Positions 1-64,000 of a DNA stretch of 64,000 bases are shown here, piece by piece. The notes beneath the pieces were generated by a model. It worked only from the letters and a program-made list of their open reading frames with translations. It was not told where the DNA came from and did no database searches. How positions within the stretch are numbered: position 1 is the first letter of the stretch; the number at the start of each line of letters is the position of its first letter. The translations under genes were made by a program, and so were the position numbers. Origin of the DNA: Bartonella sp. AU18XJBT (GTDB lineage Bacteria; Pseudomonadota; Alphaproteobacteria; Rhizobiales; Rhizobiaceae); the NCBI RefSeq assembly GCF_028618595.1, contig NZ_JAQITE010000005.1, forward strand, positions 1 to 64,000. Direction: 5' to 3'.

Positions 1-82
1 GTTTGTTTGCTTATCTTGTCTAAAGAGATGCCCTCAAATTTGAGGAGACCCCTTTTGATTTCGTATTTTTAAACGATAACTT

Positions 83-265
83 TTAAAACGTTTTTTGCTC
101 ACTTGCTTGCACTATATTCATTAAAAGGCTCTTGATTTCATAAGATATAACGTTTTGAATTTCATATTTATTGTGATGATAGGGTCTGTATAATGCCTGC
201 CTATCGTTTTCTAAATTTTTAGTAAGCGTTTTAAAATCAATCTTGTCTTTAAATCCTTTGTGCAA
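83..265 (-). CDS. Doubtful small ORF, hypothetical
   Basis: A 60-codon open frame with a TTG start that has an in-frame stop just two codons upstream. The product would be basic and Lys/Asn/Gln rich with no signal peptide, membrane segment or motif I recognise. There is no clear ribosome binding site and the surrounding 1.3 kb is decayed spacer, so this may be a fragment of a lost gene or simply chance. Confidence 0.15.
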   Translation of the reverse strand: MHKGFKDKIDFKTLTKNLENDRQALYRPYHHNKYEIQNVISYEIKSLLMNIVQASEQKTF

Positions 266-684
266 TCTTTATGAATTAAACCTATAAGCTTATGACAGTT
301 TCAAACGATTATTCCTTTGAAGGTTTCGCTCAAAAAAGAGCAAAACTCATACCATTCTTTAAACGTATACAATTTATGTTATCGATAATTCCAAACGACT
401 AAATTTTAAACAATGTGATTTGTGCTGTGATAAAAACGTATCATAAAATTTATAGACTATTATGAATGATAACTGCTTTTCATTTCATTTGAATACACAC
501 ATGCGTTATAATATTTGCATCATGATTTGCTTTTTATGGTCTATTCATACGTGCTAATCTTATATAAAAAATGGTCAAATGAATCACGTATAAAAATGTG
601 GATTCTGATGGGGGTGCATATAAAATTATTTAAATAACATATTGACTTTGTTGTATTTTTTTGATATCATGCCGCATTACTCTG

Positions 685-875
685 TGAAAAAGCAAGCCGA
701 CAGCATTACACTACTACACTTACCTTCAATTTGTGACAGCTCTTGACACTTGAGACGATTCATAAGAAGCATATCCTTGCTTTATTTTTTATCCACATCC
801 ACAGACGCTCATCCCGCCTGTAACAAGCAAAAAACATGGTTTTGATTGATTCATTATAAAAGAAGTTGAAATGAA
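685..875 (-). pseudogene. Relic A of integrase upstream region and 5' end
   Basis: Read on the minus strand, this matches the intact integrase locus at about 40360-40540. In order one finds the counterpart of GAATCAACTAAAACCA (here gaatcaatcaaaacca), the acaag/caggcGGGATaag box, the TGTGGATAA 9-mer (TTATCCACA on plus at 789-797), then a start region reading cttcttatgaatcgtctcaa against ctcttatgaaccgtcttaa. It continues to the codons for GLLLH and is then lost. Frameshifts and stops make it non-functional. Confidence 0.75.
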
Positions 876-904
876 AAATTATCATTATAAATCAACATAT
901 TGTA

Positions 905-1000
905 TAACTTTGATATTCCTTCATAAATGTAAAGATGGTAGCGCATAGTGGGTTTATATAATTTGGGAAGATTTTTATAAACTTACGCGAAGTTTTACAT
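905..1000 (+). pseudogene. Relic B of integrase internal codons
   Basis: The plus strand reads ccttcataaatgtaaagatg and then gtagcgcatagtgggttta, matching the integrase codons for LHKRKDGGAQWI at about 40525-40570. A further match (gaagatttttataaacttacgcgaag) fits the codons around RDVSLKQARE with a deletion between. An in-frame TAG replaces the Gln codon. It lies back to back with relic A, so the two come from different copies or from an inversion. Confidence 0.6.
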
Positions 1001-1394
1001 AATCCCCATTCCACGAATGTCAATGTGAAATGGAGTATACCACTGAGAGAGGTCTATCTGAAACAGCATGATGTGCAAAAAAATACATTTGTTTGGAGCA
1101 TTCTATTTTGCGTGAGGAGTTCATTCCCCTATAAAAAAGCAAACGCGTAAATTGTCTGCACAATAACACATTTCTCTCTATCAAGAAGTTCGTCAATAGA
1201 AAGCGTCTTAATAATACATCTTTGCCTATCCTGCTTTATATTTTCTCTCATAAATCTCTCAAACGAACACTTTCTCGCGTAACATAACTTATCGTGCATT
1301 TTAGAAGCATTTTTATTCCCTTTATTAAAGAAAATAAAAGAATATATAAAAATTTATTTCAGTAATAGCTATACAACAAAAAAATATTAACCCA

Positions 1395-4061
1395 TTATGT
1401 CCTTTTTGCTATTGCGGCTTGGGCTGCTGCTAAACGAGCAATTGGTACTCGAAAAGGAGAACACGAAACATAATCTAGGTTATTTTCTTCGCATAAAGCA
1501 ATAGAGGCAGGATCGCCTCCATGTTCACCGCAAATTCCCAATTTTATTTTTGCACGCTTTGAGCGTCCACGCTGTGCAGCAATGGTAATAAGTTCCCCTA
1601 CTCCATCACGGTCAATAGACACGAAAGGATCTTGCTCTAAAAGACCTTTTTGAAAATAGGTTGCCAAAAAAGGAGCAGCATCATCACGGGAAATCCCAAA
1701 AGTAGTTTGTGTCAAATCGTTTGTTCCAAATGAAAAAAATTCAGCAGTTTCAGAAATTTCATCTGCTCGAAGCGCCGCCCTTGGAAGCTCAATCATCGTC
1801 CCAACCATATATTGAATCGTGCTTCCCTTTTCTTTCATCACTTCCTCAGCAACCTGATCAATACGTGCTTTTACAAAATCGAGTTCAGATTTAAGCGCAA
1901 CAAGTGGCACCATAATTTCAAGTATAACAGGAGATCCAGATTTTTGGGCAGCTTCTGCTGCTGCTTCAAAAATCGCCCGCGCTTGCATTTCTGCAATTTC
2001 AGGATAAGTAATAGCTAAACGGCATCCTCGTAATCCAAGCATAGGATTAAATTCGTGCAACTGCTGGGCGCGTTCAGCAAGCACTTCAGCAGAAACACCC
2101 ATAGCTGTTGCAACATCAAGAATTTCTGCTTTCGTTTTAGGCAAAAATTCATGTAATGGCGGATCTAGCAAGCGGATAGTAACAGGTAAACCACACATAA
2201 TTTCAAATAATTCGCTAAAATCTGAACGCTGCATTGGCAAAAGCTTATCTAGTGCTTTACGACGACCATTTTCATCATGACTTAAAATCATTTCACGCAT
2301 GGCAACGATACGTTCATCAGAAAAAAACATATGCTCCGTACGGCAAAGACCTATACCCTCAGCCCCGAAAGAGCGTCCCATACGGGCATCAGATGGTGTA
2401 TCAGCATTAGCGCGAACTTTAAGACGCCGCATCCCATCAGCCCATTCCATTAATTTTGCAAAGTCTCCGCAAAGCTGAGGTTGCAACATTGCAACTTTCC
2501 CTTTTAAAATTTCTCCACTTCCACCATCAATTGTGATAATATCACCTTTTTTAAAGCTTTCTCCTGAAGCAAACAGCGTATTTGTGTTATAATCAATCCG
2601 CACACTGCCAGCACCAGAAATACATGGTTTTCCCATCCCCCGCGCAACAACAGCAGCGTGACTTGTCATACCGCCACGCGTTGTTAAAATTCCCTCTGCA
2701 GCATGCATGCCATGAATATCTTCTGGGCTTGTTTCTACACGGACCAAAATAACTTTACGACCTTCCGCCGACACAGTTTCTGCCTCTTCCGAAGTAAAAA
2801 CAATTTCACCAGTTGCAGCTCCAGGAGAAGCAGGTAAACCACGTCCTATAACAAAACGTTCTGCTTTGGGATCAAGTGTTGGATGCAAAAGTTGGTCCAG
2901 CGACTTTGCATCAATACGCATCACAGCCTCTTCACGGTTTATTAACCCCTCCTCAACCATTTCAATTGCCATCTTGAGAGCCGCACGAGCCGTGCGTTTT
3001 CCTGAACGAGTCTGAAGCATCCATAATTTACCTTTTTCAATGGTAAATTCGAGATCTTGCATATCCCGATAATGCTGCTCAAGCTTATGCGCAATCTGAC
3101 ATAATTTCGAAAAAGCCTCAGGCATGATTTTTTCTAACGACAGTCTATTTGAACCAGCAACAATACGTGCATTTTCTGTAATATTTTGAGGCGTTCGAAT
3201 ACCCGCCACAACATCTTCCCCTTGCGCATTAACTAAAAATTCACCATAAAGTTCTTTTTTCCCTGTCGATGGATTGCGTGTAAAAGCAACACCGGTTGCC
3301 GAATCTTCACCCATGTTGCCAAAAACCATAGCTTGCACATTAACTGCCGTTCCCCAACTTTCCGGAATACTATGTAAACGGCGATAAGTAACTGCACGTG
3401 CTGTCATCCAACTTAAAAAAACGGCTCCAATTGCTCCCCATAACTGCTGTTCAGGATTTTGTGGAAAAGGTTTTCCTAATTTTTCTTCAACATAGGCTTT
3501 ATAAGAAGTAATAATGTTCTTCCAATCATCTGCTGTCATTTCTGTATCAATAGTGTAACCATTGCGTACTTTTTCTTCATCAAGAATCTCTTCAAAATAC
3601 GAATGATCTAACCCCAAAACAACGTTAGAATACATTTGGATAAAACGCCGATAACTATCATAAGCAAAACGTTCATTATTAGCTTGTAAAGCAATGGCTT
3701 TTACAGTCTCATCATTCATGCCAAGGTTAAGAACTGTATCCATCATCCCTGGCATAGAAGCCCTCGCCCCTGAACGAACAGAAAGTAAAAGTGGTCTTTG
3801 TTCATTGCCAAATTCACGTCCTGTTTGTTCAGCAACGCGTCTTAGTGCTTTGTTCACAGATTCTTGTAGCTCTTCTGGATATGATTTGTCATGGGCATAA
3901 TAAAAATTACAAACTTCTGTTGTCAGCGTAAATCCGGGTGGTACGGGCAAACCAAGATTACTCATTTCTGCCAAATTAGCCCCTTTACCTCCGAGAAGGT
4001 TACGCTCACTTGCACTTCCTTCTGCCTTTCCATCTCCAAAACTATAAACCCATTTTTTCAC
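1395..4061 (-). CDS. ppdK: Pyruvate, phosphate dikinase
   Basis: Interconverts pyruvate, ATP and phosphate with phosphoenolpyruvate, AMP and pyrophosphate in the cytoplasm, linking the pyruvate and PEP pools. The 888 residues match the usual family length. The N-terminal ATP-grasp domain starts with LLGGKGANLAEM. The central phosphohistidine domain carries GGMTSHAAVVARGMGKP with the swivelling His near residue 468. The C-terminal TIM barrel has the catalytic Cys near 844 in GICGEHGGDP. Start is a GTG with a strong GGGAGG box a few bases upstream. The next gene upstream on the same strand is the DsbA-like protein 178 bases away. Rhizobial relatives place ppdK near ccrM and mutY, as here. Confidence 0.97.
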   Translation of the reverse strand: MKKWVYSFGDGKAEGSASERNLLGGKGANLAEMSNLGLPVPPGFTLTTEVCNFYYAHDKSYPEELQESVNKALRRVAEQTGREFGNEQRPLLLSVRSGARASMPGMMDTVLNLGMNDETVKAIALQANNERFAYDSYRRFIQMYSNVVLGLDHSYFEEILDEEKVRNGYTIDTEMTADDWKNIITSYKAYVEEKLGKPFPQNPEQQLWGAIGAVFLSWMTARAVTYRRLHSIPESWGTAVNVQAMVFGNMGEDSATGVAFTRNPSTGKKELYGEFLVNAQGEDVVAGIRTPQNITENARIVAGSNRLSLEKIMPEAFSKLCQIAHKLEQHYRDMQDLEFTIEKGKLWMLQTRSGKRTARAALKMAIEMVEEGLINREEAVMRIDAKSLDQLLHPTLDPKAERFVIGRGLPASPGAATGEIVFTSEEAETVSAEGRKVILVRVETSPEDIHGMHAAEGILTTRGGMTSHAAVVARGMGKPCISGAGSVRIDYNTNTLFASGESFKKGDIITIDGGSGEILKGKVAMLQPQLCGDFAKLMEWADGMRRLKVRANADTPSDARMGRSFGAEGIGLCRTEHMFFSDERIVAMREMILSHDENGRRKALDKLLPMQRSDFSELFEIMCGLPVTIRLLDPPLHEFLPKTKAEILDVATAMGVSAEVLAERAQQLHEFNPMLGLRGCRLAITYPEIAEMQARAIFEAAAEAAQKSGSPVILEIMVPLVALKSELDFVKARIDQVAEEVMKEKGSTIQYMVGTMIELPRAALRADEISETAEFFSFGTNDLTQTTFGISRDDAAPFLATYFQKGLLEQDPFVSIDRDGVGELITIAAQRGRSKRAKIKLGICGEHGGDPASIALCEENNLDYVSCSPFRVPIARLAAAQAAIAKRT

Positions 4062-4239
4062 TGTACAAATCCTCCCATATCAGCATCAAAACATCATTCA
4101 ACCTAGGCTCACTTAAAAGCAATGATTTGATTCAAAATTGGCTCAACAAAAAATACCGCTTCATAAATGCATAATATTAATCCTTCCAAAAGAGATAATG
4201 ACCAAAAGTATCACTATCCATCTTCTGGAAAATTAAGAT

Positions 4240-4896
4240 TCAGTTTTTAAGAAAACTATCAATCACCGAAAAAAATTCTTCTACTTTCATGGCACCTTCA
4301 TATTTACTACCATTAATAAAGAAAGTAGGTGTTGCTGTGACACCAAGCTCTTTACCGCGTTCAAAAGATGCATTTACTTCATCTAAAATGGACTGATTTT
4401 TCAAACATGCAGTAAAACTTTCATCTGTAAAACCAGCCATTAAGCCAATTTTTTTTAATGGTGTTAGAGCATCTTTTCCGAAAGCCCATTCATTTTGTTT
4501 TTGAAATAAAACTTCTATCAAAGGAAAATAGCGATCTTCTGGTGCACACCGTGCCAACATAAAACCTGCTGTTGCCCGAGGATCAAAAGCATATTCTCGG
4601 AAAATAAGTTTTACTTTTCCTGTTTTGATATATTTTTTACGAATTTGGGGAAGTATATCATCATAAAAATGCGCACAATGGACACATGTCAACGAAGCAT
4701 ACTCAACAATAACGACTGGTGCATCTTCCTCTCCCTCAAAGCGATCCTTTACTTTACCCGATTGGAGAAGCTCTGCCATATCAACAGTTGCCACTGGTTT
4801 TAGATCACGCGCTAAAGCAACTGTTACACTGTTTTGTACAATCGTTATGAAGAGAAGAATTATCCCGAAAGATAAAAAAGAACGATATTTTACCAT
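4240..4896 (-). CDS. Exported DsbA-family thiol:disulfide oxidoreductase
   Basis: A periplasmic thioredoxin-fold protein of 218 residues expected to oxidise or shuffle disulfides in exported proteins. Residues 8-29 form a signal peptide (hydrophobic run then VALA-R). The active site is CVHC at residues 71-74, and the cis-proline loop reads GVTATPTFFING near residue 190. Length and layout fit the DsbA/Com1-like DSBA thioredoxin family of alphaproteobacteria (Thioredoxin_4 type). It sits 82 bases after the DUF721 gene on the same strand, an order conserved in related genomes, where smc usually follows. Substrates cannot be read from the sequence. Confidence 0.92.
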   Translation of the reverse strand: MVKYRSFLSFGIILLFITIVQNSVTVALARDLKPVATVDMAELLQSGKVKDRFEGEEDAPVVIVEYASLTCVHCAHFYDDILPQIRKKYIKTGKVKLIFREYAFDPRATAGFMLARCAPEDRYFPLIEVLFQKQNEWAFGKDALTPLKKIGLMAGFTDESFTACLKNQSILDEVNASFERGKELGVTATPTFFINGSKYEGAMKVEEFFSVIDSFLKN

Positions 4897-4978
4897 AAAT
4901 AATACTTTTCTGTTGTTATTAACGAATAGGAATCCAATGCTTTCTCATATATTAAAGAAAAATATATAAAATATCTTT

Positions 4979-5497
4979 CTATTTATTATTTTTTTCCAAG
5001 AAAATGCAACAGCCAAGTTTATAAAGTGCTTGGTGCAAGCTTTTATCTTCAATTCCTTCAAGCATTTTTTCCAAGCATTTTTTGTCTTGTTCACTCAAAG
5101 GCGGCTTTAGAGGCAAGTGATTCATAAAAACCGACATACTCCTTTGCTCAATCTTGATGCGATCAATAGCAATATAGCCAAAAAATCCGTTAATTCTATG
5201 AAGTAATTCCTCTGTTTCATGCATCAATTTTAATGCTGCAAATCCTTCACATGCGACAACAAGTGTTGCTGGTTGAAAAACTTCATCCTGATCTGCACGA
5301 CGTTTCCAAATAATTTTAAGCGGCATTGTATATTCACTGATATCATAGCCCGCAATTTGTGGCCAATGTTCTATAAGCGCTACATTAAGCCCTGTCCGTT
5401 TGCGTAAAACTGGATCAAGTATTTTGTATACCGTCTCAGAAAGAGAATAAAAAATATGTTTTTTTAATTGTTTTCTCATTTTTAGATCATTGTTCAA
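4979..5497 (-). CDS. DUF721 / DciA-like protein
   Basis: A 172-residue basic protein of the DUF721 family. DciA, the characterised member, helps load the replicative helicase DnaB in bacteria without DnaC, so a replication role is likely but inferred. Visible family features are the N-terminal DPVLRKRTGLN segment, the WPQIAG motif near residue 46 and the central LVVACEGFAALKLMHE strand-helix near residue 88. The frame begins with TTG; an in-frame ATG lies six codons in (5479), and neither has a strong ribosome site. It is divergent from mutY across 185 bases and precedes the DsbA-like gene. Confidence 0.8.
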   Translation of the reverse strand: MNNDLKMRKQLKKHIFYSLSETVYKILDPVLRKRTGLNVALIEHWPQIAGYDISEYTMPLKIIWKRRADQDEVFQPATLVVACEGFAALKLMHETEELLHRINGFFGYIAIDRIKIEQRSMSVFMNHLPLKPPLSEQDKKCLEKMLEGIEDKSLHQALYKLGCCIFLEKNNK

Positions 5498-5682
5498 CCG
5501 CTTACTAAATTAAAATTATTTGTTTCATCTCAAAATTATTTCCTCCTCAATCTATGAAGTATCAACAAAATAAAAAGCCTTTTCTCACCAGAGCCTTGAC
5601 AATAAAAGAGCAAAAAACATGAATTACAAAATAAACAATTTTTTCTTTTGCATTTTATATCTCCCTATGCTTGAAAGCAATC

Positions 5683-6741
5683 ATGTATGAAATTTCTTCG
5701 CACCTCCTTGCTTGGTACGATCAAAATCACAGACATCTCCCATGGCGGATTACCCCCGAAAAGCAAAAACAAGGTATCCGTCCTGATCCCTATCAAGTTT
5801 GGCTTTCTGAAATCATGCTTCAACAAACAACCGTTGAAACAGTTAAGCCTTATTTTAAAAAGTTTCTGAAACTATGGCCTGATCTTTCCTCTTTAGCAAA
5901 ATCCTCACAAGATGATATCATGAAAGCATGGGCTGGACTTGGCTATTATTCACGCGCACGTAATCTTAAAAAATGTGCGCAACAGCTTGTTGAAAACTAC
6001 GCGGGACAATTTCCACAATCTGTAAAAGAATTGCGAACTCTAGCCGGTATTGGAGATTATACTGCCGCAGCCATTGCTGCGATTGCTTTTAACCACCCTG
6101 TAGCAGTGGTTGATGGTAATGTCGAACGTGTGGTAGCGCGCCTTTTTGCTATCACTTCAATATTACGAAAAGCAAAAGTTGAAATTAAAGAAAAAACACA
6201 AAAAATTACTGCTTTAAATCGTCCTGGAGACTTTGCTCAAGCAATGATGGATTTAGGAGCAACAGTTTGTACTCCACGCAAACCATCTTGTTATACCTGC
6301 CCTCTGCAATGTTTATGCAAAGCAGCAAAAACGCAACAACCGGAATCTTTTCCAGTCAAAGCCCCTAAAAAAGAACGCCCTTCAAAAACAGGTATTGCTT
6401 TTGTGGTCCTTAATAAAAAGAGACAAATTTATTTGGAAAAACGACAGACGCAAAAACTCCTTGGTGGAATGACCCAAATTCCTAACAATATTGGCATAAA
6501 CAACGAAAATGGGCTCCAAAACGCACCCTTTACGGCTAATTGGCAATTCAAAGGACAAATTACGCATGTTTTTACTCACTTTTCTCTAAAGCTCGATGTT
6601 TACTATACCGAGGATGTTCATGAAATGAACTGTGAAAATGGTTGGTGGTGTAACATTCAACATCTTGCCGAAGAAGCATTACCTACTGTTATGAAAAAAG
6701 CTATTTCCGTAGCGCTTCCCAATTCTTTCAGTTTTAAATAA
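5683..6741 (+). CDS. mutY: A/G-specific adenine glycosylase
   Basis: Removes adenine mispaired with guanine or 8-oxoguanine, preventing G:C to T:A transversions. The order of domains is the helix-hairpin-helix LAGIGDYTAAAIAAIAF near residue 120, the catalytic Asp in AVVDGNVERV near 146, the [4Fe-4S] loop with cysteines spaced C-x6-C-x2-C-x5-C near 203-219, and a C-terminal NUDIX-like recognition domain. I prefer ATG 5683 (352 residues); the frame is also open to TTG 5671. In alphaproteobacteria mutY commonly sits with DUF721, dsbA and ccrM, as here. Confidence 0.95.
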   Translation: MYEISSHLLAWYDQNHRHLPWRITPEKQKQGIRPDPYQVWLSEIMLQQTTVETVKPYFKKFLKLWPDLSSLAKSSQDDIMKAWAGLGYYSRARNLKKCAQQLVENYAGQFPQSVKELRTLAGIGDYTAAAIAAIAFNHPVAVVDGNVERVVARLFAITSILRKAKVEIKEKTQKITALNRPGDFAQAMMDLGATVCTPRKPSCYTCPLQCLCKAAKTQQPESFPVKAPKKERPSKTGIAFVVLNKKRQIYLEKRQTQKLLGGMTQIPNNIGINNENGLQNAPFTANWQFKGQITHVFTHFSLKLDVYYTEDVHEMNCENGWWCNIQHLAEEALPTVMKKAISVALPNSFSFK

Positions 6742-6849
6742 TCTTTCCTATTCGTAAAAATATTTTCTAACGGAGACTTTTGTATCTCTAGCGACCATTT
6801 CTTAATCTGAAAAATTTTAAAAAATGAAATAACCAATTTTTTCTACAGA

Positions 6850-7105
6850 TAAGAATGAAGGAGGGATAGAAAAACTTAGATTTAAATTTCAGGATCTATC
6901 CTTTTTTCGCTCATGAAGGAGCAAATCGGCACCATCATTATATTTACCAATCCCCTACAACAAACCCTTGGCACTTGAAACAGTTCATAAAAAGTACTTT
7001 TAGTTCTTTCTTTAACAAGTTTTATTCACACGCCAACTCCGCTGATGACATGTAAGCAAGTAAATTTCATTGATTCAATATGGAACAGGTCTGAAATAAG
7101 AAAAT
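6850..7105 (-). pseudogene. Relic C of integrase upstream region and 5' end
   Basis: Minus-strand reading gives ttgaatcaatgaaatttact, then a TGTGAATAA box (TTATTCACA on plus, 7022-7030), gaaagaactaaaagta, tatgaactgtttcaagtgcc, and ggtaaatataatgatggtgc followed by the codons for GADLLLHER. This is the best-preserved copy of the NDGAGLLLHKRKDG block of the intact integrase. After that block it decays and ends near the mutY side. No functional frame remains. Confidence 0.8.
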
Positions 7106-7319
7106 TTGACGATATTCGGGGAAAACCTCAATGTGAATAACGCTAAATTATCTTTATAAATCAATTATATCATACACACTTTACAGATGTGCGTATTATC
7201 TCAAAAAAGCACTTAATTTTGAACTCCTGAATGAGCCTTTTAATTCTGGTCTTTCATTTTCACAAAATTATATTGAAATTTTACTGTTTTGAAACTCAAA
7301 TGAGAACATAGAGTGAAAA

Positions 7320-7435
7320 TTTCTCGTTTTAATTTCTTTTACAATAAGCATAAAAATACTCGCTTGCCGCTTACAAGTGGGATTAGTGTGTCAATAAAAA
7401 ACATCTAAGAAAGGCATAAAACACCTTCACCTCGA
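7320..7435 (+). pseudogene. Relic D of integrase upstream region
   Basis: The plus strand reads actcgcttgccgcttacaag, tgggattagtgtgtcaataa and ctaagaaaggcataaaacac, matching about 40386-40455 upstream of the intact integrase. The DnaA-box-like 9-mer is mutated here (TGTCAATAA). Only the leader and the start region are recognisable. It diverges from relic C, 215 bases away. Confidence 0.65.
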
Positions 7436-7490
7436 TCTCAATCAAGATCAGGTACATTAGTGATCAATAGAATGAAGCAATCAGCTTAGT

Positions 7491-8944
<1,454 letters not shown>

Positions 8945-9640
8945 ATGCCTCAGATAGATCTTATTATTTTTGATTGTGACGGGGTTCTCGTCGACTCTGA
9001 ATATCTTGCAGCAAAAATTGGATCTCAATTGCTCAAACAAACAGGATATGAAATATCACCCGAAGAATTGAGTGAGCGTTTTGCAGGGCTTATCTTTCGC
9101 GATATTCTTAAACACGTTGAACAGGAAACAGAAAAACCAATTTCTGCTCATCTCATAGATCAGATGACTAATATTTTTCGTACACAAATAAAAACTGAAT
9201 TACGGGCTATTGATGATGTAAGAGAAGCTGTAGAAATTATTCAAACACGCTATCCCTACTGTATCTGCTCTAATGCAAAAAGCGTAGATATAAAAGAGAT
9301 GCTCACCACGGTTGATCTCTATGACCTTTTTGAAGGTAAAATATTTTCAGCACCTGAAGTTGGAACAAAAAGAACGAAACCGGCCCCTGATGTTTTCCTT
9401 TTTGCCGCACAACAATTACAAGTAGAGCCCAAAAACACTATCGTTATAGAAGATTCAATTCATGGTGTCCACGCAGCCATAGCAGCAGGCATGCGTGTCA
9501 TCGGCTTTACGGGAGGATCACATAGCTATCTTGGTCACTCTAATGCCCTTGCAGAAGCTGGCGCAGAAACAGTTATCGCAAAACATGCTCATTTAGGAGA
9601 AGTCTTAGAAGCAATGGCAGTATGGCGAGATCTATTATAA
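8945..9640 (+). CDS. HAD-superfamily phosphatase (phosphoglycolate phosphatase-like)
   Basis: A 231-residue haloacid-dehalogenase hydrolase of subfamily IA. Motif I is FDCDGVLVDSE at residues 8-18 with the nucleophilic first Asp. A helical cap follows, then the motif II region CSNAKS near 111, motif III Lys in KRTKPAPDVF near 143, and motif IV VIEDSIHGV near 166. Such enzymes act on small phosphorylated metabolites; phosphoglycolate and beta-phosphoglucose phosphomutase-like roles cannot be separated here. ATG follows an AAGGAAT box. In related genomes a HAD gene neighbours ccrM, which supports the placement. Confidence 0.85.
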   Translation: MPQIDLIIFDCDGVLVDSEYLAAKIGSQLLKQTGYEISPEELSERFAGLIFRDILKHVEQETEKPISAHLIDQMTNIFRTQIKTELRAIDDVREAVEIIQTRYPYCICSNAKSVDIKEMLTTVDLYDLFEGKIFSAPEVGTKRTKPAPDVFLFAAQQLQVEPKNTIVIEDSIHGVHAAIAAGMRVIGFTGGSHSYLGHSNALAEAGAETVIAKHAHLGEVLEAMAVWRDLL

Positions 9641-10098
9641 AAAACCTCTTGAATATATCAGTTTGTAAACTCTTGTAAGAAGCATTTTTATTCAAATGCC
9701 CTTCTCTTTTCGCTGCTCCTTTTATAATAACTTCAATAAATGTGTAATTCACGACACAAGTGAATTGCATCTCAATGTGAAGGAAAAAAATATAGCACCT
9801 CGTTGAACAATTATAAGTCAGCTAACCATTGCATGTGCTTTAAAAAAGCAAAAAACAGGGGTGCAAACTCATAAAAATAAAACTCTGCTTATCTATCTTC
9901 AACTCCGATATCACACTCCCAACCTCAGCAGCCCATCCTGATAAATTATTATATGTGTCAAAAAAGGAATATTACGATACCTTGTTCGATAAGATGTAAA
10001 AATTGCTATGCCAAAACTACGCCCTCTCAGCTTATTAAGTACATTACCCAACATAGTAAAATTGTATACTATGATCGTATTGACCATAGGGGAACACG

Positions 10099-10296
10099 TT
10101 GAAATTCTCAGAATCTATGAAACGCAATGAGCTATTGAAAACAAAAAACGTCCTTGTTGAGTTACAAGAGCTTATATTTACTCTATCCAAATCTTGTAAA
10201 CTTGTTGAAAGCTTATTTTCTTTGCTGACTAAACAGTATTTTAACAGTATCAATTGGTACAACCTCCCTAAGATTACAAAAGATATATTCTTATGA
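10099..10296 (+). CDS. Doubtful small ORF, hypothetical
   Basis: A 65-codon frame starting with TTG a few bases after an AGGGGA run that could serve as a ribosome site. The product would be Lys, Leu and Ser rich with an amphipathic middle (ELQELIFTLSKSCKLVESLF) and no known domain. An overlapping minus-strand frame (10044-10262) is equally open, so coding status is unclear. Confidence 0.2.
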   Translation: MKFSESMKRNELLKTKNVLVELQELIFTLSKSCKLVESLFSLLTKQYFNSINWYNLPKITKDIFL

Positions 10297-10395
10297 CGAT
10301 GTGGACTTTATAAAAAATATTTCATACCAAGTAATTTACAGACAACGTATTTATTTATACTGATAACTTACTGTTATTCAAATTAAATAAATAAA

Positions 10396-10670
10396 GAAAT
10401 AAAACGCCTCTTAATGAATCATCTCAAAATGCAGAAATTATAGCAACATTAGGAGCGAACAAAGTGTATGGCGATGCCATCTTTTTTCTTTATAAACGTC
10501 AAAGATTCTGATGCCCTAAGAATTTTATATTATGGGGATTTACCATTGTATCACTCATGTGCATCATTGCAGAATAGGCTTGAGTACCTTGAGAAGGGTT
10601 TCTTAAAAAAGCACATAAATATGAAACATATAATCATGTAAAACAACGTAAAGAGATACCAGTAGTTGCT
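10396..10670 (+). pseudogene. Relic E of integrase, longest coding remnant
   Basis: The plus strand matches the intact integrase from its start region (cgcctcttaatgaatcatct against ggctcttatgaaccgtctta), through gcaacattaggagcgaac, gcgatgccatcttttt and tttataaacgtcaaagatt, to a later block ggcttgagtaccttgagaag-ggtttcttaaaaaagca (codons for LGALRDVSLKQA) and aaacaacgtaaagaga (KQKRE). So about the first 90-100 codons survive with stops and frameshifts. It lies 620 bases before the exported-protein cassette and may mark the element that brought it. Confidence 0.7.
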
Positions 10671-11289
10671 CAAAATTTTCCGAAAGCACTTAATAGACTT
10701 TTTAAATAAGCAATGAAATCAGATCTTTTCAAAAGTAATCCCACTTTAAGAAAAACACTCTTTCTAAAAATAAAAGTGGCTTTTCAGTTTAAAAAGAAGA
10801 AAATGTTAAAAAATATTATCCAATGCTGATCTTTCGGCACTTATAAATATGTAGGAATTTATATTCTTCTATACACAGCTTTGCATCATAGTAATATGCT
10901 GTTCACATTGGCGAAATAAAGATTATATCATTTATCTTTATCCAATTAGAGCCCTATTTTATACGATGATAGAACTATATATTTTTAGCATCTATAATAA
11001 ATACTATGAATCATGAAATTTTATCGTGTCAATTTATAATAGATACTAAATAATTTTTATATATTTAGTATGTAAAAATTTTGATCAATTTTATTATCTA
11101 TGAATGTATTAAAAAATAATATTAATATCATTTTATAAAAATTATATGATAACCACATGTTATTTATATATAACACATAACGAAATATTTCATAAAATTT
11201 TTAAGAATATTTTTGTAATTATTACTGTTACTTTTTTACAATAATGTTTATTAAAAATTACAGTTATATTTTTATATGTATTTTTATTA

Positions 11290-11318
11290 TTGACTAAAAA
11301 TACATATTGAAATAATAT
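11290..11318 (+). promoter_or_regulatory. Near-consensus sigma70 promoter of the exported-protein cassette
   Basis: TTGACT at 11290-11295, a 17-base spacer, and TAATAT at 11313-11318. This is one base off consensus in the -35 box and close in the -10 box. It stands about 78 bases before the start codon of the first cassette gene and has no other gene to serve. Confidence 0.55.
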
Positions 11319-11395
11319 ATTTTATATAGGGTGAGATATATAAACATTATGTATATTTCTTACATATATAACTTAAGAATATTTGAGGTAAAGTT

Positions 11396-11752
11396 ATGGT
11401 AAAAATATTTAAAAATTATATCTTAAGCATTTTTATAGCGAGCACTTTTTTTATTTCACAAACTGTAAATGTTAATGCAAACTATTTGAAAAACGATACT
11501 CCAAAAGAGGAACTTTCTGTTTCCCCAATGGAACAAGTAAAATATGCGAAATCCAATGTAGTTTCTACGGCTGCTTCCTATGTTCCATCTGTAAATTATA
11601 AAACAGAAAATGGAACAACAAGTGAAGGAAAATTTGAAAAGGTCGTTGAACCTATGACTATAGGAATGGGATTATTGCTTACTGGATATGCAATGAGTTT
11701 TATAGGATCAATAATAAGTTGGATAAAGGACATAGTATTGATGTTCAAATAA
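11396..11752 (+). CDS. Small exported protein, paralog 1 of 3
   Basis: I do not recognise the family. The 118 residues start with a signal peptide (MVKIFKNY, then a hydrophobic stretch to about residue 24, with a likely cleavage after VNANA-like residues 26-29). A polar middle of about 45 residues leads to the motif EGKFEKVVEPMTIG (about 77-90), followed by a Gly-rich hydrophobic tail of about 25 residues ending in a Lys/Phe tip. The mature form would be about 90 residues, either membrane-anchored by its tail or membrane-active. Start ATG has the box TTGAGGTAAAGTT, almost identical in paralog 2. It is first behind the promoter at 11290. Confidence 0.8.
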   Translation: MVKIFKNYILSIFIASTFFISQTVNVNANYLKNDTPKEELSVSPMEQVKYAKSNVVSTAASYVPSVNYKTENGTTSEGKFEKVVEPMTIGMGLLLTGYAMSFIGSIISWIKDIVLMFK

Positions 11753-11929
11753 TTCAACCTCATCTAGAACTCTAGAATAATAGCTTCATTGTGTTTCTAT
11801 AATTCATTGTAAATAATTACATAATGAAGCTCATCTTTCTACAAAAGATAAATGTTGTAGATTATATCCAAATATCCAAAGTATAAATTTACACATATAT
11901 TGAATAGTATAAAATATTTGAGGTAAATT

Positions 11930-12292
11930 ATGATTAAATTGTTTAAAAATCATATGTTAAGTATTTTCATTATGTCTGCCTTTTCTCTTTCTCAGGTTGT
12001 AAATGTGCATGCAAACTCTTTGCAAAATAATACTCATCGTGAGAATATTTCTGTTTCTACAATAGAGCAGAAAAGAAAGGATGCAATCCATACCGTTTCT
12101 CTCTATAGACCCAGTCTAAATCGTGGAATGGATAATGAAACTACTATTGAAGGAAAATTTGAAAAGGTCGTTGAACCTCTTACAATCGGGAATTTTGGTA
12201 TGGGGATGGCACTTGGATATGCATCAAGTACGATAGGCATGTTTTTAGGATGGATCATAAGTAAAATAATATCGTATTTTACATCTCGTTAA
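11930..12292 (+). CDS. Small exported protein, paralog 2 of 3
   Basis: A 120-residue paralog of the proteins on either side. The N-terminus (MIKLFKNHMLSIFI) and signal peptide ending VNVHA-N are clearly shared with paralogs 1 and 3. The motif reads EGKFEKVVEPLTIG near residues 76-89, followed by a Gly/Met/Ile-rich hydrophobic tail with a W-I-I-S-K segment. It lies 177 bases after paralog 1, with its own GAGGTAA ribosome site. Its upstream segment (about 11840-11896) is repeated near 13014. Function unknown. Confidence 0.8.
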   Translation: MIKLFKNHMLSIFIMSAFSLSQVVNVHANSLQNNTHRENISVSTIEQKRKDAIHTVSLYRPSLNRGMDNETTIEGKFEKVVEPLTIGNFGMGMALGYASSTIGMFLGWIISKIISYFTSR

Positions 12293-12506
12293 AATTGAAA
12301 TTTCATCAGAATAAAACCTTCTCATATGAAATGTAAACTATGGATATATTCTGTGTTGACCCATTATTGATGACAAAAAACTAATGAATTATCACACTAA
12401 GAATGAAAAAAGCTTTAAATGCTTCTGTTTCTCTCGATGTGTACTAATTCTGCCGATGCATCTATTCAATTCAGATTAAAATAAAATAAAAGATTGGTGA
12501 TAAATT

Positions 12507-12869
12507 ATGATTAAAGTATTGAAAACTTACGTATTAAATATTTTAATAGCAGTTTCTTTTTTGCTTTCACAAGTTATAAATGTTCATGCCAATCATTTGA
12601 AAAATGATATTCAATGGGAAACTGTCTCTCTAATAGAACAGGGAAAGAAAAAAGCTATCGATATAGCTTCTCTTTATGTCCCAAGTTTCACTCATGGAGC
12701 AAAAAGTGAAACTGCCATTGAAGGAAAATTTGAGAAAGTATTTGAACCAATTACGCTAGGAGTTTTTTCTACAGTAGGAGCTTTGGGTTTTGGATTCTTG
12801 ACTGGATTTTTTATGTCCATATTTAGCGGGACAATCGGATGGGCAATAGGAAAACTTAAAGGCAAATAA
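12507..12869 (+). CDS. Small exported protein, paralog 3 of 3
   Basis: A 120-residue third copy: signal peptide ending INVHA-N, the motif EGKFEKVFEPITLG near residues 78-91, and a tail rich in Gly and Phe ending in the basic GKLKGK. It has drifted furthest from paralog 1. The ribosome site is weaker (TTGGTGATAAATT). It lies 214 bases after paralog 2 and is followed by a clear stem-loop at 12917-12947. The conserved motif in otherwise divergent copies suggests selection on that block, though no function can be assigned. Confidence 0.8.
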   Translation: MIKVLKTYVLNILIAVSFLLSQVINVHANHLKNDIQWETVSLIEQGKKKAIDIASLYVPSFTHGAKSETAIEGKFEKVFEPITLGVFSTVGALGFGFLTGFFMSIFSGTIGWAIGKLKGK

Positions 12870-12916
12870 TTCAAAGATACTTAGTTATTTTTTTCTATTT
12901 AAAATAAGAATACTTT

Positions 12917-12947
12917 ACAGCCTGCTTCAGATCATGTAGCAGGCTGT
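12917..12947 (+). terminator. Stem-loop after the exported-protein cassette
   Basis: A perfect 10-base-pair stem (ACAGCCTGCT with AGCAGGCTGT) around an 11-base loop, followed by a weak T-rich stretch. It lies 48 bases after the last paralog and is far more GC-rich than its surroundings, so it is a likely transcription terminator or RNA 3' end. Confidence 0.6.
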
Positions 12948-13485
12948 CGTATGTTTTCTATGGATAAACTTTCGGTTACCATCCTGTATAGCGCAAATAT
13001 AATATCTATTATTATACAAAATGATAAATTAAGCTAAAAAAGAGTATTCAAAGTATAGATTTGCGCATGAAATGCCATAAATTCACCTTATAAATCTTCT
13101 ATCTTGAAATGTATCGTTTTAATATTCATTTTAGTAGATTTAATTATTACAAAGTATAAGAGTATAAAATAACTATGAATGGTTGAGTTTTACAAAAAAA
13201 TCTTCAATAAATACCATTCTATCTATTTGGTTTTATTATTTAAGTAAGGTGTACAAGTGAAGATACGTTGTAAAATTTAAGTGAATGAATAATAGAGAGA
13301 AAATTTTCGACTGTAACAGATTTTCTGTGGACATTTGACGTTTATATCTCAAAAATAAAAATGCTTAAGACTATTTCCTTTCATTATTGAGTTTAAAAAA
13401 CTATCCATTTAATAATTTAAATATTATGAAAAACGTGAAATAAATAACTTCACCAATTTGCCAGAAATAAAAAAGGATAAGACTT
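12948..13485. other. Spacer before thrC with an orphan cassette-leader repeat
   Basis: No gene is visible. About 13014-13070 resembles the segment upstream of paralog 2 (11840-11896): tacaaaa-gataaat, then ttcaaagtatagatttgcgc against tccaaagtataaatttacac. No fourth paralog follows it. The rest is AT-rich with nothing I can name. Confidence 0.45.
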
Positions 13486-14883
13486 ATGGAATATATCAGC
13501 ACGAGAGGTGAAGCTCCTGCTTTAAGCTTTACGGAAACAATCATGACGGGATTGGCAAGTGATGGGGGACTTTATTTGCCAGATAAATTTCCTCAGCTAT
13601 CATTTGATGCGTTACGAGCACTTCGTGGTCAGTCCTATACAACAATTGCTAAAACTATTCTGTGGCCCTTTGTGAATAACGAAATCGAATATACAGCTTT
13701 TGAAAAGATGATCGCTGAATCTTATGCAACCTTTCACCATCCAGCAATCTGTCCGTTACGACAAACTGGAACAGATGAATTTATCCTTGAACTCTTTCAT
13801 GGTCCTACTTTAGCTTTTAAAGATGTAGCAATGCAGTTTCTTTCTCGACTGATGGATTATGTTTTGACTGAAAAAAATAGATGTGCAACGATTATTGCTG
13901 CAACATCAGGTGATACAGGAGGAGCTGCAATACAAGCTTTTGCTGGAAAAGAACACTCAGATATTTTTATTTTATTTCCTAAAGGACGTGTATCACCTGT
14001 TCAACAACGGCAAATGACAACCAATCAATGTTCAAATGTTCATGCCATTGCCATTGAAGGAAATTTTGATGATTGCCAAGCTCTTGTCAAAGCAATGTTT
14101 AATGACCACAGTTTTCGTAAAAAAAGAGCGCTTTCAGGTGTTAATTCTATAAATTGGGCGCGTATTATGGCGCAAATTGTTTACTATTTTTCATCTGCAC
14201 TTTCCTTAGGAGCTCCTGATAGAGCTGTTTCATTTACTGTTCCTACTGGAAATTTTGGTGATATTTTTGCAGGTTACGTTGCAGCCCGTATGGGATTACC
14301 CATTGCTCAACTGGTCATCGCAACGAATGATAACGACATCCTTGTACGTACATTGATCAGTGGTACTTACGAAACACAACCAATAGTCCACACAACATCA
14401 CCTTCTATGGATATTCAGGTCTCTTCTAATTTTGAACGTTTGCTCTTTGAAAGTGGCAATCGTGATCCAAAGTGGATTCGCAATGCAATGGAAAACTTGA
14501 AACAATCAGGACATTTTACTCTTAATGAAAAGCAACTCAAAAATATTCGTTCCCTATTTTCCGCTGGGAAAAGCACCATGGCTGCAACAGCTCAAACAAT
14601 TGATAGTGTCTATAAAGAAAGTGGTTATCTTGTTGATCCACATACAGCCGTCGCTCTTCAAGTAGCGCGTGAAAACAAAAAACCGCATATTCCAATGATT
14701 GTCCTTGCCACGGCTCATCCAGCTAAATTTCCTGATACTATTAAAAGTGCTTGTGGCCTTCATGCCCCATGTCCTTCTCATCTCAATGATGTAATGAAAC
14801 GCGAAGAACACTTTATAAGTCTTGCTAATGATGAAAAAATAGTAAAAGATTATATCTCTTTAAAATCGCGTGCATCTTATTAA
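13486..14883 (+). CDS. thrC: Threonine synthase
   Basis: A PLP enzyme converting O-phosphohomoserine to threonine, the last step of the pathway whose homoserine kinase (thrB) lies at 21601. The 465 residues fit the long bacterial/fungal-type ThrC. The N-terminus MEYISTRGEAPALSF is typical, the PLP-binding Lys is in LAFKDVAMQF near residue 112, and the cofactor-phosphate loop region reads ATSGDTGGAA near 144. ATG follows AAGGATAAGACTT. The M16 peptidase follows after 82 bases on the same strand, a conserved Rhizobiales pair. Confidence 0.96.
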   Translation: MEYISTRGEAPALSFTETIMTGLASDGGLYLPDKFPQLSFDALRALRGQSYTTIAKTILWPFVNNEIEYTAFEKMIAESYATFHHPAICPLRQTGTDEFILELFHGPTLAFKDVAMQFLSRLMDYVLTEKNRCATIIAATSGDTGGAAIQAFAGKEHSDIFILFPKGRVSPVQQRQMTTNQCSNVHAIAIEGNFDDCQALVKAMFNDHSFRKKRALSGVNSINWARIMAQIVYYFSSALSLGAPDRAVSFTVPTGNFGDIFAGYVAARMGLPIAQLVIATNDNDILVRTLISGTYETQPIVHTTSPSMDIQVSSNFERLLFESGNRDPKWIRNAMENLKQSGHFTLNEKQLKNIRSLFSAGKSTMAATAQTIDSVYKESGYLVDPHTAVALQVARENKKPHIPMIVLATAHPAKFPDTIKSACGLHAPCPSHLNDVMKREEHFISLANDEKIVKDYISLKSRASY

Positions 14884-14965
14884 AGTTAGCTGCATTAATT
14901 TAATCAAGAATATTCTAATACCCTTACAATGAGGTATTTAGCTTATTTAATGGAGTTGTAAATAC

Positions 14966-16240
14966 ATGGATGTAGATATATGTCGCCTTAGTAATGGTTT
15001 GACTATCGCCACACATACAATGCAACACATTGATAGTGTTGCCCTCGGGATATGGGTTAAAGTAGGCTCACGCAATGAAACCTCTACACAGCATGGTATC
15101 GCTCATCTTCTTGAACATATGGCTTTTAAAGGAACCGAAAACCGCACTGCTTTTCAAATTGCAACCGATATTGAAGATGTTGGCGGTGAAATCAATGCCA
15201 CAACCAGTATTGAAACAACAGCTTACTTTGCACGTGTACTTAAAAGCGATATTCCACTTTCTATAGACATTTTAGCCGATATTTTAATGCATTCAAAATT
15301 TGACGACGATGAACTAGAACGAGAAAAACAAGTAATCTTTCAGGAAATTGGTGCCGCCCATGACACTCCTGATGATATTGTTTTTGATCACTTTACAGAA
15401 ACAGCCTTTCGTCATCAATCCCTTGGGCGCTCTATTTTAGGAACAGCTAAAACTATTCAATCATTTACATCTACTGATCTCCATGATTTCATCAATAAAC
15501 AATATAGTGCAGATCGTATGATTGTCGTTGCTGCAGGAGCTGTAGAGCACGAAAGTTTCTTGCGAGAAGTTGAAAGTCGTCTTGGTACTTTTCGCTCCCA
15601 TTCAACCGCACCTCTTACTAATCTTGCAAATTATGTCGGTGGCGACTTTCGTGAATATCGCGATTTAATGGATACACAAGTTGTTTTAGGGTTTGAAGGG
15701 CGTGCTTATCACGCGCGTGATTTTTATGCGGCCCAAATTCTTTCAATCATTCTTGGTGGTGGTATGTCTTCACGTCTTTTTCAAGAGGTAAGAGAGAAAC
15801 GTGGATTATGCTATTCTATCTATGCTTTTCATTGGGGATTTTCAGATACTGGGCTTTTTGGTGTTCACGCAGCTACCGGACAAGAAGGGCTCAAAGAACT
15901 TATTCCTGTGATTCTTGATGAACTTTCCAAGGTCAGCAAAAATATTCACGCCAATGAACTGCAACGAGCACAAACGCAATATCGTGCGAATCTGACAATG
16001 TCACAGGAAAATCCCTCTAGTCAAGCACACCTCATTGCTCGCCAAATACTCCTTTATGGTCGACCAATTCCAATATCGGAAACAATTGAACGCCTCAGTC
16101 TCATCACTCCTCAAAGATTAACTGATTTAGCACATCGTCTTTTTACAAACTCCACGCCAACACTAACTGCTGTTGGGCCTGTAGGACCCCTCATAAATTT
16201 TGATGATTTAACGTCAACACTTTCATACAAGCTAAAGTAA
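14966..16240 (+). CDS. M16 family zinc processing peptidase
   Basis: A 424-residue peptidase related to the beta subunit of mitochondrial processing peptidase. The inverted zinc motif HLLEHMAFKG lies near residue 46 (H-x-x-E-H), and the downstream Glu ligand sits in the following helix (about 122-130). The glycine-rich loop GGGMSSRLFQEVREKRGLCY near 262 binds the substrate. There is no signal peptide, so it is probably cytoplasmic. It probably degrades or trims short peptides; the substrate is unknown. It pairs with thrC. Confidence 0.92.
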   Translation: MDVDICRLSNGLTIATHTMQHIDSVALGIWVKVGSRNETSTQHGIAHLLEHMAFKGTENRTAFQIATDIEDVGGEINATTSIETTAYFARVLKSDIPLSIDILADILMHSKFDDDELEREKQVIFQEIGAAHDTPDDIVFDHFTETAFRHQSLGRSILGTAKTIQSFTSTDLHDFINKQYSADRMIVVAAGAVEHESFLREVESRLGTFRSHSTAPLTNLANYVGGDFREYRDLMDTQVVLGFEGRAYHARDFYAAQILSIILGGGMSSRLFQEVREKRGLCYSIYAFHWGFSDTGLFGVHAATGQEGLKELIPVILDELSKVSKNIHANELQRAQTQYRANLTMSQENPSSQAHLIARQILLYGRPIPISETIERLSLITPQRLTDLAHRLFTNSTPTLTAVGPVGPLINFDDLTSTLSYKLK

Positions 16241-16637
16241 AAACTTCTTTTCAAAGCAGCATCACATAACATACACATATTTTATCATAAAATTTACCAC
16301 AAAAGCTCTCCTCATTAAATAAGTTTTGGAAATATTGGGCAAAGAAGCGTACAAAACTACCCAATTCATACTTCATGTGATAAAGATTCTAATAAGTGAA
16401 GGTATATTTGTGAAATCTGGAATTTCATGGTTTAACTTTGCCCTTTTAAAATATAAAATTTCATTCGCTTCAAGTTCCATTGAAGCAAATGGTATGTAGT
16501 TTATTTGTATATAAAACCACATAACTTAAGAAAAAGTGATAACAATTTATTATGTAGATAAATTATAAAAGGTGGGCGTTTTTTCTCAGAAATCGAAATG
16601 AAAATTAAACATCCTAAAATATTGAGAGTGGGACATT
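16241..16637. other. Spacer with a possible faint integrase relic
   Basis: No gene seen. Around 16265-16395 (plus) there are weak resemblances to the integrase leader and start: cataacat, ataaaattta, aaatattggg and cttcatgtgataaagatt, in the same order as in the intact copy at 40400-40550. This is much weaker than the other relics. Confidence 0.3.
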
Positions 16638-19523
16638 GTGAAGAGTTTGCGTAAAATAATTGACATCATTTTCATTGTAGTCGTTAGTTCTCTTGTCCAT
16701 CTTACATCAGCACAAGCAATTGAACCAGTTAAAATTTCTCCTCAGGATGCTGCGCTTGATCTTTCACAAGCAATTGAAATTCACCATACAAACAACTCTA
16801 TTTTTCAAACAAGTACAGCACCAGGACCAGATGGTATTGTATGGCGTATTGAGGTGCAGGCAAAAAATGAAAATTTTTCCGGAAATTGGGCAGTTTTTTC
16901 TCTTGCAAATCCAACAGATGAACAAGTCGATCGTCTCATCGTTGCTCCCCATTACCGCATGGCGCATTCTGGATTTTTTTGGCCAGACCTTGGATCAGCA
17001 AGGATTCAATCCATAACGCCAAGCGAAGGTTTTTCCCTCGATCGTCAACTTAGTGCAAACTCTGATATCTTTCGTATTACCCTTAACCCCGGTGCGGTTG
17101 TTACATTTGTGGCCGAACTCAACTCTGCAAATCTACCGCAAATCTATTTATGGCAACCTGAAGCTTATAAAGATGCAATTAATTCTTATACGCTTTATCA
17201 TGGTATTCTTCTTGGGATATCAGGTCTCTTAGCGCTTTTGTTAACTGTTCTCTTCGTCGTCCGTGGAACGGGGCTGTTTCCTGCAACAGCTGCTGTTGCT
17301 TGGTCCGTGCTTTTTTATATTGGTATTGACTTCAACTTTTTAAATAAATTCTTTGCAGTTACACTCACAACACAACCAATCTGGCGTGCTGGTACAGAAG
17401 TAGCACTTACTGCTACACTCTTCATTTTTCTTTTTACCTATCTCAGCCTTAACCGCTGGCATTATCATTTTAGTTACGGTGCTATCGCTTGGACCATTGC
17501 CTTTTGCAGTCTGGGAGCCTTTGCTATTTATGATCCAATCAGAGCAGCTGGAATTGCGCGTTTGTCTTTTGGCCTTACCGCTGTACTTGGTATACTATTA
17601 ATCATCTATTTCTCAATCAGAAGCTATGACCGCGCTATTATGCTTATTCCAACATGGTTGCTTATTAGCTTTTGGTGTGTTGGAGCCTATGCCTGTATAG
17701 CTGGATATTTAAACAATGATATTATCCAGCCAGCATTAGCGGGGGGATTAGTGCTCATTGTTCTTCTCATCAGCTTTACTGTCCTGCAACAAACTTTTTC
17801 TAATGACGCTTTCCATGAAGGAATATTTTCCGACCTTGAACAACAAGTACTCGCAGCAAAGGGAGCTGGAAATATTATTTGGGATTGGAACATTGAGCGT
17901 GACCGTATTGTTGTGCATCCAAACATGGCAACCCTTTTTGGTACTGAAATTCATAACCTCAATGGACCTATGCGCAACTGGATTTCAGCCTTGCACCATG
18001 ATGATCGTGAACGCTTTCAAGCTGTATTAGATATCATTCTTAAAAATAAAAAAGGGCGCATTGATCAAATTTTTCGGCTTTCTTCCGGTGGTGGTTATTA
18101 TCATTGGTTTTCTCTTCGTGCACGTCCGGCTATGCAAAAAGATGGGAAAATCACACGTATCATTGGAACCATTGTCAATATTACTAACCATAAAAAATCC
18201 GAAGAACGCTTATTGCATGATGCAATCCACGACAGCTTAACCGGCCTTCCTAACCAACAAGTTTTCTTTGATAGACTACAAAATTATACCTCTTTGGCGA
18301 AAGCAAATATCAAAATTAGACCGACTGTCTTTATGATTGATTTTGACAATTTTCGCCAAATTAATCGCAAATTAGGCATAGCAGTTGGGGATACTGTATT
18401 GCTTATAATCGCACGTCGTTTAAACCGTCTTATTAACTTTCAAGACACCTTATCGCGACTTTCAGCAGACCGCTTTGCAATTATTTTACTCAGTGAAACT
18501 GAACCACAAAAAATTGCAGCATTTGCAGATCATTTGCACAAAACAATTTCAGCACCTATTTCACTTTCAGAAAACAAAATAATCCTTTCAACGTCTATCG
18601 GATTGGTTACATGGAGTGAAAGCCGATCGACGGCTAAAGATATTTTTAATGATAGTGAATTAGCGATGATTCGTGCAAAACAAATGGGCGGAAACCATAT
18701 AGAACCTTTTCGTCCTAATTTTCGCACTTTGGGTCTCGAACATAATACTCTGGAGAAAGATGTTCATTATGCCATAAAACGTAATGAGATAAAAATCCTC
18801 TACCATCCTATTCTTAATTTATCAGATGGACATATTATTGGTTTTGAAACAATTGTAGAATGGCATCATCCCACTTATGGAAATTTAAATGTCTCTGATT
18901 TCATAAAAATCGTAGAAAACGAACAAATTGTTATGGATTTGTCACAATTTATCATCGATAATGCTATTATTGATCTTATAAATGTACAAGAAAAGTTTTC
19001 CCAACAATCTTTCTTTATTTCAATTAATTTACCAAGCGCAGAAATGATTCATCCTCGTTTTATCAGTCAATTGCGCGCCGCTTTGCTTCGCCATCCGCTC
19101 CACAAAGGGCGTTTGATGATTGAAATATCTGAATTTGTCTTAAGAAATAATCCTGAACAATCAGCGCACTTTCTCGAACAAATTAAGACACTTGGAATGA
19201 ATCTCGCACTCGATAATTTTGGAACAGGTTATTCGTCTCTGACCTATCTCGTACGTTATCCATTTGATATGGTTAAACTTGATCGTTCACTTATCTCAAT
19301 CGACTCTCTTAAGAAGAAAATTGTTCTAAAGTCTATCATTAATATGGCAACAGATCTTAATTTGCAAATTATCGCAGAAGGTGTTGAAAATGAAAAAGAA
19401 GCAATCTTCCTCCGTCAAGAAGGCTGTAAATATGTTCAAAGTACACTTGTGACGAAACCGATTGCCATAGAAGAATTAATTACGCTCGTTCAGAGCCATT
19501 TCCCTTATAAAATAAAAACATAA
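16638..19523 (+). CDS. Membrane PAS-GGDEF-EAL protein with degenerate cyclase site
   Basis: A 961-residue cyclic-di-GMP family protein. A signal peptide ends at SAQA (about 25), then comes a periplasmic sensor domain to about 180, about seven membrane helices (about 190-385) like 7TMR-DISM receptors, and a PAS domain (about 400-525). The GGDEF domain follows, with SADRF replacing GGDEF near residue 611, and no RxxD I-site. The EAL domain begins with FETIVEW near 736 and retains Asn, Glu, Lys and Gln positions (SINLPS, EISEF, VKLDRS, VQSTL), but DDFG reads DNFG near 858. It is therefore unlikely to be a cyclase; phosphodiesterase activity is uncertain. Start is GTG after GAGAGTGGG. Confidence 0.88.
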   Translation: MKSLRKIIDIIFIVVVSSLVHLTSAQAIEPVKISPQDAALDLSQAIEIHHTNNSIFQTSTAPGPDGIVWRIEVQAKNENFSGNWAVFSLANPTDEQVDRLIVAPHYRMAHSGFFWPDLGSARIQSITPSEGFSLDRQLSANSDIFRITLNPGAVVTFVAELNSANLPQIYLWQPEAYKDAINSYTLYHGILLGISGLLALLLTVLFVVRGTGLFPATAAVAWSVLFYIGIDFNFLNKFFAVTLTTQPIWRAGTEVALTATLFIFLFTYLSLNRWHYHFSYGAIAWTIAFCSLGAFAIYDPIRAAGIARLSFGLTAVLGILLIIYFSIRSYDRAIMLIPTWLLISFWCVGAYACIAGYLNNDIIQPALAGGLVLIVLLISFTVLQQTFSNDAFHEGIFSDLEQQVLAAKGAGNIIWDWNIERDRIVVHPNMATLFGTEIHNLNGPMRNWISALHHDDRERFQAVLDIILKNKKGRIDQIFRLSSGGGYYHWFSLRARPAMQKDGKITRIIGTIVNITNHKKSEERLLHDAIHDSLTGLPNQQVFFDRLQNYTSLAKANIKIRPTVFMIDFDNFRQINRKLGIAVGDTVLLIIARRLNRLINFQDTLSRLSADRFAIILLSETEPQKIAAFADHLHKTISAPISLSENKIILSTSIGLVTWSESRSTAKDIFNDSELAMIRAKQMGGNHIEPFRPNFRTLGLEHNTLEKDVHYAIKRNEIKILYHPILNLSDGHIIGFETIVEWHHPTYGNLNVSDFIKIVENEQIVMDLSQFIIDNAIIDLINVQEKFSQQSFFISINLPSAEMIHPRFISQLRAALLRHPLHKGRLMIEISEFVLRNNPEQSAHFLEQIKTLGMNLALDNFGTGYSSLTYLVRYPFDMVKLDRSLISIDSLKKKIVLKSIINMATDLNLQIIAEGVENEKEAIFLRQEGCKYVQSTLVTKPIAIEELITLVQSHFPYKIKT

Positions 19524-19565
19524 GGGATAAAATAACGTATAAAGTTAAAAAGCTTAGAAAAAACT

Positions 19566-20168
19566 CTACGCGTGTCCCATTTCAGAAGCAAGATAAGTTG
19601 GATCGATACCCATGCGTGTTAAACTTTTATCATACTTGCAGCTTAAATCGCTTTCAAAAAGAAAACTAGGTGATGTAGAACTGATGAGCCAACCATTTGT
19701 AGAAATTTCTGCCTCAAGTTGCCCTGCTTTCCATCCAGCATAGCCTAATGCTACCAATGCATGTTGCGGACCTTGTTCGCAACTGATTGCTTTTAATATA
19801 TCAATTGTCGCAGTAAAGCAGACCTTATCTGCAATAAAAACAGTTTCTTCACAAGCATAATCATCTGAATGAAGGACAAAACCACGCGAAGGATCAACAG
19901 GACCACCATAGCGAACTGGAAACTGTTTTATTGGTTCAGAAAGGCTTTTTTTTTGGCCACTGTCTATGACTCCCAAGTGAAGCAAAAGCTCTGGAAAATC
20001 AATATGATGCAATTGATTAAGAATAATGCCCATCGCACCGGCATCAGAATGCGCACAAATATAAATAACAGAACGAATAAAGCGTTTGTCATTCATTCCA
20101 GGCATTGCTATGAGTAATTGTCCACCTAAAAAGCCATTACACCGCTTCATTAATCTGTTATTCTCCAT
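19566..20168 (-). CDS. YqgE/AlgH (UPF0301) family protein
   Basis: A 200-residue cytoplasmic protein of the UPF0301 family. The family signature is clear: [16 protein letters not shown] near residue 15, [16 protein letters not shown] near 32, and the central [19 protein letters not shown] near 85. The C-terminal part includes [16 protein letters not shown] near 141. The biochemical role of the family is not settled. It is divergent from the DsbD-N-like gene across 53 bases. Confidence 0.92.
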
Positions 20169-20221
20169 AATTTACATGATAAAAGTTTGTTCATTTAGCA
20201 CACTAGGAAAATAAAACTCCA

Positions 20222-21100
20222 ATGAAAAAAAGTTATATATTTACAAATTTACAAAATATCGCAACTTTCTTTTATAAAAAGCTTTTTGTTACTTTAAGCT
20301 TAACATTCATAGTTTTAGAATTACTTAACATTCCTGTAAATGCTCAAACAGAACAAAAACTCCAGCTTTTCGCAACATCTTGGTATGAATCAGATGGTGG
20401 TCGTATCCGATTAGCGATCACTGAACCTTCTCTTTCTGGAATAAGAGAAGGCATTATTGAAATTGTGCTTAAACCAGGATGGAAAACTTACTGGCGTAAT
20501 CCAGGTAATTCTGGCATGGCACCGTTTTTTAATTTCAATCAACAGGTTTCTTATGAAATCTTTTATCCTACTCCACAGCTTTTTGAAACAGAAAATGATT
20601 GGTCATTAGGCTACAAAGATAAAGTAATATTGCCCTTCAATCTTTCTGGTTCAAGCAAAAATTTAAGTGGTGCTTTCACTCTTGGATTATGTAATAAAAT
20701 CTGTCTTCCATTTACTGTTAACTTTGATTTTTCGCCATCTGCTCTTAAAAATAAACATCTTCCTGCTTCCTTCTTAAAAAATGCTCAAGATTCTTTGCCC
20801 CGCATGATGCAGAATGCACTAAAAATAAGTGCCGAAAAAAATAACAGTACGCTTCTTATAAAAATACAAAATAATAACAAAATCACTCCTTCGTCTCTCT
20901 TTTTAGATGGAGGAGAAATGCAAATTGGAGCAGCAAGAAAAGTCAGTGATAACGCAGAATATACACTCTTCAGTGCTCCACTCTATTTTGCACCAGAAGA
21001 AATAAACCAAAAAATTTTTTATACAGTTTCTTTTAAAGACCACGCCTTAAGTGGAACATTCATATTGCATACACAGCCAACCCCTCTTGCGACTCCGTGA
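20222..21100 (+). CDS. Exported DsbD N-terminal-like domain protein
   Basis: A 292-residue exported protein. A hydrophobic signal segment runs to about residue 40 (IPVNAQ). The rest resembles the periplasmic alpha domain of the disulfide reductase DsbD: GWKTYWRNPGNSGMAP near 87, PTPQLFE, GYKDKVILPF near 137, and a cysteine pair in LGLCNKICLPF near 160. The transmembrane and thioredoxin-like gamma domains of full DsbD are absent. It may accept electrons from a separate CcdA/DsbD partner elsewhere, or act in copper or cytochrome c maturation; this is inference. The C-terminal half is only weakly like the family. Confidence 0.8.
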   Translation: MKKSYIFTNLQNIATFFYKKLFVTLSLTFIVLELLNIPVNAQTEQKLQLFATSWYESDGGRIRLAITEPSLSGIREGIIEIVLKPGWKTYWRNPGNSGMAPFFNFNQQVSYEIFYPTPQLFETENDWSLGYKDKVILPFNLSGSSKNLSGAFTLGLCNKICLPFTVNFDFSPSALKNKHLPASFLKNAQDSLPRMMQNALKISAEKNNSTLLIKIQNNNKITPSSLFLDGGEMQIGAARKVSDNAEYTLFSAPLYFAPEEINQKIFYTVSFKDHALSGTFILHTQPTPLATP

Positions 21101-21127
21101 TAAAAGAAAAAAGCTCTCAAACAGCAG

Positions 21128-21595
21128 TTATGCTGGAAAACGTCCATTTTCGCGATATTGAGTAATTGCTTTGCGAGCAAGGGTATCTGCGCGTTCATTT
21201 TCTGGATGTCCCGCATGCCCTTTTACCCAGTGCCATCTGACTGTATGACAAGAACTAGCATCCTCAAGAGCTTGCCATAGCTCCATATTTTTAACAGGAT
21301 TTTTTGATGCGGTGCGCCAATTATTCTTTTTCCAATCTTCAATCCACTTAGATATACCATTACGCACATAAACTGAGTCTGTATAAAGGTCGACCAAACA
21401 AGGCTCTTTAAGCGCCTTTAATGCACAAATTGCCGCCATGAGTTCCATTTGATTGTTTGTCGTATGTACCTTACCACCATAAAGCTCACGTTCATGGCCA
21501 TTCCAGCGTAAAATTGCTCCCCAACCTCCAATTCCAGGGTTCCCTGAGCAAGCACCATCTGTATAAATTTCAACGATTTTTTGTTGAGTTGCCAT
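21128..21595 (-). CDS. rnhA: Ribonuclease HI
   Basis: A 155-residue endonuclease that cuts RNA in RNA:DNA hybrids. The four acidic catalytic residues are visible: Asp in [13 protein letters not shown] near 13, Glu in [10 protein letters not shown] near 51, Asp in DLYTDSVYV near 73 and Asp in NERADTLAR near 137. The KGHAGHPEN loop supplies the active-site His. Its ATG lies five bases after the thrB stop, so the two are probably cotranscribed (ctaB-ispH-thrB-rnhA direction). Confidence 0.97.
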
Positions 21596-21600
21596 AAAAT

Positions 21601-22560
21601 TTAAAAACCTAATTCACTTAGCGAATTTACATTACTGAAAAAACAAAGCTTGTGCCAATACTCCCATGGATCTTTCTTAATAACAAAGCTATTAGGCGGT
21701 GTATTAAACCAATCATAAAGACGTGTGAGTAAGAAACGCAAAGACGCACCACGAGCTAATAAAACAATCTTGTCCAATTCTAAAGGGATCAATGGTCTTA
21801 TTTTTTGATAATTTTCCAATAACTTACGTGCTTTGGTAAGATTATAGGAATGATCAGGTTCAAAGCACCAAGCATTTAAACAGATCGCTAAATCATAAGC
21901 AAAAAAGTCATTACAAGCAAAATAGAAATCTATTATCCCAGAAAGACGATGATTCACAAAAAAGACGTTATCATTAAATAAATCTGCATGAATAATACCT
22001 ATTGGTAAATTGAATGGCCAATTTTTCTGTAAAAAAGCCAATTCCGACTCAATTTTTTGTCCAAATTCTTTTAACAATGCATCTTCTTTGGTTTGACAAC
22101 GTTGCCACAATACCTGCCAATCCATAACAGAAAGAGTATTTTTACGACTGAGTGTAAAATCCTGTCCTGCTAAATGCAATTGTGCGAGCCCCGTCCCCAC
22201 TTCACCACAATGATCTATCTTGGGCTGGCGGATCCATTCTCCTTCCAGAAAAGTAATAATAGCAGCAGGGCGTCCTGCTAGTTCACAGATCATCATTCCA
22301 TTATTTTGAATAACAGGTTGAGGACAAGGGATTCCACGCTGTCCTAAATGCTGCATCAAGCGACAAAAAAAAGGTAAATCATCTTTTGAAATACGCTTTT
22401 CATAAAGTGTTAAAATAAATCGCCCTTGTGTTGTCTCTAACATAAAATTAGAATTTTCAATCCCCTCCTCTATACCTTGATAAGACAAAAGTGATCCTAT
22501 TGCATAACGTGTTAAAAACACTTTTAAATCATTTAAATGAATATCTGTATAAACGGCCAT
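21601..22560 (-). CDS. thrB: Homoserine kinase (ThrB, aminoglycoside-phosphotransferase fold)
   Basis: Phosphorylates homoserine to feed threonine synthase. This is the type II homoserine kinase found in Pseudomonas and Rhizobiales, with a protein-kinase-like fold rather than the GHMP fold. The 319 residues show [16 protein letters not shown] at the N-terminus, the catalytic loop [14 protein letters not shown] near 187 and the metal-binding [11 protein letters not shown] near 207. Its ATG overlaps the ispH stop by one base (TAATG), so translation is likely coupled. Confidence 0.95.
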
Positions 22561-23609
22561 TATTCTGCTTTCGTTGTAGATATGTCTGTATTCTGATTTT
22601 TTGCATTATTTGCTTGACCATTGACGAAAGCCATATCTTGAGACGTTAAAATGACGTCACGTAATTCGCGACTCACTAAAAATTTTTCCGTTTCCACCGC
22701 TGTTTCAGCTAATTCTATTGTGACATCATAACGCTCACGAAATGCGGAAATAATTTCATCAATAATAATTTCAGGAGCCGAAGCGCCTGCTGAAAGACTG
22801 ACAATAGAAAGAGCTTTTAGGTTTTCAAAATTAATTTCATCAGCGCGCTGAACTAAAATAGCTTGCCGCGCACCAGACTTTTCGGCAACCTCTACTAAAC
22901 GTCGTGAATTAGAAGAATTTGGCGCTCCAACAATCAAAAACAAATCACTCCCCTTTGCTGCTGTCTTAACCGCATCTTGTCGATTCGTTGTAGCATAGCA
23001 AATTGATTCAGCCGCTGGAGCTGCTAATGTAGGGAAACGTTGTTGTAATATATCGAGAATTCCTGCAGTATCTTCAACAGAAAGCGTTGTTTGTGTAACA
23101 AATCCTAATTTATCTGGATCATTAGGTTGATAATGCAAAGCATCTTCTATCGTTTCAATAAGCGTTACAGCCCCTTCTTCAAGCTGTCCCATTGTCCCTA
23201 TCACCTCAGGATGACCAGCATGACCAATCAATATAACATGACGACCATGACGTTGATGTCGTATCGCTTGTTTATGAACTTTCGAAACCAATGGACATGT
23301 TGCGTCGAGATAAAACAAATTATAGCATCGCGCTTCTTCTGAAACAGATTTTGGTACACCATGAGCAGAAAAAACAACCGGTTGATTGCGATGTTCTTCT
23401 GGAATCTCATTAAGTTCTTCGACAAAAACAGCTCCCCGTTGCTGTAATCCCTCGACCACGTAGCGGTTGTGTACAATTTCATGACGAACATATACTGGAA
23501 CACCATATTTTTTTAATGCAAGGAGAACAATCTGGATAGCACGATCAACCCCTGCACAAAATCCACGTGGACCACAAAGACGTATCGTTAAAGGGGGAAG
23601 TCCAGACAT
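22560..23609 (-). CDS. ispH: 4-hydroxy-3-methylbut-2-enyl diphosphate reductase
   Basis: The last enzyme of the MEP isoprenoid pathway, an iron-sulfur reductase making IPP and DMAPP. The three cluster cysteines lie in PRGFCAGVDRAI (about 18), DATCPLVSKVH (about 102) and ESICYATTNRQDAV (about 206). Other conserved blocks are HEIVHNRYVV, GHAGHPEVIGTMGQ and GAPNSSNSRRL. The 349 residues include a slightly longer C-terminal tail than usual. ATG follows AAGGATGATTT. It works with dxs (29694) and ispE (46508) in this same window. Confidence 0.97.
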   Translation of the reverse strand: MSGLPPLTIRLCGPRGFCAGVDRAIQIVLLALKKYGVPVYVRHEIVHNRYVVEGLQQRGAVFVEELNEIPEEHRNQPVVFSAHGVPKSVSEEARCYNLFYLDATCPLVSKVHKQAIRHQRHGRHVILIGHAGHPEVIGTMGQLEEGAVTLIETIEDALHYQPNDPDKLGFVTQTTLSVEDTAGILDILQQRFPTLAAPAAESICYATTNRQDAVKTAAKGSDLFLIVGAPNSSNSRRLVEVAEKSGARQAILVQRADEINFENLKALSIVSLSAGASAPEIIIDEIISAFRERYDVTIELAETAVETEKFLVSRELRDVILTSQDMAFVNGQANNAKNQNTDISTTKAE

Positions 23610-23789
23610 AAATCATCCTTAATCTCTATAGTTTTAGCTATATTCAAACAACCTATCATTATACACGAATAAGCAATGTAAAAAAACTGGCAATAGCATC
23701 TTTTGCATAAGAACACACTCTATCGTGTTTTCTTACGACATTTTCTTGCAGCAACGCTCTTTTAAAATTTGCTCTTTCATTTCACAAAA

Positions 23790-24725
23790 CTAAAGAGCGA
23801 TAAAATACCAAACAAGAGATTCAATCAAAAGAACTCCAAAGATAGCTGCCAAATAAAGTAATGAAAAGAAAAACAGTTTTTTTGCCATCAAAATAGTTTC
23901 ATTATGTGTATCAGTTTTCCACAAACGATAGGCAAAATAGACAAAGATAATGCTTAAAATTGTTGAAAAAATACCATAAAAAATTCCGCCAAGACCAGTA
24001 AAGCAAGGAGCAACAGCGCATAATGCCATCAAAATAGTATAAAATAAAATCTGTTTTTTTGTTGAATGTTCACCTCGTACATTGGGCATCATAGGGATAC
24101 CGGCAGCCTCATAATCAAGAGATGAAAATAAAGAAAGAGCCCAAAAATGAGGGGGGGTCCACATAAAAATAATTAAAAATAATAAAAAGCTATCAATACT
24201 CACTGTTCCTGTTGTCGCGGCCCATCCAATCATTGGTGGAAAAGCCCCAGAAGCACCACCAATAACAATATTTTGTGGTGTGATACGCTTTAACCAAATT
24301 GTATAGATGACGACATAAAAGAAAATCGTAAACGCAAGAAAAAATGCTGCAAACCAATTAATGAAGCTCCCCATAACCAATACCGAAAGCATAGAAAGAA
24401 CCATGCCAAAAATAAATGCTTTTCGGGAACTGATTTTACCCATAGGAATAGGACGCTTTTTGGTCCGTTCCATCACGGCATCAATGTCAGCATCATACCA
24501 CATATTCAATGCTCCCGCACCACCACCACCGATGGCAATACATAAAATCGCTAAAAAACCATACAATGGATTGATAGGAACAGGCGATACAAGCAAACCA
24601 ACCAGAGCTGTAAAGACCACAAGAGACATAACACGTGGCTTTAATAGTGTGATATAATCACCAATACCGGATTTTGGTGGCGTTGATTTACCATTCACAA
24701 CCGATAACTCTCCTGAAACTGACAT
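23790..24725 (-). CDS. ctaB: Protoheme IX farnesyltransferase
   Basis: An integral membrane prenyltransferase (about nine helices) that adds a farnesyl group to heme B to make heme O. The prenyl-diphosphate motif NMWYDADIDAVMERTKKRP lies near residue 74. A second aspartate-containing motif (YDxxD-like, LFSSLDYEAAGIPMMP) lies near 200. I use ATG 24725 (311 residues); a TTG nine bases upstream is also open. In most Rhizobiales it belongs to the cox cluster, but coxB and coxA are absent here. Heme O would still be needed by a bo3-type quinol oxidase. Confidence 0.95.
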   Translation of the reverse strand: MSVSGELSVVNGKSTPPKSGIGDYITLLKPRVMSLVVFTALVGLLVSPVPINPLYGFLAILCIAIGGGGAGALNMWYDADIDAVMERTKKRPIPMGKISSRKAFIFGMVLSMLSVLVMGSFINWFAAFFLAFTIFFYVVIYTIWLKRITPQNIVIGGASGAFPPMIGWAATTGTVSIDSFLLFLIIFMWTPPHFWALSLFSSLDYEAAGIPMMPNVRGEHSTKKQILFYTILMALCAVAPCFTGLGGIFYGIFSTILSIIFVYFAYRLWKTDTHNETILMAKKLFFFSLLYLAAIFGVLLIESLVWYFIAL

Positions 24726-24734
24726 TCCGCTCAA

Positions 24735-25068
24735 AGCCCTTTTCCATTTCTGTCATTCACAAACCAATATTATCTGACAAATATTATCTAGCGTATGGAA
24801 ATGACCAATTAAGACCAATCGTACTTTTGAGAAAATATGAAATACCTCTTTCGCACGTATCCCCTAAAAATAGATAGAAATATTGGCAACGAAAATATAT
24901 TTTTTCAATCAACATGCTCTCCTACATTGCAAATGTATCATAAAAATATATCCTATGGATTAATATATTTGGGTAAATACTGATTTTGTGTTATAGTTTT
25001 TTATAGGGAATTCATTTTTTATGTAAATCTATGCATGGTTGTGGGTGTTGAGTCGGATAGGATTTTCT
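24735..25068. other. Divergent spacer between ctaB and the ialB-like gene
   Basis: About 330 bases, AT-rich, between divergently transcribed genes. It must hold promoters for both, but I see no pair of boxes good enough to call and no operator-like inverted repeat. No gene is visible. Confidence 0.4.
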
Positions 25069-25608
25069 GTGATACTTTATAAATTACTCAAAAAAACTTT
25101 TTTTATTGGTGTTGTTTTTTACACACTTTATAATAGTTTTATCACTCATGTATTTGCACAAACACCCTATGCGCAAAATGTTCCTGCTCCACAAACCTAT
25201 GGTGCATGGACAAAAGTTTGTGCTCTACCACCAGGTACACCTAACATGCAGTGTGAAGTTGTACAAAACGTTCATACACAAGGTCGTCATGATATTACCT
25301 TGCGCGTTACATTTTATAAACTTCCTCAAAAGCAAGGTGCTTTGATGCGTGTTTTTGTTCCGATTCGCGTCGAATTACGCCCTGGTGTTGGAATTAAAAT
25401 TGACGATAAAAATATGGGCAGAATGGAGTATCGTCGTTGTCTTGGTGATAATTGTGTTGCTGAAGCCTTTCTTAAAGAAGACATATTGCAGCTCTTTTTA
25501 AAAGGAAAAATGGCAACCTATTTTATCTTTACAACTCCTGAACAAGGGATTGGAGGTTTTGTTGACCTTCATGGTCTTGGTGACGCCTATGCAACCTTAC
25601 CGACATGA
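25069..25608 (+). CDS. IalB-family exported protein
   Basis: A 179-residue exported protein of the invasion-associated locus B family. The signal peptide (KLLKKTFFIGVVFYTL to HVFAQ, about 34 residues) is followed by the family core: YGAWTKVCALPPG near 50, a second Cys in MQCEVVQ, VPIRVELRPGVGIKIDD near 102 and a Cys pair in YRRCLGDNCVAEAF near 126. I choose GTG 25069 because AGGA stands six bases before it; the frame is open to TTG 25039. Neighbouring tldD and the lack of an ialA NUDIX partner suggest this is the paralog conserved beside cox/tldD in alphaproteobacteria, not the classical ialB. Confidence 0.82.
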   Translation: MILYKLLKKTFFIGVVFYTLYNSFITHVFAQTPYAQNVPAPQTYGAWTKVCALPPGTPNMQCEVVQNVHTQGRHDITLRVTFYKLPQKQGALMRVFVPIRVELRPGVGIKIDDKNMGRMEYRRCLGDNCVAEAFLKEDILQLFLKGKMATYFIFTTPEQGIGGFVDLHGLGDAYATLPT

Positions 25609-25716
25609 ATAAAATCGATACACTTTAAACGATTAAAATCTCATCGTTTATTTTGAATGCTTCTTAAATTAGATTAATAAAAATCTTCTAAGTCCCCATA
25701 AAATAGGATAATTCTT

Positions 25717-27141
25717 ATGAAATCGCTGATTGATCATTTTGATATTGCTTCCTCTAAAGTGCAATCACTGGTACAGGAAACGCTTCATCATGCAGATGAT
25801 GGTGAGCTTTACCTTGAATATACAGAAAGCGAAGCTCTTTTATTTGATAATGGACAGCTTAAAAACGGCTCATTTCATCAAGATATGGGATTTGGACTAC
25901 GCGTTGTTGCTGGAGAGGCTACTGGATATGCGCATTCTAATGAGTTATCAGCAGCTGCACTAAAACGTGCCAGTGAAGCTGCTAAAGCTGTCACCTATAA
26001 TAATCATACAGGAACTTATAGCATAGCACCTCAACAAACAAACAAGAGACTTTACCAACCGCTGAATCCCCTTGATGCTCCATCATTTGAAGAAAAAAGT
26101 GCTCTTTTGCAAAAAATTGATGCCTATTTACGTGCTAAAAATGATAAATTGCATCAAGTGACTGTTTCTCTTTCCGGCTCGTTACAACATGTTGAAATTT
26201 TACGTGCAGATGGTTATTTGGTTCGTGATATTCGTCCTCTTGTGCGACTTTCTATATCTGTAGTCGCAGCTGAAGGCAATCGACGTGAAAATGGTTTTTA
26301 TGGGTGTGGAGGGCGACAAGCATTTAGCCAATTTATTCATGAAGACAATTGGAAAAAAGCTGCGGATGAAGCCTTACGTATGGCTTTAACAAATTTAGAA
26401 GCAGAAGCAGCGCCAGCTGGATCTTTTGATGTTGTCTTAGCCAATGGATGGCCTGGTGTTATGCTCCATGAAGCCGTAGGTCATGGTTTAGAAGGTGACT
26501 TTAACCGTAAAAAAACATCCGCTTTTGCTGGACTTTTAGGACAACAAGTTGCGGCAAAAGGTGTTACAGTTGTTGATGATGGAACAATTCCACAATGCCG
26601 TGGCTCTCTCACTGTCGATGATGAGGGAACCCCTTCAGGATATAACGTTCTCATTGAAGACGGGAAGCTCGTTGGTTTTATGCAAGACAGGCTTAATGCA
26701 CGGCTTATGGGGGGTAAATCAACAGGAAATGGACGGCGTGAATCTTATGCTTATGCACCAATGCCACGAATGACCAATACAATCATGCTAGGAGGAGATA
26801 AAACACCTGAAGAAATCCTTTCTTCTCTCAAACATGGTATCTATGCTGTTTCATTTGGTGGAGGACAAGTTGATATTACTTCTGGAAAATTCGTCTTTGA
26901 ATGTACTGAAGCATACCGAGTAGAAAATGGTAAAATTGGCGCACCAATCAAAGGTGCAACTCTTATTGGAAATGGACCGGATGCTATGAAACGTATTACA
27001 ATGATTGGTAATGATAGTAAACTTGATAATGGTATCGGTATGTGTGGAAAAGCTGGCCAAAATGTCCCTGTTGGTGTCGGTCAACCTCATCTTCGAATCA
27101 ATAATATGACAATCGGTGGAACTGCGCTTATAAAGGAATAA
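25717..27141 (+). CDS. tldD: TldD metalloprotease subunit
   Basis: A 474-residue cytoplasmic zinc protease of the TldD/PmbA family. In Escherichia coli it acts with TldE (PmbA) on unfolded peptides and microcin B17 maturation. The zinc motif HEAVGHGLEGD lies near residue 251, followed by the conserved FNRKKTSAFAGLLGQQV. The C-terminal half has the family blocks DDEGTPSGYNVLIEDG and GGGQVDITSGKFVF near 388. The partner PmbA is not in this window. It follows the ialB-like gene by 108 bases on the same strand. Confidence 0.96.
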   Translation: MKSLIDHFDIASSKVQSLVQETLHHADDGELYLEYTESEALLFDNGQLKNGSFHQDMGFGLRVVAGEATGYAHSNELSAAALKRASEAAKAVTYNNHTGTYSIAPQQTNKRLYQPLNPLDAPSFEEKSALLQKIDAYLRAKNDKLHQVTVSLSGSLQHVEILRADGYLVRDIRPLVRLSISVVAAEGNRRENGFYGCGGRQAFSQFIHEDNWKKAADEALRMALTNLEAEAAPAGSFDVVLANGWPGVMLHEAVGHGLEGDFNRKKTSAFAGLLGQQVAAKGVTVVDDGTIPQCRGSLTVDDEGTPSGYNVLIEDGKLVGFMQDRLNARLMGGKSTGNGRRESYAYAPMPRMTNTIMLGGDKTPEEILSSLKHGIYAVSFGGGQVDITSGKFVFECTEAYRVENGKIGAPIKGATLIGNGPDAMKRITMIGNDSKLDNGIGMCGKAGQNVPVGVGQPHLRINNMTIGGTALIKE

Positions 27142-27683
27142 GCTTGCTCATTCCTGCCTAATATTGCCTCCTTCTCATCTATTACAACAATTTTGTGGGG
27201 GGGCTTTACAATGAATTGATTTATAAAGATAATCTATCGTTGTTTGTATTGCATTAGAACCTTGAATACCATAAGATTTTCTCATTTCAAATCTGTGTCT
27301 GTTGAATCAATCAAAATCATTCGTTTGTACGTTACAGGCGGAGAAAGTTATATGGATAAAAACTATACAAGAAAGGACTAAAGATTCCTCTTATGAACCT
27401 TCTCAAGTACCAAGAGTTTTAGAAACATCGGGAGATGGCAAATGTAATGAGGGCACCGGTTTGGTTAGATACATCTTCTTCATAAGACATTGGTCTTTTG
27501 TGTGGGGTAACTTATCTTTTATATTTCATAATAAAAAAGTTTAAAATAAAAAACATTTTTTACATTCAGTGCTCTTAATTCAATGAGAAAAATTATTATT
27601 GTAGGTAAATTTTGGAGAGATTTTTATAATAATACTCAAGTAAACTTTTAAAAAAATCTTCATGGCATTAAAAAAATTTTAGG
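27142..27683. other. Spacer after tldD carrying integrase relic F
   Basis: 540 bases without an intact gene. About 27205-27515 is the integrase relic described separately. The remainder to 27683 is AT-rich with nothing recognisable. Confidence 0.6.
27205..27515 (+). pseudogene. Relic F of integrase upstream region and 5' end
   Basis: The plus strand matches the intact integrase locus over its longest leader. Matching blocks are attgatttataaagataatc (against cattgatttataatgataat at 40280), taagattttctcatttcaaa, ttgaatcaatcaaaatcatt, ggataaaaactatacaagaa, aggactaaagattcctctta and tgaaccttctcaag, then gatggcaaatgtaatgaggg and ttcttcataag. The start ATG (ATGGCT in the intact copy) is lost and several frameshifts are present. 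A spurious 80-codon frame at 27302-27544 runs through it. Confidence 0.85.
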
Positions 27684-28937
27684 CTAAAGCTTCCAACCTT
27701 TCTTTTTTTTCTTTTTGCTCAAAACAGCAACAATTTCGACATGCGGTGACCATAAAAATTGATCAATCGGTATGATTTTTTCTACTGTATACCCCCCTGC
27801 AACAAGGAGAGATAAATCACGAGCAAATGTAGTAGGATTACAGGAAATTGCCACAACACGAGATACTGTTGTCTTCGCTAATTCACGTACTTGTTGCTCT
27901 GCACCAGCGCGTGGAGGGTCAAAAACTACACATTCAAAACACTCAAGTTCCTTTACAGAAAGTGGATGTCGGAAAAGATCACGTTTTTCACAAGTGACCG
28001 TTTTTAAACCAGTCGCAAAATGTGCTGATGTATTTAGATTTCTTAATGCATCTTCATTGTTTTCTACTGCATGAACATTCATCTTTTTTGCCATACGCAA
28101 GGTAAATGTTCCTACCCCTGAAAACAAATCAACAGCATTCTTTGCTGTTTTTAAATGAGTCAAAATAATATTGCCCATTATATTTTCAGCTTCGCAAGTT
28201 GCTTGAAAAAAACCACCAGAAGGAAATTCAACACGAACATCTCCAAAGTAAATCTCTGGTTTTTCTCGTTCAACTAAAACTTCACCGTCAATAGATAAAC
28301 GTATAATTCCATATGAAAGAGCAGCACTGATCATTTTCTGACGAAGTGATTCATGTTGTACAATGCAACCGCTTAAAGCAACATCTAAACCATTTTCAAC
28401 ACATGTTATCGTAACATGAAACCGTTTGGCAGAGCTGCTTAGAAAAGCACAGAGTTCTCTGATATTATGCAACTGAGAGATAAGCTCTGGACGGCTTACT
28501 GGACATTCCTCAAGAGCTACAATCTCATGAGAGAGATAACGGTTAAAACCAACTTTTTGCCCCTGTGGGGTCATGGATGCTGTTAGAGTAATCCGCCGTC
28601 GGCTATAAGGTTTACATTCTATTAAAGACGCAACAACATTATTAAGTCCATACTTTTTAAGCGCATCAACAACCAATTGTTGTTTCCATATGCGATAAGC
28701 ATCCATATGCCAATGCTGAAGAGTACACCCTCCACATTCTCCAAAATGCTGACAAAGAGCATCAACGCGTTCTGATGATTTTTCTTTTAATGCTATATAT
28801 GTTGCATATTTTCCATGAACAGTAATTTCAGCACATTCTCCTGGTAAAGTAAAAGGAACATAAACGAAGCCGTGAGACGTCTTAGCAGTACCATAACCAT
28901 TTGCTCCGATATGGTCGATTATGACATTGTCATTCAC
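27684..28937 (-). CDS. Class I SAM-dependent RNA m5U methyltransferase (TrmA/RlmD family)
   Basis: A 417-residue RNA uracil-5 methyltransferase. A short TRAM-like N-terminal domain precedes the [4Fe-4S] cysteines in CQHFGECGGCTLQHW near residue 68. The SAM-binding domain has NAVDLFSGVGTFTLRM near 275, and the catalytic Cys lies in VVAISCNPTTFARDL near 370 with the DPPRAGAEQQ motif before it. RlmD (23S rRNA U1939) is the closest named type, but the target is not provable here. The GTG start overlaps the tlyA stop (GTGA), so the 35 residues of open frame upstream are probably untranslated. Confidence 0.88.
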   Translation of the reverse strand: MNDNVIIDHIGANGYGTAKTSHGFVYVPFTLPGECAEITVHGKYATYIALKEKSSERVDALCQHFGECGGCTLQHWHMDAYRIWKQQLVVDALKKYGLNNVVASLIECKPYSRRRITLTASMTPQGQKVGFNRYLSHEIVALEECPVSRPELISQLHNIRELCAFLSSSAKRFHVTITCVENGLDVALSGCIVQHESLRQKMISAALSYGIIRLSIDGEVLVEREKPEIYFGDVRVEFPSGGFFQATCEAENIMGNIILTHLKTAKNAVDLFSGVGTFTLRMAKKMNVHAVENNEDALRNLNTSAHFATGLKTVTCEKRDLFRHPLSVKELECFECVVFDPPRAGAEQQVRELAKTTVSRVVAISCNPTTFARDLSLLVAGGYTVEKIIPIDQFLWSPHVEIVAVLSKKKKKKGWKL

Positions 28938-29677
28938 TCTTGTTTTTCTCCAAATAGTAAATATTCCACGTTGCCATCTCCACCTGTAATAGGGGAAGGA
29001 ATTAAACCTTTTGCACTCCACCCTGTTTGTGTATTTAACCAAACAAAAAGTGCCTCAGCAGTTTCTTTAGCTATTGATGGATTTAATATTCCTCCCTTAC
29101 TAAAGTGTTTACGACCAAGCTCAAACTGAGGCTTTACCAGTAAAACAGCTTGGGCGCCCTTCTTGGCTAAAGACAAAACAGGAGGCAATGCAAGTTTGAG
29201 AGAGATGAAGCTAACATCTGAAACGATAAGATCAATTTCTCGCCCACCTAAATGTTTCTGTTGAAAATCTCTGATATTCAAGCCTTCTAATAACGTTATA
29301 GCACTGTTGTCCAATAAACGTTTATCAAATTGATGATGCCCAACATCAACGGCAATTACATGAGCCGATCCACGCTTTAAGAGAACTTGTGTAAAACCAC
29401 CTGTTGATGCACCAACATCAATGGCCGTCACTTTATCTGTTATAATCGGAAATGCATCAAGTGCAGCAATCAATTTTAACGCTGCCCGAGAAACATAATT
29501 CTGCGCTGGATCACAAACAGCAATCTCTGCATCATCAAAAACGATTTGCCCAGCTTTGAAAACGATTTCGCCGTTAACTTTAACAGTTTGACGCACGATA
29601 GCATCACGTGCGCGTGAACGTGTCGTAAAAAAGTTTTTTTCAACTAAAAGAATATCGAGCCTTTTTCTGGCAGCCAT
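28934..29677 (-). CDS. tlyA: TlyA family rRNA methyltransferase / hemolysin-like protein
   Basis: A 247-residue protein with an N-terminal S4 RNA-binding domain (MAARKRLDILLVEKNF onward) and a C-terminal FtsJ-like SAM domain (AIDVGASTGGFTQVLLKRG near 88, VSDVSFISLKLALPP near 152). Family members 2'-O-methylate rRNA and have also been called hemolysins; rRNA modification is the better supported role. I choose ATG 29677, 16 bases after the dxs stop, because upstream sequence in the same frame lies inside dxs. It overlaps the following methyltransferase start. Confidence 0.92.
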   Translation of the reverse strand: MAARKRLDILLVEKNFFTTRSRARDAIVRQTVKVNGEIVFKAGQIVFDDAEIAVCDPAQNYVSRAALKLIAALDAFPIITDKVTAIDVGASTGGFTQVLLKRGSAHVIAVDVGHHQFDKRLLDNSAITLLEGLNIRDFQQKHLGGREIDLIVSDVSFISLKLALPPVLSLAKKGAQAVLLVKPQFELGRKHFSKGGILNPSIAKETAEALFVWLNTQTGWSAKGLIPSPITGGDGNVEYLLFGEKQE

Positions 29678-29693
29678 ATCATACTCGAATTTT

Positions 29694-31601
29694 TTATCCT
29701 GTTCGAATCTCGCGGTCCAAAGCTGTAAAAACCGTGTTGACAATGCCCATAGCATCAAGCCCGATAGTTGAGAGAATTTTTTCTGGTGAACCGTGATTCA
29801 AATATTCATCAGGAAGTTTTAGTGTACGAGCTTTCAAACCATGCTCTAAGAGCCCTTCTTGTGCTAAAAATTGTAATAAATGCGCTCCAAATCCACCGAT
29901 TGCCCCTTCTTCAATTGTCACCAATACTTCATGCTCACGTGCTAAACGACGCATTAAATCCTTATCCAAAGGTTTTGCAAACCGTGCATCTGCAACCGTT
30001 GTCGATAACCCTTTAGCCCCCAACCTATCAGCAGCTCGCAACACTTCTGACATTCGTGTTCCAAAACAAACCAGAGCAATCCTATTTCCTTCACGCAGAA
30101 CACGTCCTTTTCCAATCTCTAATATCTCACCACGTTGCGGTAAATCTATACCAATACCTTCACCACGTGGATAACGAAAAGAAATGGGGCCTTGATCATA
30201 AGCTGCAGCTGTACGCACCATATGCATCAGTTCAAGTTCATCTGAAGGCGCCATAACAACAAACTCAGGAAGCGTGGACAAAAAAACAATATCAAAACTG
30301 CCAGCGTGCGTTGCACCATCTGCCCCCACAAAACCTGCGCGATCAATGGCAAAACGTACCGGTAATTTTTGAATTGATACATCATGAATAATTTGATCAT
30401 AAGCACGCTGTAAAAAAGTAGAATAAATTGCAACAAAAGGCTTATACCCTTCACAAGCAAGTCCTGCCGCAAAAGTTACGGCATGTTGCTCAGCAATCCC
30501 AACATCAAACATCTTTTCAGGAAATTTTTCTGCAAAAGCATCAAGTCCTGTCCCTGTTGGCATCGCTGCCGTTATGCCAACAATCTTATCATCATGGCAG
30601 GCTTCTTCTATTAAAGCTTTAGAAAATACCTTAGTATAGGGTAAAATATTACTTGATACTTTAACCTGTTTTCCTGTCGTGACATCAAAACGATTAACAC
30701 CATGATATTTATCAGACGAGGCCTCTGCAGGTGGATATCCCTTTCCCTTATGGGTTACAACATGCACCAAAACAGGACCATTAGGATATTCACGAACATT
30801 TTTAAAAACAGGCAATAAATGCCCCAAATTGTGCCCATCTATGGGTCCAACATAATAAAAGCCAAGCTCATCAAATAAAGTTCCCCCAACCAAAAGGCCA
30901 CGCGCAAATTCCTCTGAACGACGGGCCTTATCCAAAAAAAACTTTGGCAATTTTTCGCTCAACATCTTTACGCGTTCACGCAAATGACGGTAAGAAGGAC
31001 GAGATACTAATCGTGCAAGATGTGCACTCATAGCACCTGTAGGTGGTGCTATAGACATATCGTTATCATTAAGAACAACAATCAAGCGTGCATTCAAAGC
31101 ACCAGCGTTGTTCATTGCTTCATAAGCCATGCCCGCAGACATTGCACCATCACCAATGACAGTTATGATATTGCGTCTTGTCTCTGCTTTCAAAGCACTT
31201 GCCACCGCCATGCCAAGCCCCGCTGAAATAGAAGTAGACGAATGCCCCGCTCCAAATGGATCATACACACTCTCTGAACGTTTTGTAAAACCCGACAATC
31301 CGCCCTCTTGACGTAATGTGCGAATTTTTTCTCTACGCCCCGTTAAAATCTTGTGTGGATAGGTTTGATGACCAACATCCCAAATAATCCTATCCTCTGG
31401 TGTATTAAAAATATAATGTAATGCAACAGTGAGCTCAACAACACCAAGTCCCGCTCCAAGATGACCACCTGTTACAGAAACTGCATCAATTGTTTCGGTC
31501 CGCAACTCATCAGCCAACTGTACCAAATCAGACTCAGGCAATGCCCGCAAATCTTGCGGAAAACAAACACGGTCAAGCAATGGTGTTAAGACCTGAGACA
31601 A
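29694..31601 (-). CDS. dxs: 1-deoxy-D-xylulose-5-phosphate synthase
   Basis: A thiamine-diphosphate enzyme condensing pyruvate and glyceraldehyde-3-phosphate, the entry step of the MEP isoprenoid pathway. The 635 residues fit the family. Visible features are the early His loop [18 protein letters not shown] near 71, the TPP motif [18 protein letters not shown] near 150, the KGKGYPPAE loop near 288 and the catalytic Glu region [18 protein letters not shown] near 367. The start appears to be TTG with AGGA seven bases upstream. The xseB-dxs-tlyA order is conserved in alphaproteobacteria. Confidence 0.97.
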
Positions 31602-31838
31602 AAAAAATCCTTTCTATTATCTTAACTCAAGAAAACGCAACGATAAAAATATATTTTCTCTACTCTTATTTACAGTTTTGCATCTTTTTTACTAAAAAAT
31701 GCTCTTTTCTATTTGGTATGAGGTATAATTCCCTTATTTTTAATTATTTTATAAAAAAGAAATCAATAAATTTAATTTTCTATAAAAAAGGCTATTATAT
31801 CTCCTATTTTCACAATAAATATCCAAAAAAATTTAATG

Positions 31839-32093
31839 TCATTTAGCATCAAGTGGTTCTACTCCTTCGGGAGAACCTTCTTCTGAAAGCTGGATTTTTT
31901 CAACTTTAGCTTCAGCAACTCTTAAGAGTTTTTCACAATGCTTTTTAAGCGCTTCACCACGTTCATAAATATCAATGGATTGTTCTAAAGGCACATCACC
32001 ACGTTCCAAATTTTCGACAATGACTTCAAGTTGCTTAAGCGCTTGCTCAAAGCTTAAGGTCGTAATATCCCCCTCTAGTATCTCTTTTTTCAT
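31839..32093 (-). CDS. xseB: Exodeoxyribonuclease VII small subunit
   Basis: An 84-residue helical protein that joins several copies to XseA to form the single-strand exonuclease VII. The hallmark [20 protein letters not shown] lies near residue 12, followed by [22 protein letters not shown] 32093 has a GAGG box and starts seven bases after the ribB stop; the open frame further upstream lies within ribB. A 237-base gap without signals separates it from dxs. Confidence 0.95.
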
Positions 32094-32100
32094 ATGAACC

Positions 32101-33204
32101 TCAAAAAATATCTGTTCTGGATATACGAATTCCAAAACCTTCTAAACCTACATAATGATGCTCTTTAGCAGCATAAACAATAACAGAGCCTATTCCTAAA
32201 TATTTTAAAATTTGTGATCCTAAACCAATTTTGCGCCATTCTTCTTCGCGTTCAATCGCCTGCACATGGTTTTCTGAGCTGTCTCTTGCCATATTTTGAG
32301 TATCAATAGTTGATTGCATAACAGATCCTTTACGCAAATAAATAAATACGCCACGTTTTTCTTTTTCCATCATACGCCGCATCATCACCATGATATCTGA
32401 AAGTTGACAAAAAACGTCGTTTATAATATCTTCATGATGTAAAAGAACAGGAATATCCACACCCTCACGAACATCACCAAAAACAATTGCAATATGCTGA
32501 ATGACTTCCCAAGGGAGTTGATAACTTTGAATAATAGCGGGCCCTACAGATGTTTCAATAGGCATTTCTCCAACATGCTTGATCAATATTTCCTTACGTT
32601 GGCGATAAGCAATTAAATCTGCAACCGTTATAATATGCAACTGATGTTCTTGTGCAAATTTCATAATCTGATCGCCATGTTTAACGCTTCCATCATCATT
32701 GACCAACTCACCAATAACACCAACGGGTGGCAAACCAGCTAATTTACATAAATCAACAGCCGCCTCCGTGTGACCTGAACGCATGAGCACCCCTCCTTCA
32801 TGCGCAATCAAAGGAAAAATATGTCCTGGACGAACAAAATCATCCGCGCTTGCATTTGAATTAGCAAGATTACGAACTGCCAATGTGCGGTCATGTGCGG
32901 AAATACCGGTCGTTATCCCATGTTTAAAATCCACAGTAACCGTAAATTGCGTCCCATGTGCAGAGTTATTATCTGGTACCATAGGAGCAAGATTAAACCG
33001 TTGTGCTTCTTTTTTTGGCATAGGTGTGCACACAATACCTGTTGTGTGACGAAGAATAAACGCCATCTTTTCTTCTGTACAATGCGCTGCAGCAACAGTT
33101 AAATCACCCTCATTTTCACGGTCATTATCATCTGTCACCACAACAATTTCACCGCGTTCAAAAGCTTTAAGTGCAGAAACAATTTTTTTTTCATCATATG
33201 CCAT
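32101..33204 (-). CDS. ribB: 3,4-dihydroxy-2-butanone-4-phosphate synthase with degenerate RibA-like tail
   Basis: Makes the four-carbon unit of riboflavin from ribulose-5-phosphate. The N-terminal RibB domain (1-200) is intact: [15 protein letters not shown] near 26, the Thr/His substrate sites in GIVCTPMP and [10 protein letters not shown], and [24 protein letters not shown] near 140. The C-terminal half (about 210-367) resembles GTP cyclohydrolase II in outline, but the three zinc cysteines of the usual SxxCxCG segment are missing and the sequence reads [14 protein letters not shown]. So cyclohydrolase activity is unlikely and a separate RibA would be needed. It sits between aroC and xseB. 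Confidence 0.93.
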
Positions 33205-33219
33205 TGTTCACCTTTTCAA

Positions 33220-34308
33220 TCACCCAACTTGACCGCGATGTCTTAGATAATGATCAGCAATAGCACAAGCAACCATCGCTTCACCAACAGGAACGGCACG
33301 AATCCCCACACATGGATCATGACGTCCCTTCGTTACAACGTTTACATCATTACCATCAACATCAATTGAACGACGAGGCGTTAAAATTGATGAAGTAGGC
33401 TTTACAGCAAAACGTGCAACTATCGGCTGCCCACTCGATATTCCCCCTAAAATACCACCAGCATGATTGGATAAAAAAAGTGGTTTTCCATCATTTCCCA
33501 TTCGCATTTCATCAGCATTTTCTTCTCCCCTCAGGCGGGCTGCCGCAAAACCATCACCAATTTCCACACCTTTTACCGCATTAATCGACATAAGTAACGA
33601 AGCAATATCTTGATCAAGCTTTGCGTAAATAGGGGCTCCTAAACCTGCCGGAACATTTTCTGCAATGATCTCAATAACCGCACCAACAGATGTTCCCTCT
33701 TTACGGAGTTTACTGATATAATCACTAAAAATGGGAACCATCTCTGCATCAGCTGTAAAAAAAGGATTATTATCAACCTCTGACCAATCCCAACGATCAC
33801 GATTAATATTATGAGGACCAATTGCTATCACTGCTCCTCGTACAATCAATCCAGGAACGATTTTACGAGCAAAGGCACCAGCTGCAACACGTGCTACCGT
33901 CTCCCGTGCCGAAGAACGTCCCCCGCCTCGAAAATCACGAATGCCATATTTAGTATCGTAAGTATAATCCGCATGTCCTGGACGATACTGATGAGCAATC
34001 GAGCTATAATCCTTCGAACGCTGATCTCTATTTCGAATCAACAGAGAAATTGGTGTACCTGTTGTCACCAATGTTGTCCCATCGTCTTGAACAACAACTC
34101 CTGAAAGGACCTCTACTTCATCTGGTTCTCGGCGCTGTGTTGTATACTTTGATTGTCCTGGTTTGCGTTTATCAAGATAAGCTTGAACTTCTGCAAGAGT
34201 AAAAATAATTCCAGGTGGACAACCATCAATGACACAACCAAGAGCAGCACCATGACTTTCACCCCAAGTTGTTACACGAAACAAATGACCAAATGTATTA
34301 TGCGACAT
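33220..34308 (-). CDS. aroC: Chorismate synthase
   Basis: Converts EPSP to chorismate using reduced FMN, the last common step of aromatic biosynthesis. The 362 residues fit well. Family signatures are [20 protein letters not shown] near residue 9, the central [18 protein letters not shown] near 96, the [20 protein letters not shown] block near 124 and the C-terminal [19 protein letters not shown] near 330. It follows fabI by 147 bases and precedes ribB by 15 bases on the same strand. Confidence 0.97.
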
Positions 34309-34455
34309 GAAAAAAGATCCGTTTCTCTGTCAAATATTACAACGACAACGTATGTTGTGTGCTATACACAAGGTAGCTCTTTGCGCCCAAATACTCTTAG
34401 CTACTTTAAATTTGGTCAAATTACGGCTATCCAATAAAATCCTATAAACCAAACT

Positions 34456-35274
34456 TTATTCTTTAACGACAGAAATGTCTGGTGCATCAACTGCTTTCAT
34501 ACCTATAATATTATAACCCGAATCGACATGATGGACTTCACCGGTAACAGAACGAGACAAATCTGAAAGAAAATAAAGCGCAGAATCACCAACCTCTTCA
34601 ATTGTTACCGTACGACGTAATGGAGCATTATATTCATTCCATTTTAAAATATAACGAAAATCACCAATACCAGAAGCCGCTAACGTTTTAATTGGTCCCG
34701 CAGATATAGCATTAACACGAATATTTTGAGGACCTAAATCTACCGCTAAATATTTCACGCTCGCTTCAAGAGCTGCTTTGGCAACCCCCATTACATTATA
34801 ATTTGGAACGACCTTTTCTGCTCCATAATAGGTCAGTGTCAAGATTGAACCACCATCTAGCATCAATTTTTCTGCACGCTTCGTTAGGGCTGTTAGGGAA
34901 TAAACGGAAATATTCATGGTCATCATAAAATTTGATTCGCTTATATCGATATAACGACCACTTAATTCATCTTTATCGGAAAAACCAATAGCATGAACTA
35001 AAAAATCGAGTTTCCCCCATTTCTTCTCTATTTCTCTAAAGACCGTATCAATAGAGTCACTATCAGAAACATCACAATGTCCACACACAAACCCCTTTAA
35101 TTCTTCAGCCAAAGGCTCAACACGCTTTTTCATTGCTTCACCCTGATAGGTAAAAGCAAGCTCTGCCCCTGCGCCACTTGCCGCTTTAGCGATTCCCCAA
35201 GCGATGGAGCGATTATTGGCCAACCCCAAAATTAAACCACGCTTACCATACAACAAACCATTACCCTTAGCCAT
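34456..35274 (-). CDS. fabI: Enoyl-[acyl-carrier-protein] reductase (NADH)
   Basis: Reduces trans-2-enoyl-ACP in fatty acid elongation. The 272-residue short-chain dehydrogenase fold begins with GLILGLANNRSIAWGIAKA near residue 11 (NAD binding). The FabI-type catalytic Tyr-x6-Lys is in TYYGAEKVVPNYNVMGVAKA near 150. A typical tail covers the substrate loop (ISAGPIKTLAASGI). The start is the second codon pair's ATG at 35274; a GTG two codons upstream is also open. It belongs to a minus-strand run with aroC and ribB. Confidence 0.96.
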   Translation of the reverse strand: MAKGNGLLYGKRGLILGLANNRSIAWGIAKAASGAGAELAFTYQGEAMKKRVEPLAEELKGFVCGHCDVSDSDSIDTVFREIEKKWGKLDFLVHAIGFSDKDELSGRYIDISESNFMMTMNISVYSLTALTKRAEKLMLDGGSILTLTYYGAEKVVPNYNVMGVAKAALEASVKYLAVDLGPQNIRVNAISAGPIKTLAASGIGDFRYILKWNEYNAPLRRTVTIEEVGDSALYFLSDLSRSVTGEVHHVDSGYNIIGMKAVDAPDISVVKE

Positions 35275-35402
35275 CAGCACTGCCCCATTGTTACTTAAAA
35301 TTAATATTATTCACCTGCCTATGACACAGGTCAACTTTTTCTTCAAGCAATTGGTTTAAAATCAAACAAAAACGACGCTTTTATATATAAAAAATTTAAA
35401 AA

Positions 35403-36305
35403 TTAATCTTGTTGCATTTGCAAAAACTGTTCTAGCGCGGCATTTTCACCTTCCGGCAACATAATGCGAACATGCACATAAAGATCATCTCTTGTGCCAT
35501 TTTTTAAACGGAGCCCTTTCCCTTTCAACCGTAAAACGCGATCAGAACTTGACCAAGCAGGAATCGTTAAAACTACACGTCCCTCCAAAGTCTCAACTTC
35601 TTCTTTTGCTCCCAAAACAGCATGTTTAAGAGAAACTGGTAAATCAAGATGGAGTGCTCTTCCTTCAACCCGAAAACGAGGATGTTTTTGAATCTGAATG
35701 GTTATCAACGCATCTCCTGCTTGCCCGTGAGGTACCTCTTCTCCCTGACCTTTTAAACGAATAGTCTGTCCGTCTTCAATATAATCTGGAAGTTTAATTT
35801 TTAACTTTTTCCCATTTGGAAAAACAGCCTCCACCTTTTCTGCGCCAACCATCTGCTCTAATGTTATGGCAAGATTAGCACGAACATGTGCTCCTTGTTG
35901 GGGACGGTTATAGTGTGTGGAATTCGAAAAGCTACCGCCTCCTCCAAACAGATCCCGAAAAATATCACTCGCATCAAAACCTGCACCACCTGAAGAGGAA
36001 AAATCAAATCCCTTTGCTCTTCCTGAAAAGGGATTTTGTTTATTGCTAAAATTTTCACCAGCACCATAGGCTTGATAAAGCGGTTTTCCTTCCATATCAA
36101 TTTCACCGCGGTCAAATTGTGCCTTTTTATCTTTATCACCTATAATTTCATAGGCTTGATTAATTTCAGCAAATTTTTCTTTAGCCTTTGTATCATCTTT
36201 ATTATGGTCTGGATGATACTTCTTTGCTAATCTTCTAAATGCCGATTTAATCTCTTGCGATTTTGCGGTACGTGTCACACCCAGAATCGCGTAGGGATCA
36301 CGCAT
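35403..36305 (-). CDS. DnaJ-class chaperone of the CbpA type
   Basis: A 300-residue J-domain co-chaperone. The J domain spans residues 2-68 with HPD in [11 protein letters not shown] near 32. A Gly/Phe-rich linker follows (about 85-130), then the two beta-sandwich substrate domains characteristic of DnaJ C-termini ([36 protein letters not shown]). The zinc-finger CxxCxGxG repeats of true DnaJ are absent, making it CbpA-like. It would stimulate DnaK. It is divergent from pdxH. Confidence 0.92.
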
Positions 36306-36629
36306 ATTGCCCTCTTTTCAATTTTTTCGTTTTCAAAATATCAACTGATACGTTGTTCAATATCCTTTATAGCTTTATCTGTCTATTCTAGAGAATAATT
36401 TCTTCTTTTCTCTTTATATGTCTATCAATAAACTAAAATACCAGATAAAATGAGATATTTATTTAATATCACTCATTGTATTCTATGCTAAAGTAAAAAT
36501 AATTAAACTGCCATAGGAATACACGATAGCATTGTTTTTTTGAAAATGAGAAAAAATGGTATTTAACTTCTTGATGATAAAATAAATAAGAAAATGCCTC
36601 ACCCATGCTCACTGATATTTGGAGAAGCT
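36306..36629. other. Divergent spacer between the J-protein gene and pdxH
   Basis: About 320 AT-rich bases holding promoters for both genes. I see no clear operator or heat-shock inverted repeat (no CIRCE-like arms) and no gene other than a short open extension of pdxH (from 36594). Confidence 0.4.
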
Positions 36630-37253
36630 ATGAGCAACAAAATACCAACAGATGATCATTTTATGCAAATGCAAAAACCTTTTGAACTTTTCGCACAGTG
36701 GCTTGAAGAAGCAACGATAAGTGAAATAAATGATCCGAATGCTATGGCATTAGCAACAGTTGACGAAACAGGACTCCCTAATGTTCGTATGGTTCTCCTC
36801 AAAGACTACAGTCCCCAAGGCTTCGTCTTCTATACCAATTATGAAAGCTGTAAAGGACAAGAAATTTTAAAATCAATGAAAGCATCCTTGGGTTTTCATT
36901 GGAAATCGCTCCGTCGTCAGATCAGAATTAGAGGAATTGTTGAAAAAGTAAGCCAACAGGAAGCCGATGCCTATTTCCAATCGCGACCACGCGGTAGTCG
37001 AATTGGTGCATGGGCATCTAAGCAATCTCAGCCTTTAGACAATCGTTTTGTGCTTGAAAAAGCAATTGCTCAATATACTGCGCGTTATGCTCTAGGCAAT
37101 ATTCCACGACCACCTTATTGGTCTGGATTTCGTGTTAAACCCCTTTCTATAGAGTTCTGGTGCGATCGCCCATTTCGTTTACATGATCGTCTGCTTTTTA
37201 CACGCGATTGTGTTGAACATAGCGATTGGAAAAGACAAAAACTTTATCCCTGA
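36630..37253 (+). CDS. pdxH: Pyridoxamine 5'-phosphate oxidase
   Basis: An FMN enzyme oxidising pyridoxamine/pyridoxine phosphate to PLP, the cofactor of threonine synthase and many others. With ATG 36630 (GGAGAAGCT box) it has 207 residues, the usual size. Signatures are [20 protein letters not shown] near 31, [20 protein letters not shown] near 87, the [16 protein letters not shown] motif near 116 and the C-terminal [11 protein letters not shown] with [12 protein letters not shown]. The frame extends upstream to 36594 without conservation. Confidence 0.96.
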
Positions 37254-37484
37254 CCCTGCAAACTTCATCGTTATGAAAACTTTGTTTTTCCAACACAAAT
37301 ATTTTCTATTTGAAAAATTCTAAAAGAAGATGATTTATTTTATTTAAATAGAAGGATTTCATTTTCACTGTAACAGTTGATTGGTAATATTTTCTACCGT
37401 ATCGCTTAAAGCGAGATTAGCAACAAACTTATTTAAAAGAAAATACTGTATTCAGCAGAAACTATAGTTTTAGCTAACTTATTT

Positions 37485-38489
37485 TTAGACAGCAGGATAA
37501 AATATCGTCCATATACCCCCACATACTAAACCAGCAAAAATCACAAAACCAATAAGCGAATTAGATTTGAAAAGCCTAAGGCATTGTGAACTGTCATCTA
37601 TATCAATGACTTTAATTTGAATAAACATATGGATACTTGCAACAAAAATCCCCAAAAAGCTCAGAAGGGGAACTTGTGCCAAATAAAATGCTAGACTAAC
37701 GAACACCACAAAACCACTATACAAAAATACTAAAGCACGTTTGGTTCCTTTACCAAAGAGAAGAGCCGTAGAACGGACACCAACAGTGGCGTCATCTTCT
37801 TTATCTTGATGTGCGTAGATTGTGTCGTATCCTATGGTCCACAAGATTGATCCCACATAAAGCAAGACTGGTGCCCAGCTTAAACTTCCAAAGACAACAG
37901 CCCATCCCATTAATGCCCCCCAATTAAATGCAACGCCTAAAAAAAACTGCGGCCAATATGTTACGCGTTTCATAAAAGGATAAAATGCAACAGCTATCAA
38001 TGACGAGATACCTAGAAAAAAACTAAACCTATTAAATTGTGATAAAACGCCTAAACCAACTAAACATTGTACAAGTATAAAAACTCTTGCTTGAAACCGA
38101 CTCACATGACCTGTCGGCAATGGGCGAGAACGTGTCCTTTCTACCTGAGCATCAATTTTATGGTCAATAAGATCATTCCAAGTACATCCGGCCCCTCGCA
38201 TAGCAATAGATCCCAGAAAAAAAAGAAAAAGATACCAAACCCAATGAAGAAACATTGATAAAAGAGTATCGTAATGCATGTTATAAGAGAAAAAAGCCAT
38301 TGTTGTTGACCAAAAACAAGGCCACATCAATAATTGCCATCCAATAGGCCGATCCCAACGCGCTAATTGCGCATAAAACCATAAAGAACAGGGAAGGAAA
38401 TTGTAGACCCATTGTTTGGAAGATGCATCCATAACCCGTCCTTGGCTATCATAGGACTGAACATGCGCGATATTTTTATGTTTTTTCAT
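37485..38489 (-). CDS. ubiA: 4-hydroxybenzoate polyprenyltransferase
   Basis: A membrane prenyltransferase (eight to nine helices) that attaches the polyprenyl tail to 4-hydroxybenzoate in ubiquinone synthesis. The first aspartate motif NDLIDHKIDAQVERTRSRP lies near residue 110, and the second, YDTIYAHQDKEDD, near 224. DRPIGWQLLMWPCFWS near 48 is a typical N-terminal block. The chain donor is probably made by the polyprenyl synthase at 49723. ATG 38489 is favoured over TTG 38492. It is divergent from purD across 90 bases. Confidence 0.95.
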   Translation of the reverse strand: MKKHKNIAHVQSYDSQGRVMDASSKQWVYNFLPCSLWFYAQLARWDRPIGWQLLMWPCFWSTTMAFFSYNMHYDTLLSMFLHWVWYLFLFFLGSIAMRGAGCTWNDLIDHKIDAQVERTRSRPLPTGHVSRFQARVFILVQCLVGLGVLSQFNRFSFFLGISSLIAVAFYPFMKRVTYWPQFFLGVAFNWGALMGWAVVFGSLSWAPVLLYVGSILWTIGYDTIYAHQDKEDDATVGVRSTALLFGKGTKRALVFLYSGFVVFVSLAFYLAQVPLLSFLGIFVASIHMFIQIKVIDIDDSSQCLRLFKSNSLIGFVIFAGLVCGGIWTIFYPAV

Positions 38490-38579
38490 CAAATGATTTA
38501 CCTTTGGTCTTGCGATAGAGACATTTCATTCTTATGAGAAGGAGATGAGATTAATCATCTTTTATGAGAGGAGCAAGCA

Positions 38580-39854
38580 ATGAATATTCTTCTTATTGGC
38601 TCAGGTGGACGAGAACATGCTTTAGCATGGAAAATAGCTGCATCACCACTTCTAACAAAGTTATATTGTGCTCCTGGAAATCCTGCAACAACAGAATTTG
38701 GTGAAAATATTAATTTAAACATTGATGACCATCCCCTTGTTATTGATTTTTGTAAAGCACACTCTATTGATCTTGTGATTGTAGGACCAGAAGCACCATT
38801 GGTTGCGGGTATAACAGACTCTCTTAATAGCGCTAACATCTGTGTATTTGGTCCTACTCAAAAAGCTGCTCAACTAGAAGGTTCAAAAGCTTTTACGAAA
38901 GATTTATGTCGTAAGAATAACATTCCTACAGGAAGTTACCAATGCTTTAATGATGCCTCTAAAGCTAAAGCTTACATTCATCAACAAGGTGTTCCCATTG
39001 TTATTAAAGCTGATGGCTTAGCAGCTGGCAAAGGTGTCGTGGTTGCAACAACTATGGAAGAAGCATTTAACGCAGTCGATGCCTGCTTCAAATGTGCATT
39101 TGGAGATGCAGGAAATAAAATTGTTGTAGAATCTTTTCTTGAAGGTGAAGAAGCAAGCTTCTTCTGCCTTTGTGATGGTAAAATTGCTCTTCCTTTTGGA
39201 TCTGCTCAAGATCATAAACGTGTAGGTGATGGGGATATTGGAGCAAACACCGGTGGGATGGGTGCTTATTCACCAGCGCCCATCATGACCCAAGAAATAG
39301 TGAATCGTACCCTTAAAGAAATTGTTGAACCAGCTTTAAAAAGCATGAAAGAAATGGGCGCCCCCTTTAAAGGTATTCTCTTCGTCGGATTAATGATAAC
39401 GCAAAAAGGACCAGAATTAATTGAATTTAACGTACGATTCGGTGATCCTGAATGTCAAGTTCTAATGATGCGTCTCAAAGATGACATTTTGCCAATTTTT
39501 CTTGCTGCAGCTCAAGGAAAACTTGAAAATAAGCCTCTTCGGTGGTCTAAAAAAACTGCTCTCACCGTTGTTATGGCTGCCAATGGTTATCCAGACTCTC
39601 CCCAAAAAGGTACTGTCATCCGTAACGTTGATAAAGTAAACACTCTTCCCGATGTGAAAGTTTTTCAAGCTGGTACAGTATTGCGTGATGGAGAACTCAT
39701 TGCAAATGGTGGACGTGTTCTCAACATAACAGCAACAGGAAACACGATTACGCATGCACAAAAACGTGCTTATGAAGCTGTTGATTGTATTGATTGGCCA
39801 GAAGGTTTTGTTCGGCGTGATATCGGATGGAGAGCCATTGCGCGAGAAAACTAA
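38580..39854 (+). CDS. purD: Phosphoribosylamine-glycine ligase
   Basis: ATP-grasp enzyme of step two of purine synthesis, joining glycine to phosphoribosylamine. The 424 residues show the N-terminal [20 protein letters not shown], the ATP-binding [17 protein letters not shown] near 140, the metal site [16 protein letters not shown] near 285 and a typical C-terminal lid. ATG follows GAGGAG. The integrase island begins about 400 bases downstream, but there is no tRNA at the junction. Confidence 0.97.
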
Positions 39855-40449
39855 ATCCTTTGAATATTCTTTTTTACGATTTGATTATTTTATATAAGAG
39901 CATAGTATAAAAATTTTCTCACTGTTTTACGTTGATCATAATTTTGAAAAAATGAGTGCTTTCCTTTGAACAATCAAATATTGTAAATAGGATAACTACT
40001 CATAATAAAATAGGAAAATTTTCTGAATATGATACTGTCATATAAACTGATCATTTTACTGTTTTATTTACTTTAAACGCATTTTCTCATCATTTTTATG
40101 AACGCTTTCTTTCTTATAAAATCTTGACGAAAAACATATATATTATCATTTCTTTTATTTATCGCGTTTTTAATGAAATTCCGCTTTTACGAAAAATAAA
40201 ATGCCCCCAAAAGATACTGATGTTATTTACGTACAGATTCTTAAACAATATCTCTCATGCTCGTCACTCGCATTACAAAGCATTGATTTATAATGATAAT
40301 TCACTGTTTTGTATGTTGAATGAGAGTCTCGAATATCGTAAGATTCTCTCATTTCAAAGCTGTTTATGTTGAATCAACTAAAACCACTCATTTGCACATA
40401 ACAAGTGGGATAAGTGTGTGGATAAAATTTATATAAGAAAGGACTAAAA
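39855..40449. promoter_or_regulatory. Leader region of the intact integrase
   Basis: From about 40261 onward this segment is repeated in the relics elsewhere in the window, so it is the parent leader. It contains an imperfect inverted repeat, TGAGAGTCT (40321-40329) with AGATTCTCTCA (40341-40351), and a perfect DnaA-box-like TGTGGATAA at 40417-40425. The bases before 40261 match nothing I can see. No convincing promoter boxes are visible. Confidence 0.5.
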
Positions 40450-41616
40450 ATGGCTCTTATGAACCGTCTTAATGCAAGGGCTGTCGCAACATTGGGGGCT
40501 GGCAAATATAACGATGGTGCCGGCTTGTTACTTCATAAGCGTAAAGATGGAGGTGCTCAATGGATTTTACGGTATACCCTTCATGGTCGTCGTCGTGAAA
40601 TGGTCTTGGGTGCTTTAAGAGATGTTTCTTTAAAACAAGCCCGTGAAGGTGCAATGCAATGGCGTGCTGTTTTACGTGAAGGGCGTGACCCCATTAAAGA
40701 ACGTGAAAAACAAAAGCGTGAGGCAATAAGTAATCTCCATTACTTAAAAGATATTGCCTTGGATACTTTTGAAACTCGTAAAGCTGAATTAAAAGGGGAT
40801 GGGAAAGATGGACATTGGTTTTCGCCTTTACAACTTCATATTCTCCCTAAATTAGGTTGTCTTCCTGTGTCAGAGATTACACAAACAGAAATACGTAATA
40901 CACTTGCCCCTATTTGGCATACAAAAGCGAGAACTGCCCAAACAGCATTGATACGTCTTAATCTCTGTCTCAAACATGCGGCTGCTTTGGGTTTGGATGT
41001 TGATTTACAAGCAACAGAAAAAGCACGTGCTCTCTTAGGTAAACAACGTCATAAGGTCAAAAACTTACCTGCAATGGATTGGAAAGATGTGCCGGCTTTT
41101 TATAAAACACTTTGCGAAGCATCAACCCTAACACAATTGGCTTTGCGTTTACTTATTCTGACAGGAGTTCGTACTTATCCTTTACGTCATATTCATAAAG
41201 ATCAAGTTGATGGGGATATATGGACAATTCCTGCTGAGAATATGAAAGGTCGACGTGATACTACAGAAGAGTTTCGCGTCCCTCTATCAACAGAAGCATT
41301 AGAAATTTTAAAACAAGCGCGCTTGCTTTCTCGCAATGGTTTCTTTTTTTCTGCAACCGGTCGGGGTGCGCTTGCTGAGTGTTCCATGTCACAATATATG
41401 AAACGTATTGGACTTGAATCCTGCCCCCATGGATTTCGCTCTAGTTTACGCAATTGGCTTGCTGAAACAACTGATGCCCCCTATGAGGTCGCTGAAACTA
41501 TTCTAAGTCATACAGTTGGCGGTAAAGTAGAACGTGCCTATCGTCGTACTGACTATCTAGAACAGCGCCGTGTCTATATGGATAAATGGGCGGCATATGT
41601 CACGGGTCAATCTTAA
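40450..41616 (+). CDS. int: P4-type tyrosine recombinase (phage/island integrase)
   Basis: A 388-residue tyrosine recombinase with an N-terminal DUF4102-like arm-binding domain (NDGAGLLLHKRKDGGAQWIL near residue 21). The catalytic set appears complete: Arg in LTGVRTYPLRH near 240, His-x-x-Arg in CPHGFRSSLRNW near 326, a second His in LSHTVGGKVERAYRRTDY near 351 and the Tyr in the same block. It therefore looks active. It follows purD, not a tRNA, and its partner excisionase-like gene downstream is truncated. The start codons ATGGCTCTTATGAAC are duplicated in the relics. A second DnaA-box-like TGTGGATAA lies just after the stop (41643-41651). Confidence 0.92.
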   Translation: MALMNRLNARAVATLGAGKYNDGAGLLLHKRKDGGAQWILRYTLHGRRREMVLGALRDVSLKQAREGAMQWRAVLREGRDPIKEREKQKREAISNLHYLKDIALDTFETRKAELKGDGKDGHWFSPLQLHILPKLGCLPVSEITQTEIRNTLAPIWHTKARTAQTALIRLNLCLKHAAALGLDVDLQATEKARALLGKQRHKVKNLPAMDWKDVPAFYKTLCEASTLTQLALRLLILTGVRTYPLRHIHKDQVDGDIWTIPAENMKGRRDTTEEFRVPLSTEALEILKQARLLSRNGFFFSATGRGALAECSMSQYMKRIGLESCPHGFRSSLRNWLAETTDAPYEVAETILSHTVGGKVERAYRRTDYLEQRRVYMDKWAAYVTGQS

Positions 41617-41824
41617 GATATGGGGTGCATAACCCCATTATCTGTGGATAATTTTTGCTCTCTTCTCTCTCATTCTTTCTCAATAAGACTCATAAATTAT
41701 CACATCAGAAATTATATGATAAAATATTGTTTTCTATAAATAAAATACCTTCAAAAATGAACAAAAATGTGGTTAATAAATAGTTATGATTTGTTCCCAT
41801 TTTTTATTATGAAAGGATTTTAGT

Positions 41825-41920
41825 ATGACAGAAAATGATATTCTTTTGACAGACCGTGAAAGTGCAAAATTGCTTCATATGAGTGTATCAACATTACGAC
41901 ACTACCTGCAAATAGTATAA
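41825..41920 (+). pseudogene. Truncated AlpA/excisionase-like HTH gene
   Basis: A 31-codon frame after a GAAAGGA box. It reads as the N-terminal helix-turn-helix of a MerR/AlpA-type excisionase: LLTDRESAKLLHMSVSTLRH, then stops at the point where the opposite-strand integrase relic G begins. A normal protein of this type is about 60-80 residues and continues through a winged helix. I infer it was cut by the rearrangement that placed relic G here. Confidence 0.7.
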
Positions 41921-42155
41921 ATCCATTCTGCCATCTTTCTGGAATAAAGATAAAAACCGATACCATCTTTGTATTTTCCAACTCTCAATGTTACGATAAC
42001 TCTTTCTATCTAAAAACTTTATTATAGAGTGTTTACTCTTTTTAATGATTTTTATCCACACTATAACCCTTCTTATAACGTGCAAGAAAATGATTTTGAT
42101 TATAAGAGGGAGATCAAATAAGAATATTTTGTAAATATTCAAAGCTCTCATTCAA
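41910..42155 (-). pseudogene. Relic G of integrase leader and 5' end, inverted
   Basis: Minus-strand reading matches the intact copy nearby: gttgaatgagagctttgaat (against gttgaatgagagtctcgaat), tcaaaatcattttcttgcac, ttatagtgtggataaaaatc with an exact TGTGGATAA (TTATCCACA at 42052-42060), then gttatcgtaacattgagagt, tggaaaatacaaagatggta and gaaagatggcagaatggatt. It ends exactly where the truncated excisionase-like gene stops. It converges on the intact integrase, forming an inverted pair about 1.5 kb apart. Confidence 0.85.
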
Positions 42156-42164
42156 CATGGAGAA

Positions 42165-42587
42165 ATGATTTATAAAAAAATTCAAAAACACTTCCAGCAA
42201 TCTGCTGGTGTTTTAATGATGTGGCAAAAACAAAAAAATACACCGCCAAAAAACGGTTTCTATTGTTACGTTTTTACCCCTCCGAAAAAAGCGTTTAATA
42301 TAACCGATTCCTGCTACCAATGTATGGTGTCAAAAAAACTCTCGTTTACAATCATTGACTTCCTCTTTGCCTTAAAGAACCAAAAGTCACACCAAATCCC
42401 ATCTGTAACATCTGGATTCTCATTGAGCGGGTTTCTCTTGCTTCCCACTCCTATGCTTCACTTACACAAAGATGAAAAAGCAAACTTAAGAATATTCGCC
42501 ATATCCTCTAAAAACACTTCATGTGTGAGGTTTACATGCTTTATATTACCGCTCCAAACAACGATGTTTTACAGTAAAACAAGATAA
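42165..42587 (+). CDS. Doubtful ORF at the island edge, hypothetical
   Basis: A 140-codon frame beginning inside the decayed leader of relic G. GGAG stands only two bases before the ATG, too close for a good ribosome site. The predicted product is Lys, Ser and Phe rich with a repeated TPPK segment (NTPPKNGFYCY, FTPPKKAF) and no domain I know. It may be a remnant of island cargo or not coding at all. Confidence 0.3.
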   Translation: MIYKKIQKHFQQSAGVLMMWQKQKNTPPKNGFYCYVFTPPKKAFNITDSCYQCMVSKKLSFTIIDFLFALKNQKSHQIPSVTSGFSLSGFLLLPTPMLHLHKDEKANLRIFAISSKNTSCVRFTCFILPLQTTMFYSKTR

Positions 42588-42624
42588 ATGCTTATGGTAG
42601 TACAAAAATGAATGCATATTAATA

Positions 42625-43158
42625 TTACTGGAGTGCAATTCGATTCGAAATCACCAAACGCAAGCCTAACGGATTGCTATAACGAAGTAAAAAACGCTTT
42701 TGTTTAGAATGTGCTGTTGTACCAAAAAATCGATGTAAATCAGAACGATCTTTTACAACCAGAATGCGATTATCTTCATTGATCATAAGCATGGGGAGAC
42801 CATAAGTATCCGCCCATAATCGCCAATCCAGAAGAACATTATTCAAATCTCTGGAAACCAACAGCGGTATACAAGCTTCCTCATCGGCATGAAGTAATTC
42901 TAACGCAACAGCTCTTTCTCCTGAACGTGTTTTTACGGTACGTGCTGCAATTCCTTGGAAATGATAAGGGGGTATTAAATGCGATAAGCTTGAAGGCATA
43001 TCCGTTTTAAAAGAAACACCGCGCTCATTTAACGAACAGATAACCTGATTACCCGTTTTAGATGAAAAATATGTTGTTGTTTGTGGCAAATGGCACGGAT
43101 CCAACCGAAATTCAAGCACCGCTTTTGCCTGATTAAAGCATTGATTAGCCATATACAT
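42625..43158 (-). CDS. Conserved Rhizobiales hypothetical protein (possibly DUF6101)
   Basis: A 177-residue soluble protein without signal peptide or membrane segment. Features are an N-terminal FRLDPCHLPQ block, SSLSHLIPPYHFQGIAARTV near 57, ELLHADEEACIPLLVSRDLN near 87 and a Trp-rich DWRLWADTYGLPMLM near 110. I associate this pattern with a rhizobial family of unknown function (DUF6101), from memory rather than proof. Start may be ATG 43158 or 43152. It ends the minus-strand run rnhB-sua5-oxidase. Confidence 0.6.
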   Translation of the reverse strand: MYMANQCFNQAKAVLEFRLDPCHLPQTTTYFSSKTGNQVICSLNERGVSFKTDMPSSLSHLIPPYHFQGIAARTVKTRSGERAVALELLHADEEACIPLLVSRDLNNVLLDWRLWADTYGLPMLMINEDNRILVVKDRSDLHRFFGTTAHSKQKRFLLRYSNPLGLRLVISNRIALQ

Positions 43159-43296
43159 TATCCCAATTTATCTTAAATAACATACACCCTTTAGCAGCTT
43201 TTTCTCATTGGATTATTAAAAGTTTGAATAAAAAACAACTGGTTTCTTTTTTGGTTATTAAAATCTAAACAAAAATACATGATCACCATTCTTGAA

Positions 43297-44706
43297 TTAT
43301 AATACTTTTCCAGGATTCATTATCCCTAAAGGATCAAGCGTTTTTTTAATCCCTTGCATAATATCCAATGCGACAGGCGATTTAAAAGAACGAAGTTCTT
43401 CGCGCTTAAGCTGACCAATTCCATGCTCAGCAGAAAATGCACCTCTATAGTCCATCACTAAACTATGAATGCGATGATTCATTTTTGACCATAACTGCAA
43501 GAACACCGTCGTATCAGCGCCTACAGGTTGTGTAACATTATAATGTAAATTTCCATCGCCCATGTGTCCAAAACAAATCACCCGTGCTCCTGGAGCAATA
43601 TCTTCAACAATAAGTGCCGCCTCAGCAATAAAATCAGGAATAGAAGCAAGTGGGACTGCAATATCATGCTTAATGGACCCTCCTGCTAACTTTTGTGCCG
43701 GTGATATACTTTCTCGTAATTGCCAAAAAAAATCCTGCTGTTTTAAAGATTGTGCAATAACTGCATCTTCTATCACCGCATTCTTTAAAGCTTCTTCTAA
43801 AATAATACTCAATACTGATAATGCCTCACCATTGCCTTGCAACGATGAAATATTAATCAATACATACCATTCATGTTTCCGCTGAAGTGGAGGCTTCTCA
43901 CACATCTTATAATCTAAAGCCATTTGTAAACTGAGATTTCCCATGAGCTCAAAACCTGTCACCATCCCTCCTCCATATTCCTGAGCCAGAGACAAAAACT
44001 CTAAAGCCTTCACCGGACTATACAATCCCACCAAAGCAACAGATATTTCTTTGGGTTTCGGAAAAAGCTTTAAAACTGCAGCAGTTATAACACCTAATGT
44101 GCCTTCTGCACCAATAAAAAGATTTTTCAAATCGTAACCGCTATTGTCTTTTTTAACAAAACGCAAATCATCTAAAATACGGCCATCTGGTAAAACAACT
44201 TCCAACCCAAGACAAAGATCACGCATATTGCCATAAGCTAAAACAGCTGTCCCTCCAGCATTCGTCGAAAGATTTCCTCCTACTTGGCAAGAACCTTCAG
44301 ATGCCAAAGAAAGAGGGAAAAAACGACCTGATTCATCCACTTTTTTCTGTAAATCCTGTAAAATAACACCAGCCTCTACAACAACAAAGTTTCCTTCAAG
44401 ATTTATAGCTCTAATCTTATTTAATCGCTCCATTGATAAAAGAACGGCCCCTCCTCTTTCATCTGGTTGTTGCCCCCCCACAAGCCCTGTATTTCCACCC
44501 TGTGGCACAATCGGTGTACATGTTTTGCTCGCTAACTGCATAATCGATGAGACCTCTGCACAAGAAGATGGACGTAAAAGTAAAGGTGTTTTCCCATGAA
44601 AAAGCCCACGCTCTTCAAGCAAATACGGTGCAATCAACGCTTGATCTGTTATAGCATGCTTAGCACCAACAATTTCTCTAAACCCCTCAATTAATTCCTG
44701 CTCCAT
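43297..44706 (-). CDS. FAD-linked 2-hydroxyacid oxidoreductase (GlcD / D2HGDH-like)
   Basis: A 469-residue flavoprotein of the VAO family. The N-terminal FAD domain shows VPQGGNTGLVGGQQP near 68 and GSCQVGGNLSTNAGGTAVL near 138. The C-terminal FAD-oxidase domain carries the metal-site block CFGHMGDGNLHYNVTQP near 378 and FSAEHGIGQLKREEL near 421. Likely substrates are D-lactate, D-2-hydroxyglutarate or glycolate; the sequence does not decide. I use ATG 44706, eight bases after AGGAG and two bases past the sua5 stop. Confidence 0.88.
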   Translation of the reverse strand: MEQELIEGFREIVGAKHAITDQALIAPYLLEERGLFHGKTPLLLRPSSCAEVSSIMQLASKTCTPIVPQGGNTGLVGGQQPDERGGAVLLSMERLNKIRAINLEGNFVVVEAGVILQDLQKKVDESGRFFPLSLASEGSCQVGGNLSTNAGGTAVLAYGNMRDLCLGLEVVLPDGRILDDLRFVKKDNSGYDLKNLFIGAEGTLGVITAAVLKLFPKPKEISVALVGLYSPVKALEFLSLAQEYGGGMVTGFELMGNLSLQMALDYKMCEKPPLQRKHEWYVLINISSLQGNGEALSVLSIILEEALKNAVIEDAVIAQSLKQQDFFWQLRESISPAQKLAGGSIKHDIAVPLASIPDFIAEAALIVEDIAPGARVICFGHMGDGNLHYNVTQPVGADTTVFLQLWSKMNHRIHSLVMDYRGAFSAEHGIGQLKREELRSFKSPVALDIMQGIKKTLDPLGIMNPGKVL

Positions 44707-44708
44707 AT

Positions 44709-45671
44709 TCATTTCTCCTTTGGAGCTGCAGCCCGTATAAGACGATCATTGATAGCCTCCCCTAATCCGTATGATGGAATAGGTTCTACTGCGATACATC
44801 TCACTTTAAATGAATCTAATTCCTTCATATATTGAAATAAATGAGAGGCTGCTTCTTCCAACTTGCCATCTTCGCTAAGGTTTAAAATAGAAACGGCATT
44901 TTCAGCTCCCATAACGCGCTTTGAACCAAACGCTAAAAGCGCTTCACCATTTTCCACCTTTTCTACATTCAAACGAATCGTGGCATTGGGAGCATAATGC
45001 GACTTTAACATCCCTGGAGCTTCAATCGCCGCCCTTTGATCTATCCGTTTTAAAGACTTCCCCACAACTTCTTCAATTTTATCAGCCGCAAGCCCCCCTG
45101 GACGTAAAAGATAAATATTTTCACCACAAATCTTAATAATCGTTGATTCCAGTCCTATTTTAGCAGGTCCTCCGTCCAATATCAAAGGAACAGATTCCCC
45201 CAAAGATGCAAAAACAGCCTCAGCTGAAGTAGGGCTAAGACGCCCCGATTGATTTGCACTAGGAGCAGCAAGTGGGCGGCCAAAATGTTGTACCACTTCT
45301 GCAAAACGACTGTTTGGAAAACGAACAGCCAAGGTATTCAAACCAGAGGTTGTTAAAGGATGGATATTATGCTGTTCCTTTAAAGGCAAAACCAATGTCA
45401 AAGGCCCTGGCCAAAATTCCTCCATTAATTGGCGTGAAAGAAAGTCAATTTTAACATAACGTTCCGCCATTTCGATGCCGCTGACATGCGCAATAAGAGG
45501 ATTAATTTGCGGACGACCCTTTGTAGAATAAATAGAAGAAATTGCCCTCCCATTGGTTGCATCGCCCGCTAATCCATAAACAGTTTCCGTTGGTAACGCT
45601 ACTAACTTCCCTTGTTTAAGAAGCACTATTGCCTCTCTTATTGAAGCACTATTGAGTGGTAGAATCGTCAT
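44709..45671 (-). CDS. sua5: L-threonylcarbamoyladenylate synthase (Sua5 type)
   Basis: Makes threonylcarbamoyl-AMP from threonine, bicarbonate and ATP for the t6A37 modification of ANN-decoding tRNAs. The YrdC domain includes [19 protein letters not shown] near residue 23 and [15 protein letters not shown] near 50. The C-terminal Sua5 domain (about 210-320) makes this the long 320-residue type rather than TsaC. Its ATG overlaps the rnhB stop (ATGA), so the pair is translationally coupled. Confidence 0.94.
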
Positions 45672-46309
45672 GACACATCATTTCTATAACACTCTTTTAG
45701 TGGTGCAAAACTATAACGATGTAACCCTATAACTGGTCCATATTTATCAAGAGCTGTGCGATGCGCTAGCGTTGCATAACCTACATGCTTCTCTAAACCA
45801 TACCCTTTATAAACTTGTCCTGCACATTCCATCATCCGGTCACGCGTTACTTTTGCAATAATAGATGCGGCTGCAATTGAAACCGAACGCTGATCGCCCT
45901 TAATCAACGCCATTGCAGGACAGAACAACTCAGAAGGAATATCACGTCCATCAACAAGGACATAGTGGGCTGGAATGGCTAATCCTATAATACAGCGACG
46001 CATTGCTTCTAAAGTTGCTTTTCTAATATTAGATTGATCAATTGTACGAGCACAAAGACTAGCGACTGAAACCGCTAATGCACTTTGCAAAATTTCATGA
46101 TAAAGTCTATTTCGTTGGAGAAAAGAAAGTTTTTTTGAATCATTTAACCCATTAGGAATATGATCTTTATCCAAGATGACTGCTGCCGTTACCACAGGTC
46201 CAGCGAGAGGCCCCCGTCCTACTTCATCAACACCTGCTATATGAACAAAACCCTGCTTTTGCAAATCCAATTCGCACGAAAAATTTGGTTGAAGCGGAAC
46301 ATTAAACAT
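45668..46309 (-). CDS. rnhB: Ribonuclease HII
   Basis: Removes ribonucleotides embedded in DNA. The active-site Asp-Glu pair is in [17 protein letters not shown] near residue 24, and further acidic residues lie in VLVDGRDIP near 115 and in the helix after [14 protein letters not shown] near 141. With ATG 46309 the protein has 213 residues; the upstream open frame adds a non-conserved, Cys-rich extension. It complements rnhA at 21128. The sua5 gene overlaps its end. Confidence 0.96.
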
Positions 46310-46507
46310 CTTTGATAAATCACAAATACAACAAACATACATCTATTTCTGTAACCTGATCATTTTTTGGAAGCATTACAGTTTTAAATGGCTCTTTAAA
46401 CATGCTGCTAATTCTTGCACAAAAGACAAAAAATACATTTCTTTGGTTACCCTCTTTCATTGTGTATAATAAAATCATAACGAAATAAAAGCTTTTATAT
46501 TTATTTA

Positions 46508-47416
46508 TCAGATATTTCCTAAAGTCATGATCGGTTTTACAAACCAATTTGGGTGCATTGATTTGATAAAAAGAGCTGCTTGTTGCGCTGTTTGTTTATT
46601 TTTAAAAATGCCAAAGCAAGTTGCTCCCGTTCCAGACATACGGGAAAAGAGAGCCCCACATTCATCTAATATAGATAACACTTCAGCTAACTGAGGTGCT
46701 ATTTTTAATGCAGAAAAAAAAAGATCATTACGCGTTTCTTGTAAAGCTTCAACCAATGAATCAACACTCTTTAAAGCGTCTGTATTAATTTTTAAAGAAG
46801 GATTATGACGCTTCTCTAACGCTTTAAAAACAGTTTGTGTTGAAATCTCTTGTCCATGATTAACCAATACTATTGCAAGAGAACAGGCTCCTTTTAGTTG
46901 GATCATCTCTTGACCAATTCCTTTGACCAAAAGCGGTTGCTGATATTCTAATGCACAAAGGCACATGGGAACATCAGCACCAAGAACTAAGCTCATTTTT
47001 GCTAATTTCTCAAAAGAGCAATCAAGATTCCACTGTTGACGCAACATGCTTATAACCCCAGCGGCATCACCTGAGCCACCACCAATGCCTGAAGCAACAG
47101 GTAATGTTTTTACAAGCCGAAAAAAAGCAGGTTGAGCACATTCCGGAAAAGTCTTATGCATAAAATCCCGTGCGCGAATAACCAAATTGTCTAAATGAGA
47201 AACAAGGCCTTTTGCAAACGGTCCCGTCAAAACAAACTGATTATTTTCACAAGGTGCATAGTGTAGACAATCGCCGTTAAGACTAAAATAAACCAAACTT
47301 TCTATTAAATGATACCCATCAGCACGTTGCCCCACAACATGTAGAGCTAAATTCAATTTAATAGGTGTAAATAAATAGGAATGTCTTTGGAACGAAGCTT
47401 GTACATTTGATATCAT
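46508..47416 (-). CDS. ispE: 4-diphosphocytidyl-2-C-methyl-D-erythritol kinase
   Basis: GHMP kinase of the MEP pathway, placing phosphate on CDP-methylerythritol. The substrate motif [19 protein letters not shown] lies near residue 18 and the ATP-binding glycine loop [18 protein letters not shown] near 91. The C-terminal [15 protein letters not shown] block near 258 is also typical. The 302 residues fit. Upstream, AGGTGAA stands about ten bases before ATG. It works with dxs and ispH in this window. Confidence 0.95.
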
Positions 47417-47653
47417 ATGACGTAATATTCACCTGCATAGGGTTCTTTTACAAATTTCCCCCTTTTATCCATACGTTTAGCACAAGCTCTACAAACAGCT
47501 TGAGATATTCTTAATCGTTTTCTAAACAAAAATAAATATAAAGAGTTCTCATACAAAATAAACGACATGCTCTCATTCGTATTATTTCAAGCCCTTTTTC
47601 TTCTAGCATCTGTTTTTAGACAAAAATCTCTCTGGCTTGAATGATCCTTTCCA

Positions 47654-48502
47654 TCACAAACCATAACGCTGCCAAAGTGCTCGCTCTTCTGCTGCCATCA
47701 ATGCACTATCAACGACTGTATAAATCGTATGTGCCGTCACTCCTGAAGGCGTTTTAGGTCCTAAAAAACTTTTTGGAGGCATAATAAGCCGAAGTTTTGC
47801 ATCATTACCAAAGCGCTCCTTAATAACAGAACGTACATCATTCAATCCATCAACCAGACCAAGCTCAACGCTTTGTTTTCCACTCCAAAACATTCCTGTA
47901 AAGAGATTCGAATCATCTGATAATTTTTCAGCACGCCGTTCTTTAACCAAATCGATAAAAGTTTGATGCACTTCAAGTTGGAGAGATTTCAAATGTTCGA
48001 TATCCGCCTTTTTTTCTGGCTGAAATGGATCTAATGTAACTTTGTTCTTTCCTGCTGTGTATACACGCCGTTCGATACCAATTTTCTTCAAAAGTTCCGG
48101 AAAACCAAAGGAAGCTGAAACCACTCCAATGGAACCAACAATTGAAGAAGGATCTGCAAAAATTTCATCCCCCGCACAAGCAATCATATAACCACCGGAT
48201 GCTGCAATATCTTCAATAAATACAAGTACCTTTTTATTTTTTTCTTCTGCCAAGTCACGAATACGTTTGAAGATAAAATGCGATTGTACAGGTGAACCAC
48301 CAGGAGAATTAATAATAAGTGCAACAGCCGGTGACTTTTTGTGTGCGAAAGCTTTCTCTAAAAGATTTGCACACCTACTAAGGGAAAGGGTGCGGGATAT
48401 AGACGCTGATGAATCCATAATTGCTCCTTGAAGGCGCACCACAGGAATTTCAAGTTTATCGGAAAAAAAACGGCGTGGAATAAAACTTTTAATAACATCC
48501 AT
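47654..48502 (-). CDS. S49 family signal-peptide-peptidase-like protease
   Basis: A 282-residue serine protease of the SppA/SohB family. The nucleophilic Ser lies in EDIAASGGYMIACAGDEI near residue 104 and the catalytic Lys in RVYTAGKNKVTLDPF near 155. LIINSPGGSPVQ near 63 is the conserved glycine block. No obvious N-terminal membrane anchor is present, so it may be peripheral. It probably degrades signal or membrane peptides. A tiny hydrophobic frame lies directly upstream (48525-48629). Confidence 0.9.
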   Translation of the reverse strand: MDVIKSFIPRRFFSDKLEIPVVRLQGAIMDSSASISRTLSLSRCANLLEKAFAHKKSPAVALIINSPGGSPVQSHFIFKRIRDLAEEKNKKVLVFIEDIAASGGYMIACAGDEIFADPSSIVGSIGVVSASFGFPELLKKIGIERRVYTAGKNKVTLDPFQPEKKADIEHLKSLQLEVHQTFIDLVKERRAEKLSDDSNLFTGMFWSGKQSVELGLVDGLNDVRSVIKERFGNDAKLRLIMPPKSFLGPKTPSGVTAHTIYTVVDSALMAAEERALWQRYGL

Positions 48503-48524
48503 CAAAACAAAATCTCCTTATAAA

Positions 48525-48629
48525 TTAAGAATAATTAAATAGGCAAGGACAACAAAAAGGAAGAACGCGATAATATCCAAAAGCGCCAATCAATCCCCAC
48601 ATTACAAGCAGAAATATAACTTCACCCAA
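48525..48629 (-). CDS. Possible 34-residue membrane microprotein
   Basis: A TTG start seven bases after a perfect GGAGG, reading LGEVIFLLVMWGLIGAFGYY and then a short Cys-rich end. A second, shifted frame over the same region (48518-48589) encodes another hydrophobic run (ALLDIIAFFLFVVLAYLIIL) ending just before the S49 gene. The two could be a single two-helix microprotein broken by one frameshift, or both may be chance. The strong ribosome site is the main support. Confidence 0.35.
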   Translation of the reverse strand: MGEVIFLLVMWGLIGAFGYYRVLPFCCPCLFNYS

Positions 48630-48693
48630 GGTTAAACCTCCCTAATAACAAAGTTTGGACTTTAAATAATAAACTAAAAAATACAAGATATTA

Positions 48694-49482
48694 TTAGAAA
48701 AGTTCCCACAAGCTTATATATCCATTATTAATTGCATCAACCCGTGGTGAAAAAGTATGGTCATTACCTTCATGTATAACCAATGCCGGTAAAATAGATA
48801 AAGCTGCTCTGCTTCCTCGTTTTGCATAAAATAAAAGACGAATTGCTGCTGTTTTCGTACGGGCATGCACAGGAATTATACAAATACCACCAAAACGCCC
48901 TTCTAAAGCACGCAAAATATCTGTCAGCGACTGTGGACGCGCAATGAGCCCTAAGTATCCACCTGGCTTAACAATGGCTGCTGCACTCCGCAACCAGTGA
49001 TCAAACATCGCTTCAGACATAACATGTGCTTCAGATTTTTGTTTATCAGGTGTCTTGCGATCAGTAGGATTATTAAAAGGTGGATTCATAATCGCAAAAT
49101 CAAAGCTATTATCTATCAAACCTGCTTTTATACGGGCATTCCCTTTAAAGGTAACATCTGCTTCTAGCAAACAAACTCGGTCAGCAAGCTTTTCATTTTC
49201 CTTTAGCATAAGTGTTTTCTGAGCGTACGATACCATAAAAGATGAGCGTTCAACCAATGTAACGTGAATTTTCGGACAACGCGAAGCAACAGCCAACCCT
49301 GCAGCGCCAGCGCCCGCCCCTAAATCAACAACCTTACCTTTTAAATTAGTGGGAACCAAACTGGCTAATAACATCGCATCCATTCCAGAACGATGACCAT
49401 GTTTATGGGGTTGAACCAAATAAAATTTCCCACGGTGAAAACTGTCAATTGTTTCACCAGTGTGATTCGCTGCTTTATCCAT
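48694..49482 (-). CDS. TrmN6-like tRNA1(Val) adenine-N6 methyltransferase
   Basis: A 262-residue SAM-dependent methyltransferase. The SAM loop reads VVDLGAGAGAAGLAVASRCP near residue 51 and the amino-methylating motif NPPFNNPTDRKTPDK near 133, as in YfiC/TrmN6, which modifies A37 of tRNA1(Val). The N-terminal LVQPHKHGHRSGMDAMLLAS block near 23 is family-typical. Substrate assignment is by family only. It is divergent from the polyprenyl synthase gene. Confidence 0.9.
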   Translation of the reverse strand: MDKAANHTGETIDSFHRGKFYLVQPHKHGHRSGMDAMLLASLVPTNLKGKVVDLGAGAGAAGLAVASRCPKIHVTLVERSSFMVSYAQKTLMLKENEKLADRVCLLEADVTFKGNARIKAGLIDNSFDFAIMNPPFNNPTDRKTPDKQKSEAHVMSEAMFDHWLRSAAAIVKPGGYLGLIARPQSLTDILRALEGRFGGICIIPVHARTKTAAIRLLFYAKRGSRAALSILPALVIHEGNDHTFSPRVDAINNGYISLWELF

Positions 49483-49722
49483 TTAAAAGCCTAATATTCA
49501 CCTTTATAAACTGCATTTTTGCCATTCAGCTGCTATTTTAAATTTTTTTATTATGTCATAACAACAAGATTACACTCGCTAAAAAATATTTCTTGCCAAT
49601 AACATTCCAAGCTTACACTTCAAAGAGCCATCAAAAGCTTGAGTCAAAACCAAACCCCCTTTATGCTAATGAATAAAGTAAATTTTATATATGTCCATTG
49701 CAATACTCTAGGAGTAAACACA

Positions 49723-50739
49723 TTGAGTGCAGCTATCAAACCAGAACAAATAAGAAATAATCAAATTTCTCTTCAATCTCTTGTCAATCTTACTCAAAAA
49801 GATATGGAGCGCGTAAATCAATTTATTCTCTCTATGGCCAAATCAGAGGTTGAGATGATTCCTGAAATTTCTAACCATCTTATTTCATCAGGTGGAAAGC
49901 GATTACGCCCAATGATTACGCTCGCTTCTGCTCATATGTTCGGTTATCAAAGTGACGGGCATATAAAACTCGCAACAGCTGTTGAATTTATGCATACAGC
50001 AACATTACTACACGATGATGTGATTGACGAAAGTAATTTACGACGTGGCAAATCTACAGCACGGATGATTTGGGGAAATCAAGCAAGTGTACTTGTTGGT
50101 GATTTTCTGTTGGGGCAAGCTTTTAAAATGATGGTTGATGTCGGTTCCATAGAAGCGCTCTCTGTCCTAGCGAATGCTGCTGCAATTATTGCTGAAGGAG
50201 AAGTTATGCAACTTTCTGCTGCAAAAAATATCAAAACCAGCCCTTCAGACTATCTCAAAATCATCAATGCAAAAACAGCTGCACTTTTTTCAGCGGCTGC
50301 TGAAGTAGGACCGATTGTTGCTGGCTATGGACATAAAGAGCGCTCTTCATTACGTAAATATGGGTCATCTTTAGGTTTAGCTTTCCAATTGATTGATGAC
50401 GCACTTGACTATAGCGGTAGTGCTCAAAACTTAGGAAAAAATATAGGGGATGATTTTAGAGAAGGAAAAATAACAATGCCTGTTATTATCGCATATGAAC
50501 GTGGGAATATAGTAGAAAAAAAATTCTGGAAACAAGCACTTGAAGATGGCAATAACAATAATGAAGCCTTCGCATACGCTCAACACTTAATAGAAAAGTA
50601 CGATAGTATCACAGATACAATAGAACAAGCACGTATCTATGGAAAACATGCAATTGATTCTCTTGTTCCCATGAACAAAAACCTTGCTTACAATGCTCTC
50701 GTTGAGACTGTTGAATTTTGTATTGCGCGTGTAAACTGA
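49723..50739 (+). CDS. ispB: Long-chain polyprenyl diphosphate synthase
   Basis: Elongates farnesyl diphosphate to the C40-C50 tail of ubiquinone, the donor for UbiA. Both aspartate-rich motifs are present: LLHDDVIDESNLRRGKS near residue 89 and QLIDDALDYSG near 222. ISSGGKRLRPMITL near 54 is the usual first block. I choose TTG 49723, eight bases after AGGAG, giving 338 residues; the frame runs back to 49639 without conservation. Chain length (octa- or decaprenyl) is not decidable here. Confidence 0.94.
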   Translation: MSAAIKPEQIRNNQISLQSLVNLTQKDMERVNQFILSMAKSEVEMIPEISNHLISSGGKRLRPMITLASAHMFGYQSDGHIKLATAVEFMHTATLLHDDVIDESNLRRGKSTARMIWGNQASVLVGDFLLGQAFKMMVDVGSIEALSVLANAAAIIAEGEVMQLSAAKNIKTSPSDYLKIINAKTAALFSAAAEVGPIVAGYGHKERSSLRKYGSSLGLAFQLIDDALDYSGSAQNLGKNIGDDFREGKITMPVIIAYERGNIVEKKFWKQALEDGNNNNEAFAYAQHLIEKYDSITDTIEQARIYGKHAIDSLVPMNKNLAYNALVETVEFCIARVN

Positions 50740-50833
50740 ATTCTTTGCAAGAATAGCAGTATTTCTCAACAACGTAATGAGATTGATCTATAAACAACAC
50801 CATCGATTGATTATCTTGAAAAGGATTAGCCCC

Positions 50834-52528
50834 ATGTGCTCTGCAACGATATCCCGAATTTTTACCCTCTTGATCGTGGGTATCATGCTGATGCCATACC
50901 CCACCTACAGTAAAATAAGTGCAGCAACTCATACAAGCTCATTTACAGGTGCTTATTTAGCTGGAAGAGTTGCAAATCATGAAAATAAAACAGAACTTGC
51001 TATCAATTACTTTAAACAAGCGCTCGTTTATCAACCTGATAACATTGAAACACAAAAAGAGCTCCTTGAAGCTATGCTCTCGGTCGGAAACTTTAAAGAA
51101 GCTGTCCAACAAGCCCAAAAACTCAAAGAGCAAGATGTTATAACTCCCTTTGTTTCCTTAACTTTGTCAGTAGAAAGTCTCATCAAAAAAGACTATAAGA
51201 ATGCCAATTTTCTTCTGAAATCAAAAGAGCCTCCAACATCCAATAATCCAATACCGGAACTCATTGGTGCTTGGATTAAATTTGGATCTGGACAAAAGTC
51301 TCAGGCAATCGCTGATCTTAAGAAACTCAAAGGTCCTGTTTGGTATGACCTTTTTATATATTATCATCTAGCACTTATGAGCGATCTTGCAGAACAGCCA
51401 AAGGATGCAAAAAAATATTTCATTAAAGCACTTAGTAACAAACAGGGGACTCTTATCGCTCCTAATACCTATGAACGTATTATCATAGCCTATGCCTCAT
51501 TCCAATTGCGCCATAATATGCGCAACCAAGCTCTTCAAACAATCCAACATGGCGAACAAATGTTGTCGGGTCGAGAAGTCTTTAAAAACTTTCGAGACAA
51601 AATTGAAAAGAATGCTTTCTTAGAGAGAGTTATTAAAACTCCTCAACAAGGAGCAGCCGAGGTATTATATAATTTTGGAACAGCCCTCAACCACAAAAAC
51701 TCAGGGCGAATTGCACGTATTTTTAAGCAATTATCTTTCGCCTTATACCCTCAAAATGACGCAACACTGTTTCAGCTCGCACACATTTCTGCTAAATTGA
51801 ATGATCCTCATCAAGCAATTAAACTTTATCGCGCTTTATCCCCTAAATCTCCTTATTATAGAGATGGACAACTTCATCTTGCATTCCTTCTTGCCAATAA
51901 CAACAATTACAAAGAAGCAATAAAATTACTCACATTGTTAAATAAAAAATTTCCTAATGATCGTAATATTTTGATAACACTCGTTGCTTTTTATATGCAG
52001 GACAATAAATTTCTTGAGGCCATTAAAACTCTAGACACCGCTATTACAAAGATAAAAAACTTTCAGCAAGATGATTGGAAACTCTTTTATCAGCGTGGTA
52101 TTGCTTTTGAACGTTTAAAGCAATGGCCAAGGGCAGAAACTGACTTGCGAAAATCACTTGAATTTTTCCCAAACCAACCGCAGGTTCTTAATTATCTAGC
52201 CTATTCCCTTGTGGAACGTGGTGAGAAGCTTGAAGAATCGCTCCGTATGCTGCAAAAAGCTTCTGCTTTGCAAGCTCACAACAGTCATATTCTCGATTCT
52301 TTAGGGTGGGCTTATTATAAACTAAAAGAATATAATAAAGCAGTGCAAATATTAGAAAATGCTGTCAGATTACAACCTGAGGACCCAACACTGAATGATC
52401 ATTTAGGGGATGCCTATTGGAAAGTTGGACGTAAACGTGAAGCAATATTTCAATGGAACCACGCAATTGATGGAAAACCAGAAAATTCTGAACAAATTCA
52501 AGAAAAGTTGAAATTTGGTTTGCAATAA
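50834..52528 (+). CDS. Exported tetratricopeptide-repeat protein
   Basis: A 564-residue protein with a signal peptide (ISRIFTLLIVGIMLMPYPTYS) followed by about ten helix-pair repeats. Clear TPR units include AGRVANHENKTELAINYFKQ near 38, then DDWKLFYQRGIAFERLKQWP near 413 and SLGWAYYKLKEYNKAVQILE near 490. Such periplasmic or membrane-bound TPR proteins assemble complexes; the specific partner is unknown. ATG 50834 is favoured because AAGGATT stands just before it. It lies between ispB and glyQ, as in other Rhizobiales. Confidence 0.88.
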   Translation: MCSATISRIFTLLIVGIMLMPYPTYSKISAATHTSSFTGAYLAGRVANHENKTELAINYFKQALVYQPDNIETQKELLEAMLSVGNFKEAVQQAQKLKEQDVITPFVSLTLSVESLIKKDYKNANFLLKSKEPPTSNNPIPELIGAWIKFGSGQKSQAIADLKKLKGPVWYDLFIYYHLALMSDLAEQPKDAKKYFIKALSNKQGTLIAPNTYERIIIAYASFQLRHNMRNQALQTIQHGEQMLSGREVFKNFRDKIEKNAFLERVIKTPQQGAAEVLYNFGTALNHKNSGRIARIFKQLSFALYPQNDATLFQLAHISAKLNDPHQAIKLYRALSPKSPYYRDGQLHLAFLLANNNNYKEAIKLLTLLNKKFPNDRNILITLVAFYMQDNKFLEAIKTLDTAITKIKNFQQDDWKLFYQRGIAFERLKQWPRAETDLRKSLEFFPNQPQVLNYLAYSLVERGEKLEESLRMLQKASALQAHNSHILDSLGWAYYKLKEYNKAVQILENAVRLQPEDPTLNDHLGDAYWKVGRKREAIFQWNHAIDGKPENSEQIQEKLKFGLQ

Positions 52529-52623
52529 ACGATGCTTAACCATAAACCACATGAAATAATAAATAGAGAAACTAAAATTACTTTGTTTTTTTTGTTTAGT
52601 TCAATATAAAGAGTATAAAAAGC

Positions 52624-53565
52624 GTGAAACTGCCTGAACATCTTAACCCTAAACGTTCTTTTCAGGGACTAATTTTGACTTTGCAAAATTATTGGGCACA
52701 CTATGGATGTGCAATTTTGCAACCTTACGATATGGAAGTTGGAGCTGGGACTTTTCATCCAGCAACAACATTACGCTCTCTAGGTCCACGTCCTTGGAAA
52801 GTTGCTTATGTCCAACCCTCTCGACGTCCAACAGATGGCCGATATGGTAAGAATCCAAATCGTTTGCAACACTATTATCAATTCCAAGTGCTTCTCAAAC
52901 CCTCTCCGCTCAATCTACAAGAACTTTATATAAAGTCGCTACAAGCTATCGGGCTTGATACAAAACTGCATGATATTCGCTTTGTTGAAGATGATTGGGA
53001 AAGTCCCACCCTTGGTGCTTGGGGGCTTGGATGGGAATGCTGGTGCGATGGGATGGAAGTCTCTCAATTTACCTATTTTCAACAAGTTTGCGGCATTGAA
53101 TGTGCTCCAGTTTCAGGGGAGCTTACATACGGTCTTGAGCGTCTAGCGATGTATATCCAAGGGGTTGATAACGTCTATGACCTTAACTTTAATGGTTTGG
53201 AGGGAGAAAACAAAATAAGTTATAGAGATATTTTTTTACAGGCAGAACAGGAATACTCATATTACAATTTCGAATTTGCTGATACAAAATTGCTCCATCA
53301 GCACTTTATCGATGCAGAACGCGAATGCAGCGCACTTCTTGATGCTGGAAAACAAAATAAAGAAAATGTATTCCATCGCTGTGTTTTTCCTGCCTATGAT
53401 CAATGTATTAAAGCGAGCCATATCTTTAATCTTTTGCAAGCACGTGGCGTGATTTCTGTAACCGAACGACAAAATTACATTCTTCGCGTTCGTGATCTCG
53501 CGCGCCGTTGTGGGGAAGCCTTCTTACTCACAGAAGCTGGACAAATATACACTGGAGAAGCCTAA
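52624..53565 (+). CDS. glyQ: Glycyl-tRNA synthetase alpha subunit
   Basis: The catalytic subunit of the bacterial alpha2beta2 glycyl-tRNA synthetase. The 313 residues start with [18 protein letters not shown] and carry [20 protein letters not shown] near 38, a class II motif region, and [19 protein letters not shown] near 138. Start is GTG. The glyS ATG overlaps its stop by one base (TAATG), so the two subunits are made in step. Confidence 0.97.
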
Positions 53566-55787
53566 TGTCTGATCTTCTTCTTGAACTTTTCAGTGAAGAA
53601 ATCCCCGCACGTATGCAACGAAAAGCTGCTGCTGATCTTAAAAAATCTGTTACAGATCAACTTGTGAATGCTGGATTGATCTATGAAGCTGCTCGTGAAT
53701 ATTGGACACCTCGTCGGCTAACATTGGACATACGCAGACTTTCTACACGCTCAAAAGATATCCATGAAGAACGCAAAGGTCCTAGTATAAAATCACCACA
53801 GCATGTAATTGATGGTTTTCTACGTGCAACAGGATTAAACGATATTTCTGAAGCACATATTGGGCATGATGATAAAAAAGGTCATTTTTATATTGCTAAA
53901 ATTGTTAAAAAAGGTCGAGCTGCAGAAGAAATTATTGCCGATATTTTACCGAATATTATCCGAAACTTTCCGTGGACGAAATCTATGCGTTGGGGAAAGG
54001 ATTCAGCACAAAATGGTGCTCTGAAGTGGATTCGACCTTTACAAAATATTCTTTGCATCTTCGGACCAGAAATTGGTGAAACACATGTTATTCCGTTTAC
54101 AATTGGTTCTCTTAAAAGCAATAATTTAACTTATGGTCATCGTTTCTTAAGTGATGGAAAGCCATTTCGAGTGCGTCGCTTTGATGATTATGTTACTCAA
54201 CTTGAAACCCATAAAGTCATTCTGGATGCCGAGAGACGAAAGAATATTATTTTAGCTGATGCCCAAAATCTCTGCTTTGCCAACGGGTTAGAACTGGTTC
54301 AAGACAATTCCCTCCTAGAAGAAGTTGCTGGTCTTGTTGAATGGCCTGTTATTCTGATGGGTGATTTTGACAAATCATTCCTTGATATTCCTCCAGAAAT
54401 TATTCGCTTGACCATTCGAGCCAATCAAAAATGTTTTGTCACCCGTAAACAAGGAGAAAAAGTAAAACTTTCTCATCATTTTATTCTCGTTTCTAATATT
54501 CTTGCAAATGATGAAGGCAAAGAAATTTCAAAAGGAAATAGTAAGGTTGTCCGTGCCCGTCTTTCTGATGCACTTTATTTTTGGCAAACCGATCAGCGTG
54601 ATTTGCCTGATATTCAACAATTGGAATCTTCTATAAAAAAATTTGAACTTGATATAAAAAAACCTCTCGATCAAAGAATGGCGCGACTTGATCATTTGAA
54701 TGTAACTTTTCATGCTAAATTAGGTACGCAAGGTGCAAGAGTAGAACGCATTGCTACACTCGCACAAGAAATTGCACCTTTGATACAAACAGATCCTCTT
54801 TTAGCAAAACGTGCAGCCATCCTTGCAAAAGCTGATTTGCAAACAGAAATTGTCGGAGAATTTCCTGAACTACAAGGTGTTATGGGGCAAAAATATGCCC
54901 TTCTTCAAGGAGAAGATCCTCGCGTAGCTATAACAATCGAGGACCATTATAAACCTCAAGGACCAACAGATCGTCTTCCACAAGAACCGCTTGCTATAAC
55001 CGTTATGCTCGCTGACAAAATTGACATGCTCGTTGGCTTTTGGCTCATTAATGAAAAACCAACGGGCTCAAAAGATCCCTATGCGTTAAGACGAGCAGCA
55101 TTGGGAATTATTAGGCTTGTCCTTTCGCGAGATTGGAAAATCAATCTTATACCACTGTTTCAGTTCGCAACGAATCTTTTCTTACAACAAAAAAATAAAT
55201 ATGAAATCTCTCAAAGAGAAATTTCACAATTGCAGAATCTGCTTCCAGAAAAAACAGAATATATTTTATCAGACCTATTATCATTTTTTCATGACCGTTT
55301 GAAAATCTATCTAAAAGAGGAAGGTGCTCGTTACGATGCTCTTGAAGCCGTTTTGAATAAAGATTCTGATGATTTTTTATTGGTTGCACGTCGTGTCGAA
55401 TCCCTTATTGCTTTTATTAATACCCACGATGGAATAAACTTTGTAGCCTCTGTAAAACGTACTGCTAATATTCTTGAAAATGAATTTCAAAAAAGCACAA
55501 CAATAGCGAATGAAATTAATCCTGAGCTTTTTGTCGAGAAAGAAGAAATGCAACTCTATCACGCAATCTGTGAAGTAGAGAAAAAGGTTCTTGCGCCCAT
55601 TAATGCAACAAACTTATCATTTGCACTCAGTGTGCTAGCGCCACTTGGAAAGTTGATTGATATATTTTTTGAAAAAGTATTGGTAAATGATAAAAAACCT
55701 GATGTTCGTGCTAACCGTCTTGCTCTTCTCAAACGTACTCACATTGTTACACAATCGGTTGCAGACTTCTCAAAACTTGTCATTTAA
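53565..55787 (+). CDS. glyS: Glycyl-tRNA synthetase beta subunit
   Basis: The tRNA-binding subunit partnering glyQ. The 740 residues begin [21 protein letters not shown], the family signature. An HD-like domain (YALLQGEDPRVAITIEDHY near 443) and a C-terminal DALR-like anticodon-binding domain (about 600-740) are typical. ATG 53565 has a GGAG box within the end of glyQ. The open frame upstream (to 53508) lies within glyQ and is not used. Confidence 0.97.
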   Translation: MSDLLLELFSEEIPARMQRKAAADLKKSVTDQLVNAGLIYEAAREYWTPRRLTLDIRRLSTRSKDIHEERKGPSIKSPQHVIDGFLRATGLNDISEAHIGHDDKKGHFYIAKIVKKGRAAEEIIADILPNIIRNFPWTKSMRWGKDSAQNGALKWIRPLQNILCIFGPEIGETHVIPFTIGSLKSNNLTYGHRFLSDGKPFRVRRFDDYVTQLETHKVILDAERRKNIILADAQNLCFANGLELVQDNSLLEEVAGLVEWPVILMGDFDKSFLDIPPEIIRLTIRANQKCFVTRKQGEKVKLSHHFILVSNILANDEGKEISKGNSKVVRARLSDALYFWQTDQRDLPDIQQLESSIKKFELDIKKPLDQRMARLDHLNVTFHAKLGTQGARVERIATLAQEIAPLIQTDPLLAKRAAILAKADLQTEIVGEFPELQGVMGQKYALLQGEDPRVAITIEDHYKPQGPTDRLPQEPLAITVMLADKIDMLVGFWLINEKPTGSKDPYALRRAALGIIRLVLSRDWKINLIPLFQFATNLFLQQKNKYEISQREISQLQNLLPEKTEYILSDLLSFFHDRLKIYLKEEGARYDALEAVLNKDSDDFLLVARRVESLIAFINTHDGINFVASVKRTANILENEFQKSTTIANEINPELFVEKEEMQLYHAICEVEKKVLAPINATNLSFALSVLAPLGKLIDIFFEKVLVNDKKPDVRANRLALLKRTHIVTQSVADFSKLVI

Positions 55788-55910
55788 AATCAAAGGCGCC
55801 CTATCAACTGGTAAAAACAATGAATATAAACTTCTTTTTTATGATTTTTATTAATTAATATTAAGAAAATTATGCAACCAAGGAGGCAGTTATTTACCTC
55901 TCAAATATCA

Positions 55911-56405
55911 TTAATTAAGATATGTTTTCATTTTGACAAATGATTCTTTCTCAAGAGACTCTTTAATAAGCTCATCTGCCTTGTTAGAATCTAATTCCTT
56001 TGCAATAAGGATACGTGCTGTAGAAATTGCCAAATCAATAGCCGATGAAGAAACCATGCGTATTGCATCCGCTTCTGCTTGAGCTATTTTTTGCTCTGCC
56101 AATTTATTGCGGTTTTTTACATATTCTTCTGCTTTTGTACGAGCCTCAGCAATAATGGATTCAACTTCATGCTTTGCTGCTGCAATAATTTCTTGCGCAT
56201 CTTTTTCTGCTTCTGCATGTTTGCGTTGATATTCAGCCAATATTTCCTGTGCCTCTTCACGAAGACGCAGAGCTTCATCCAACTCATCTTTAATACGCTT
56301 CGCGCGCGCATCAAGATGGTGTATAAGCTTCTGTGGAATTTGTAAATAGACTAAAAGAGCCAAAAAAAGAACTAACCCAACAAATGCCCAAAAAGTATCA
56401 GTCAT
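55911..56405 (-). CDS. atpF: ATP synthase Fo subunit b
   Basis: A 164-residue peripheral-stalk subunit. One N-terminal membrane helix (DTFWAFVGLVLFLALLVYL) is followed by a long charged coiled coil rich in Lys, Glu and Ala. ATG 56405 follows GAGGA. It lies just after the b' gene, as in alphaproteobacteria where two different b-type subunits form a heterodimer. Confidence 0.93.
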   Translation of the reverse strand: MTDTFWAFVGLVLFLALLVYLQIPQKLIHHLDARAKRIKDELDEALRLREEAQEILAEYQRKHAEAEKDAQEIIAAAKHEVESIIAEARTKAEEYVKNRNKLAEQKIAQAEADAIRMVSSSAIDLAISTARILIAKELDSNKADELIKESLEKESFVKMKTYLN

Positions 56406-56416
56406 CTTTGTCTTCC

Positions 56417-56983
56417 TCAATAATCCGCAGTTTTAACAACTGAACGGACAGCCTCTTTGCTGATATCAACGTCAATCAATTTTTTCACAATTTCAAGGGC
56501 TACTTCTTCAGCGATAGAACCAACATTTTGCATCGCTCTATCCCGAATTTTTGCTATCTGTTTTTCAGCATCTGCGAGTTTTTTTTCTAAACTCTCTTCA
56601 ATTTCTTTCCGTTCAAGCTCTGCTTTTTCTTTTAATTCTTCACTCGCTACCTGCGCTATAGCCTGCGCTTTCAAACGCGCTTCTGCTAATTTCCGCTCAT
56701 AAGTTTCAACAACAATGTCTGCTTCCTGCTTCATGCGCATTGCCTGATCTAAATCAGACGCGATTCGATCTCGCCGTGTTTCAATAACACCACCAATACG
56801 TGGTACAATTACACGAGAGATAAAAAGATAAAAAAGTCCGAAAGAAATTGCCAACCAGAAAAAATGCGAACCAAAATGTACAAAATCAAAAGGCGGAAAC
56901 ACACGATTTGCATGCTCTGCCACCTTTTTAATATGTTCTATCGACGTTTCAGTGTTCTGTGCATAAGCGCTTGAAACAAACAT
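56417..56983 (-). CDS. atpG: ATP synthase Fo subunit b'
   Basis: The second peripheral-stalk subunit, 188 residues. It has an unusual N-terminal stretch resembling a short signal ([13 protein letters not shown]), then a membrane helix near 42-60 ([18 protein letters not shown]) and a long coiled coil with [19 protein letters not shown]. It pairs with subunit b. The b gene starts 12 bases after its stop. In many annotations the symbol atpF2 or atpX is used. Confidence 0.9.
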
Positions 56984-57114
56984 CTTCTTTCATCCTTTAA
57001 ATAGCTTACTAAAGCCCTCTCTAACCGATGATAACTGACTGACATCTCTCTGATTAAGAGCTAAAAGGGTAAATCTTTCCTCATGCAAGAACAGATATAC
57101 CCCTTTGATGATGA

Positions 57115-57345
57115 TCAAACCCCAAAAAGAAGTAATAAAGCAATGAGCAACGAAAAAATTCCCAAAGCTTCTGTTACAGCAAAACCAAAGACGAGACGCC
57201 CAAACTGACTATCTGCTGCTGATGGATTTCGTAATGCACCAGAAAGATAGCTACCAAAAATATTACCAAGCCCTAAAGCTGTTCCAGCCATACCAAAGCA
57301 AGCAAGTCCAGCGCCAATATATTTTGCTGCAAGCACCATTTCCAT
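57115..57345 (-). CDS. atpE: ATP synthase Fo subunit c
   Basis: The 76-residue proteolipid forming the rotor ring. Two membrane helices are linked by the RNPSA polar loop (SGALRNPSAADS near 34-45). The proton-carrying carboxylate is Glu in FAVTEALGIFSLLIALLL near 58. ATG has a GGAG box seven bases upstream. A 131-base gap separates it from b'. Confidence 0.96.
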   Translation of the reverse strand: MEMVLAAKYIGAGLACFGMAGTALGLGNIFGSYLSGALRNPSAADSQFGRLVFGFAVTEALGIFSLLIALLLLFGV

Positions 57346-57399
57346 GTTATTCTCCTTTAAAGCGAAATTGCATTATTCGACGGAAAACCGCCAGTTCTA

Positions 57400-58185
57400 T
57401 TAATGTCCTGGGTGAATTGCATCATTAAGATACATACAAGTTAAAACCGTAAAGACGTAAGCCTGAAGAAATGCGACCAAAAATTCAAGAGCAGTAATCG
57501 CTACAGTCATAATAAGCGGTAAAACCGCACCACCCACACCTACGAGTCCCACCCCAATCATTGAAACAACAAACCCAGAAAATACTTTAAGCGTAATATG
57601 ACCAGCAAGCATATTCGCAAAAAGACGAAGAGAAAGGCTAATTGGACGAGAGAGAAAAGAAATAACCTCAATCATTGTCACCAGAGGCAAAACCACAACA
57701 GGAACCCCACTGGGAACGAACAGTTTCAAAAAACTGACCCCATGCTTATAAAAGCCATAACCAATCACTGTCAAAATTACCACCATTGCTAACGAAAACG
57801 TGATCATGATCTGAGATGTAACCGTATAAAAATAAGGAAAAAGACCAATAAAGTTAGCAACCAAAATAAAAGTAAACAGAGAAAAAACTAAAGGAAAAAA
57901 CTGCATTCCCTGTACACCAGATGATTCCCGCAGAGTCGATGCTACAAACTCATATGCCATTTCCGAAAGAGACTGCATCCGCGTTGGAACCAATCCACGA
58001 CTTGATGATGAAATGAAGAGAAAAATAGAAGTTATAACAACCGTGAGAACTGTGAACAATGATACATTTGTAAACGATAAATCCATATTTCCTATGGAAA
58101 TCTTAATCAGCCTTGAAATCTCAAACTGATGAATAGGATCTGGAGCGTGCGCTGTCACTTCAACCTCATTTATCGGACCTCTCAT
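57400..58185 (-). CDS. atpB: ATP synthase Fo subunit a
   Basis: The 261-residue stator channel subunit with five to six membrane helices. The essential Arg lies in [18 protein letters not shown] near residue 192, and polar residues of the proton half-channels are in the last helices ([21 protein letters not shown]). It begins inside the end of atpI (overlap of 20 bases), with an AAGGGCCC box. Confidence 0.96.
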
Positions 58186-58603
58186 TGGGCCCTTTATCTT
58201 GTTTGTCTTGGCGCAATACGCCTTTTTTTCCTAATTGACTGGAGGGAACATACCCCACAGACCGAAGAATACTCACTATACCAGCAGCAAATCCAAAGAA
58301 GAGAAAAAATACCAATCCCCAAGGATACGAACCTGCTAACTTGTCAAACCCCAACCCCAAAACAACACCAACTATAACACTCGCCAGAAACTCACTGGAA
58401 AGCTTAATTGCATCTGCCATCCTTCCTTGTGATTTTTCCCGCTTATTCTTATTCTCTCGTTTCTTTAATGCCTGCTTGCGCACTAAAGCTACGCTTAAGT
58501 TCCTACTACGACATTCCAAATCCTCTGAATGAAGACAGTCTCCTTGCTTCTCCTCTTCAGCCTCCTTCCGGCTTATAACGGGTTTCTCGCCCATCGCCAT
58601 CAT
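58166..58603 (-). CDS. atpI: AtpI-family ATP synthase assembly protein
   Basis: A 145-residue protein encoded first in the Fo operon. A charged N-terminal half (about 1-75) precedes two membrane helices ([18 protein letters not shown] and [19 protein letters not shown]), the AtpI/AtpZ pattern thought to assist c-ring assembly or Mg uptake. Three ATGs (58603, 58600, 58594) follow AAGGAG; 58600 has the best spacing. Overlap with atpB implies coupling. Confidence 0.85.
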
Positions 58604-58854
58604 TGGCTCCTTAATTAAAAAGAAAAGCAAGAATGCATTTCATAAAACCGTGTGCATCATATTGTTCTCAAATTTATTCGTCAAGATACTAAAAGAAATC
58701 TATAACAAATTATCATATAAATTTTATTGCAGAAATAACGTATTTTTCAATTTACATACTCTCTTAAAAAGATATTCTGAGAACCTAAACCGATTTCACG
58801 ACAGCACCCGTGAATGTATAATGAAAAGTTTCCGTATAATATAAAACTTATAGA

Positions 58855-58990
58855 ATAATCATTTTTACGCTTAACAAGAGGTGTAAACTGATACCATCTT
58901 ATTTTCCAGCTCCCAATGCTATATCAATCCTAGCTTTGAAAGAGAACATAGAAAGCTAAAAAACAGTGTGAGAGCGTTGGTTTTCTTCTT
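58855..58990 (-). pseudogene. Relic H of integrase 5' end
   Basis: Minus-strand reading gives agctttctatgttctctttc (against ggctcttatgaaccgtctta), atagcattgggagctggaaa, aagatggtatcagtttacac and tcttgttaagcgtaaaaatg, matching the start and the NDGAGLLLHKRK block of the intact integrase. An in-frame TAA follows the GAGK codons. The leader is poorly preserved. Confidence 0.65.
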
Positions 58991-59329
58991 TTATTCAAAT
59001 AAACTTGCACTTTTTATTTTATGAAAATAATAATTAATGGTTTCTATATCCTGTTCGCAAAGTATCTTATATTATGCCATTACAGGCCCCATCACTCAAT
59101 AAGCTTGAGGATATTAAGAGAGCTTTCTTTAAATATGAGATATTAATAAATCTAAAATTTCAAATAGATCAAGCCAATAGAACACAATAAAATTTAAATA
59201 CGATCGCCATAACACTTTATACAATTTTAATCCACTTTTGTGAATTTCGCCCTTTACAATTGAATATCAGTAGATTCAGCAAATATTTTTGCTTTTTATT
59301 TAGACAAACTATTGTAAGCAAAAGCGCTT

Positions 59330-59575
59330 ACATAACCTTTATTTTTATGAAACGATAATTTAATGCTTCTTTTCAAACGAGCATCATCATTATATTCCCC
59401 TACCCTCATATTGCATCTATTCTTGCATTTAAGTAACCCATTAAGAGGATTATGTACTCTTTCTTAAATACTCCCTATCAAACTCTTCTCATAACATGTA
59501 AATAAATGATCTTTATCAAAATGAGAGAGCTCTATTCAATAACGCTCATAGTAAATGATTATCAATAAAATTTAA
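59330..59575 (-). pseudogene. Relic I of integrase leader and 5' end
   Basis: Minus-strand reading shows attgataatcatttactatg, gttattgaatagagctctct, catgttatgagaagagtttg, agaaagagtacataatcctc, gcaagaatagatgcaatatg and ggggaatataatgatgatgc, in the order of the intact integrase leader and start at 40280-40530, with a deletion around the GAATCAACT segment. It ends only a few bases beyond the der stop. Confidence 0.65.
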
Positions 59576-59582
59576 AAAGTTA

Positions 59583-61007
59583 TCATTTCTTCTTGGAACG
59601 TGTCGCAAAAGGATTATCAGAGGCTCGCAATGATATGCGAAGGGGTATACCAGACATATCAAATGTTTCACGTAACCCATTGATAAGATAGCGCAAATAC
59701 GACTGGGGCATACTTTTGGGGCGCGAGCAAGAAATCATAAATCCAGGCGGACGTGTCTTAACCTGTGTGATGTATTTAACCTTAAGTCGACGGCCAGAAA
59801 CCGCAGGAGGCGGATGATGTGCCACAACAGTTCCAAGCCATTGGTTCAATTTAGCCGTTGAAATGCGACGATTCCACACACGGTGCATCATCATGACATT
59901 TTCCATCAATTTATCAATTCCTTGACCATATTGTCCTGATAAAGGAACAGCTCTCAAACCACGAACTTGAGGAAGAAATCGCGCACATTTTTCATGCAAA
60001 TCAATCAATGTGATCTGACTGTTTTCAATAAGGTCCCACTTATTGAAAGCAATAATGGGAACACGCCCTTCACGAATCACAAGATCAGCAATTTGTAAAT
60101 CCTGCTTTTCAAAAGGTATCGTTGCATCAAAAACAATGACTACCACTTCTGCAAAACGAATAGCACGCAAAGTATCTGCAACAGATAGTTTTTCTAATTT
60201 TTCTTGAATTTTTGATTTTCGACGTAAACCTGCAGTATCAAAAAGTTTAATATGACGACCACACCATTCCCAATCTACAGAAATAGAATCACGCGTGAGT
60301 CCTGCCTCTGGTCCTGTTAACAAGCGCTCTTGTTTCAACATACTATTGATAAGGGTGGATTTTCCTGTATTGGGACGCCCCGCAATTGCAATCCTAATGG
60401 GTTTACTTTCATCGTAAATAAGCTCCTCTTCCGCCAAATCGTTTACATCATCACCAACAGATGCAAGCTGTATCGTAATATCTTCTTCTTTATTATTGCC
60501 CAAAGCATGCTCTGACCCAACAGCATCTATAATTGCATCACGCAGATCACTAAATCCCAAACCATGTTCAGCCGATATCGGGCAAGGCTCCCCCAAACCT
60601 AATGACCACGCCTCATACTCTCCTCCTGTTGCCGCTCTTGACTCAGATTTATTGGCAACAAGCACAATTGGCTTTCCTGATTTGCGAACCAATGAAGCAA
60701 AATTTAAATCACTTGGTGTTATTCCGCTCTTTGCATCAAATACAAATAAAATAAGATCAGCTTCATCAATCGCAGCTTTTGTATGAGAACGCATACGCCC
60801 CTCAAGTGTATGATCACCTGCTTCCTCCAGCCCAGCCGTATCAATCACATCAAAACGTAGATCTTGAAGTTTTGCCGCATGAATACGCCGATCACGTGTT
60901 ACACCAGGCTTATCATCAACCAAAGCCAATTTTTGCCCAACCAAACGATTAAATAATGTTGACTTCCCAACATTGGGACGACCAACGATAGCAATGGTAA
61001 GGCTCAT
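59583..61007 (-). CDS. der: Ribosome-biogenesis GTPase Der (EngA)
   Basis: A 474-residue double GTPase that assists 50S subunit maturation. The first G domain starts at [16 protein letters not shown] (residue 4) and the second at [17 protein letters not shown] (about 200). Both have DxxG switches ([19 protein letters not shown]) and NKxD motifs (NKSE, NKWD). A KH-like domain ends the protein (about 390-474). ATG 61007 lies inside the end of the preceding gene, with its AAGGAAT box. Confidence 0.97.
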
Positions 61008-61011
61008 CAAT

Positions 61012-61683
61012 TTATTCCTTATTTGCCTTGCCCTCAGCTTGTATAAGCTCAAGCATTATTCGAGCCCGATCTGTTATTTTTGAACCCAAAGCACCTTCTT
61101 CAGAAATTTTCTTAAAATAATAAACCGCCTCATCCATTTTATCCGCCTTATAAGCAGCTAAGCCTAAAGCCTCTCTTGCAGACATACGCATAGGATTGGT
61201 ATCACTTGTCATATCTTTGATGCGCTTTTCAACATCAGCGAATGTCCCTGTATCAACCAGAATATAAGCTGCCCGAATTTTTGCAACTTTCTGCAAAATC
61301 TGCGGTGCTTTCTCATCCGCTGCAACAGAATCAAAGATCTCCACTGACTTAATAATATCACCTTTCTCCATGAGTAAAGAAGCCTCACGTAAACGAGCAA
61401 GAAAAGGATACCCCCCAAAATGAGAGGTTTTAACAGTTTCTAATTGCTTTATCGCTTTATCAAAATGACGTGTATCCGCAAAATCAAGACTTTTTACAAA
61501 TGCATCACCAATATAACCAGCTTTCTTTATTTGCTGATGATGGTAAATTTGATAAGCAACTATCATCAATATAAAAAGAATAGCTGCTCCAATAATTGAA
61601 AAACCATACCGTCTCCAAAAAGCAAGCGCCTTTTCCTGACGAAATTCTGCATTCACTTCAGCAATAAAACTATCATACGACAT
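61012..61683 (-). CDS. Single-pass membrane TPR-like protein (YfgM-like)
   Basis: A 223-residue protein with one membrane helix ([18 protein letters not shown], about 30-47) after a charged N-terminus ([18 protein letters not shown]) and then a helical-repeat region facing the other side. It matches the TPR_21/YfgM-like arrangement found before der in many proteobacteria, where a BamB-like gene often sits between; here none does. A role near the Sec translocon is inferred from the family. It overlaps the control region of der. Confidence 0.78.
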
Positions 61684-62266
61684 ATATCATACCTTGAAAA
61701 AAGTTACTTTATCTGTGCTTTTACGCATAAATGGACCAAGATGGTAGTCCTAATTAACTAAAAATCTTTAAATTGCTCGTTTATTTATTTTAAATCAACA
61801 TGTAGCCAAATCAATCAGATTTTTGCAACAGTCTTAATCGAAAATGATGTAAACGCCCTGTTTGTTCACATTACAGCTTTTACATATATTGTCTTGAGTC
61901 TTATAAAAAATTCACTGTTTTAATATTTATCATGATTGCCTATCATCTCAAGCGGATTTTCTCCCCATTATATAGAGAGATAATCTTTTAAAATCTTCAA
62001 CGCAATTTTTGGCTGTATTGGATTATAGAATTATAATTCTTTCAATAACTTGAATAAAAAGTAAATTTCCACGAATATCTACTAAAACCAAATAGATAAA
62101 TTTTTATCTGTATTAAAAATACCGAAGCGCCATGATAAAATAGGGTATAATTCCAAATCTTCAGTTAAAGCTCTTTATACCTCTTTATACAAAGTGTAAC
62201 TCTTCAACTTATCTTCATCCGATTAACAACTTTTTGTAATTGATTCTTAAAGTTTTTAAAAATATC
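61684..62266. other. Spacer between the TPR membrane gene and the transporter
   Basis: About 580 AT-rich bases. A direct repeat CTCTTTATAC is present twice near 62171-62190. I see no gene, no tRNA and no integrase relic. Confidence 0.45.
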
Positions 62267-64000
62267 CTATTGTAAAGGCCAAACCCACATAAGCATTGGA
62301 ACAGCAATAATAACAATCAACACCGCCAATGGAGCACCCAAACGTGGATAATCACTAAAACGATATCCTCCTGGTGCCATCACGAGCATATTACTTTGAT
62401 GTCCAATAGGTGTAAGAAACTCACAGCCTGCACCAATTGCAACAGCCATCAAAAAAGCTTCGGGCTTATAATGAAGGGAATGAGCAAAACTTGACGCAAT
62501 TGGTGCTACCATCATCACTGTTGCTGCATTATTCAAAAATGGCGTGACCAACATAGCTGTCACCAACATAAGCGCTAAGGCACCAGATGGTGGAAAAAAT
62601 ATTGCCAATTGGCTCAGCCATTGGCCAATGAGATCCGTACATCCTGTTTTCTCTAACGCTTCACTCACTGGAATAAGAGCCGCTAATAGGACTAATATTG
62701 GGCCATCTAATGCCTGATACAGATCACGCGCGGGCAAAACGCGAAAGATAACCATTGCAGCAGCAGCAGAAAAGAAAGAAAAAGCAACTGGAACAATATG
62801 AAAAGCTGTAAAAATAATGGCTATAAATAAAACAGCTAAAGAGATGAAACCATGTCGTAAATTTCCAAACACAATATTTCGTTTTGCTAGGGGCAAGCAT
62901 TTCAATTCTCTTAATAAATTTGGAATAACTGCATCCTGTCCTTGCAAAACAATCACATCGCCAAGATGGAAAATAATATCATCAAGTCTTCCCCGTACCC
63001 TTTCATGTTGACGACTTAACGCAAGCAAATTTACATTATAGCGATCAAATAGAGAAAACTCTTTCGCACTAATGCCCATAAGAGGTGAATTATGGGTAAT
63101 GACTGCTTCAATAATATCAATGTCACTGTCCTTATCACCTGCAGCAATAGTTCGCCCCTTAGAAAACTCTAAACGAGCAGAGTTCATCACGCTATCTAAC
63201 CCTGTATGCGACCCTTCCAGTAAAATAATATCATTTTCAGACAAAACAAAATCTGGTAATGGTGAAATAGATACTTTGTTTCGGATGATTTGAATCACCA
63301 TAACGTCACCACTTAATGGCTTAACCAAATCAACAATATTTTTCCCTATAATCGGTGAATTTATTGGAATATGTACTTCTGCAACATAATTACGAATATC
63401 AATGGCATCATCAAATGATACACCTGAACGCACACGCACAGGTAAAAGCCAATAAAAACAGACCAAATATACAACACCAGCCGTCGCAATAACCGCACCA
63501 ACTGGTGTAAAATCAAACATAGTAAAAGGTGTTCCTGCTAAACGTTCTTGCATCGCTGAAATAACAACATTGGGAGATGTTCCTATCTGTGTCATAAGCC
63601 CCCCCAACAAAGAACCAAAGGCCATGGGCATCAAAAAGACAGAAGGAGAAACCTGAGAACGACGTGCAAACTGAAAAGCTATCGGAAGCATAATAGCCAA
63701 GGCACCAATGTTTTTAACAAACATTGATAATACGACAACAGAAAGAACTAAAAAAGCTAATTGAAGACGCACAGATTTTACATCTGGCCATATCCGTTGA
63801 ATAATAAACTCCATTATACCAGAGCGCGATACGGCCGTACTGACAACAAACACACTCCCCACAATAATAACAATATCATTACTAAAACCGCTAAAAGCTT
63901 CCTTCGGACTGACAAGACCAAGAGCACAAGCTATTAATAACGTACAAATAGCAACAAGATCATAACGAAATCGATCCCAAATAAAAACAACCATCATAAG
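62267..64000 (-). CDS. SLC13/CitM-type transporter with RCK-C domains (5' end cut by window)
   Basis: At least 576 residues of a sodium- or proton-coupled carboxylate/sulfate-type permease. Membrane helices flank two soluble TrkA-C-like domains (about 195-280 and 290-365), which bind small ligands in regulation. Conserved transporter segments are LGGLMTQIGTSPNVVISAM near 138 and the second repeat EFLTPIGHQSNMLVMAPGGY near 540. The frame is open through the window edge and the family normally has about 15-20 more N-terminal residues, so the start lies outside. Substrate is unknown. Confidence 0.85.
   Translation of the reverse strand, partial: LMMVVFIWDRFRYDLVAICTLLIACALGLVSPKEAFSGFSNDIVIIVGSVFVVSTAVSRSGIMEFIIQRIWPDVKSVRLQLAFLVLSVVVLSMFVKNIGALAIMLPIAFQFARRSQVSPSVFLMPMAFGSLLGGLMTQIGTSPNVVISAMQERLAGTPFTMFDFTPVGAVIATAGVVYLVCFYWLLPVRVRSGVSFDDAIDIRNYVAEVHIPINSPIIGKNIVDLVKPLSGDVMVIQIIRNKVSISPLPDFVLSENDIILLEGSHTGLDSVMNSARLEFSKGRTIAAGDKDSDIDIIEAVITHNSPLMGISAKEFSLFDRYNVNLLALSRQHERVRGRLDDIIFHLGDVIVLQGQDAVIPNLLRELKCLPLAKRNIVFGNLRHGFISLAVLFIAIIFTAFHIVPVAFSFFSAAAAMVIFRVLPARDLYQALDGPILVLLAALIPVSEALEKTGCTDLIGQWLSQLAIFFPPSGALALMLVTAMLVTPFLNNAATVMMVAPIASSFAHSLHYKPEAFLMAVAIGAGCEFLTPIGHQSNMLVMAPGGYRFSDYPRLGAPLAVLIVIIAVPMLMWVWPLQ

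Follow-up and report, generated by a model that had tools for sequence, protein, structure and literature searches.

The three tandem genes at 11396-12869 of the window (the whole 64,000-nucleotide stretch of DNA that was analysed) are a set of three kept tail types with heads overwritten between neighbours, a relationship that is new here. They belong to a family that is real, restricted to Bartonella and without a name; its head-tail concerted evolution is unusual, and its function can be inferred only in outline. The reading that we prefer, with a probability somewhat short of even, is that the products are Sec-exported single-pass inner-membrane proteins, a genus-restricted set in which the periplasmic face is common and the three membrane helices are not interchangeable.

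Organization of the locus

The three genes lie in a row on the plus strand and encode proteins of 118, 120 and 120 amino acids. They share one layout, in the order signal peptide, polar middle, a block of the form EGK[FVI]EKV.EP.T.G, hydrophobic tail and basic tip. Gene 1 (11396-11752, tail type 1) starts with a signal peptide at 11396-11479 (residues 1-28, putatively cleaved after NVNA), carries the block EGKFEKVVEPMTIG at 11624-11665 and ends in a type 1 hydrophobic tail at 11666-11749 with the tip FK. Gene 2 (11930-12292, tail type 2) has its signal peptide at 11930-12013 (residues 1-28), the block EGKFEKVVEPLTIG at 12149-12190 and a glycine-rich, basic-tipped type 2 tail at 12191-12289. 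In gene 3 (12507-12869, tail type 3), the signal peptide at 12507-12590 (residues 1-28) and the block EGKFEKVFEPITLG at 12720-12761 are followed by a glycine-rich type 3 tail at 12762-12866, which has the basic tip GKLKGK and falls inside a helix predicted for the mature chain (45-92). The putative cleavage sites were placed by the AxA rule in all three proteins.

The open reading frames bear out the three tandem paralogs of 118-120 residues described in the initial annotation. A search of its own genome (2,391,500 bases in 161 contigs) with copy 3 recovers copy 2 (51% identity, E 1.0e-25) and copy 1 (48% identity, E 2.4e-20) and, with E values allowed up to 10, nothing further. A profile built from all three copies picks up three additional, distant places in that genome, at E 0.0017, 0.066 and 0.17. 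The flanking genes of the trio encode a HAD-type hydrolase (8945-9640) and ThrC (thrC, 13486-14883), both named from sequence reading, and a peptidase gene was seen by eye as a further neighbour. Each of the three genes has its own ribosome site, beyond which little upstream similarity among them is visible by eye. About 1.75 kb upstream of gene 1 (9641-11395) is without a convincing gene, and the window contains no tRNA.

Evolution of tails and heads

The head is defined here as the ribosome site, signal peptide, polar middle and EGKxEKV, and the tail as EPxTxG, the hydrophobic segment and a mostly basic tip. Copies from 18 named loci and the window fall into three orthologous groups with a fixed order. 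Tail types were scored with tail-only profiles, which were built from the named triads, so that for those triads the scoring is not independent. By this measure 37 of the 41 genomes examined have every tail type intact, defined as an open frame of 105 codons or more, and the order 1-2-3 holds in 36 of 41 when duplicated neighbours are allowed; G001 has an extra type 1 copy in between. Four loci have decayed (G011, G017, G019 and G070). Each retains gene 1 intact, with genes 2 and 3 broken or missing, so gene 1 seems to be independent of the other two. The B. florencae locus (L010, 5445-7975) carries five copies, not three, and one of its type 2 copies has a longer, polar, non-basic C-terminus.

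Protein trees of 78 copies, from the 26 genomes with exactly three copies, differ between the two parts. The tail tree contains 2 changes of gene position, which is the minimum, and the head tree contains 13; shuffled means are 37.2 and 37.6, so the heads retain part of the position signal. An earlier version with all 99 copies and profile labels gave 3 changes for tails and 17 for heads. The heads do not sort by gene position because they are overwritten between neighbours. Paralogous heads and tails were compared in 32 genomes with 99 full-length copies, and heads were called homogenised at an identity of at least 0.88. Five of the 32 genomes have homogenised heads, and 27 have no head pair at 0.88. 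The strongest case is G033, with a DNA identity of 0.97-1.00 for heads versus 0.52-0.54 for tails, where the common tract extends from the ribosome site to the EKV codons and is sharp at both ends. Heads and tails are at 0.97 versus 0.61 in genes 1 and 2 of G016, at 0.92 versus 0.53 in genes 2 and 3 of G023, and at 0.89 versus 0.52 in genes 2 and 3 of the B. koehlerae locus L021; the last two may represent a single common event. The three heads of G068 are at 0.88-0.94 and its tails at 0.59-0.86, two of them being alike (0.86), and a type 2 tail sits on a type 1 head. Genes 2 and 3 of L013-L015 (heads 0.79-0.82, tails 0.46-0.49) possibly hold older traces of homogenisation.

As far as sequence comparison goes, the tails are three old types in a fixed order, and the heads have been repeatedly overwritten by neighbouring copies. 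Distinct tails together with homogenised heads suggest three different membrane jobs with one common front part. The locus is a natural experiment in which evolution swapped heads, not tails, and it points to where specificity lies. Conversion may spare the tails merely because their homology is too low, without selection for difference; tails 1 and 3 at least seem to matter, given their low omega values (below). In G023, two distant relatives that stand in tandem at an unlinked place (L066, 3963-4361 and 4458-4871) also have near-identical heads and differing tails. Their near-identity starts farther upstream and ends at a GK.E[KN]V motif, as in G033.

Selection on the block and the middle

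EGKFEKV is identical in the three window copies and is followed by [VF]EP[MLI]T[IL]G. The initial annotation called this block fixed, which is correct within the window but too strict for the family, since in a set of 59 copies (19 loci) the residue at the F position is V in 26 copies, F in 18, I in 14 and L in 1. In the same copies, each of the three residues of EKV is conserved in 58 of 59, and the P, T and final G of the block in 55 of 59. Window copies 1 and 2 share 31 identical nucleotides that exactly span the block, versus a longest identical run of 10-19 nucleotides between copies 1 and 2 at nine other loci examined. The sameness within the window therefore looks in part like a recent conversion patch, a small one of the same kind as the head homogenisation, and conversion adds to the likeness of the block there.

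Omega was estimated by the pooled Nei-Gojobori method for the signal, middle, block and tail segments, over all pairs of 18, 19 and 19 rows in groups 1, 2 and 3 (one truncated copy and two L010 copies omitted). Read only as a ranking, because pairs are non-independent and synonymous sites are partly saturated, the values for signal, middle, block and tail are 0.47, 0.78, 0.26 and 0.27 in group 1, 0.43, 0.76, 0.21 and 0.63 in group 2, and 0.55, 0.50, 0.05 and 0.40 in group 3. The block has the lowest omega in each group, hardly below the tail in group 1. Within a close rodent clade (8, 9 and 9 rows), the corresponding values are 0.28, 0.65, 0.34 and 0.20 in group 1, 0.70, 0.60, 0.38 and 0.92 in group 2, where substitutions are few, and 0.42, 0.50, 0.07 and 0.27 in group 3. 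There the block is lowest in groups 2 and 3, and the tail and signal of group 1 are lower than its block. Retention of the block had been taken to imply function, and the purifying selection seen over all pairs, at 0.26, 0.21 and 0.05 for the block versus 0.78, 0.76 and 0.50 for the middle, supports that view. The low omega across species also led us to reject the idea that the block is kept solely by conversion.

Over all pairs the middle (omega 0.50-0.78) ranks first or second in rate among the segments, and the family occurs only in Bartonella among the genomes searched. Both observations would suit surface antigens that were diversified by duplication and vary what the host sees. Such antigens are nevertheless quite unlikely, as no segment has an omega above 1 and exchange homogenises the exposed heads, which is the opposite of diversification. 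The earlier proposal of surface peptides diversified by duplication likewise finds no support: exchange makes the heads more alike, and the hydrophobic tail is what differs.

Distribution of the family

The trio profile matches 18 named records, all of them Bartonella, the closest being B. sp. CM31XJBT and B. grahamii (91% identity to copy 1). Same-order orthologs in these records led us to reject chance or artefact as the origin of the trio. The three-copy profile finds members in 42 of 71 Bartonella genomes. One of these, G035, has a distant relative alone (E 1.5e-4), so that the trio locus is occupied in 41. G035 has the HAD and thrC genes with a longer gap between them and no detectable copy; in G047 the two genes lie only about 250 bases apart, without a copy. 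A wider profile that includes dispersed relatives reaches 48 of 71 genomes. The six extras (G010, G015, G037, G041, G043 and G048; E 6.5e-4 to 4.8e-6) are weak and were read as chance; the places were inspected in G015, where one lies in a 950-residue open frame (no trio-type ORF listed at the first) and the other crosses six stops. Two genomes match in an order-wide sample of 297 genomes from 122 genera. Both are Bartonella, namely the window's own genome and a weak match read as chance, and the other genera in this sample contain no relatives.

None of the 42 family-bearing genomes has a match to the flagellin N-domain. Flagellin is found in 25 of the 71 genomes, five of which have weak wider-profile matches that were read as chance, and four genomes (G006, G047, G048 and G063) have neither flagellin nor a family member. 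We take the flagellin-less, family-bearing genomes to be those of the species in which Trw takes the place of flagella during infection of red cells. As a conserved, uncharacterised set of envelope genes found only in Bartonella genomes that lack flagellin, the trio provides named, testable genes for the adaptation of these presumably Trw-using species.

Contig C83 of the window's own genome (L057) holds distant relatives at 5340-5708 and 18833-19144. They are single, lie in gaps between genes and have a signal peptide in the style of the trio's. The relative at 18833-19144 follows a hutH-like gene, as does a relative in G023 (L067). The dispersed relatives lack EPxTxG.

The initial annotation treated the family as unrecognised, and searches of Pfam, NCBIfam, PHROGs, PADLOC and PDB sequences agree in matching no well-characterised family. 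None of the three proteins reaches a cut-off in Pfam or NCBIfam. Larger sets of members gave scattered matches in PHROGs (36 members, best E 0.0098), Pfam (36 members, best E 0.0026) and NCBIfam (28 members, best E 0.0058). This scatter, with at most five members per family among the matches listed, is read as chance; in PHROGs, 1 of 36 members matches 'immunity to superinfection' (E 0.0098) and one matches a holin family (E 0.31). PADLOC has no match for the three proteins, and a profile of 57 mature sequences, searched against PDB sequences with E values of up to 10, has three matches, of which the lowest E is 1.1. A mobile origin of the trio was considered and rejected: plasmid and phage records contain no match to gene 3, and viral contigs none to the trio profile.

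Membrane topology and possible function

In three-copy loci the mean best Kyte-Doolittle 19-residue window is 1.89, 1.54 and 1.85 for tail types 1, 2 and 3. Net charge over the last ten residues is positive in 17 of 17, 18 of 18 and 18 of 18 copies of the three types (53 of 53, leaving out one truncated copy), and over the first nine residues it is positive in all rows listed. Two of the five L010 copies lack a basic tip (net 0 and -1). The glycine-rich tail with a basic tip, as originally described, fits tails 2 and 3; tail 1 has fewer glycines and a tip of only +1. AlphaFold2 predicts one helix in the mature chain (45-92) that starts at the block and continues to the end. Mean pLDDT is 75 for residues 61-70, 88 for 71-80 and 85 for 81-90, and confidence is low elsewhere. 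The precursor model likewise has a long C-terminal helix, at 71-119. Overall the models of the mature chain and precursor are weak (mean pLDDT 61.7 and 61.8, pTM 0.31 and 0.24), and with a mean pLDDT of about 62 they were used for the C-terminal helix alone. The hydrophobic tail noted at the outset is thus predicted to be one long helix, hydrophobic enough for a membrane.

Charge and hydropathy, as read from the sequences, fit a type I, Sec-exported, single-pass inner-membrane protein. The charge pattern fits an inner-membrane protein at least as well as a membrane-active or pore-forming one. Secreted membrane-active peptides (pore-formers, bacteriocin-like or host-directed), whose glycine-rich tail would enter a foreign membrane, would share the signal peptide, small size, glycine-rich hydrophobic tail and basic tip of the trio. 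We regard them as unlikely, since the tail hydropathy (1.54-1.89) and the basic tip are in keeping with a stop-transfer anchor, inspection of the neighbours by eye showed no gene for immunity or export, and neither a PADLOC match nor a convincing PHROG match was found.

For the inner-membrane proteins that we prefer, the following course can be proposed. Sec would export the head, and signal peptidase would cut at [NH]A/N. The tail would then stop transfer and stay anchored in the inner membrane, with the basic tip on the cytoplasmic side and hence the head in the periplasm. The block would form the juxtamembrane start of one continuous helix through the membrane. One partner or surface may be common to the three heads and the block, and with such a common partner the heads may be, and are, homogenised. 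Each membrane helix would have a packing partner of its own, be it the other two tails, assembled into a small hetero-oligomer, or one of three different membrane proteins. The middle, which is fast-changing yet often alike within a genome, would fit co-evolution with a species-specific partner. Exchangeable heads, a strongly kept joint and three separate tails would together place specificity in the membrane part, and the survival of gene 1 alone would imply some independence of the genes.

The three proteins could instead be independent small membrane regulators, each tail acting on its own membrane protein and the head being a freely homogenised export or anchoring module. This is a genuine but minority possibility. 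It would account for gene 1 persisting by itself in all four decayed loci, for the weak constraint on the middle and for the unlinked single copies of distant relatives. It sits less well with the retention of set and order in 36 of 41 genomes, a constancy not required of independent genes, and with the conservation of the block in all three types. A tighter version of the common-face proposal, which we consider rather doubtful, is a three-part membrane machine of some Bartonella only, in which conversion keeps the periplasmic heads alike as one face for a fast-evolving partner, the three helices are non-interchangeable, and EGKxEKV is the joint.

Comparison with known systems

The pilins TrwL and VirB2 (PF04956) resemble the trio in being small and hydrophobic, in having a signal peptide and in occurring as tandem copies in the same genomes. 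These proteins have two membrane helices after the signal peptide, whereas in the trio the polar middle is followed by a single predicted tail helix (in models of low overall confidence). On a pilin reading the trio would be exported, tandem accessory pilin-like subunits of Trw or VirB type IV secretion, and PF07996 (VirB5/TrwJ) does have a match in 42 of 42 family-bearing genomes. Such a role is nonetheless very improbable. A profile-profile comparison with TrwL/VirB2 (hhalign, a database of one built from 12 Bartonella proteins) gives a probability of 3.3% over 13 columns at E 0.013, and PF04956 has no Pfam match for the three proteins, nor is it among the 25 of 29 families listed for the 36 members. 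Ten genomes have PF07996 without a convincing family member (G006, G010, G014, G029, G038, G041, G043, G046, G047 and G048), and G006 and G047 each have three PF07996 matches and zero family matches. The HAD-thrC locus also differs from the secretion locus: the trio's contig is without TrwL-type genes, and it is on other contigs that the genome has its PF04956 matches.

The major coat protein of filamentous phages, pVIII, has a signal peptide, a polar or amphipathic part, one membrane helix and a basic C-terminal tip. The architecture of the trio resembles it, a likeness by description only, and the mature chain of the trio, at about 90 residues, is much longer. No convincing PHROG match links the trio to phages, nor does any match in phage records (gene 3) or viral contigs.

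In LPXTG and PEP-CTERM sorting signals, a proline motif, a membrane helix and a basic tip follow one another in that order. The trio has the same order, and EPxTxG, helix and tip could on this basis be a C-terminal sorting signal cut by a transpeptidase. This is extremely improbable. The window's own genome, the one tested, contains neither a sortase (PF04203) nor an exosortase (PF09721), with 3 of 14 and 1 of 14 control genomes giving matches. The dispersed relatives lack the motif, and the tail types are individually conserved, as a generic signal need not be. The translations of the three window proteins contain no cysteine and hence no lipobox, so they are not lipoproteins.

Like the trio, the multi-copy Bartonella families in the published excerpts are genus-restricted or expanded, and tandem or dispersed. 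They include the Brt RNAs with Trp regulators, which are DNA-binding proteins (PMC5387305), the large iba autotransporters (PMC3610622), and a family of B. australis and B. bacilliformis for which Leptospira homologs are claimed (PMC3610622). The excerpts of PMC2697382, PMC3610622 and PMC5387305 describe these other multi-copy families and no small exported head-tail proteins. More widely, the literature searched yielded no description of the family, which is weak evidence of novelty, and no expression or localisation data.

RNA elements around the genes

A promoter scan of the window found 23 candidates versus 21.8 expected, which is chance level. A strong hairpin lies 3' of gene 3 on the plus strand, at 12917-12947, with an outer stem of ten pairs (MFE -19.2 kcal/mol for 12912-12962, z -4.5). 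It is a possible terminator and is absent from the output of the terminator scan. Rfam has no family at cut-off in 10500-13600, and an RNA feature beneath genes 1-3 was rejected on this ground. Two sub-threshold Rfam matches occur, one of them (E 0.42) on a stem-loop between genes 1 and 2.

This stem-loop, at 11782-11831 on the plus strand, is conserved (12 pairs counted, MFE -15.2 kcal/mol, z -4.8) and lacks a U-run after it. It is kept in an alignment of 16 of 19 loci, with 94.3% of cells paired versus 92.6% in shuffles. Slid versions give 27-57% pairing, yet a slide of +3 scores 0.129 for covariation. The stem-loop itself scores 0.147, which was reached in 0 of 500 shuffles, and four of its 12 pairs have changed on both sides, which was reached in 3 of 500.
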